IMG/VR virus record: IMGVR_UViG_3300019884_000010 | Location: 1 to 32,508 of that record | Direction: 5' to 3' (one strand) | Length of the DNA: 32,508 nt | DNA from: a virus | Shown: positions 1-32,508 of the stretch, in pieces | Numbering within the stretch: position 1 is the first letter of the stretch | Layout: the number at the start of each line of letters is the position of its first letter | Position numbers and translations under genes: made by a program | Notes under the pieces: generated by a model | What the model was told of the DNA's origin: nothing | Database searches by the model: none | Seen by the model: the letters and a program-made list of their open reading frames with translations, nothing else

Positions 1-2
1 TC

Positions 3-443
3 GGCGCCTCGGAGCCGGTCGAAAAAGAGGAAGTGCCACGACAGAAATCCGAGAGCCCGACACATAGGAGCGACGACGCTACAACCGAGGCCGATCCCCC
101 GCCTGTCCCCCCACTGTCCCCCCGCGCCGCCAAGTTACCGAAATCTAAGAAAGTTTTCGTGACCCCAACGGGAATTGAAAACGCCGAACCCTCGAAAACC
201 ACGGGGAAAACGCATCAAAGGGGGCCATCTGTCCCCCCCGATCCCTCCGATCGCTACCGGTCGCGCGACGTTCGGGGGACAGAAAACGATCCCGTCGCGA
301 GGGCGCTTCGGATCGGGCTCGAGGAGGCGATCACCGAGGGACGGAGCGTCGACGCCGCCGCGCTCGCGGGCGAGCTCGCCGCCCGCGCCGCCGCCGTGAG
401 CACTCCGAACGTCGTGCAGATCGCCGGCCGGCGACGGGTGTAG
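3..443 (+). CDS. 3' end of a hypothetical protein (5' end outside window)
   Basis: The reading frame is open from the window edge to a TAG at 441-443. The first possible start, GTG at 33, has no well-spaced ribosome site, so I read this as the C-terminal part of a longer protein. The first ~90 visible residues are Pro/Ser/Lys/Asp-rich and look disordered. They are followed by a compact Ala-rich helical stretch of about 35 residues and a basic end (GRRRV). Such a tail could close a phage replication or DNA-binding protein, but nothing here identifies one. Function unknown. Confidence 0.5.
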   Translation, partial: GASEPVEKEEVPRQKSESPTHRSDDATTEADPPPVPPLSPRAAKLPKSKKVFVTPTGIENAEPSKTTGKTHQRGPSVPPDPSDRYRSRDVRGTENDPVARALRIGLEEAITEGRSVDAAALAGELAARAAAVSTPNVVQIAGRRRV

Positions 444-454
444 GATCACGGGGC

Positions 455-772
455 ATGCTCACGAAAGAGGAATACGAGAACCGCTACGCCGAAAATCAAC
501 GGCTCTCGGGCTACGGGCTCGAAGTGAGGACGCATCTACCTTGCCCGTTTTGCGCGGCGCCGGAGTTTCTTGTCTACCCCCTTTGGCCACCCGATGCGCA
601 TTACAAGGCGCTTTCCGAGGGCGCCGAATGCAAGGAGTGCGGGCGCGGTTGGCGCGCGATCCTGACCGTGACCGAGAACTCGACGGTAGTTACCTTCGAG
701 CAGACGAAGGGCGACGATCCGCCGCCTTACGTCAGCTACATTCCGCGCGCGTCGCCGGGCGATCCGCGGTAG
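455..772 (+). CDS. Small zinc-ribbon protein, function unknown
   Basis: A 105-residue protein with an ATG start 11 bases after the preceding stop. Two Cys pairs, CPFC (residues 30-33) and CKEC (59-62), are spaced as in a zinc ribbon, with aromatic and beta-strand-like sequence between and after them. CPFC pairs occur in many small phage proteins, including Lar-type antirestriction proteins, but the rest of this sequence does not let me assign that role. It is the first of several putative zinc-binding proteins in the plus-strand block. Structure class likely, function unknown. Confidence 0.75.
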   Translation: MLTKEEYENRYAENQRLSGYGLEVRTHLPCPFCAAPEFLVYPLWPPDAHYKALSEGAECKECGRGWRAILTVTENSTVVTFEQTKGDDPPPYVSYIPRASPGDPR

Positions 773-800
773 GTTCGGCCCGGTGCAAGGGGGTCGTGAA

Positions 801-1004
801 ATGTCCGAGGTGCTCGAGATAACCCGCGTCGCTTACCGCGCATACGGCGACGCCGTCGAGTGGCGAAACTACCGAGGCGACCCGATGCCCGATTTCGACT
901 CTCTACCTTCACGCATTCGCGGCGCATGGTTGGCGTCGACGATTGCCACGATCGACGCGCACGAACGAGCTTCGACGATCACGGCCGTGATCCCCAAAAC
1001 GTAA
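801..1004 (+). CDS. Small phage protein, function unknown
   Basis: A 67-residue protein. The ATG at 801 is chosen over a GTG at 783 because a purine-rich AAGGGGG lies at a suitable distance before it. The sequence contains AYRAYGDAVEWRNYRGDPMP followed by a Leu-Pro and Arg-Ala-Trp helix. A similar pattern recurs in small uncharacterised proteins of unrelated phages, from general recollection. No enzyme motif, signal peptide or membrane segment is visible. It probably belongs to the early or accessory transcription unit with its neighbours. Confidence 0.7.
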   Translation: MSEVLEITRVAYRAYGDAVEWRNYRGDPMPDFDSLPSRIRGAWLASTIATIDAHERASTITAVIPKT

Positions 1005-1047
1005 CCGGCCGAGCCGTAGCCGTTGCCATCTGGCGACGTGCCATGTT

Positions 1048-1308
1048 ATGCCGACCCCGATGGGGCGATTGCTCGGCCATTACGTCGAGACGGAAGCGGA
1101 GGGGGCGATCCCGAACCGCACGCGCATACGTAAGACGGCCTTCGAGGAGGGCGACGGGAACCCGATCGGCTCGCTTGGCACGGTCGTCGGCTCGGTCGTT
1201 TCGCCGCTCGACGACGGCTCGAGCGGTTACGCCTACTTCATTGAATGGGATCGGTTTCCCGGGCTCGCGGTTTTTTGCGTCGGTTGGAAGATCGGGCGGG
1301 CGTCGTGA
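1048..1308 (+). CDS. Small beta-rich protein, function unknown
   Basis: An 86-residue protein. ATG at 1048 is used, with a second in-frame ATG at 1060; neither has a strong ribosome site. The C-terminal half (GTVVGSV, then GYAYFIEWDRFPGLAVF) suggests a small SH3- or ribbon-like beta fold, similar to short phage proteins of unknown role. Its TGA stop overlaps the GTG start of the next gene as GTGA, which indicates translational coupling and supports both frames. Confidence 0.65.
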   Translation: MPTPMGRLLGHYVETEAEGAIPNRTRIRKTAFEEGDGNPIGSLGTVVGSVVSPLDDGSSGYAYFIEWDRFPGLAVFCVGWKIGRAS

Positions 1309-1526
1309 GCGACCCTCGATACCCGCGAGGCCGGCTCATCCGCGAAGATGAGGGCTCGACCCAGTTTGCGATCGGTCTACTTCCGGACCGTAAGACGCTC
1401 GTGATCGAATTCTTCAAACCGATCAAGTGGCTCGGTCTCGCCGCAAAGGACGTCGACGCGTTGATCGCCGCGCTTACGGACCGACGGGGCGACATGCTCG
1501 AAGCGACGAACGTCGACTATGAATAA
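1305..1526 (+). CDS. Small hypothetical protein coupled to the preceding gene
   Basis: A 73-residue protein read from GTG at 1305, whose last two bases overlap the upstream TGA (GTGA). A longer version starting at 1245 would run 60 bases into the preceding gene and is less likely. The sequence predicts a short beta region (FAIGLLPDRKTLVIEFF) and a C-terminal helix containing DVDALIAAL. No known motif. It forms a two-gene coupled unit with the gene before it. Confidence 0.6.
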   Translation: MSDPRYPRGRLIREDEGSTQFAIGLLPDRKTLVIEFFKPIKWLGLAAKDVDALIAALTDRRGDMLEATNVDYE

Positions 1527-1540
1527 AGGGGGGGCCCGCA

Positions 1541-1846
1541 ATGGGGGACAAGCGAAAGAAGCGAGCGCCGTACGTCGGTGGCAAGGTCATTCCCCTTCGT
1601 CAAAACACGCCGCCCCCGCCGGGTGATCGGTTCATCTTCGGGATCGCTGAACTCATCGTCGACGAGCTCAAGCGAGGCAACGACGAAGCGACGTTGATCC
1701 GATCGCTCATCTCGTTCGCCGGCATGGCGGGCGGGCGTTTCACTGTGACGCGCCGGCTCGTCGGTAGGGGCGAGGTGCTCGGGCTATTCTCGGACAATGT
1801 AGATCGCGGCGTCGAGGCGGCGCTTCGCGACAAGAGCGGTGCTTGA
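1541..1846 (+). CDS. Hypothetical protein with Pro-rich N-terminus
   Basis: A 101-residue protein with an ATG start preceded by a long purine tract, AAGGGGGGG, at 1526-1534. The first 30 residues are basic and Pro-rich (KRKKR, then TPPPPG). The remainder is helical, with an Ile/Leu-rich segment (FIFGIAELIVDELKRG) and a glycine-rich turn. No recognised domain or membrane segment. It is followed by a 33-base gap and then a very small membrane-protein gene. Confidence 0.65.
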   Translation: MGDKRKKRAPYVGGKVIPLRQNTPPPPGDRFIFGIAELIVDELKRGNDEATLIRSLISFAGMAGGRFTVTRRLVGRGEVLGLFSDNVDRGVEAALRDKSGA

Positions 1847-1879
1847 CGCCCGCCGTCGCCGCATGGCAACGTACGACGC

Positions 1880-1966
1880 GTGACGGACGAAGAGCGTAAC
1901 GTACTGATAGGGATTCTCGTCGCCGTGGTCGCGCTACTCGTCGTTGTCACTCTGAGCACCTTATGA
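1880..1966 (+). CDS. Single-helix membrane micropeptide (28 aa)
   Basis: A very small frame from GTG at 1880 to TGA at 1964-1966. The product begins with a polar, acidic head (TDEERN), followed by about 20 hydrophobic residues (Val/Leu/Ile/Ala-rich, residues 9-28). That is the size of one membrane span with an outside-polar start. The stop overlaps the ATG of the next gene as ATGA, the same coupling used throughout this block. No clear ribosome site precedes the GTG, so confidence is moderate. It could be a small regulator of holin or membrane function, or chance; the function is not inferred. Confidence 0.45.
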   Translation: MTDEERNVLIGILVAVVALLVVVTLSTL

Positions 1967-2157
1967 ATCTGCACGACGACGAGCGATGGTGCCGGTGCGG
2001 CGCCGCGATGGTGCGCAAGAAACTATGGTGGATAGAGCGCCTACTCGGCGCCGCGGAGTGTTGGACGTGCCGGAAGTGCGGGCGCCTCATGCATGTGATC
2101 CGACCGCGACAAACGCCAACCGATCCGACATCGCGCCGACTTGACGACGGGGCTTGA
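1963..2157 (+). CDS. Small Cys-rich (zinc-ribbon-like) protein
   Basis: A 64-residue protein whose ATG overlaps the stop of the 28-residue membrane peptide. It contains a CRC at residues 10-12 and a CWTCRKC cluster at 33-39, separated by a Trp/Leu-rich helix. This could form a zinc-binding ribbon. The C-terminal 20 residues are polar and probably disordered. No specific family recognised. Confidence 0.65.
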   Translation: MNLHDDERWCRCGAAMVRKKLWWIERLLGAAECWTCRKCGRLMHVIRPRQTPTDPTSRRLDDGA

Positions 2158-2187
2158 CGACGAGGATTGAAAGGGGGGGGGGCCATC

Positions 2188-2670
2188 ATGATTAGACTAT
2201 CCGACGCACTCGACGACCTCGCGAAGGAGCGCGCCAAAGTCGAGCGTGAGATCGCGGCGTGGCTACGGACACAGATCCCCGTCCCGACGTGCCGCACGCT
2301 TGCCGACCGCGTCGAACGAGGCGACTATCGAGAAACCTCGGGATACCCGGCCGATTGGCCGAAGTGCCCATGGTGCGAGCGGCCGGCGCTCGACGGTCAC
2401 CTCACGTGCGGCGAGGTCAATTGCGCGGAGGGCGACACGCGCAACGGGGCGACCTTCAAGCTACGCGCCGAGCTGCTCGGGCGACACGTTCACGCCGATC
2501 TCTTCGTGGGGTATCGCGTCGACGCGCTCGCCAACGCCGGCAAGGTCGTTATGCACGTGCCCGAGTGGCAGTGTTTCGAGTCGGCGCTTGTGCTCGGCGC
2601 GCGCCGCGTGCCATGGGGGCGGGTCGTCGTCGTCACCGATGGCCCGCTCTCGCGAAGGTTCGGCGCTTGA
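2188..2670 (+). CDS. Zinc-finger-containing hypothetical protein
   Basis: A 160-residue protein. ATG at 2188 is preferred because a run of ten G residues preceded by AAA (2171-2182) serves as its ribosome site. An N-terminal helix (residues 5-27) is followed by CPWC (60-63) and a C-x4-C pair at 74 and 79, a plausible four-Cys zinc site. The C-terminal 70 residues have alternating hydrophobic strands (KVVMHVP, GRVVVVTDGPL) as in an alpha/beta fold. The TGA overlaps the next gene's TTG start (TTGA). Function unknown. Confidence 0.7.
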   Translation: MIRLSDALDDLAKERAKVEREIAAWLRTQIPVPTCRTLADRVERGDYRETSGYPADWPKCPWCERPALDGHLTCGEVNCAEGDTRNGATFKLRAELLGRHVHADLFVGYRVDALANAGKVVMHVPEWQCFESALVLGARRVPWGRVVVVTDGPLSRRFGA

Positions 2671-2975
2671 TCACGGCGAAGCAACACATACCCGGGTTCG
2701 CCTTCGATCCGCGCGACGAGCCGCCCCCCCTTGAGCACGCGGCGACGATCGATGCGCTGCTCGAGATCAGATGGATCAAGTCATGGCGCGAGCACCCGAA
2801 GTTTTTTCGCTACGTCGTCTCGCGCGATTACTCCGATGTTGCGCACGCGCGGCACTTGCTCATGGTCGAGCTCGACGGGGGGCGGACATGGTGGGTGCTC
2901 GCCTTTCTGACCGACGATCCGATCTTGTCGGAATTGCCAGATTGGGACGAGCAGGCACACACCGGCACCCCGTAG
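2667..2975 (+). CDS. Hypothetical protein, TTG start
   Basis: A 102-residue product. The frame is open far upstream, but the only start compatible with the preceding gene is TTG at 2667, overlapping its stop as TTGA, with CGAAGG about ten bases before it. The protein is rich in Trp, His and acidic residues (EIRWIKSWREHPKFFRYVV, later GGRTWWVLAFL). It suggests a mixed alpha/beta fold. No recognised domain. It ends the first compact sub-block; a 179-base non-coding gap follows. Confidence 0.6.
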   Translation: MITAKQHIPGFAFDPRDEPPPLEHAATIDALLEIRWIKSWREHPKFFRYVVSRDYSDVAHARHLLMVELDGGRTWWVLAFLTDDPILSELPDWDEQAHTGTP

Positions 2976-3154
2976 CGCCACAAAGCGACGCGCGTTAGCC
3001 GTAATTGGGGGGGCGGGCTCAAGGTGGCGACGCCCGGGCCGTACTAGAATAAGCGGGCCCCCGGTGTTGAAAGCACCGAGGACCCTTGCTCGAGGAAAGA
3101 CGTTATCAGCGTCAACACCCGAGCAAACCAGGCAAACGAAAGGACTCGTTCACC
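2976..3154 (+). promoter_or_regulatory. Non-coding gap, possible promoter region
   Basis: These 179 bases are the longest non-coding stretch in the plus-strand block and carry no convincing gene. They contain G- and C-rich runs, a small hairpin (CGGTG 3062-3066 with CACCG 3074-3078), and a -10-like TACTAGAAT ending at 3050 without a clear -35 partner. The gap precedes the 3155 gene and the lipoprotein, which end at a strong terminator. I therefore infer a promoter here. The exact site cannot be placed by eye. Confidence 0.3.
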
Positions 3155-3355
3155 ATGGCACCTCGATTTGTATCAGATCTCTCCCGCGCCCTCCTCGCCC
3201 TCATTCGCAAAGAGGTCGCCGAGTGGGAGCGCGCGATCGGTTGGGGCCGTTGCCTCGTCGCGATCGCCTTCGGTACCCGCCGCACCGCGCCCGCCGGCCG
3301 AAGTTGGGAAGCGGTCGTCGCGCGCACCGTCGAACGCGCCAAACAGATCCGCTAG
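3155..3355 (+). CDS. Small basic hypothetical protein
   Basis: A 66-residue protein with an ATG preceded by AAAGGA at 3139-3144. It is Arg- and Ala-rich, with a likely amphipathic helix (SDLSRALLALIRKEVAEW) and a second helix near the end (VVARTVERAKQ). No signal peptide or known motif. It lies between the non-coding gap and the lipoprotein gene and may share their transcript. Function unknown. Confidence 0.55.
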   Translation: MAPRFVSDLSRALLALIRKEVAEWERAIGWGRCLVAIAFGTRRTAPAGRSWEAVVARTVERAKQIR

Positions 3356-3406
3356 TTGCGCGTCGCCTCAAGTATACGCCCCCCCCGCCCGTCTAATAAG
3401 GAGCCC

Positions 3407-4081
3407 ATGAGAACCCCCGCCGCCCTCGCCCTCGTCATTCTGTTCGCCGCCGGTTGCACGCAAGCCGTCGAGGCGATGCCCACCGACACCGCGCCCGAGC
3501 TCGACGCGGGGGGCGACGTGCTACCCACACCCGACGCCATGTCGCCGCCCGACTCCGCCCCCCCCGCCGCCGACGCGCGGGTCGAAGCTGGCAAGGCGGA
3601 CACCGGCACGGTCGACACGGGAACCACGGTCGACGCGACCGACGCGGGGGCGAAGGTCGACACCGGGTCGACACCCGAAGCGAGCCCGCCCCCCGTCGAA
3701 GCGGGCGTCGACGCTGGTACCGATGCCGGCGGCGACTCGGCGCCGACCGTCGACGCGGCGCCCCCCTCGAGCGACGGCGCTCCGAGCACCGACGCGACCG
3801 ACGCCGGCACTACCGTCGATCCCGTATGCTCGTCACCGATGCCGGCTTGCCAGCGTGCGATCGAAACCGACGACTTGATCCGCGCGACCTTCCCGCAACC
3901 GTGCGCGCCGGAAGGCGATCGCAAGTGCGGCGGAGTGTGGCGCGGCGTCGTCGAAACGTTGCCGATGATCTGCCGCGACGGCCGTTGGCGCCTCGCCGGT
4001 TCATGGTCGGGTGTGCAATGGGCGCCGCTCTATACGTGCTCGGCCGGTTGCGGCGCCGCCGGAAAGATCTGCACTCCGTAA
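3407..4081 (+). CDS. Secreted lipoprotein with low-complexity linker and Cys-rich C-terminal domain
   Basis: A 224-residue protein starting at ATG 3407 behind an AAGGAG ribosome site at 3398-3403. The N-terminus is a lipoprotein signal peptide: two basic/polar residues, a hydrophobic stretch (ALALVILF) and AAGC, with Cys17 as the lipid-bearing residue. Residues ~20-145 form an Asp/Ala/Thr/Pro-rich linker with many DAG and VDT units, a style common in Myxococcota lipoproteins. The last ~85 residues contain eight Cys and several Trp, suggesting a compact disulfide-bonded domain outside the cytoplasm. A strong terminator follows. I infer a moron-type gene expressed from a lysogen or early in infection, perhaps altering the host surface or blocking superinfection; that role is not shown by the sequence. 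Confidence 0.8.
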   Translation: MRTPAALALVILFAAGCTQAVEAMPTDTAPELDAGGDVLPTPDAMSPPDSAPPAADARVEAGKADTGTVDTGTTVDATDAGAKVDTGSTPEASPPPVEAGVDAGTDAGGDSAPTVDAAPPSSDGAPSTDATDAGTTVDPVCSSPMPACQRAIETDDLIRATFPQPCAPEGDRKCGGVWRGVVETLPMICRDGRWRLAGSWSGVQWAPLYTCSAGCGAAGKICTP

Positions 4082-4106
4082 AGGCTATCGCCACAAGCGC
4101 GGCAAG

Positions 4107-4146
4107 GCCGTCGATCCCCCCCGGGCTCGGCGGCTTTTTTTCTTTT
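4107..4146 (+). terminator. Intrinsic terminator after the lipoprotein gene
   Basis: GCCGTCGA (4107-4114) pairs with TCGGCGGC (4127-4134), giving an 8-pair stem with one T-G wobble and a 12-base C/G-rich loop. A T-rich tract (seven T, C, four T) follows at once. The hairpin begins 25 bases past the lipoprotein stop. It has all the hallmarks of a rho-independent terminator on the plus strand. Confidence 0.85.
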
Positions 4147-4183
4147 GACGGGCGCCGTCGCCATGTGACACCGTGCCCGTGCC

Positions 4184-4519
4184 ATGAGTTGGCCGACGGG
4201 GAGAAGGGGAACGTTGCACATTCGGGGGGCGCTCCTTCCGATGCAGGGTGGACAGCCCTACCTCGTGCAAGTCATCGGCTCCGACATGACGCACGTGCCG
4301 CTTTTTTCGAGCAAGGCGGCGCTCGATCTGGCAAAGGAAGAAGGCCTCGTCGCATGGGATCGCATCGTTCAGGTAAACGACCCGGTCGAGTTTCTCGCGT
4401 CGATCCCTTCGTCGATCTTTATCGCGTTCGATCTGCATAGGAGCGATCGGGGGACGGTCCTCTATCGCGTGCTCGATCCGAAACACCCGGAGTGGGTCGA
4501 GCACGGTGGAGAGCCATGA
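4184..4519 (+). CDS. Hypothetical protein
   Basis: A 111-residue protein starting at ATG 4184. An internal ATG at 4241 is an alternative; neither has a good ribosome site. The core (PYLVQVIGSDMTHVPLF, then a helix and SIFIAFDLH) predicts an alpha/beta fold. Its TGA overlaps the next ATG as ATGA. It is the first gene after the terminator, so its promoter must lie in 4147-4183 or upstream transcription must read through. Function unknown. Confidence 0.65.
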   Translation: MSWPTGRRGTLHIRGALLPMQGGQPYLVQVIGSDMTHVPLFSSKAALDLAKEEGLVAWDRIVQVNDPVEFLASIPSSIFIAFDLHRSDRGTVLYRVLDPKHPEWVEHGGEP

Positions 4520-5097
4520 ATGTCATTGATCAGATCTCCGCGTATATCGCGCTCGACGACGAGGGCGAGGGAGTCGCCGCGTTCTTGATCCCGGAAAAAG
4601 GAATGTGGATGCCCATGGTCGCCGCCGATCCGAAGCGGGTCGAGAGCCTACGGCCGATCGCGCAAGTGGTCGCCAACGCGAGCGGCAAGCGGATCAAGCT
4701 GGTCAAGTTCACGACGCGCACCGAACTCGAGGTGATCGAAGCCGGCGAAGAAGTCCGAGATCTGGATGCCCTAGGAAACGGGAGGAGGGGGGGACATGGC
4801 TCACGACGAGTACGCACAACGCTGGGAAGTAGAGATCAAGTTGGCTCGCGAGCGTTGGCCGAAGGGCCCTTGGACCGACGAGCCCGACCGCGTCGAGTGG
4901 CGTTACCTCGGCTTGCCGTGTCTCCTCGTGCGGTCGGTGACCACGGGCGCATGGTGCGGTTACGCCGGTGTACCACTCGGGCACATGCTCTATGGCAAGC
5001 CGCTCGCCGAGCTCGAGGAGGATCTTCAGGTTCACGGCGGCGTCACCTATTCGGATCGTTGCTTAGGTCCGGTCTGCCACGTGCCGCAACCGGGTGA
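4516..5097 (+). CDS. Hypothetical protein whose frame runs 302 bases into the next gene
   Basis: The ATG at 4516 overlaps the preceding stop (ATGA). Residues 1 to ~85 look like a genuine protein (GVAAFLIPEKG, then MPMVAADPKRVESLRP and KLVKFTTRTELEVIE). From residue ~92, where the ribosome site of the next gene begins, the frame becomes Arg-rich and low in hydrophobic residues, like an out-of-frame reading. No stop appears before 5095-5097. Either the protein truly has this long tail, or a base is missing or extra near the G7 run at 4787-4793, or ribosomes shift frame there. The first 90 residues are well supported, the tail poorly. Confidence 0.5.
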   Translation: MNVIDQISAYIALDDEGEGVAAFLIPEKGMWMPMVAADPKRVESLRPIAQVVANASGKRIKLVKFTTRTELEVIEAGEEVRDLDALGNGRRGGHGSRRVRTTLGSRDQVGSRALAEGPLDRRARPRRVALPRLAVSPRAVGDHGRMVRLRRCTTRAHALWQAARRARGGSSGSRRRHLFGSLLRSGLPRAATG

Positions 5098-5290
5098 GAC
5101 CGACGACGTCCATTGGATCGGGTTCGATTGCGGACACGCATGGGACGATCAACCGATGTTCCATTTCTTACACGAGAAGTTTGGGGCGGCCGGGTACCCC
5201 TCCTCGCCGAGCAGCCTGGTCTACCGCGACGTCGCTTACGCTAAGGCTCAAGTCGAACGGCTCGCCGAGCAACTTGTGGGGATGTCGTGA
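4796..5290 (+). CDS. Conserved phage protein of unknown function
   Basis: A 164-residue protein with ATG at 4796 directly behind an AGGAGG-type ribosome site. It contains the string EWRYLGLPCLLVRS, then WCGYAGVP, HGGVTYS, a GPVCH segment, VHWIGFDCGHAWD, and a C-terminal YRDVAYAKAQVERLAEQL helix. From memory, this order of motifs recurs in uncharacterised proteins from many phages of high-GC hosts. The conserved Cys and His residues might bind a metal. The TGA overlaps the next GTG (GTGA). Confidence 0.8.
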   Translation: MAHDEYAQRWEVEIKLARERWPKGPWTDEPDRVEWRYLGLPCLLVRSVTTGAWCGYAGVPLGHMLYGKPLAELEEDLQVHGGVTYSDRCLGPVCHVPQPGETDDVHWIGFDCGHAWDDQPMFHFLHEKFGAAGYPSSPSSLVYRDVAYAKAQVERLAEQLVGMS

Positions 5291-5478
5291 GCGTCGACCG
5301 TGAACTCGAGCTCGAGCAAACCGCTTTGGCGATCGCGCATGGAGAGTACGACGCGGGCGCCGCGGTGCGTACCGTCGGCTATTGGGAATACTACGACACG
5401 AACCGCGATCGCTTTCTCCGGAGTGCGCGCGTTCACCTCCGCATGATCGACGACGCGAAAGCGAGGGCGCGACGATGA
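5287..5478 (+). CDS. Small helical hypothetical protein
   Basis: A 63-residue protein starting at GTG 5287 within a GTGA overlap and ending in an ATGA overlap with the next gene. It is mostly helical and charged (RELELEQTALAIAHGEY, later RSARVHLRMIDDAKARARR). No motif recognised. The two flanking overlaps support the frame. Confidence 0.65.
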   Translation: MSVDRELELEQTALAIAHGEYDAGAAVRTVGYWEYYDTNRDRFLRSARVHLRMIDDAKARARR

Positions 5479-6131
5479 GCAACCGGCGCGAGCGACGCCG
5501 CGCGAGATCAATGAAGGAGTTCATTCGGTCGGGCGACGGCGACCGCAAGGGCACGCCCGAATTTGAGGCGGAGGTCGAGCGCGATTCGAAGCTTGCGCTC
5601 GAGCTCGAGCAGTACATCCGAAAGACGGCGCTCCTTCCGTGGCTCGCTCGGCACACCGAGGTCGATTGGACATGCACGGCGCCGGCACTTTTCAGGATCG
5701 CCGCGATCGAAATCATGGCGGCATGTCCCGGCACGACGCCGAACGACGTCGGCACAATGGCGGCCGAGGTCGCGAAGTCGGCGTTACCCGTCGCGAACGA
5801 GGTGAGTAAGAAGGCCGAGGAGGTGCAGGCGTCGGGGTCGTTGAAGAAGATCGTCGACGAGATCGTAGCCATGGCGGAAACGGAGGCGCGTCGCGAGGCC
5901 GAAGAAACGATCGTTGAGACACAGATCCGCCTCGTTCTCGAAAAGCAAACGCGCGAGATCGCCGACAAGATCAAGGTGTGGTGTCCGGCGGGCGTCGGGT
6001 TCATGCTCTTCCTTGCCGACTACGGCGCGAAGGGAAACCTTGGTTACGTTTCAAGTTGTGAGCGTGAGAGCGCGATCAAGCTCGTCACGAATTGGCTCGC
6101 GCGGCAACGGTTGGGGGCGCCACATGGGTAA
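5475..6131 (+). CDS. Helical hypothetical protein with basic N-terminal RERRRAR tag
   Basis: A 218-residue protein starting at ATG 5475, overlapping the preceding stop. The first 12 residues (SNRRERRRARS) are a basic tag also seen at the start of the 6911 gene. The body is predicted almost wholly alpha-helical, with long Glu/Lys/Ala-rich segments (residues ~105-155) typical of a coiled coil. Near the C-terminus is a hydrophobic GVGFMLFLADYG segment too short and mixed to be a confident membrane span. Function unknown. Confidence 0.65.
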   Translation: MSNRRERRRARSMKEFIRSGDGDRKGTPEFEAEVERDSKLALELEQYIRKTALLPWLARHTEVDWTCTAPALFRIAAIEIMAACPGTTPNDVGTMAAEVAKSALPVANEVSKKAEEVQASGSLKKIVDEIVAMAETEARREAEETIVETQIRLVLEKQTREIADKIKVWCPAGVGFMLFLADYGAKGNLGYVSSCERESAIKLVTNWLARQRLGAPHG

Positions 6132-6306
6132 GGCCATGAGACGGCGCGGCGAATTCAACCCGCACACCGGCCGGCCGGAGTGGCGATCGAAGGAGTGGCA
6201 CTTCGTTTGGCTCCCGGCGAAGCGCGAAACCATCGCCGACGGGATCGGGTGCGTCGCCGTCATCATTGTCATGCTCGCGGTTCTCTTCGGTTGGGGCGCA
6301 CGGTGA
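6124..6306 (+). CDS. Small C-terminally anchored membrane protein
   Basis: A 60-residue protein with ATG at 6124, overlapping the previous gene by 8 bases. Residues 1-35 are basic and polar. Residues ~39-57 (ADGIGCVAVIIVMLAVLFGWG) include a single membrane span close to the C-terminus. With a positively charged N-terminus, a cytoplasmic N-tail is expected. The TGA overlaps the next GTG (GTGA). The role is unknown. Confidence 0.65.
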   Translation: MGKAMRRRGEFNPHTGRPEWRSKEWHFVWLPAKRETIADGIGCVAVIIVMLAVLFGWGAR

Positions 6307-6914
6307 CAACGCCCGAAGAGTCTCGCGCGAAAGCGCATGCATGGTTTGAGGAGACGACGGTCTACCCGACGCGCGAATGTTTCTGCGATGTCGTGCGCTA
6401 CTTCAATCAAGCCGTCGAGACCGGCGTAGCGATCGCCTATCTCGAAGCAACGTTCGTGATCGTGCACGGGATCTGCCTCCTCGACGACGGCCGACCATAC
6501 GCTCACGCTTGGATCGAGCGTGCTTTCACCAACACCGTCACCCTTTGCGGGATCCATCGGGGGCAAACGATCTACTTTTCGGTCAATCGCGACGACTTCC
6601 GCCGTCAAGCTTACGTCTACCAGGAGACCCGCTACACGTTGCCCGAGCATATCGAGCTTTCGGAAGCGACCGGCGCGGGTGGGCCATGGCTCCCGGAATA
6701 CCTCGAGCTTTGCAACGACCACGCCCCCGGGGATCTCGAGGTGTGTTGCTTTTGCGGGCGCGAGACGCGGTGCGGTTATTACATGCGCGGCGAGCCGAGC
6801 GACGGCAAGTTTTGCCGGCACCCGGACGCACCGTTTCGCCACTCGCCGTGCGGTCTTTGCATTGCCATGCGCGGCGATTGGCGCCGGTACGCGACGCGAC
6901 GGGTAGGGCAATGA
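6303..6914 (+). CDS. Phage protein with Cys...HAW motif and C-terminal zinc-binding region
   Basis: A 203-residue protein from GTG 6303. The N-terminal ~120 residues carry YPTRECFCDVVRYF, LVH-like IVHGICLL, then AHAWIE (His68) and IYFSVNRDDF. This order resembles a common phage family of unknown function whose Cys and His-Ala-Trp motifs recall papain/transglutaminase-like folds (candidate residues Cys26/Cys28 and His68). The C-terminal part has Cys at 148, 149, 151, 157, 171, 183 and 186, probably a zinc site, with a GPW motif before it. Enzymatic activity is a guess; the family membership is moderately secure. Confidence 0.7.
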   Translation: MTTPEESRAKAHAWFEETTVYPTRECFCDVVRYFNQAVETGVAIAYLEATFVIVHGICLLDDGRPYAHAWIERAFTNTVTLCGIHRGQTIYFSVNRDDFRRQAYVYQETRYTLPEHIELSEATGAGGPWLPEYLELCNDHAPGDLEVCCFCGRETRCGYYMRGEPSDGKFCRHPDAPFRHSPCGLCIAMRGDWRRYATRRVGQ

Positions 6915-7309
6915 ACCGGCGCGAGCGTCGAGCGGCTCGAGCGCGGGGGGCGAATCCGACGGGTAAGGATCTGGCGACGGACGAAGAATATATCCACGTG
7001 ATCGAGTCGATCGCGAACACGTACATAGCGGGGGTCGCCCTCTATCCGGACGAGATCCCGCGCTTCGCTTTCCCGCCGAAAAGCATCTTTGTGATTGGCG
7101 ATCTCGCGCCGGTGATCCCGCGCATTGCGAGGAACGACGCGGCTCGCGCCTTTCTTAACGGGCTCGTCGAGGGCGCCCGACGCACCGGGGATCCCAAGTC
7201 GTTCCCAACCGTGTTCATGGTGCGCATTGCGCTCGAGCACGCGGGGGCGCCGATCGAGGAGGTGTCGTGCGCCGAGTGGGGGATCGCCATCGGGGGGCGA
7301 GGCAATTGA
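6911..7309 (+). CDS. Hypothetical protein with NRRERR N-terminal tag
   Basis: A 132-residue protein; ATG 6911 overlaps the preceding TGA. It begins with NRRERRAARARG, nearly the same basic tag as the 5475 protein. The rest is mixed alpha/beta (YIHVIESIANTYIAGVAL, KSIFVIGDL, PTVFMVRIAL). No known motif. It is the last plus-strand gene of the block and converges on the endolysin gene with only 16 bases between stops and no visible terminator. Confidence 0.65.
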   Translation: MNRRERRAARARGANPTGKDLATDEEYIHVIESIANTYIAGVALYPDEIPRFAFPPKSIFVIGDLAPVIPRIARNDAARAFLNGLVEGARRTGDPKSFPTVFMVRIALEHAGAPIEEVSCAEWGIAIGGRGN

Positions 7310-7325
7310 TCCCCGTGATCTACCG

Positions 7326-8039
7326 CTAGGCGGTTTTGGGCGGCGGCTCCTCGTCGGGGGGCGGCGCCGGCTCGGTGTCCGAAACGGCGACCCCCTCGCC
7401 CTGGTCGTCGTCGGGCTCGACGTGCCGCGGCGCCGCAACCCCCGCGGCGTCCATCTCCCAAAGCGAGCGGGCGACGAGGTCGAGGGTCCGCTTGCGGGTG
7501 TCCTCGTCGATATCGGGGGGCGCGAGCTCGAGCGGCAAGCCTTGCTCGAATTCGTCAAAGTAACGCACCATGCCGCGCGCGTAGACTTCGGCCGGATCGG
7601 TGTAATACCCGGCCGCCTTGAGCTGCTCGGCGAATTGAAAGGGGCGCCCGGCCTCGAGCGCCGCCCATGCCGCGGCATACCGCTTCCTACCCTTGAGGAA
7701 GGCGAGGTGATCGACGACGCCTTCCCGTAACGTCCGGAATGCACGGAACCGGGTGGCCGGGTGCGGCGGATCGAACCACACATCCTTGCCGTTGATCTTT
7801 TCGCGGCACCGGAAAAACGTAAAGTCGCGGCCGTCGTCGAGGCTACTCTTGACGTTACCGATATTGAAGTTGTGGACATACTTCCAACGCCCCGTTTCGT
7901 GCGCGCTTTGGGCCATCAGAGTGATGATCGCGGCGCGGGTGGGGGTTACACCGAAGAGCTCTCGCCAAGCCGCCACAAGGGCGCCGGCGAGCTCGGCGGG
8001 GTTGACGGTCGTGATCTCGTGCTCGAGTTGATCGGCCAT
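7326..8039 (-). CDS. Glucosaminidase-like endolysin
   Basis: A 237-residue protein read from ATG at 8039. The segment IITLMAQSAHETGRW followed by NFNIGNVK is characteristic of FlgJ/endo-N-acetylglucosaminidase-type (lysozyme-fold) peptidoglycan hydrolases; Glu48 in HETG is the expected catalytic acid. RFRAFRTLREGVVDHLAFL and AGYYTDP further match this family. The last ~40 residues are an acidic Pro-rich tail. No signal peptide is present, so access to the cell wall would need a holin; a holin candidate lies at 9660-10313. It is the last gene of the minus-strand operon. Confidence 0.85.
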   Translation of the reverse strand: MADQLEHEITTVNPAELAGALVAAWRELFGVTPTRAAIITLMAQSAHETGRWKYVHNFNIGNVKSSLDDGRDFTFFRCREKINGKDVWFDPPHPATRFRAFRTLREGVVDHLAFLKGRKRYAAAWAALEAGRPFQFAEQLKAAGYYTDPAEVYARGMVRYFDEFEQGLPLELAPPDIDEDTRKRTLDLVARSLWEMDAAGVAAPRHVEPDDDQGEGVAVSDTEPAPPPDEEPPPKTA

Positions 8040-8046
8040 GGTCCAC

Positions 8047-8313
8047 CTATTGCGGCGCACAAGTCACGCCGCATTGTTTGAGGGCGGCGGCGGAGGTCGC
8101 CGCGTTGATACAGCGAAGCTCGAAAACGCCGTTACGCCGGCCGTTCCGACAGACGTCGACCCATGTGCCGGTAGCCGGGCGCACCGGATCGCACCCGATG
8201 TCGACGAGGTGACCGAAAGCACGGTCGCAATCGTTCGCGCCGGGAGGGGCGGGGGGTTGGCACGCGGCGAGGGCGGCGAAATAAGTAGACACTAGATAGC
8301 GTCTAGTTTTCAT
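8047..8313 (-). CDS. Small Cys-rich lipoprotein in the lysis region
   Basis: An 88-residue protein with ATG at 8313 overlapping the upstream TGA (ATGA) and AAGG about eight bases before. The signal peptide (KTRRYLVSTYFAALAAC) has a lipobox-like AAC with Cys18 as the likely lipid anchor, then PPAPP. Six further Cys (29, 41, 55, 68, 81, 85) suggest a small disulfide-bonded outer domain. Its place among hydrolase genes hints at an outer-membrane role in lysis such as an outer spanin. It is longer and more Cys-rich than classical Rz1, so that is only a possibility. Confidence 0.7.
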   Translation of the reverse strand: MKTRRYLVSTYFAALAACQPPAPPGANDCDRAFGHLVDIGCDPVRPATGTWVDVCRNGRRNGVFELRCINAATSAAALKQCGVTCAPQ

Positions 8314-9170
8314 GATGCCGCCTTTCCGAGAAACGGCGCCGCTCGCACGGCGAGACATTGCTTGATCGCGCGCTCGAGCAGTGGCCAGGCGATCCGCCAC
8401 GTGCCACGGGGGATCCCGTCGGCATTCACTTCGCGCGCCCCCCAATCGACACGGCCCGGGAGATCCCACCAGTTATCAAGGACGGCGCAATCCTCGCGGC
8501 TCGCGTCGAGGAGGCCGACCATATGCCCTCCGCCGTTCGGGTCGTTCAAATCGATCGAGGTGACGATCTCGCCGGTGTTGGCCATGACGCCCGAGTCGAC
8601 GAAGAGCGAGCACCCGACGGGGTTTCGGCGCACCATGCACGCGCGGATCGATTCCTTGAATCCCCATGCGCCGCGTAAGACGTCGTAGAACTCGAGCCCT
8701 CGGAAGTCGTAAGCGTGAACGAGAGCGTCGGGGGTTGGCTTGCGGTTGACCGTCGAGGGATCCCATTCGGGCGAGTCGGGATCCGGGTAGTGCTCGTCGA
8801 CGACCACGCCGAGCTCGTGCGCGGCGAGCAGAACGAGCGACGGTTTCGACCCAATGTCGGAAAGGGGGGGCGCTTCGTCGGGGTCGATCCCCGCGTGCTG
8901 GATCGCGCGGCCGACGTCATAGGCGAACTTTCCCGAAATCATCTGTGCCGAGGTGTGACCGTTCATCCATTGCCAAAGCTGGACGGCGCGTTTCAGCCAC
9001 GATCCGACGCACATGCCGACGCCGTTTTGCCAGATGATGCCGCGTCGATAAGGGGTGTGGTCGGCGACCTCGAGCGTCGGCGGGCCGGCGGCCGTGAGCG
9101 CATGGTGCGTAGGGTACGCAACCGGCATATCGGGATCGTCGGGTATGTAACCTAGTCCGAATTTGGGCAT
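8310..9170 (-). CDS. Papain-like cysteine peptidase (C1-type)
   Basis: A 286-residue protein with ATG at 9170 behind a strong AAGGAG site. WQNGVGMC (Gln48, Cys54) has the oxyanion-hole Gln and nucleophile Cys spacing of papain-like peptidases. GGGHMVGLLDA supplies His216, and LDNWWD supplies Asn233, in the position of the usual NSWG. The length fits a mature C1 domain. There is no signal peptide. It sits between a lipoprotein and a transglycosylase-like gene. It could cleave a cell-envelope crosslink or protein during lysis, or act in the virion; the substrate is not deducible. Confidence 0.8.
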   Translation of the reverse strand: MPKFGLGYIPDDPDMPVAYPTHHALTAAGPPTLEVADHTPYRRGIIWQNGVGMCVGSWLKRAVQLWQWMNGHTSAQMISGKFAYDVGRAIQHAGIDPDEAPPLSDIGSKPSLVLLAAHELGVVVDEHYPDPDSPEWDPSTVNRKPTPDALVHAYDFRGLEFYDVLRGAWGFKESIRACMVRRNPVGCSLFVDSGVMANTGEIVTSIDLNDPNGGGHMVGLLDASREDCAVLDNWWDLPGRVDWGAREVNADGIPRGTWRIAWPLLERAIKQCLAVRAAPFLGKAAS

Positions 9171-9186
9171 GGTCGTTTCTCCTTCT

Positions 9187-9663
9187 TCAGGCGTCCGGGT
9201 GATCGCCCATGAGTTGCTCGAGCGCGTCGAGGCGACGCTTGACCCGCCGGTCGGTGCGACGAACCGAGGTGCCAACGTAAACGCGAAGCGCCTCCTCGAC
9301 GTCCCCCCCCACGCGCGCGACGAGCCCAGAAAGCGCGCGCGCGACGAGCTCGGACGAAAGCCGGTTCGATCCACAGATCTCCTCGACGGTGTGCCCAAAG
9401 TGGTAGTACCGATGCAATTGATAGATCCCGACGGCGAGCGGGACCCCCTTCGCGTCGGGATCGCACTCCTTCTCTTTGCACTCGCAACGCTCGATTGCGT
9501 CGCGGAAATCCGACTCGGCGACGGCCGTCGCGACCATGGCCTTTCCGATCATGACGGTCGGCGCCGTCGCCGCGATGTCCGCCGCGTATCGCGTTCGGTT
9601 CGCCTTCGGTACACCGGGGGCGACGAGGGCGATCCATGCCGCGACGGCCGCGACGGGGATCAC
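9187..9663 (-). CDS. Secreted lytic-transglycosylase-like protein
   Basis: A 158-residue protein from GTG 9663, overlapping the previous TGA (GTGA). An N-terminal hydrophobic segment (VAAVAAWIALVAPGVPKA) looks like a signal peptide or anchor. TAVAESDF (Glu50 the candidate catalytic acid) and AVGIYQLH (residues 77-84) follow the order of the SLT transglycosylase ES and GLMQ motifs. A Cys-rich insert (Cys60, 62 and 67) lies between them. The C-terminal 60 residues are helical and charged. It would be the second peptidoglycan hydrolase in this region. Confidence 0.65.
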   Translation of the reverse strand: MIPVAAVAAWIALVAPGVPKANRTRYAADIAATAPTVMIGKAMVATAVAESDFRDAIERCECKEKECDPDAKGVPLAVGIYQLHRYYHFGHTVEEICGSNRLSSELVARALSGLVARVGGDVEEALRVYVGTSVRRTDRRVKRRLDALEQLMGDHPDA

Positions 9664-10313
9664 TCGGTCCCCCCGTCGGGCTCGGCGCCGGCCTCGATCC
9701 GTTTCATTCGAGCGATCCGGACGCGCACCGCGGCGACCTCGACGACCTCGACGGGGATCCTTTCCGTCGTGCCGTCGGGCATTTGAACGAGGATAAAGGG
9801 GCACACCTTGTTCGCGAGGTCGATCGCCTGGCAGACCGCTTGGCGGTAGGCGCACGCGTAGAACACAAGAACGAGGGCGAGCCCGAAGACGAGGGCGGCG
9901 AGCTTTGGAAACATCGGCGGCATGCGCGGCGGAGGGGGCGGCGGCGGGGGGGAGAGCGAATCGTCAAGCCAATCGGGCGGAGGTGCCGGCGGTAGACTAC
10001 GGATGGCGCGACCCCTTCGAACCTTTTCGACGAGCTCGTGCCCGGCGATCGCGGTGTTGCCGGCGATGATCCCACCCACGATCGCCTCGAGCGCCGTGCC
10101 GCCCGCGAAAGCTTGCTCGAGCACGCCACCCGCGATCGCGAGACCGAGCGCCCACACCGGGCGATTCACTGGTTTTATATAATTCGGAAACCATGCGACC
10201 TTCGGATCGCTCTTCGAAACGCGGATGAACGCGCCGACGAGCAAGGAGAGCAGTGGGATCCACCCGTGCCAACGGAGCAATCGGACGATGTAGTCAACGG
10301 TTTCGGGGTTCAT
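9660..10313 (-). CDS. Holin candidate with proline linker and extra membrane span
   Basis: A 217-residue membrane protein from ATG 10313. Three hydrophobic segments (residues ~17-31, 53-70, 74-91) are separated by short loops, the second and third Gly/Ala-rich, ending in GHELVEKVRRG. This is the size and layout of a phage holin. A Pro-rich linker (108-135) with a run of eight Pro leads to a fourth span (136-153) and a ~65-residue soluble tail with Cys residues. The design looks like a holin fused to a separate bitopic protein. Position before the hydrolases supports a lysis role. Confidence 0.65.
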   Translation of the reverse strand: MNPETVDYIVRLLRWHGWIPLLSLLVGAFIRVSKSDPKVAWFPNYIKPVNRPVWALGLAIAGGVLEQAFAGGTALEAIVGGIIAGNTAIAGHELVEKVRRGRAIRSLPPAPPPDWLDDSLSPPPPPPPPRMPPMFPKLAALVFGLALVLVFYACAYRQAVCQAIDLANKVCPFILVQMPDGTTERIPVEVVEVAAVRVRIARMKRIEAGAEPDGGTE

Positions 10314-10582
10314 GGTCGATCCTTTCGTACACTGGAGAGCCGGTCGGCGACCGCGTCGCGAGCCCGCCGCAAGCGGTCGTCGGTGAACTCGAGTCCTTTC
10401 TCGAGCGCATTGATCATCCGCGCGAGCTCGACGGCCTCGGCCGTGATCTTTCGCAGCTCCGCTCTGTTGCTCTCTTGATTCGTGGCGATGGCCTGTAGTT
10501 CGACCTCGAGCCCGGCGAGCATGCGAATATCCGGATCGGAGGGTTCGGGCGCGTCGGCGATGCTCGGTCGTTTCGTGGTCAT
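10310..10582 (-). CDS. Small coiled-coil protein
   Basis: A 90-residue protein with ATG at 10582, overlapping both flanking genes by ATGA. It has a polar N-terminal 20 residues, then a continuous helix with heptad-like Leu/Ile/Ala spacing (LEVELQAIATNQESN, AEAVELARMINALEKGL). No membrane segment. It lies between a membrane-anchored coiled-coil protein and the holin candidate, so it may bind one of them; the function is unknown. Confidence 0.65.
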   Translation of the reverse strand: MTTKRPSIADAPEPSDPDIRMLAGLEVELQAIATNQESNRAELRKITAEAVELARMINALEKGLEFTDDRLRRARDAVADRLSSVRKDRP

Positions 10583-11001
10583 CTCGTGTGCCCCCTCTTG
10601 TCGAGGTACGCGTCGATCCGGTCGTTCGCCTTCGTCGCGTCCTTCGTCGCTATGCTGAGATCTCTTTCGAGCCCGATCAGTTTTTCGGTCGTGGCGCCGC
10701 GCCATTCCTTAACCCCGCCCGTGTTCGTTTTGATGATGTCGAGATCGCCGCGGATTTGAAGTAGCGCGTCCTTCGTCGACTTCGTTACGGCGGCTTCGAC
10801 GGCTACCTCGAGCTCCTTACGCGTGATCAACCCCTTGAGCCAAAGGTGCGCGCCGACCGTCAACGTCGCAACGGAAACCAACGTCACGACGAATTTGTGG
10901 AAGTCGCCGAGCCAACCGAAGACCCGTCGCACCCTTCCGACCATTGCGCGCACCGAGCGGCGCTCTTCGGGATCGGGCGGCGGGTGAAAGGAGATATCCA
11001 A
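10579..11001 (-). CDS. Membrane-anchored coiled-coil protein (inner-spanin-like)
   Basis: I choose TTG at 11001, giving 140 residues, because AGGGGAG lies eight bases before it; GTG at 11019 is an alternative. A basic N-terminal segment is followed by one membrane span (residues ~37-56, FVVTLVSVATLTVGAHLWL). About 80 helical residues then run to the C-terminus, with heptad spacing. An N-terminal span followed by a periplasmic coiled coil is the layout of an inner spanin (Rz type), and the gene opens the lysis region. There is no sequence signature to prove it; other small phage membrane proteins share the design. Confidence 0.55.
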   Translation of the reverse strand: MDISFHPPPDPEERRSVRAMVGRVRRVFGWLGDFHKFVVTLVSVATLTVGAHLWLKGLITRKELEVAVEAAVTKSTKDALLQIRGDLDIIKTNTGGVKEWRGATTEKLIGLERDLSIATKDATKANDRIDAYLDKRGHTR

Positions 11002-11032
11002 AAGCGCTTCTCCCCTCACCTCGGAAGCCGGC

Positions 11033-11755
11033 TCACAGGGTGACCCCGTTGAGGGCGGCGAAGTAGCTCCGCAGCTTGCCTTTGTCAGAAACGGATGGGA
11101 TCGGCGTGGCGCCGTATTCATCCCAGATCGTTCCGTCAAGACCGTTGTCGACTGTCGTGCTAGCCCCGATGATGAAACCCGTTGAACCTTCGTCATTCAA
11201 CATGAGCGCTCCGCCGACTCCTCGTGTCGCGCCGTTAACCCGCACGACCGGCGTCCCTCCGCTTATCGCTTCAATCTCGACGATAGAAGGCTGGGTGATG
11301 TCCCAGCTAGCCCCATCGTTAACGTTATTGGCAATGGAGTCGGTGAAGTAGTAGATGATCCCGCCGAAGAATGAGACGCCGAACGCCCATTGGGCTCCCC
11401 CCGTACCGTCGATCCTGAATGTCATAAGTCGACCGCCCGTGTCCGCCGCGTTCGACTGAAATGCGAACAAGAGATAGCGCGCCTCGCCCGACGTGAAGAT
11501 ATTATCCGCCGTGTTGATCAACCTCTTTGCCGGGGTACACAAGAGGGAATCGCCGGAAATCGTAGGACGTCGCGCGTCGTCACTTTGCGCCGCGACGAAA
11601 CCGCCGATCACATCCTCCCATGCGCTCGCCTTGCCGCCGACATTCGTAAGCCCTTCGCGCGCGGAAAACCAAAACTTCGATTCGGCAACGTCGTGCGGCG
11701 AGAAACTTTCGCGCGCGCGTTGCATCGCCAACCTTGACCAATGGGACGGATACAC
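11033..11755 (-). CDS. Lectin/LamG-fold structural protein, tail tip or fibre
   Basis: A 240-residue protein from GTG 11755, two bases after the preceding stop. The body is rich in beta strands and Gly/Asn (YLLFAFQSN, RLMTFRIDG, VVRVNGA, GFIIGAS). It closes with a TIWDEYG segment and LRSYFAALNGV, resembling the end of concanavalin-like (LamG-type) domains found on phage tail fibres. I infer a surface-binding protein of the virion. The family identification rests on pattern only. It is the last gene of the tail block before the lysis genes. Confidence 0.6.
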   Translation of the reverse strand: MYPSHWSRLAMQRARESFSPHDVAESKFWFSAREGLTNVGGKASAWEDVIGGFVAAQSDDARRPTISGDSLLCTPAKRLINTADNIFTSGEARYLLFAFQSNAADTGGRLMTFRIDGTGGAQWAFGVSFFGGIIYYFTDSIANNVNDGASWDITQPSIVEIEAISGGTPVVRVNGATRGVGGALMLNDEGSTGFIIGASTTVDNGLDGTIWDEYGATPIPSVSDKGKLRSYFAALNGVTL

Positions 11756-11757
11756 GA

Positions 11758-12270
11758 TTACGGTCCCGACAATGCGAGGATGTCCGCCGCGGTCGTCGCC
11801 GTCATCACGGCTTTAAACGCGCCCGGAATGTAAGACCCGCTCGGCACATTCTTCCACGTGCGGGCGGATGAATCGCCGACAAGCTTCGCGGACACGTTCC
11901 CGGTCGTGCCAACGAATAGACCCTTCGTCGCCGTCGCGGTAATGTCCGTCGCATCGTCGGGCGTGACGGGGGTAGAAATCGACGGCTCGAGTAGCAACAC
12001 GAGCGCCGCGAGAATGCTCGCGAGCGTCGTTTGCGAGGTGTCTTGCTTCGCCGCCGTCGCTTGGCTCGTGAGCTTCCCGTCGATCGACGAGAGGGACGTG
12101 TTGCCGGTATCTTGCCGCGCCGCGGTCGCTTGTCCAGCGTCGCTATCGTCGCTCGCGCCGACCGCGTCGGCGATCGATTGGAGCAATACGAGCGCGGGAT
12201 CGTCGGTCGCGTGAGCGATCGACATGCTCTTATCTTTTGTGTTCTGCCCGGGACCGCTCGGAAACGTCAT
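11758..12270 (-). CDS. Spike-base-like tail protein with heptad repeats
   Basis: A 170-residue protein. ATG at 12270 fits an AAGGGG ribosome site better than GTG at 12279. Residues ~50-95 contain two related units (QATAARQDTGNTSLSSI and QATAAKQDTSQTTLASI), typical of trimeric phage fibre stalks. The C-terminal part (KGLFVGTTGNVSAKLVG, then WKNVPSGSYIPG and MTATTAADILAL) matches the pattern of RCAP_rcc01079-type spike-base proteins. It probably connects fibres to the baseplate. Confidence 0.65.
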   Translation of the reverse strand: MTFPSGPGQNTKDKSMSIAHATDDPALVLLQSIADAVGASDDSDAGQATAARQDTGNTSLSSIDGKLTSQATAAKQDTSQTTLASILAALVLLLEPSISTPVTPDDATDITATATKGLFVGTTGNVSAKLVGDSSARTWKNVPSGSYIPGAFKAVMTATTAADILALSGP

Positions 12271-12305
12271 TTGCGCCACCCCTTCTCTTATCTATTGTGC
12301 CGAGC

Positions 12306-13004
12306 TCATTCGAGGCCGGCGAACGTGTAGTAATCGACACCGTCGGAGAAAATGATCCCGCGCGAACTATCGGCCGGTGCGTAATTGCTAGCGGCGCCGT
12401 TGATCAGGCATCCGCTGCGCCCGAAAGTAATGTTCGACGTGCCGCCGACGAGCACCCAAAACCAAATCCCCCCGTCGGCCGGCGCCGCCGGTAGATTCAC
12501 CGTCCGCTCGAGCGACGCTTCGATCACGAGAAGGGTGGCCTTTGACGTGGTGTCGAGCGTGACTGGGCTCGTATTGATAAATTGCCGCGTTAATCGCAAG
12601 CCGCCGACGATGTGCGTTCGCGCCGTCGAATTGCCGAGCACCGGCCCGGCGGCTTCGGCCGCGATCACGCGAACGCCGTCGTCCCATAGCTCGAGCGAGC
12701 CTTCCTCGCCGATGATGATCGCCGGCTCCGTCGGCGATGCGGCAACGCTCCATTGCATACCCACGGCGCGCATTTCGACGACGAACCCATCTTCGTCGCC
12801 GCTTATCCGCCGGACGATGTTTTCTTCCTCTTCGTTTAGTTCGACGTCGCCATCGAACTCGACGGATGATTCGACGATGATCCGGTCGTTCGCCTCGTCG
12901 TCCTCGACAGTGAAGCCGCGAAAGTTGATCCACTTCCGGTGCTCGAGCTCGTCGCCGTCGGCTTGCACCCGCGTGCCGAGCAGTAGATCCAGAAAGTTTC
13001 CCAT
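12306..13004 (-). CDS. Tail fibre/spike-type structural protein
   Basis: A 232-residue protein with ATG at 13004 and a perfect AGGAGGT nine bases upstream. The N-terminal 60 residues include WINFRGFTVEDDEAND, found in fibre-type proteins. The middle is acidic. The C-terminal half is beta-rich (RTVNLPAAPADGGIWFWVLVGGTS, GIIFSDGVDYYTF), like the tips of short phage fibres that use a hydrophobic lattice of strands. It lies directly downstream of a longer fibre gene. Likely part of the adsorption apparatus. Confidence 0.6.
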   Translation of the reverse strand: MGNFLDLLLGTRVQADGDELEHRKWINFRGFTVEDDEANDRIIVESSVEFDGDVELNEEEENIVRRISGDEDGFVVEMRAVGMQWSVAASPTEPAIIIGEEGSLELWDDGVRVIAAEAAGPVLGNSTARTHIVGGLRLTRQFINTSPVTLDTTSKATLLVIEASLERTVNLPAAPADGGIWFWVLVGGTSNITFGRSGCLINGAASNYAPADSSRGIIFSDGVDYYTFAGLE

Positions 13005-13018
13005 GGTCGTTCACCTCC

Positions 13019-13981
13019 TCATCCATCCGAGACGCAAAGTAGGCGATACGTGCCGCCCACTTTCTTGACCCAACGCGAGTAGGAGTTACCCGTCGCGGTC
13101 ATTGTCAAAAGCAAGTTTGCCTCGGCTTCGTCGTAAATCTCGACGCTGAAACCGCCGGTCATTCCGAGGGTCGACAACTCGATCACGTCGCCGTCGGTGG
13201 ATCCCGAGTCGTTCAACTTGATAGTTCGATTCGCCGTGAGTGACTGGATATAAAAGATGTCGGCAACCGACGGGGCCATGATGTAGAGCCCTAAACCGAA
13301 GTCGGCGTCGACGATCTCGCGCGTGCGATAGTGCGCGCGCCCTTGGCTCGAGTAGGTGATCCCGGCCGCGTTCGACACCGTCGCGCGGAGGTCAGAAGCC
13401 GTCGTCGCGCCGCTCAAGGTTACGGTCTTGCCGCTCGCGAAGGTAGCGTTGTGCGCCGCCGCGAGCGTGCCGAGAACCGCAACCGCGTCGCCCGTGCCGC
13501 CGCCGAGATTGAGCGCCGCGCCGAGATCGATCGCGCCGCTTGCGCGAATGATCACCCGCCCGCCGAAGATGTCGAGCTCCGAGCCGGCCTCGCCTGTAAC
13601 GATGATGTCGTCGCCGACGTCAACGATCAGATCCGTACCCGCCGTGATCCCGAGCTCGGCGCCCGCGTTGATCGCTAATGCCGCGGTCGCCGCAAGATCA
13701 ACGGTGGTTCCGGCGCCGATCTGGATATGGGTTGTCGTTGATAGTTCAAAGTCTGTGATCGTTGCGTGGCTCGTGCCGTCGGCGAAGTTGGTAGCGCCGT
13801 GAAACGTCGCGTTCGTAAACTCGAGATCGATCCCGCCCGTGATAATCCCGTTGAGGTAAGCGGTTCGGTCGGCGAGCTGCTCGAGCGCAACCGCGACGCT
13901 CGCGGCATCCTTGAGATCGCTATCCTCGAGAACGGTGATCGTTGCGGGATAGATGAGATTTCCAGCGTAATCGGTGGACAC
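13019..13981 (-). CDS. Tail fibre protein with beta-repeat shaft
   Basis: A 320-residue protein from GTG 13981, with AAGGGGG before it. The N-terminus holds a typical fibre-attachment segment (DLKDAASVAVALEQLADRTAYLNG). It is followed by ~140 residues of Gly/Ala/Thr/Asp-rich short repeats (IQIGAGTTVDLAATAALAI, GTDLIVDVGDDIIV) suggesting a beta-helical trimeric shaft. The last ~100 residues form a mixed tip domain (TIKLNDSGSTDGDVIEL). Position right after the tail protein I gene supports a host-binding fibre. Confidence 0.7.
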   Translation of the reverse strand: MSTDYAGNLIYPATITVLEDSDLKDAASVAVALEQLADRTAYLNGIITGGIDLEFTNATFHGATNFADGTSHATITDFELSTTTHIQIGAGTTVDLAATAALAINAGAELGITAGTDLIVDVGDDIIVTGEAGSELDIFGGRVIIRASGAIDLGAALNLGGGTGDAVAVLGTLAAAHNATFASGKTVTLSGATTASDLRATVSNAAGITYSSQGRAHYRTREIVDADFGLGLYIMAPSVADIFYIQSLTANRTIKLNDSGSTDGDVIELSTLGMTGGFSVEIYDEAEANLLLTMTATGNSYSRWVKKVGGTYRLLCVSDG

Positions 13982-13983
13982 GG

Positions 13984-14757
13984 CTAGACCCCCTTCCAAT
14001 AGATCGCGTCGTCGGTTCGACTCGCGAGCAGCGAGGGGGAATCCCAATATTCTCCCCACGTCCCATCGGGCAGTGGATAGCCCGCGTCGAGCGGGTCGAA
14101 CGCGGCATCATTGAACACGACGAGAATATTTTCGCAAAGAGCCGCGGCCGGCTTCCATTGGTCGACGATGCCGCGGATCGACTCGACCTCGGAAACCGTC
14201 GCCGACGATCCCCATGTAACTTCGGGCGTGCCCCATTCGCCGCCGTCACCCCACAATCCATCGCGCGCCCAAGGGATACCGTTGATCGAATAGATGAGGA
14301 GCCAAAACCGTGACCATAGCTCGGGCCGATTATCCCAATCCCAAGGGTTGACCGCGCGATCGACGGTGAAAGTGCCGTCGGCTTCGCGGGTGTAGACGAC
14401 GCCGCCTTGCGTCCACACTCGGAGGCGGCACGCGTTCGGCGTGAGGAACCCGGCGATCTGGTCGAGCATCGCCTTTCCGACCCCCGCCCCCCGCCATGCT
14501 TCGATCCACAGAAGGAGGCGCGCGCGGTAGCTCGCCGCCGGCTCGAGCGGACCGCGCACGATCCCGCGATCACGACCGTGATAGGCGAGCGCGTCTTCGG
14601 GGCAACGTTCGGGGAAGCGAGCCTCGAGCGCTTGCGTTGCCGCTTCGGCGATCACGTCGAGCGGAATGCCGATAAACGCATAGACCATCCGAAGCGCCTT
14701 CTCGGTTCGAAGGCGCGCGGGCGAGAGATTGAAAGCCGCGGTTCGGAAGTTCGCCAT
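13984..14757 (-). CDS. Tail/baseplate protein I-like (P2 gpI / Mu gp48 class)
   Basis: A 257-residue protein with ATG at 14757 sharing one base with the preceding stop (TAATG). The first ~110 residues are helical, with PLDVIAEAATQALEARFP, and resemble tail protein I/DUF2313 proteins that link the baseplate to fibres. The remainder has Trp/Gly-rich loops (WDNRPELWSRFWLLIYS, WGDGGEWG, PDGTWGEYW). Gene order J-I-fibre is that of P2 and Mu, which is the main support for the call. Confidence 0.7.
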   Translation of the reverse strand: MANFRTAAFNLSPARLRTEKALRMVYAFIGIPLDVIAEAATQALEARFPERCPEDALAYHGRDRGIVRGPLEPAASYRARLLLWIEAWRGAGVGKAMLDQIAGFLTPNACRLRVWTQGGVVYTREADGTFTVDRAVNPWDWDNRPELWSRFWLLIYSINGIPWARDGLWGDGGEWGTPEVTWGSSATVSEVESIRGIVDQWKPAAALCENILVVFNDAAFDPLDAGYPLPDGTWGEYWDSPSLLASRTDDAIYWKGV

Positions 14758-15917
14758 TAGGAAACCTGATTGACGGTCGTGTCGGTCAAGTCGCCGGCCC
14801 AGATCGGCACCTCGCTAGCGGTAACGGTGATATCGGTTTCGGCCGTGAGCTGCGCTTTCAAGGTGCCGGGGATCGCCGCACTGATCACCTCGAGCAACTT
14901 GCGCCAGTAGACCCGGCCGCCGGTCGGCGAGATGACGACGCCGCCGATCGGGATCGATTGGACATGAGCCTCGAGCGCATCGAAGACGATTTGACGCGCC
15001 GCCGCCGTACTGAGACCGAGCGACGAAGGGATCCAGATAGAGCAAGGTGCGTCAACGGCGAGATTCGTCGCGCTCACGGCCGTACCGTCGAAGCCGTACG
15101 GCGTGACGTGCTCGTCGAAGTCGGCTTGAACGAACGCGACATCGGGTGCGGATAGCTCGCCGCTCGCTCCCGCGATGTAGACATTGACCGTGCCGTCTCC
15201 CGGGGGCGTCGCGACGAGCACGCGGGTGACGCCGACCGCGGTGCCGTCGGTGCGCTTCGCGCTCTTTGCATAGAATTCGTAAGCCTTTTTGATCCCGCCG
15301 ACACCGAGCGCGGCGATCGAGTCGCGGCACCGGTCGCGAAGGAGCGGATCGGTCTCTTCGTCGAGCCCGGCCAGGGCGACGGGGTTCGCGCATGTCACGC
15401 CTAGAAAGCTCGTGACCATCAGGGTGATCTTGCCGACCCCCGCGTTACTGTTCGTGCCGGCCTCCTCGGCCGCGAGATCGAGCGTGAGCGTTTGCCCGGC
15501 CCCCGGGTTCAACGTGCCGGCGCTCGTGTTGCGGTAGGTTTTGCCGGTGTCCTCGTGAGCTACGACGATGTCGCCGGCCTCGTATACATAGAGCCCGCCG
15601 CCGCCATTGGTGAGCGTGAGCGCACTCGGCGCCGCCGCGAAGGTCGCTTCGACGCGATCAACCCCGAAAAGGTTCTTCGCGAGAAATGTGAGCCACAAGC
15701 CCTCGGCCGTGTCGAGGAAACCGCTCGCGGCGATGACGCGCACGACGTCGCCGGCCGTTTTGTAGAGTTGTGAAAAGAGCGCGACGAGCGTCCGGGTGTA
15801 CCCGCCCTCCGCCCAATTCTCCGTTTTGAGGCCGACCGCGTTCGCTACGCCGATGATCCGCGTTTTCCACTCGGTGAGCGAAACCGTCGCGAGCAGATCG
15901 GAGAATGAAAGAGCCAT
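14757..15917 (-). CDS. Baseplate J-like protein
   Basis: A 386-residue protein with ATG at 15917. ENWAEGGYTRTLVALFSQLY near the start, DTAEGLWLTFLAKNLFGVDR, the beta-rich GDIVVAHEDTGKTYRN region, EETDPLLRDRCRDSI and the C-terminal GGVVISPTGGRVYWRKLLEVI match baseplate J/Mu gp47 proteins, which form the wedge ring around the tail tube. Length is normal for the family. It sits between the gp25-like wedge gene and the I-like gene, as in other contractile tails. Confidence 0.88.
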   Translation of the reverse strand: MALSFSDLLATVSLTEWKTRIIGVANAVGLKTENWAEGGYTRTLVALFSQLYKTAGDVVRVIAASGFLDTAEGLWLTFLAKNLFGVDRVEATFAAAPSALTLTNGGGGLYVYEAGDIVVAHEDTGKTYRNTSAGTLNPGAGQTLTLDLAAEEAGTNSNAGVGKITLMVTSFLGVTCANPVALAGLDEETDPLLRDRCRDSIAALGVGGIKKAYEFYAKSAKRTDGTAVGVTRVLVATPPGDGTVNVYIAGASGELSAPDVAFVQADFDEHVTPYGFDGTAVSATNLAVDAPCSIWIPSSLGLSTAAARQIVFDALEAHVQSIPIGGVVISPTGGRVYWRKLLEVISAAIPGTLKAQLTAETDITVTASEVPIWAGDLTDTTVNQVS

Positions 15918-16333
15918 CAGATTCCCCCCGGAAGTAGCTTGACGGCGAGCTCGAGCCCTTCACTGTCCGCCGTGCCGACGAGCTCGAAGGGCCCTTCGGC
16001 GGTTTCGCATTGGATACGGATGTCATATTCCACGGCGGGCCCGACGACGGTGCGGGCGATCGTCGTTGTGACACCGAGGATCCGCTCATCGTTAGTGAGC
16101 TCGGAACGAATGCGGTCGGGTAGGGTCTCGAAGGAGCCGTCGACCTCCGCCGAGCCGATCGCCTCGAGCAGATCGAACCCGTAGCCCGGCGCGTCGGCGA
16201 CGAGGATCCCCATTTCGTGCGGCGTTTTCAATCTCCAAACGGCGTCTTGGGCGACGAGCTCGACGCCCGTTACCGTGCGCGTCTCGTCGACGTCGTCGAG
16301 CGACGATAGGTCGGAACCGAAGGTCGACGTCAT
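15917..16333 (-). CDS. gp25/GPW-like baseplate wedge protein
   Basis: A 138-residue protein with ATG at 16333. LVAQDAVWRLKTPHEMGIL, DAPGYGFDLLEAIG and the RIRSELTNDERILGVT segment follow the order of the gp25/GPW family (T4 gp25, P2 gpW), which initiates sheath contraction in the baseplate. The N-terminal TSTFGSDLSSLDDVD is also usual for phage members of this group. It shares one base with the J gene, as expected for a wedge pair. Confidence 0.75.
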   Translation of the reverse strand: MTSTFGSDLSSLDDVDETRTVTGVELVAQDAVWRLKTPHEMGILVADAPGYGFDLLEAIGSAEVDGSFETLPDRIRSELTNDERILGVTTTIARTVVGPAVEYDIRIQCETAEGPFELVGTADSEGLELAVKLLPGGI

Positions 16334-16548
16334 GTGACGACCCCCGTTCCTGTGACCGGCCCGCCCCCCGGCGGCGCGACGAGCAGCGCGGGAAGGACGA
16401 CGGCGCTCGAGGTAATGTGACTTACGACGGCCGTCGCGATCGCCGTGCACGTCGCGTCAAGCGCCGCGTTATTCTGTGCGCCCGTGGCCGGGTTCGCGAG
16501 GAGCGCCGCCTTGATCGCATTCGCGAGCGTCGTTGCGTTGAGAGCCAT
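16330..16548 (-). CDS. Small tail-associated protein
   Basis: A 72-residue protein with ATG 16548 and an ATGA overlap with the gp25-like gene; its start shares one base with the upstream stop. The first ~50 residues are one or two Ala-rich helices (TLANAIKAALLANP, IATAVVSHITSS). The rest is a Pro/Gly/Val-rich tail. Short proteins of this type sit in the same place in other contractile-tailed phages from memory. Role unknown. Confidence 0.65.
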   Translation of the reverse strand: MALNATTLANAIKAALLANPATGAQNNAALDATCTAIATAVVSHITSSAVVLPALLVAPPGGGPVTGTGVVT

Positions 16549-17654
16549 TACGCAATCCTCGTTTTCAGCGAGCCCGGGCCGGTGATCGTGCCGGCGAAAG
16601 GGCCCGCGATGACGGGGTCGGTTACGCGCGCCGCGGCGAGAACGGCCCCCGCGCCGAGCTGTATCGCCGTCGCGTCGAGCTCGAGCACGGTGGGCACGAA
16701 TCCGTCGCCGTCGGCGTCCTCGTATCCGACGACCACGGGGCGCGCGGGGGTTCCGTCCACGAACCCGACGAGCACCCGAGAGCCGAGCGCGTGCGTCGCT
16801 TTCGCGCCCGGGATCCCGGGTCGCACCGTCACCCGCGACAAGTCGGGCATGCCCGTCGACACGCGGATCGGTTGCAAGTTGACCCGCTCGCCCTCTTGCG
16901 TAACCACCCGATACTCGAAGATCCCGCGAAACCGGCGATCGGGCTCGAGCTGCTCGAGCAACCGGCGAAACGCCGTGAGCGCCCGCGACGTATCGGCGAC
17001 GCCCGATCCCCAAAGCGTCGAGCGCAAGCCGCCGACGGCCGCGACCTCGTGCATGACGTCGACGGCCTCGATCCCAGCGACGACGATGCCCGGCACGAGC
17101 GTCGCGATCTGTTCGGCGGCGACGGACACGATCCGGCGCGCGCGGTCGACTGTGCCGATCGTCGCGGGGGCGGCGAGGGCTACCGCCGGTCGCTTGCCGA
17201 TCCGGGTGATCCCGTCCTCACCCACATACCACCCGGCCGGCACCACTTGCTCGAGCACGCGGGCGGCCGGCCCTTCCTCCCGGACCCAAGACGGACCTAG
17301 CTTCGTCTCGGCATTGGGCAACGTCGACGGATCGATCGTCTCGCCGCATGCGGTCGCCGCGTCGGCGAGCACCGTCGAAGTCTTGACGCCGGCATCGTTG
17401 GCGTAACTCTTCGCCGGGATCGTACGTCCCCACGAACCCGCCCCCGCGGCCACCCGAAAGCTCGAGCGCCCGGCCGGGCCGGGCCCGCCCGACATGATCG
17501 TGCCCGAGAGCTTGAGATCGGCGACCGCGAGCACGACGCGACCCGAGAGCTCGGCCTCCTCGTCGAGCCAAGCGTCACCCCACCATACCCCCCACGCGGG
17601 AAGGGCGCTTCGCGCGCGCGTTGCGCGGCGGCCGGCGAGCGTTGCCGTGCTCAT
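16548..17654 (-). CDS. Baseplate hub/spike protein
   Basis: A 368-residue protein with ATG at 17654, overlapping the preceding stop (ATGA). Residues ~60-235 contain GRTIPAKSYAND, VLEQVVPAGWYVGEDGITRIGKR and a middle beta region, resembling hub proteins (late-control D type). The C-terminal third (HALGSRVLVGFVDGTPARPVVVGYEDADGDG) resembles the OB-fold of baseplate V/gp5-type spikes, ending in repeated beta units (ELDATAIQLGAGAV). It may combine hub and spike parts in one chain. The exact family is uncertain. Confidence 0.65.
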   Translation of the reverse strand: MSTATLAGRRATRARSALPAWGVWWGDAWLDEEAELSGRVVLAVADLKLSGTIMSGGPGPAGRSSFRVAAGAGSWGRTIPAKSYANDAGVKTSTVLADAATACGETIDPSTLPNAETKLGPSWVREEGPAARVLEQVVPAGWYVGEDGITRIGKRPAVALAAPATIGTVDRARRIVSVAAEQIATLVPGIVVAGIEAVDVMHEVAAVGGLRSTLWGSGVADTSRALTAFRRLLEQLEPDRRFRGIFEYRVVTQEGERVNLQPIRVSTGMPDLSRVTVRPGIPGAKATHALGSRVLVGFVDGTPARPVVVGYEDADGDGFVPTVLELDATAIQLGAGAVLAAARVTDPVIAGPFAGTITGPGSLKTRIA

Positions 17655-18193
17655 GGCTTTTTTGCCTCGACGAGCAGTCGCTCAACTTCGGCCTTCAAGT
17701 CGGCATTGGGATCGACCTTCGAAGTCGTCGAGGTTTTCGAGCCCGACGGCGATCCCCCCTTCTTTTTCGGCGGGCGATACTCGACGAATTTGACGGCGAT
17801 GGTCGCGCCGCCCTTGCCGTCATGCTCCATGCCCCCGATCGTCGCCGGGCAAACGGTTTTGATATCGTTCTTCGCGAGATCCGGGTGATAGATCGAAAGA
17901 GCCTTCGGTTTCCCGCTGCTCGGAAGCGCCGAGCGAATGAGAGCGGCGAAGGTTTCCCATTCCGCGAAGTCGTCAACGCCCGCGACGGGATCCTTGACGA
18001 GCGTGAACGTCGTTTGAAATTGCGTGATCGACTCGCCCTTGTAGGTCGTCGACGCGCCGCCGCTCCCGTCGGCTTTTTTGACGTCCCATTCGTGGTTGCG
18101 ATCGTGACCGGAGAGCTTGACGAACCCGGGCGAGCGTTTCCCCGCGAGCACGATCGCGTCGAAGAGCTCGGAGTTATCGACGGGGTTAGGCAT
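17651..18193 (-). CDS. Tail protein between tape measure and hub, possible baseplate adaptor
   Basis: A 180-residue protein with ATG at 18193, overlapping the tape-measure gene by 8 bases. An N-terminal beta domain (GFVKLSGHDRNHEWDVKKADGSG, then TTFTLVKDP) is followed by a KALSIYHPDLAKNDIKT segment and VEYRPPKKKGG. The last ~35 residues are Lys/Ser-rich. Proteins in this position connect tube, tape measure and hub, often carrying a LysM or gp53-like part, but I see no clear LysM motif. Confidence 0.6.
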   Translation of the reverse strand: MPNPVDNSELFDAIVLAGKRSPGFVKLSGHDRNHEWDVKKADGSGGASTTYKGESITQFQTTFTLVKDPVAGVDDFAEWETFAALIRSALPSSGKPKALSIYHPDLAKNDIKTVCPATIGGMEHDGKGGATIAVKFVEYRPPKKKGGSPSGSKTSTTSKVDPNADLKAEVERLLVEAKKP

Positions 18194-20141
18194 GGCCCGG
18201 CACCTCGCCGCCGCCGACGGTAATGCTCGAGCTCTCGAGCCATTGCGTGATCTGCTCGATAAAATCGAGCGCTTGCTCTTTCGCCGTCTCGCCGCCGACG
18301 ACGATCGTACCAATCGAAAGCGAGAGCCCGCCGCCGCCCGCGGCGCCCGGTGCGCCGGCCGCCGGCACGCTCGGCGGCGAAACCATCGCCTCGAGCGCCC
18401 CTTGCGTGTCCGACGCGCCGCCCTCGACGCCTTCGGCGAACCCTTGCGCCGTGTCGCCGCCAAGTCCGGCGAAGACCTTCGAAGGCGATCCCGACATGAG
18501 CAGACGTTTTGCCGCCTTGATACCGCCGGTGATCGTGTCCGAGATGGCGCCGACCACGGCCGCGGCGCCGCCCGTGATCCCGGCGACGAGACCCTTGATC
18601 ATGTCGGAGCCAAGATTTCCCAGCCAAGTGACGGCGCCGCCGAGCCCACCGAAGATCGCTTTCTCGACCTCGACGAATGCGCCGACGAGTTGATAGATCT
18701 TGTTCGCAACGTCGAGCACGATCACGAAGAGGAGCCCGAAGAGACCGATCACGAGACCGAGCGCGACGGCGAGAACTCCGCCGATCACGGCGGCGCCGAG
18801 TAGCAGCGCGCGCCCGAAAAGTTCGATCTCGCCGCGGTAAGGTTTCATCGCGATATAGGCCTTGAGAGCCCAGATCTCGGCATGCAGGAACATGCGCTCG
18901 ATCATCGGGATCACGTCGCCGGCGCCGTCGACGAGCGGCTGAAACATCGTCTCAAAAAGAAACTTCATTGTCTTACCGCTCGCCGTCGTCGAGTCGAAGA
19001 GATCGACGAGCGTCGAGATCCCGCCGAGTAGTTTCTCGATATTGAGCTTGCCGAAGACGCCGCTTATGTTCGTTCCGAATTTGCGCGACTGCACTTCGAG
19101 CGCGAGCATTTGCTTCGCGAAGTCGGGCCCCCATTTGAGCTCGGCGGCGCGGATGGCGGCGGCTTCGAGCTCGTCGGTGAGATCCTTCCCGCGGAGTCCT
19201 GTCTTCGCCAGATCGGCCGCCATGCTCCGAAGCTCGTCGCTCGTTTGCGGCACCATGCTTCCGAGCTTCGTGATCGTCGCCTCGAGCTCGGCGCCGCCTT
19301 GCACGCTCTTCGCGATGCCGGCAGAGAGCAGGCCTTGCGTTCGTCCAGCGTCGGCCAACCCGACGGCCCAGCCTGCGATCGCGATCGTGGCAATCGCCGC
19401 CGCCGAAGCAATGGCCAGAATCGCAACGCCGATCCCGATGTATGGGCCCGCGGATCCCATGGCGGTTCCGAGCTTCTTGAAACCCGTTGCAAAACTGAGA
19501 ACCTTTTGACCCGCAACGCCGGCCGGCCCGCCTAGCTTGCCGAAAGCTTCGGCCATTTCGTTGACCTTGCCGGTACCCTTCGCCGCCGCCGAGACTTTGG
19601 CCATTTGGTCGGCCGCGGTTTTCACGTTGGCGAGCCCTTTCGTGAGACCCGCGTGTTTCGCGCTCGCCTCCTCGGCTTTCGCCTTGACGAGGTCGAGCGC
19701 CGCGGCTTCGCGCTTGAGAGCCATGGCGAGCGCCGAAGCTTTCGACGCGGCGGCGCCTTCCGTGTCGGTGAGCTCGTCGAGCCGCGCGCGAAGTCGCGAC
19801 GCCGCGCCATCGTCGCCCGCGCCGATCGCCTTCGAGAGCTTGCCCTGGAGCTCTTCGCTCTTTTGCCCGAGACGCTCGACCGACTTCGCCGCTTTCTCGG
19901 CGGAGATCTCGGCCTCCCGGTACTTCGTTTCGCTTACGCCGAGCATATCGCCCGAGAGCTTCGCGGCTTCGGCCGCCGCCTCGAGCGCCGACGCCGTCGC
20001 CTTCGTCGCCCGCTCGAGATCTTGCGCCGACGCCCCCGCCTTGACCATCCGATCGCCGAGCGTCGCGAGCGTCGATACGGCGTCCTCGCCGCCCGCGAAT
20101 TTCGCGGCGAGCTCAATTAGAAATTGCGTACCGTCGGCCAT
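18186..20141 (-). CDS. Tape measure protein
   Basis: A 651-residue protein with ATG at 20141, four bases after the end of the frameshifted chaperone frame. Residues ~1-190 are Ala/Glu/Lys-rich coiled coil. Two hydrophobic regions (233-263 and 442-477) are the usual membrane-insertion segments. SGSPSKVFAGLGGDTAQGFAEGV near residue 555 is a conserved tape-measure motif. At ~0.15 nm per residue a tail of roughly 100 nm would result, short for a myovirus. It determines tail length and later helps DNA pass the inner membrane. Confidence 0.9.
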   Translation of the reverse strand: MADGTQFLIELAAKFAGGEDAVSTLATLGDRMVKAGASAQDLERATKATASALEAAAEAAKLSGDMLGVSETKYREAEISAEKAAKSVERLGQKSEELQGKLSKAIGAGDDGAASRLRARLDELTDTEGAAASKASALAMALKREAAALDLVKAKAEEASAKHAGLTKGLANVKTAADQMAKVSAAAKGTGKVNEMAEAFGKLGGPAGVAGQKVLSFATGFKKLGTAMGSAGPYIGIGVAILAIASAAAIATIAIAGWAVGLADAGRTQGLLSAGIAKSVQGGAELEATITKLGSMVPQTSDELRSMAADLAKTGLRGKDLTDELEAAAIRAAELKWGPDFAKQMLALEVQSRKFGTNISGVFGKLNIEKLLGGISTLVDLFDSTTASGKTMKFLFETMFQPLVDGAGDVIPMIERMFLHAEIWALKAYIAMKPYRGEIELFGRALLLGAAVIGGVLAVALGLVIGLFGLLFVIVLDVANKIYQLVGAFVEVEKAIFGGLGGAVTWLGNLGSDMIKGLVAGITGGAAAVVGAISDTITGGIKAAKRLLMSGSPSKVFAGLGGDTAQGFAEGVEGGASDTQGALEAMVSPPSVPAAGAPGAAGGGGLSLSIGTIVVGGETAKEQALDFIEQITQWLESSSITVGGGEVPGHA

Positions 20142-20145
20142 GGTC

Positions 20146-20723
20146 TCACTTCGATTTCAGTGCCCAGCGGACCAGGTTTACAAACTCAGCGAAAACGATT
20201 GCGCCGGCCCTCGCGTTGTCGTCCTCGTCCCCCCGACGCCATGCCATCAAACAGTCGGCGAGCGCGACCGCGCTTTTTTGCGCTTCGGCGACGCGCTCGG
20301 TTAGCCTTTTCCCTCCGCTTCCCCTAGGCGGATCGCCTCCAGGCCGACGTTATCGTGAATCGCCGGCCACTCGGCGCGCATGCGCTCATACACTTCCTTC
20401 TCGGGATAAGCGACACACGTCTCACCGAGCATTTCTTGCGCGGTGCCGATCGCGATACTGTCACCCTTGCTCTTTCGGACCATCTGCCGAAAGCGCTCGA
20501 AGTGCGGTTTACTCGGTGTCTTGACGACGACGACCGTCGGCAAGCCGGCGACGAACGATGGCATCTTGAGAACGTGGACACGGTCGTCGCCGAGCTCTTG
20601 CTCGAGCGCGTCGACGCGAACGAGATCTTTTGCCCATTGCTCGGCGCGCGCTTTCGCGATCGCCGCCTTGCGCTCGGTGCGCCGCGCCTCGATCGCCGTC
20701 ACTTCGTCATGCTCTTCGGTCAT
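20146..20723 (-). CDS. Tail assembly chaperone, -1 frameshift product (GT-type)
   Basis: Slippage by -1 on GGGAAAA (20313-20307, read as G GGA AAA in the zero frame) continues translation from 20307 in the frame ending at TGA 20148-20146. This adds 53 residues to the first 139 (192 in total): a helical, charged extension with two hydrophobic patches (SAVALADCLMAW and AIVFAEFVNLVRWAL). It is open all the way to four bases before the tape-measure ATG, as in the lambda G-GT pair. Without the shift the 154 bases between the two genes would be unused. Frameshift efficiency cannot be judged from sequence. Confidence 0.75.
20260..20313 (-). promoter_or_regulatory. Programmed -1 frameshift signal
   Basis: The slippery heptamer GGGAAAA (20313-20307) is in the correct X XXY YYZ register. 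Eight bases further, GAGCGCG (20298-20292) pairs with CGCGCTC (20266-20260) in a 7-pair stem. Its 25-base loop holds a second hairpin, GCGC-A6-GCGC (20283-20270). Distance and stability fit a stimulatory structure. The zero-frame TAA lies inside the spacer. Confidence 0.75.
20301..20723 (-). CDS. Tail assembly chaperone, zero-frame product (G-type)
   Basis: A 140-residue protein with ATG at 20723 behind GAAAGGG. It starts with an acidic/basic helical region (residues ~1-45) and continues with a compact alpha/beta part (LPTVVVVKTPSKPHFERFRQMV, IGTAQEMLGETCVAYPEKEVYE). The gene lies between the tube and tape-measure genes, where tail assembly chaperones are found in lambda, P2 and Mu-like phages. 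It ends in GGGAAAAGGCTAA, whose first seven bases are a slippery sequence. It should bind the tape measure while the tube forms and is not expected in the virion. Confidence 0.8.
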   Translation of the reverse strand: MTEEHDEVTAIEARRTERKAAIAKARAEQWAKDLVRVDALEQELGDDRVHVLKMPSFVAGLPTVVVVKTPSKPHFERFRQMVRKSKGDSIAIGTAQEMLGETCVAYPEKEVYERMRAEWPAIHDNVGLEAIRLGEAEGKG

Positions 20724-20747
20724 TGGGGCCCTTTCCGAGGGCGGCTC

Positions 20748-21212
20748 TCACAAGAGCGTGATGCCATCCTCTTCGATCAACATCGGGTTGATCGGCACTT
20801 CGATCTTTTCCGCGTCGGCCCCCTCCGCCATGTCCGCGCTGCGCCCCATGACGCGGCACCCGACGATCTTGACATTGAAGATATCGACCGTGCCCGGCGG
20901 AGTGTGCTGGATGATGATGTCGAAGCCGACGAGCGAGATCTTTGCGTTCATCGCGGCGAGCGCCGTGCGAAAAAGACCCCACCCGCTACGGTAAAACGTG
21001 AGCGTCGCGTCGCAATCGTATTGCCCGGTAGTGCGCTTCGACTTGCGCCCGCCGTTCGTGCCGCGCACGAGGCCGACTTCGACTTTATCCGACCACTTGA
21101 TCGCGGCGATGTCGGGCGTAACGATCGTTTGCCCCCCGTAGATAGGAAAGCTCGCTCGGACGTCGGCCCATGAGGGCTCGACTTCGTTCAACGTGGGATA
21201 TTCATTCGCCAT
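20748..21212 (-). CDS. Tail tube protein
   Basis: A 154-residue protein with ATG at 21212 behind GAGGTG. The sequence alternates beta strands (VEVGLVRGT, ATLTFYRSGWGLF, ISLVGFDIIIQH, VDIFNVKIVGCRVMG) and closes with KIEVPINPMLIEEDGITLL, a layout seen in tail tubes of contractile-tailed phages. It lies immediately after the sheath and before the chaperone, the usual order. It polymerises into the inner DNA channel. Confidence 0.8.
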   Translation of the reverse strand: MANEYPTLNEVEPSWADVRASFPIYGGQTIVTPDIAAIKWSDKVEVGLVRGTNGGRKSKRTTGQYDCDATLTFYRSGWGLFRTALAAMNAKISLVGFDIIIQHTPPGTVDIFNVKIVGCRVMGRSADMAEGADAEKIEVPINPMLIEEDGITLL

Positions 21213-21221
21213 GGTCGCACC

Positions 21222-23180
21222 TCAAGAGCCGGCGGTTTGAATCCGGACGCGCGTACGGATCTTTTCGAGGGTCGCGCCTAGGCGAAGGTCGAGCACCCCC
21301 GTTAGCTCGGCTTCCGGCACATTGAGAACGTCCGACGTGCTCGCTTTCCACGCGGCGGCGCTCGCGCGGGGGCCCTCGCTCTTACGTTGCAAGAGCGCAA
21401 TCGCGAGGGCACTGTTGACGCGATCCTCGAGCACCCGAAGACTCGCCTTCGTCGCCGTGCCGTTGTCGTTGAGCTCGAGCACTTGACCGATCGCGTTCTC
21501 GGTCTCGGCTTGCGTCACGCTCGAAGCGACGTTCGCGACCGCCATGTTATGCGTGCGCGAAAGAAGCGACCCCTCTTGCGCTCGCGTGAGCGAGAGAGCG
21601 ATGAACGCGCCCGCCGGCCCATTCGAAAAACTCCGAAAGCACGTGAATCGGGCGAGCAATAGCCCTCCGTCGCTTCGCTCGTCGTGCTCGACGGTGTTGC
21701 CCTCGTCGTCCTCGAGCGACCACCCGTCGCAAGGGCCGTCTTCTTTGCGCCACGTGGGGATCTGGACGTCGTGTTGATACTCGCGGATCGACGCCGCCCA
21801 TTGAACCGGACGGCGGAAGAGCCAACCGGTGATCGGCGAGCGCTTGTAACCTCGGCCGGCGCCGAGATCGATCCGGATCTTGTCGTCGATCGCGCCGAAG
21901 CCACTATCGACGAGGGCGACCCATTGGCTATCGTTCTCGCCGGCCGAGATCGTGACGTTGTGCGAGCCGATCTCCTCGGCCGCGAGGTCGGTCGCGGCGA
22001 AGGTAAGCACCGTCGCCGAGAGCGCCGCGATCGCGCCGCTTACGTTATTCGAAGCCGTGCCGGTGACGGTGACGACGTCGCCAACGGCGAGGCCGTCGGC
22101 AAGCCATGATCCGCCCGAGCGGGTGATCGTATCCCCCGTGCCGCCGACTTCGGCGAAGATGAGCCCGTGCGAACCGACGACCGTGCAACTTGAAACCGGG
22201 CCCTCGACGGCGAGGTCGGTCGCGTCAAGCGTGATCACCAAAGCCGAGAGCGTCGCGATCCGACCGGTGACGTTATTGGACACCGACCCGGCGACGGTGA
22301 CGACCATTCCGACCGCGAAGCCGTCGGCGATCCACGATCCGGCCGAACGCGTGATCGTGTCGCCCGTGCCGCCGATCTCGGCAAACGTGAGCGTCGGCGA
22401 TCCGACCATGTTGACGCGGATCTTCGACAACGCCCCTTGAGTTTTCCGATCGCGAACTTGCGCCCGAGCGTAAACAAACCGCTCATTCTCGGTTTCGTAC
22501 CCGTTGACTTCGGCGACGACGTCTGTCGCATCTTGAGCGACGAGCAGATCGCCGACGACGAGCCACGATCGCGACTGCTTATTTTGCGCGGCGAGCGCGT
22601 CGCGCGCGTCGGCCAGGCCGGCTTGATCCCATCGCGGCGCCGTCGTCGCCCAACGAAGAGCGACGTTGCCGGCGACGAGCGTGCCGGCGGCGAAGCTCAG
22701 TGTTTGCCCGACGTATGGAAGCGCGTAGCTCGCCGCCAAGCCGAGCCGAACACGCTTCGTCGTGCGCCCGCCGTCGAGCGAGAGATCAAAAACGATCTGG
22801 TCGGTGCCGATCGTTCCGCCGGTGACGACGGTTAGGATTCCGTCGACCTGGTCGAGGACACCGTTGGCGCCGGCCGCGACGGAGATCACGCTTGTGCCGG
22901 TGTTGCCCGACGAGTCGAGCCGGCCGATCGTTCCGACAGTTACCTTAGGGAGTCCGACGAAGATCACCGGCTTGCCGGTCTCTTCGAAGTGCATCGCGCA
23001 ATAATCGACGCCCGGTGAATAGCCGTGCGTTTCGAGCAACGCCTTCGTCGAAGAGAAGACGCGGGGGGTAATGTCGTCGTCGTGCTCGACGCACGCCAAT
23101 ACCGTTAGGATGTCGGTGCCGCCGGCGAGTGCGCCGGCCTCGTCGTCGATCGTTACCGTAGCTTCGGGCAAAGTGGCCAT
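21222..23180 (-). CDS. Tail sheath protein with duplicated insert
   Basis: A 652-residue protein with ATG at 23180. The N-terminal domain (DILTVLACVEHDDDITPRVFSS, then YCAMHFEETGKPVIFVGLP) and the C-terminal part (GFGAIDDKIRIDLG, NGPAGAFIALSL, KASLRVLEDRVNSALA) fit phage sheath proteins, longer than the ~400-500 residues common for small myoviruses. The excess comes from two tandem 76-residue-spaced copies (FAEIGGTGDTITRS from residue 266 and FAEVGGTGDTITRS from 342). These beta-rich units probably project from the sheath surface. The contractile sheath identifies the virion as a myovirus. Confidence 0.85.
   Translation of the reverse strand: MATLPEATVTIDDEAGALAGGTDILTVLACVEHDDDITPRVFSSTKALLETHGYSPGVDYCAMHFEETGKPVIFVGLPKVTVGTIGRLDSSGNTGTSVISVAAGANGVLDQVDGILTVVTGGTIGTDQIVFDLSLDGGRTTKRVRLGLAASYALPYVGQTLSFAAGTLVAGNVALRWATTAPRWDQAGLADARDALAAQNKQSRSWLVVGDLLVAQDATDVVAEVNGYETENERFVYARAQVRDRKTQGALSKIRVNMVGSPTLTFAEIGGTGDTITRSAGSWIADGFAVGMVVTVAGSVSNNVTGRIATLSALVITLDATDLAVEGPVSSCTVVGSHGLIFAEVGGTGDTITRSGGSWLADGLAVGDVVTVTGTASNNVSGAIAALSATVLTFAATDLAAEEIGSHNVTISAGENDSQWVALVDSGFGAIDDKIRIDLGAGRGYKRSPITGWLFRRPVQWAASIREYQHDVQIPTWRKEDGPCDGWSLEDDEGNTVEHDERSDGGLLLARFTCFRSFSNGPAGAFIALSLTRAQEGSLLSRTHNMAVANVASSVTQAETENAIGQVLELNDNGTATKASLRVLEDRVNSALAIALLQRKSEGPRASAAAWKASTSDVLNVPEAELTGVLDLRLGATLEKIRTRVRIQTAGS
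21935..22391 (-). repeat. Tandem duplication inside the sheath gene
   Basis: Two in-frame copies, about 22391-22164 and 22163-21935, are offset by 228 bases (76 codons). They encode the same order of motifs: FAEIGGTGDTITRS and FAEVGGTGDTITRS, then SWIADG/SWLADG, SNNV and DLA. The copies differ at many codons, so the duplication is not recent or it was acquired already diverged. Confidence 0.8.
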
Positions 23181-23199
23181 GGTTCTCCCGCTCCCTCGT

Positions 23200-23796
23200 T
23201 CATGCGTCTTCGGCGCCGACGGGCGGAGTGCCCGCGGGCCCGAGCGCGTCGCTAACCTTCGTCGTGCTCGTGAGCGTCACGTCGTCCTCACCGACCCCGA
23301 TCGTCTTTTCTGCGTTCGCTTCGCCCTCCCACGTGCGGCGCTCGCACGCGCGGTCGATCGCGAAAGTGAGTTCGTAAACGACGCCCCCCCATGTTTGCGA
23401 TCCGGCCGCGTCGTCGAGCGGAACGAATCCACCGGGATTGACGCGGATCCGGTTCTTGCGTGCGCGCACGCAAACGTCGAGCTCGCAAAGAATCGCGTCG
23501 AGCGCTTTCTCGGCGAACGCAGTGTGATCCTGATAGCGCGCGTTCGCGACGTTGCTTCGCGCGTAAAGGCGTAGCCGCGCCCCTTGCCACCGAAGGAAGT
23601 GAACTTTCGGGTTAGGGTGCGTCCCGATCGGCGGGTCGAACGAATCCGCGCCCGGCCCGCCGTGCTCGATCACGATGCGACCGAACGACGACGACACCGA
23701 GTCGGATCGCTCGGGCCCGAACGCAACGGGAAAGGGAACGTGTTTGACCTTGAGAGCGAGGTCGAGCTCGCGGCAGATCGTCCCGAGCATGCTCAT
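23200..23796 (-). CDS. Neck or tail-terminator candidate
   Basis: A 198-residue protein with ATG at 23796, overlapping the upstream stop (ATGA). It has a Pro/aromatic-rich N-terminal part (VPFPVAFGPERSDS), a beta region containing RLRLYARSNVAN, a helix (AFAEKALDAILCELDVCV), and GGVVYELTFAIDRACERR. This order resembles tail-completion proteins that cap the tail in P2/Mu-like phages, and the gene sits just before the sheath. The last 40 residues are polar and Thr/Ser-rich. Confidence 0.6.
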   Translation of the reverse strand: MSMLGTICRELDLALKVKHVPFPVAFGPERSDSVSSSFGRIVIEHGGPGADSFDPPIGTHPNPKVHFLRWQGARLRLYARSNVANARYQDHTAFAEKALDAILCELDVCVRARKNRIRVNPGGFVPLDDAAGSQTWGGVVYELTFAIDRACERRTWEGEANAEKTIGVGEDDVTLTSTTKVSDALGPAGTPPVGAEDA

Positions 23797-24209
23797 CGGA
23801 GCGCCCCCGCAAGATGCGCCGCAATGACCGCACGACCCTTGGCGGCGAGAGCCTCGACGTAAAGGGCCGGGAGCTTCGCGCCGGCTCGCGGAAAAATGTT
23901 TCGCTTGCCGACTTGGTAGCGCATGTAATGCGGGCCGAGCTTCGAGCGAAGACGCGTGCCCGTCGCCACGTAAGCAAGGCCGGCGGCGGCGCGACCGCTC
24001 TTCCTCATCGTCACGCGCTGGCCTTCCGCGCCGACGTCCCACGCGTCGCCGTAAGCGTTTTGGCTCGCGTTGAAAGTGCGACGCGCGAGCTCGGTGATCG
24101 TCGACGCCGACGCCGACGCGACCTCGTGTGCGAGCGTGCGCGGCAATTCGCGGATGGTCTGCTCGAGCCGGCGGAGTGTGCCGACGTTTCCCCGAAGACC
24201 GGCGCTCAT
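23793..24209 (-). CDS. HK97 gp10-like / Mu gpG-like neck protein
   Basis: A 138-residue protein with ATG at 24209, overlapping the connector gene by ATGA. A helical N-terminal half (GTLRRLEQTIRELPRTLAHEV) with TFNASQNAYGDAWD is followed by RKSGRAAAGLAYVATGTRLRSKLGPHYMRYQ and NIFPRAGAKLP. This matches the pattern of gp10/gpG virion-morphogenesis proteins that join head and tail. Size is typical. Confidence 0.7.
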   Translation of the reverse strand: MSAGLRGNVGTLRRLEQTIRELPRTLAHEVASASASTITELARRTFNASQNAYGDAWDVGAEGQRVTMRKSGRAAAGLAYVATGTRLRSKLGPHYMRYQVGKRNIFPRAGAKLPALYVEALAAKGRAVIAAHLAGALR

Positions 24210-24868
24210 CGCAAAAGTCCCCCCGTGCCCCATCGGCGGGGATCCCAAGAGGACGCCGTCATGGCGACGGCGAGGGTTGTGCTCACGGCGAGGTTTGTGC
24301 GCGAGGTAACGCGCGCGTCGCGAATCGGGATCCCTTTCGACCCGCGCTCGAGCTGTGCCTTTGCCGAGAGCTCGAGCGCCGCCATGCTCTCGCTCCTTTG
24401 GCCGGCGATGAGTAGGAGCCGGTTTGCCGTGAGCTCGGCGACAAGCGCGGTCACGGTGATCGGGTAGGGCGCTCCGAGCGGCACGGCGTGTGCCGGCAAG
24501 CAACCGTCGACGAAGCGCGAATAATATTCGAGCACCTCGGCGAACGGGAGCGGCGTGGCGACGACGACGAGGGCGCCATCGGCCGTCAAGTTGATCGCGG
24601 CTCCCGCGGCGGCGGCGGCGACCTTGAAGACCGTTTCGCTTATGCGGATCGCGTAATACGTCGTGCCGGCGACGAGCGGCGCCGGCATGGTGCCGCCGCT
24701 CTCGATCCGAAAGACGAGCGCATCATCGGTTTCGAAGCCGTGCCCGTCGAGTTCGAAAGTGTCCGACGTAGCGAGCGCCGACGCGCAAAGCCGGCCCGGG
24801 TTCGCGAGCAACCCCCGCGGGAGGCCGTACCGGTAAACATCGGCGCGAGTGGCGTATACGTCGGGCAT
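24206..24868 (-). CDS. gp36-like (DUF1320) head-tail connector with inserted beta domain
   Basis: A 220-residue protein with ATG at 24868. The N-terminal PDVYATRADVYRYGLPRG and C-terminal LAELEL-type helices (TVTALVAELTANRLLLIAGQ, ALELSAKAQLERGSKGIP) match the gp36/DUF1320 connector family. That family is normally about 130-150 residues. Residues ~29-107 are an inserted beta domain (DTFELDGHGFETDDALVFR, AGTTYYAIRISETVFKVAA, AINLTADGALVVV) resembling add-on domains found in various phage structural proteins. It joins the head to the neck. Confidence 0.75.
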   Translation of the reverse strand: MPDVYATRADVYRYGLPRGLLANPGRLCASALATSDTFELDGHGFETDDALVFRIESGGTMPAPLVAGTTYYAIRISETVFKVAAAAAGAAINLTADGALVVVATPLPFAEVLEYYSRFVDGCLPAHAVPLGAPYPITVTALVAELTANRLLLIAGQRSESMAALELSAKAQLERGSKGIPIRDARVTSRTNLAVSTTLAVAMTASSWDPRRWGTGGLLR

Positions 24869-24883
24869 CTTCTACGCGCCCAA

Positions 24884-24919
24884 CCCCCGGGCCCTCGGTT
24901 TGCCGAGGAACACCGGGGG
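24884..24919 (-). promoter_or_regulatory. Compound hairpin between capsid and connector genes
   Basis: CCTCGG (24893-24898) pairs with CCGAGG (24903-24908) around a 4-base loop. The flanking CCCCCGG (24884-24890) and CCGGGGG (24913-24919) form a second 7-pair stem outside it. It lies 24 bases past the capsid stop in transcription direction. There is no T-tract after it on the minus strand, so it is not a standard terminator. Confidence 0.65.
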
Positions 24920-24943
24920 CGGGGTCGGTGTCATGCCATCGCG

Positions 24944-25906
24944 CTACGCGCCGACGACCTTTCGGATCGCTTGCGGGAGACCGAGCGCGAAGCCGTACCA
25001 GATATGCGACTCGATCCGGAGTCGCCCAGTCTTTTTGAAAAAGTCCGACGACTCGTCGAAGACGCGAAGAGCGAGAGAGCTCGGCACGGTTTGCCGAAGC
25101 GAGATCCACGGCGCGAGCCCTTGCGCGATGAGCTTCGAGTCGACGAGATACCAATCATTGGCGTCGCCGAACTCCTTGACCTCGATCACCGTAAACCCGT
25201 TCATATACGGGTTAGAAACGCTCACGCTCCCATCGGCGATCATCGCTTGCTTGAGAAGCGCCTTGAGCGGTTCGGCCTTCGGACTACCGACGAGGATCGT
25301 GTCCGCCGACGCGCCGAGTCGATCGCCGTTCTCGTCAACCATGTCTTTCATGGCCGTCACTTCGTCCATGATGTTGTCGATCGAAACGACGTCTTTCGCG
25401 TTCGCCTGATAATTCGAATTCGTGCCGGCTGAGCCGTCGAACATGTTCGCCGGGTGATCGGTCGCGAAAAAATATTTCCCGTCCACGCAAAGGGTGGTGA
25501 GGCCGGCCTCGATCAACGCGGCGATTTGATGATGACGAAATTGCTCTTCGGCGTTGACGAGCCGCGCGGGCGCTTGTTGCCAATTCCGATAAGCGAACGT
25601 CTGTTGAAAGAGGTCGATCAAGCGCGCCTCGAAGCCGTCGTCGAATTCCTCCGACTTGACGTCGAAGCTCTTTTCGCCGAGCGTCTTCGCGCGCCCCTCG
25701 CCCTGTGTCCGCTGGTACTTCGTTCGAAGTTGCGAAACCGGAAAGGTGACCATCGGCGCATTCGTCGGAACGAGCGCGCCGAGCTTGTCGACCCACCCGT
25801 CGGCTTTCGCGGCGCCGAGCGCGGCAATGTATCGATCGTCGAATTCGCGGATCGCCGCCGCCGACGTCGTCGGAAGCTGCTCGATTGTATAGAGGGGATT
25901 CGTCAT
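24944..25906 (-). CDS. Major capsid protein (Mu gpT-like)
   Basis: A 320-residue protein with ATG at 25906. The features PTNAPMVTFPVSQLRTKYQ, EARLIDLFQQTFAYRNWQQAP, YFFATDHPAN, ADTILVGSPKAEP and DWYLVDSKLI correspond in order to gpT-type (Mu head subunit) proteins with an HK97 fold. Length is typical. It follows the protease/scaffold and decoration genes, as in other Mu-like heads. It is expected to be made in great excess over the genes after it, and the hairpin behind it may be relevant. Confidence 0.85.
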   Translation of the reverse strand: MTNPLYTIEQLPTTSAAAIREFDDRYIAALGAAKADGWVDKLGALVPTNAPMVTFPVSQLRTKYQRTQGEGRAKTLGEKSFDVKSEEFDDGFEARLIDLFQQTFAYRNWQQAPARLVNAEEQFRHHQIAALIEAGLTTLCVDGKYFFATDHPANMFDGSAGTNSNYQANAKDVVSIDNIMDEVTAMKDMVDENGDRLGASADTILVGSPKAEPLKALLKQAMIADGSVSVSNPYMNGFTVIEVKEFGDANDWYLVDSKLIAQGLAPWISLRQTVPSSLALRVFDESSDFFKKTGRLRIESHIWYGFALGLPQAIRKVVGA

Positions 25907-25941
25907 GGCTTATGTCCTTCGTCCGCTCGGTGGAGATCCGG

Positions 25942-27000
25942 TCAAGAGGTGAGCAGCTTGCGCTTGTAGTTGAGGCGCGCGCCGACGAGCTGCGTCGGGT
26001 CGTTCGCGTGCGCGGCCGGCGTAAGCGCGATCGTCAAGATCGCCGCGGCGTCGGGAATGTCGGCCGCCGCGATCGTCGCGGTGATCTTGTGGATGGTCGC
26101 GAGCGGCGATGCGTCGGTCGCCGCGTCGCTCACGAGGGCGCCGCCGTCCCATGACGTCTCGACCGTGAACGTCGCCGCGTCGACGCCGCCGCCGCCGGTA
26201 TTGTCGGTATAGACGAACAGATCGAGCGTCGCGTTTGCCGTGCCGTCGAAGTCCGTCGGCAAAGTGATATGTGTCGAGATCGGGTCGGCGTTCGTCGCGG
26301 CCCATGAAATCTCCGCCGACTCCGCCGCGTCGCCGCGCATGATCGGCGTCGTGTCGCTCGCGAGGATCCCGCCGTTTGCGGCGATTGCACCGACGTCGCC
26401 GGCGCTCGACACCTCGCGCCAATCGTAAAGAGAGATCGGGATCGAAGCTTGAGCGGTTTTGATGTGCTGATAGATCTCCGCGAGCGCGGCTTCGACGTCG
26501 CCGGCCGACGTGAATGCGCCGGTATCCGTAATCGCGACGGCGGACGCGGCGGCGAGCGAGTCGCCGAGATTCGCCATACCGACGAAGACCCGGACCTTCC
26601 CGTCCTCCGACATGCCCATGAACCGGCCGGCGGCTTGAAGCGTGCTACCGGCGCTGTTGTCGAAGATCGTATGATCATCGCCCATGTAAACGACTGAGTA
26701 GAGCGGCGTTGCTTCGCTACATGCGTCGGTCGTCAACCCGTTCGCGAATTCGAAAATGCGATCGGTCTCGACCACGCAACGCTTGGCGCCGTCGGCGCCG
26801 GTATTGTCGACCTCGTGAACCGCGACGCCGACCGCGGCGCCGCTCGACGCGGTCGAGCCCGGCACGAGCATCGCCGTCGAGGAGAGTTGCGAAACGAGCG
26901 TGCCCTCGTAAACGTGCGAGCCGCCGTCGACCGGCAAGAAGATGTCGCGGCCGTCTTTGCCGTAGGGCCGACGAATGAGATTCGATGTGGCGTTTGACAT
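25942..27000 (-). CDS. Two-domain capsid decoration/head fibre protein
   Basis: A 352-residue protein with ATG at 27000. The first ~145 residues (RRPYGKDGRDIFLPVDGGSH, VYEGTLVSQ, FMGMSEDGKVRVFVG) resemble small capsid decoration proteins encoded beside phage capsid genes. After an Ala-rich helical linker (residues ~150-190, AALAEIYQHIKTAQ) a second beta domain begins at SLYDWREVSSAGDVG and continues through VETSWDGGALVSD to ARLNYKRK. The C-terminal domain recurs in other phages as a head or tail surface module, from memory. Position before the capsid gene favours the head. Confidence 0.7.
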   Translation of the reverse strand: MSNATSNLIRRPYGKDGRDIFLPVDGGSHVYEGTLVSQLSSTAMLVPGSTASSGAAVGVAVHEVDNTGADGAKRCVVETDRIFEFANGLTTDACSEATPLYSVVYMGDDHTIFDNSAGSTLQAAGRFMGMSEDGKVRVFVGMANLGDSLAAASAVAITDTGAFTSAGDVEAALAEIYQHIKTAQASIPISLYDWREVSSAGDVGAIAANGGILASDTTPIMRGDAAESAEISWAATNADPISTHITLPTDFDGTANATLDLFVYTDNTGGGGVDAATFTVETSWDGGALVSDAATDASPLATIHKITATIAAADIPDAAAILTIALTPAAHANDPTQLVGARLNYKRKLLTS

Positions 27001-27024
27001 GGGATGGCTCCTCGGGTGTGTCGG

Positions 27025-27699
27025 CTATCGGGCGACGGGCGCCGGGTAGATCTTTCGGAGGGCGGCGAACTCTTCGGGCTTGCACCCTTGATCGGCGCAA
27101 ATCTTGAGCTGCTCGGGCGTGAGCTCGGGCGCGTCGACGTTGCCGGCCGCACCGCGCGCCGGCGGATCCTTCGAGCCGCCGAGGACTCCCCGAACCTTCG
27201 ACAACTTCGTCACCCGATCGCGAAGCGATTCGAGCGATTCATCCATGAACCGTTTGGCGGGCGTCTTGCCGTCGGCGTTTTCCCACGCGGTCGCGGGGAT
27301 CTCGGCGCCGAGCTTGACGAGCTCGCCGACGAGCTTGCGCCGCTCGGACGCCTCGAGCGTGCCGCGCTCCTTCGCCATCTTCGCGCGCTCGGCCTCGAGC
27401 TCGAGGTGCGAGGTGCGCCACGTCTCGACCTCCGACACGACCTCGCCGATCTCTTTCTTGCCCGAGAGCCGCACGAGCACGCGCGACGCCGCGGCGAGCT
27501 TCGAAGCGGCGGCCATCGGCGGCGCCATCTCTTCGGGCGGCGGCTCCTTCGCCTCGACCGGGGGTTCGGCGCTCGTGCCGTTCGCCGCGTCTTGAATCTT
27601 TTTCACCATGGCGGCGATGGTCGCGAGGACGTCTTCGACGGCGGCATCGGCGCCGAGCCCGAGAGCTTCGGCGATCGCTGCAAATTGTTCCTGATTCAT
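27025..27699 (-). CDS. Predicted internal scaffold protein (gpZ-like)
   Basis: An in-frame ATG at 27699, preceded by AAGGGG with a spacing of about five bases, falls exactly at the junction between the protease domain and the helical scaffold part. Starting there gives a 224-residue protein. Mu (gpI/gpZ) and lambda (C/Nu3) are known to make the scaffold from an internal start in the protease gene. The ribosome site is visible; its use is inferred. Confidence 0.6.
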   Translation of the reverse strand: MNQEQFAAIAEALGLGADAAVEDVLATIAAMVKKIQDAANGTSAEPPVEAKEPPPEEMAPPMAAASKLAAASRVLVRLSGKKEIGEVVSEVETWRTSHLELEAERAKMAKERGTLEASERRKLVGELVKLGAEIPATAWENADGKTPAKRFMDESLESLRDRVTKLSKVRGVLGGSKDPPARGAAGNVDAPELTPEQLKICADQGCKPEEFAALRKIYPAPVAR

Positions 27700-28224
27700 G
27701 GGTTCCCCTTCGCCGATGATGTTGAGTTTCTGCCGACGCGCCGCGGCTACCAGCGGCTCGAGATTGTCGGTGGCCGGTAGCGCGGTGATCGCGATGTTGA
27801 GGATCTCGGTGATTCGACGCGTTGCCGTGTCGTAGCCAAAGACCGGCGACGAGTAGCGTTGCCGTTTCTCGCGAAGCCGCACCTCGCCGTCGGGTGTCCA
27901 CGCGACGTTCGTCGCCCAAAGCTCACCGGTGCGAAGCTCGAGCTTGCACCACCCGCGCGCGTCCGGATCGAAGTTAACCGACCGCTCCGAGTCCTCGATC
28001 GACAGATGCTCGAGGTCGATCATCACGTCGGCGCCGTGCGCCTCGTATCCGGCCATCACGGCGCGCGCCGCTTGCTCGTCGAAAAGATACCGGCCCTTCG
28101 AGGTCGTGTTCCATCCAGCGGCGAAGATCCGAAACTCGGTGGGAAGCTCGGCACCGAGGGGGGAGAGAAGAGCGGATAACGCGGCTACTCCGACCGTCAC
28201 CCGCTTGCGCGCCCCCCTTGCCAT
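27025..28224 (-). CDS. Prohead protease (Mu gpI-like) with C-terminal scaffold
   Basis: A 399-residue protein. ATG at 28224 is used rather than the TTG at 28233. VMIDLEHLSI, ARGWCKLELR, ELWATNVAWTPDG, RQRYSSPVFGYD and ILNIAITALPATDNLEP, in this order within the first ~165 residues, match Mu-like phage I proteins, the prohead protease; the His of EHL and Ser of YSSPVF are the likely active residues. From residue ~176 the chain is helical, charged and Ala-rich (coiled coil ~245-305), as expected of a scaffold. The protease is released and active only inside the prohead in known relatives. Confidence 0.85.
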   Translation of the reverse strand: MARGARKRVTVGVAALSALLSPLGAELPTEFRIFAAGWNTTSKGRYLFDEQAARAVMAGYEAHGADVMIDLEHLSIEDSERSVNFDPDARGWCKLELRTGELWATNVAWTPDGEVRLREKRQRYSSPVFGYDTATRRITEILNIAITALPATDNLEPLVAAARRQKLNIIGEGEPMNQEQFAAIAEALGLGADAAVEDVLATIAAMVKKIQDAANGTSAEPPVEAKEPPPEEMAPPMAAASKLAAASRVLVRLSGKKEIGEVVSEVETWRTSHLELEAERAKMAKERGTLEASERRKLVGELVKLGAEIPATAWENADGKTPAKRFMDESLESLRDRVTKLSKVRGVLGGSKDPPARGAAGNVDAPELTPEQLKICADQGCKPEEFAALRKIYPAPVAR

Positions 28225-28314
28225 TAGGGTCAACTTGGCGCATGCAATTAACTATTAGCAACCTGTTTTTAATTGACCACTGGATGTAATCAATCGACGG
28301 ACGCGGAGGGCGAC
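28225..28314. promoter_or_regulatory. AT-rich divergent promoter region
   Basis: This 90-base gap separates the plus-strand portal from the minus-strand protease and contains the most AT-rich patch of the window (about 28241-28293). It includes an inverted pair CAATTA (28245-28250) / TAATTG (28270-28275). On the minus strand TTGATT (28293-28288) and TAAAAA (28271-28266) are 16 bases apart, a weak sigma70-like pair aimed at the protease gene. GGAGGG at 28305-28310 is the portal ribosome site. Promoters for both genes are expected here. Confidence 0.45.
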
Positions 28315-29874
28315 ATGGGTGCACCGTCAAAGCGAGCGAAGAAAGTGCGGCCGGCGAGCGACTTCGATCTCATTCGTCTCGCGGCCGAAGTGCGCTCCCC
28401 TAGACTGTCCAGTGGCTACTACTCTTGGGACCTTGACGCGATCCGCGCCGCCCGCGACGCGCAAATGGTCGGACGGTTTCAGCTAGCCGCCCGCCTCGTC
28501 GAATCGACGAGAACCGATTACGCCATCTTCGCCTCGTTCCTAAATCGCCTCGCGCCTCAACGCGGACTACCGATCAAGCTCGTGCCCCCGAACGACTCCG
28601 CTCGAGCGGCTCGCGTCGTCGGCGAGGCGGAAGCGCTCTTCGGCGCTCGCGGCGTCGGCATTCACCCCGACACGCTCACCGACATCGATGGGACGTTGGC
28701 AAACCACGGCGTCGCGTTCGGCGTCAACGTCGTGACTCCGCGCAACGACGGCTCGCGCGTCGACTTCGAGCTCAAGGCATGGCCGATCGAGTTCGTCCGA
28801 TGGGACGCACTCAAGCGTTCGTTCTTTACGCAAACCGCCGACGGCTACACCGAGGAGCCGATCTGCCACGGCGACGGGCGTTGGACGATCTTTCAGGAAC
28901 ACGAGGTCGAGCCGTGGAAGTACGGCGCGATTCTCGCCATTGCAATGCTTTGGGGCGATCACGCGTTCGGCGTCCGAGACCGGTCGCACGCTGGCACGAC
29001 GCACGGTAACGCGAAGGTCGTCGGCACCATGCCGCAAGGGGTCGCGTTGCAAGATGCCGCGGGAGCGCTCACGGCGGAGGGCGCGGCGTTTCTCGAGCTC
29101 TTGCGCGCGATCGCGAGCGTCGACTCACCGGTAGGGATCAAGCCGTTCGGCTCGGTCGTCGACTACATTACGAACGATTCGCGCGCGTGGGAGATCTTCA
29201 AAGAGATCATCTCGAGCGGCGAGCGGGCGGCGGATCGCGTCTACCTCGGTCACGACGTGAGCGCCGCGGCGGCGGGCGGCGACGCCGTCGGGTACCTTTT
29301 CGGCGTCCGAAACGACATCGTCGAGGGCTCGCTCAAGGCGATCGAGCGCGGCATTCGAACGGGCGTGATCGAACCATGGGCGGCGATCAACTTCGGCGAC
29401 TCGTCGCTAGCGCCCGACCGCGTCTACCTCATGCCCGACGCCGACGAGGACGCGCGGCGCAAGTCACTCGCCGACCGAACGAAAGCGTTCTACGACGCCG
29501 TCGAGTCGGCGAAAAAGAACAGTTTCGACGTGACGGAGGAATACTTGAGAAAGCTCGCCGACGATTACGGGGTGATCAAACCGACGCTTCCGGCCGCGAG
29601 CGCGCGCGCGCCGAGCATCACACTCGCGCCGACGGATATCGCCAAGGTCGTGCGCGTCAACGAAGCGCGGGCGAGCGCGAACCTTCCGCCGCTCGACAAG
29701 GACGGCGCCCTCGATCCCGACGGCCTTCTCACGGTCGCCGAATTCGCCGCGAAGAAAGAGGCCGGCGCTAAAGCTTCGATCCCCCCGCCCAACGGGGAAG
29801 CGACGCCACAAGGTCCGACGCCGCCCGCGAAGGGGGCGAACGGAGCGCCGCCGCCGCGGCCGTCAATCCAGTAA
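28315..29874 (+). CDS. Portal protein (DUF935 / Mu gp29-like), on the opposite strand to its neighbours
   Basis: A 519-residue protein. ATG at 28315 with GCGGAGGG before it is preferred to the TTG at 28273. FASFLNRLAPQRGLPIKLVPP, GVAFGVNVVTP, ELKAWPIEFVRWD, HEVEPWKYGAILAIAMLW, SGERAADRVYLG and KAIERGIRTGVIEPWAAINFG follow the order of DUF935 portal proteins, the 12-mer through which DNA enters the head. The final 40 residues are Pro-rich. Its 3' end overlaps the terminase 3' end by 107 bases antisense. All other virion genes here are on the minus strand. Confidence 0.85.
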   Translation: MGAPSKRAKKVRPASDFDLIRLAAEVRSPRLSSGYYSWDLDAIRAARDAQMVGRFQLAARLVESTRTDYAIFASFLNRLAPQRGLPIKLVPPNDSARAARVVGEAEALFGARGVGIHPDTLTDIDGTLANHGVAFGVNVVTPRNDGSRVDFELKAWPIEFVRWDALKRSFFTQTADGYTEEPICHGDGRWTIFQEHEVEPWKYGAILAIAMLWGDHAFGVRDRSHAGTTHGNAKVVGTMPQGVALQDAAGALTAEGAAFLELLRAIASVDSPVGIKPFGSVVDYITNDSRAWEIFKEIISSGERAADRVYLGHDVSAAAAGGDAVGYLFGVRNDIVEGSLKAIERGIRTGVIEPWAAINFGDSSLAPDRVYLMPDADEDARRKSLADRTKAFYDAVESAKKNSFDVTEEYLRKLADDYGVIKPTLPAASARAPSITLAPTDIAKVVRVNEARASANLPPLDKDGALDPDGLLTVAEFAAKKEAGAKASIPPPNGEATPQGPTPPAKGANGAPPPRPSIQ

Positions 29875-31336
29875 AGCCGGCATGGTAGTCGACCTTTTCC
29901 TCCTCGCCGAGCCGAGCGAGGTGCCACACAAGCCAAACGAACGCGTCGAGTCGGTTCGGGCTCGGCCCGCCGAGTCGCGGATTCCACTCGGTGAGCTCGC
30001 CCTCGAGCTCGGGCAATCGACCGACGATATGGATCATGCCCTTATCCGAAAGGGTGCTTACCGGCTCGGCGCGGATCGCCTTGCCTCGCGTCGCATGCAC
30101 CTCGACGACGCGTAGCGCTTTCGCCGCCATGGGTCCGCGCTTGCGCTCCTTCGCCGCTCGCACGTTGGCGCCGACCAGGTCGCCGCCGCGGTTGCGCTCA
30201 CCTACGACGGTGTCGCACCCGTTTTGCTCGCACGCCTTGATCACGTCGTCGCCCCATTTCTCAGGCTTCGACTTCGAGCTCGCGTCGACGAACACATAGA
30301 TATGCCCGGCCGCGTCGCGCCCGCCGCCGATGATCCCCGTCGAGTCGTTCTCGGGATTGGTCGCGATCGCCGGGTCGACCGCGACGGCGACCTCCTCGAG
30401 CTTCGGCGCGAACTCGACCCGCGTCGCGTCGAGGATCGACGCTTGGAAGAGCGCGTCGGGATTGTCGGTGAGGATCTCGCCCTCGAGCTCTTGCCGGCCT
30501 CGCCTCGTGCCGCCGTACTTGCGCTCCATGCGCGCGACGTAAGACGGGTCAAGGTTCGACGCGTTCTCGCTTTGCGCCATCAGAAACGTGATCGTCTCTT
30601 CGTCGGCGATGAGCTCTCGGAAAAGCTGCAATGGAAGCGGCGTGCCGGTGACGATGATCTCGATCGGGATCCGGCCGGGCAGTCGCGTCGCTAGTTCGAT
30701 GTTGTGCCAGATCGTGGAGAGGTATCGCCACTTGGCCGGCTCGTCGCACCAAACGGTATCAAGGTTCGGCCCGCGAAATTCTGGATCCTCGGCACTGTTG
30801 ACGTAAGCGACGGCGCCGCCGCACCCGTCCGGGCTCGGACACCCGGGACACTCGGCCCGATGAAAGAGAATGATCGCTTTGTGCGCTTTGTACTTCGGTT
30901 CCTTTTGCGGCGGAAACACCGTAAGGATCCCGTCGCTCCCTCCCTCGCCGGTGATCTGGTAGCGCTCGATCTCGCGAAGCGTCGGCCCGACGATCGCAAT
31001 GCTGCGCGCGCCGGCCTCGACCCGGCGGCGCAACCGATGCGCGGCCGAGAGCGTCTTGCCGCTCCCGCGCCCGCCGAGCAGAAACCAGATCCGGTGCGGC
31101 ACCGACGACAGATCGGGATCTTGCTTCGGCCGCGCCCAAGTCGCCCAATCGTAGCGAAGCCGCGCGAGCTCGGGCGCCTTGAATTGCGCGAGGATTTGCT
31201 CGCGCGCTTCCTTCGGTAGACGGGCGAAACGCTCGACGAGGCTCGGGCCCTCGAGTGCTTTCGAAACCTCGCGAGCTCGAGCTATCGCCGCTTGGTAGCG
31301 TTTCTCGAAGTCGGGATCGTATTGGTTCTCGATCAC
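29768..31336 (-). CDS. Terminase large subunit
   Basis: A 522-residue protein. I choose GTG at 31336, which overlaps the upstream TGA (GTGA); TTG at 31348 is possible. Walker A GGRGSGKT (~88-95), a Walker-B-type LDTVWCDEPAKW, a coupling-motif-like EIIVTGTP, and nuclease motifs AVDPA and later VVGERNRGGD and RLDAFVWLVWH identify the packaging ATPase/nuclease. Between Walker A and B lies an extra ECPGCPSPDGCGG, possibly a small metal site. The C-terminal ~35 residues are read from the strand opposite the end of the portal gene. Confidence 0.9.
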   Translation of the reverse strand: MIENQYDPDFEKRYQAAIARAREVSKALEGPSLVERFARLPKEAREQILAQFKAPELARLRYDWATWARPKQDPDLSSVPHRIWFLLGGRGSGKTLSAAHRLRRRVEAGARSIAIVGPTLREIERYQITGEGGSDGILTVFPPQKEPKYKAHKAIILFHRAECPGCPSPDGCGGAVAYVNSAEDPEFRGPNLDTVWCDEPAKWRYLSTIWHNIELATRLPGRIPIEIIVTGTPLPLQLFRELIADEETITFLMAQSENASNLDPSYVARMERKYGGTRRGRQELEGEILTDNPDALFQASILDATRVEFAPKLEEVAVAVDPAIATNPENDSTGIIGGGRDAAGHIYVFVDASSKSKPEKWGDDVIKACEQNGCDTVVGERNRGGDLVGANVRAAKERKRGPMAAKALRVVEVHATRGKAIRAEPVSTLSDKGMIHIVGRLPELEGELTEWNPRLGGPSPNRLDAFVWLVWHLARLGEEEKVDYHAGFTGLTAAAAALRSPPSRAASDLVASLPRWAGGSKL

Positions 31337-31470
31337 CGGCGCCCCCAAAGTCGCGCGGCGATGAGCACCCGCTCGAGGATCCCCGGTCGACTCACGAGCA
31401 GGCGAATCGCTTGCCGCGCCCGACGCAACCGACGGCGATGCCGGCTTCGATGACTCACGACCGACATCAT
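31333..31470 (-). CDS. Small basic protein coupled to the terminase (45 aa)
   Basis: Read from ATG 31470 to TGA 31335-31333. The start overlaps the preceding gene's TGA in an ATGATG string, and the stop overlaps the terminase GTG as GTGA. The product is very basic (HRSRHRRRLRRARQAIRLL) with a second amphipathic helix (GILERVLIAARLWGRR). Arg-rich products are common among false frames in GC-rich DNA, but the two flush overlaps and the lack of other coding in these 118 bases favour a real gene. A nucleic-acid-binding or packaging role would be a guess. Confidence 0.5.
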   Translation of the reverse strand: MMSVVSHRSRHRRRLRRARQAIRLLVSRPGILERVLIAARLWGRR

Positions 31471-31865
31471 CCTCCAGCGGCGGCGAGCCCGCGCGCCGCG
31501 TCGACGACGGCGAGCAGGTCGGCGGCTGTAAAGCGTCCGCGGTTGGTGAGGAGTTCGCCGAGCGACTCGATCCGAAGCGTGAGGTGCGCGTCGAGCTCGC
31601 GGGTATGGTCCTTCGCCCCCGCCATGTTCGTTGTCAATTGCTTGAGCACCTCGGTCGCTTTGCACATGAGCTCATCGGACGCGACGAGGCGCCCGACAAG
31701 ATTCTCCTCGAGCTTCGACATCATTCGCTCAAGCGTCGAGGCCCGAGTCGCGATCGTTCCCTCGAGCCGTGAGAATCGCACGAGCGGGTTCGTGTCGAAG
31801 TAGTCGCCCTTTTTGAGACGGGCGAGGCCGATCTTCCGCGGCTTGCGCTTTCGTTTCGTCGTCAT
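31467..31865 (-). CDS. Helical protein of the packaging region, function unknown
   Basis: A 132-residue protein with ATG at 31865 behind AAAGGAG and an ATGA overlap with the preceding gene. The first 20 residues are strongly basic (TTKRKRKPRKIGLARLKKG). The rest is a long helix with heptad-type spacing (STLERMMSKLEENLVGRLV, TLRIESLGELLTNRG). Such a basic head plus coiled coil is compatible with a DNA-binding packaging or small structural protein; no family recognised. Confidence 0.65.
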   Translation of the reverse strand: MTTKRKRKPRKIGLARLKKGDYFDTNPLVRFSRLEGTIATRASTLERMMSKLEENLVGRLVASDELMCKATEVLKQLTTNMAGAKDHTRELDAHLTLRIESLGELLTNRGRFTAADLLAVVDAARGLAAAGG

Positions 31866-32452
31866 CTCGATCGCTCCTTTCCGTGGAATGGATTCGCGCC
31901 GCACGCCTTGCACTTGATCCCTCGCTCGGCCGCGTTGACGAGCGCCTCGAGCTTGCGCCGAGTCGTCGCCGCCGCGTCGAGATTGCCCGGATCGTTGTCG
32001 GGGTTCTGCTGTTCGCGCGGCGTGAGTTCGCGGATCCATACCGCGTAGTCTTTTTGTAGGTGGATCGCTTTCTCGATCTCGCCCATGCTCGAGCGGCCGA
32101 CGCGCGCGCCCTCGACGTGATACTCGACGAGACCCGAGAACATGCCAAAGTCCTTGCGTAGCCGCTCGAGCACCTCGGCGAAGTTCGACGGCACCGGGCC
32201 GCTCGTGAGCTCGGCGAGTTTCTTTTGCGCTTCGGCGACGGCCGCCGCCGCCCCCTCTGGCGAAGTTCGCTCGCGTGACTTGCGCGAACCTTGACCGCCA
32301 TTAGGTTTGAGACCGGAGTCGGTGAGCCAATGGAGAATCGTGCCGTGCGCGAGGTCGAGATCGTCGGCAATCTCCCGGGCGCTCGCACCGTGCCCGTGTA
32401 GCTCGATCATCCGTGCGATTCGTTGGGGGGTCTTGCTCGACGCTTTACTCAT
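31862..32452 (-). CDS. HTH protein, terminase small subunit candidate
   Basis: A 196-residue protein with ATG at 32452. Residues ~8-46 form a helix-turn-helix (RIARMIELHGHGASAREIADDLDLAHGTILHWL) like those of resolvase-type or small-terminase DNA-binding domains. The middle is helical (EAQKKLAELTSG, NFAEVLERLRKDFGM). The C-terminus has one Cys pair and a His (CKACGANPFHG). Its position first in the order before the large terminase fits a small terminase that recognises the packaging site. A transcriptional regulator is the alternative. Confidence 0.65.
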   Translation of the reverse strand: MSKASSKTPQRIARMIELHGHGASAREIADDLDLAHGTILHWLTDSGLKPNGGQGSRKSRERTSPEGAAAAVAEAQKKLAELTSGPVPSNFAEVLERLRKDFGMFSGLVEYHVEGARVGRSSMGEIEKAIHLQKDYAVWIRELTPREQQNPDNDPGNLDAAATTRRKLEALVNAAERGIKCKACGANPFHGKERSR

Positions 32453-32508
32453 GTCGTCACGTTGCCCAGTGGATACGTTTCGAATCTGACCGATATTTCT
32501 TTCCGAGG
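32453..32508. other. Window end, upstream of the small-terminase gene
   Basis: No coding frame of use is visible. The bases contain an AT-rich patch (AATATC-like on the minus strand near 32490) and a TTCGAA palindrome around 32479-32484. A promoter for the minus-strand packaging genes could begin here, but no pair of elements is convincing. Confidence 0.2.

Follow-up and report, generated by a model that had tools for sequence, protein, structure and literature searches.

What, if anything, is encoded in the roughly 160 nt that lie between a small tail gene and the tape measure gene in this viral genome? Ordinary gene calling would leave this 'empty' gap unexplained and would miss the fusion product that we predict to span it. 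The window, by which we mean the whole stretch of 32,508 nt that was analysed (IMG/VR virus record IMGVR_UViG_3300019884_000010, positions 1-32,508), had been interpreted in a sequence-only reading as carrying a complete module for programmed -1 frameshifting at this point. We read the junction directly on the minus strand and compared it with related loci. We put the probability at about 95% that the 140-aa gene upstream of the gap is the tail chaperone of a Mu-like phage, predicted to give a short product and a -1-fused product through slippage at G_GGA_AAA. What sequence analysis contributes to this reading is the gene order, a phased heptamer, a conserved -1 reading, purifying selection, a stem that covaries in the near clade, and a chaperone fold. 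The features of the locus are the following:

21222..23180, minus strand: tail sheath protein, 652 aa (position; low-confidence model with weak sheath fold matches)
20748..21212, minus strand: tail tube protein, 154 aa (weak PHROG tail-protein match, E 0.004; position; conservation in relatives)
20301..20723, minus strand: zero-frame tail assembly chaperone (G-like), 140 aa, from ATG at 20723 to TAA at 20303-20301 (sequence and AlphaFold2 model)
20321..20325, minus strand: possible Shine-Dalgarno-like stimulator AGGGG, 5´ of the heptamer (anti-SD pairing energy; tentative)
20307..20313, minus strand: slippery heptamer G_GGA_AAA (GGGAAAA) (sequence; conservation among relatives)
20301..20303, minus strand: zero-frame stop TAA, 3 nt 3´ of the heptamer
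20146..20306, minus strand: -1 frame extension (T-like), 53 codons past the heptamer, stop TGA at 20148-20146 (conservation; pN/pS 0.53)
20292..20299, minus strand: downstream stem, 5´ arm CGAGCGCG (folding and covariation test)
20270..20283, minus strand: nested hairpin GCGC-AAAAAA-GCGC (folding of the window sequence)
20259..20266, minus strand: downstream stem, 3´ arm CGCGCTCG (folding and covariation test)
18186..20141, minus strand: tape measure protein, 651 aa (PHROG tape-measure families, E down to 2.4e-10)

The genes run sheath, tube, chaperone, tape measure on the minus strand, and the place of the chaperone between tube and tape measure is kept in the relatives whose contig covers the region. 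Among the head genes of the window are matches to Mu-like models of the protease and the major head protein. Baseplate matches lie further downstream and, taken with the sheath call, fit a contractile tail. The sheath-position protein (21222-23180, minus strand) is well conserved across the relatives recovered; neither PHROG nor Pfam gave it a match at E ≤ 0.001, and its model (pLDDT 64) gave no Foldseek match at E ≤ 0.001, tail sheaths being frequent among the weak Foldseek matches. Elsewhere in the late region, a portal-like gene on the plus strand (28273-29874; PHROG portal, E 0.0015) lies between terminase and protease, opposite in strand to its neighbours, and overlaps the 3´ end of the terminase gene tail-to-tail by 107 nt. 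It is likewise inverted in 10 of 13 compared relatives (L004-L007, L011, L014-L016, L026, L028) and co-oriented with the other late genes in L012, L013 and L017; no long, near-perfect inverted repeat was seen flanking it.

The AlphaFold2 model of the 140-aa protein (pLDDT 94.4) has its best solved fold matches in the HK97 gp13 tail assembly chaperone, RBSTP2171 (3fgx) and YqbN (3klu). These fold matches are of moderate strength, with a Foldseek E of 5e-3 and Z scores of 8.8 (RBSTP2171) and 5.6 (HK97 gp13). All three proteins share the fold of the window protein at 10-21% identity in the alignments, and the window protein differs from them in an extra long N-terminal helix (residues 3-44). Sequence profiles place the chaperone in no named family, the best PHROG tail-chaperone match having E 0.088, and a PDB sequence search with the chaperone profile returned only a weak match to 3fgx (E 0.012). 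By its modelled fold and by its position between tube and tape measure, the 140-aa protein is a tail assembly chaperone, as the sequence-only reading had named it.

Neither the chaperone nor the sheath found a match by tblastn among 50,697 phage records, and no relative came up when viral contigs were scanned with the chaperone as a single protein. Relatives were recovered through the sheath as query instead: viral contigs were searched with the sheath and the tape measure and after these with an alignment of sheaths, and genome contigs were searched once. The dereplicated set comprises 39 loci that cover the junction, the window counted in, drawn from many metagenomes and from three MAG contigs. 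The MAG contigs (L026, L027 and L028, from GTDB genomes) are labelled Thermoplasmata, Alphaproteobacteria and Polyangiaceae, and may be mis-binned. Two further loci, L057 and L058, have extensions below the profile cut-off and stand outside the 39.

The chaperone gene ends in GAG GGA AAA GGC TAA, and a slip at G_GGA_AAA enters the -1 frame, in which the first shifted codon, AGG, begins at 20307, the last base of the heptamer. Direct reading bears out that this frame is open for 53 codons and stops just short of the tape measure gene, 4 nt separating the TGA of the extension (20148-20146) from the ATG at 20141. Relative to the chaperone, the extension lies in the -1 frame in 39/39 loci, as judged by the extension profile and, for the window, by direct reading. 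The same stretch is open in that frame in all 39, and in the other two frames in 4/39 and 8/39. Within the window's 12-member near clade, pN/pS of the extension is 0.53 in the -1 frame versus 1.50 and 1.22 in the others, pN is below pS in 66/66 pairs, and the third codon positions of the -1 frame vary most (0.57 versus 0.32 and 0.33). In this clade, then, purifying selection acts on the extension as read in the -1 frame. Lack of conservation of the -1 frame or of the heptamer had been set beforehand as what would refute frameshifting, and the proposal survives this test. The arrangement might also be read as one gene broken into two frames by an indel or an assembly error, since frame breaks in contigs from metagenomes are sometimes artefacts. 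Yet the two frames stand in the same relation, with the same junction, across the 39 dereplicated loci, which come from many metagenomes and from three MAG contigs; a broken single gene is refuted by this conservation, and we assign it practically zero probability.

The codon read after the slip is AGG in the window and AGA or AGG in most relatives. AGG makes up 1.6% of the window's arginine codons and no AGA was seen there; the retention of such rare codons at this position suggests that nucleotides are held as well as amino acids.

The heptamer itself is phased as had been claimed, positions 20313-20307 reading G_GGA_AAA on the minus strand. A canonical slippery heptamer is found 0-3 nt before the chaperone stop in 36/39 loci, where GGGAAAA is either kept (29 loci) or replaced by AAAAAAA (2), AAAAAAC (2), AAAAAAG (1), TTTAAAA (1) or GGGAAAC (1). 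The background of in-frame canonical heptamers is 0.00076 per codon (13 in 17,110 codons of the family's chaperone and tape-measure genes). Judged from these sequences, slipperiness is kept at the site while the letters of the heptamer change, and such an interchange of canonical heptamers at one site argues for selection for slipping and is hard to explain otherwise. The three loci that lack a canonical heptamer carry G_GAA_AAA (GGAAAAA; L004 and L006) or GCA_AAA_AGC (GCAAAAAGC; L056). The form in L004 and L006 is probably derived because their near relative L019 has GGGAAAA. Each of the three retains at least four A, and putative slipping on AAAA alone could serve there.

Two other routes to a longer or second product bear on this site. 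The first is transcriptional slippage on the A run in place of ribosomal frameshifting. Long A runs are present in a few relatives (eight A in L026 and L066). The window and most relatives, however, have just four A after GGG, a run too short for the RNA polymerase slippage so far known, and the heptamer keeps its phase as well as a stem at ribosomal distance, all of which makes this origin extremely unlikely. The second treats the -1 frame as a small gene in its own right, with its own start reached by re-initiation or coupled translation. L057 and L058 have GGGAAAA with TGA directly after it and an open -1 frame; their junction reads GGA AAA TGA, and near position 7908 an ATG overlaps the stop (GGGAAAATGA), so that coupled initiation is possible in these two loci besides frameshifting. 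In the window, by contrast, no ATG, GTG or TTG stands in the -1 frame before codon 19 or so of the extension (TTG-ATG), and conservation begins at the heptamer itself (GKRL). A separate gene would further leave unexplained why canonical heptamers stand at the end of the zero frame and why GGGAAAA, AAAAAAA, AAAAAAC and TTTAAAA interchange there, and we consider it highly improbable.

For the stimulators of slipping, the picture differs between the near clade and the family. The stem GAGCGCG/CGCGCTC comprises 7 bp after an 8-nt spacer, as had been described, or 8 bp after 7 nt if the C-G pair below is counted; the 41-nt element of the window has a minimum free energy of -23.1 kcal/mol. The window's hairpin alone is not exceptional compared with shuffled sequences (z -1.1), and the support for the stem thus derives from covariation in relatives and not from stability in the window alone. 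In the 10-member near clade pairing in the stem reaches 92%, and 3/9 pairs have changed in both arms. The percentage leans towards the stem because the near-clade sets were picked for their likeness to the window in sequence, and the stem was itself taken from the window; more weight belongs to the covariation counts. In the same clade, 0/500 shuffles reach the stem's pairing percentage, covariation score or number of double-changed cells, and versions of the stem slid along the alignment are far lower in pairing and covariation, none reaching the real stem. Only the closing stem is kept in the near clade: the nested A6-loop hairpin of the sequence-only reading is present in the window and not conserved as such in relatives.

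Distant members have other stems at the same spacing, and some have none. This is probably why RNAalifold predicted no common structure from a 16-sequence alignment. A closing stem of at least 5 bp starting 5-9 nt past the heptamer is found in 30/39 loci versus 76/156 control positions, and over the whole set of 39 the next 60 nt of RNA fold more stably than control stretches taken from the same gene (mean z -1.26 versus -0.29, p 1e-4). A downstream stimulator is therefore supported close to the window and only in part across the family. Upstream of the heptamer, the anti-SD pairing energy dips strongly throughout the family. The dip is largely explained by Glu and Gly codons (p 0.02 versus synonymous resampling), and a Shine-Dalgarno-like stimulator is left tentative because the dip is mostly amino acid composition.

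The most distinctive feature of the locus is the position of the zero-frame stop, which is 3 nt past the heptamer in 35/39 loci and 0 nt in one, the three loci without a canonical heptamer giving no reference point. PRFect was trained on a SEA-PHAGES set in which the stop lies 26 nt away on average (PMC10885494). One possibility is that a stop 0-3 nt past the heptamer is part of the signal, such that a ribosome terminating at the foot of the stem, whether about to terminate or just terminated, sets the rate at which the next one slips. The stop is close wherever a canonical heptamer is present; we nevertheless regard this role as doubtful. If true, it would amount to termination-coupled -1 frameshifting, distinct from the ordinary lambda form.

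That slipping happens, how often it does so, and how the two products share the work are what we infer. Most ribosomes would read GAG GGA AAA GGC TAA, stop, and release the short chaperone. A minority would slow down at the stem 7-8 nt ahead of them, perhaps with help from the Shine-Dalgarno-like purine tract upstream, and would move back by one base while the GGA and AAA tRNAs sit on G_GGA_AAA, reading 53 further codons to give the fusion. If lambda gpG/gpGT is a guide, many short copies may coat the tape measure protein, the extension on the rare long copies may recruit tail tube subunits, and both forms would depart before the tail is completed.

Frameshifted tail chaperones have long been known from lambda, P2 and Mu, and the function of lambda G and T has been reviewed (PMC5009743). 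The G/GT-type organization proposed for the window, a standard arrangement for tailed phages, is supported by the comparison. In lambda as in the window, the chaperone gene lies between the genes for the major tail protein and the tape measure, and the extension ends beside the tape-measure start. The two differ in the length of the extension (lambda T is annotated as 144 aa versus 53 aa here), in the distance of the zero-frame stop from the heptamer (15 nt in lambda versus 3 nt), and in the tail, which is contractile in the window phage, unlike that of lambda.

Mu has the same order of sheath, tube, chaperone and tape measure, its frameshift has been verified, and Mu gp41 (144 aa) is similar in size to the window chaperone (140 aa). 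A profile comparison of the window chaperone with Mu gp41 found nothing; a distant relation between them may exist. The analysis adds a frameshifted tail-chaperone family from uncultured phages that was missed by a protein search of 50,697 phage records, and the slippery heptamers that replace one another at its one fixed site form a natural series. What appears to be new is the chaperone family, the fixed position of the stop, and a predicted -1 shift in a Mu-like phage. The frameshift of Mu is -2 (PMC5009743; also the Mu annotation), whereas that of the window, and of all 39 loci, would be -1 rather than -2 (+1), which suggests that Mu-like phages use -1 as well as -2 shifts to make their tail chaperones.
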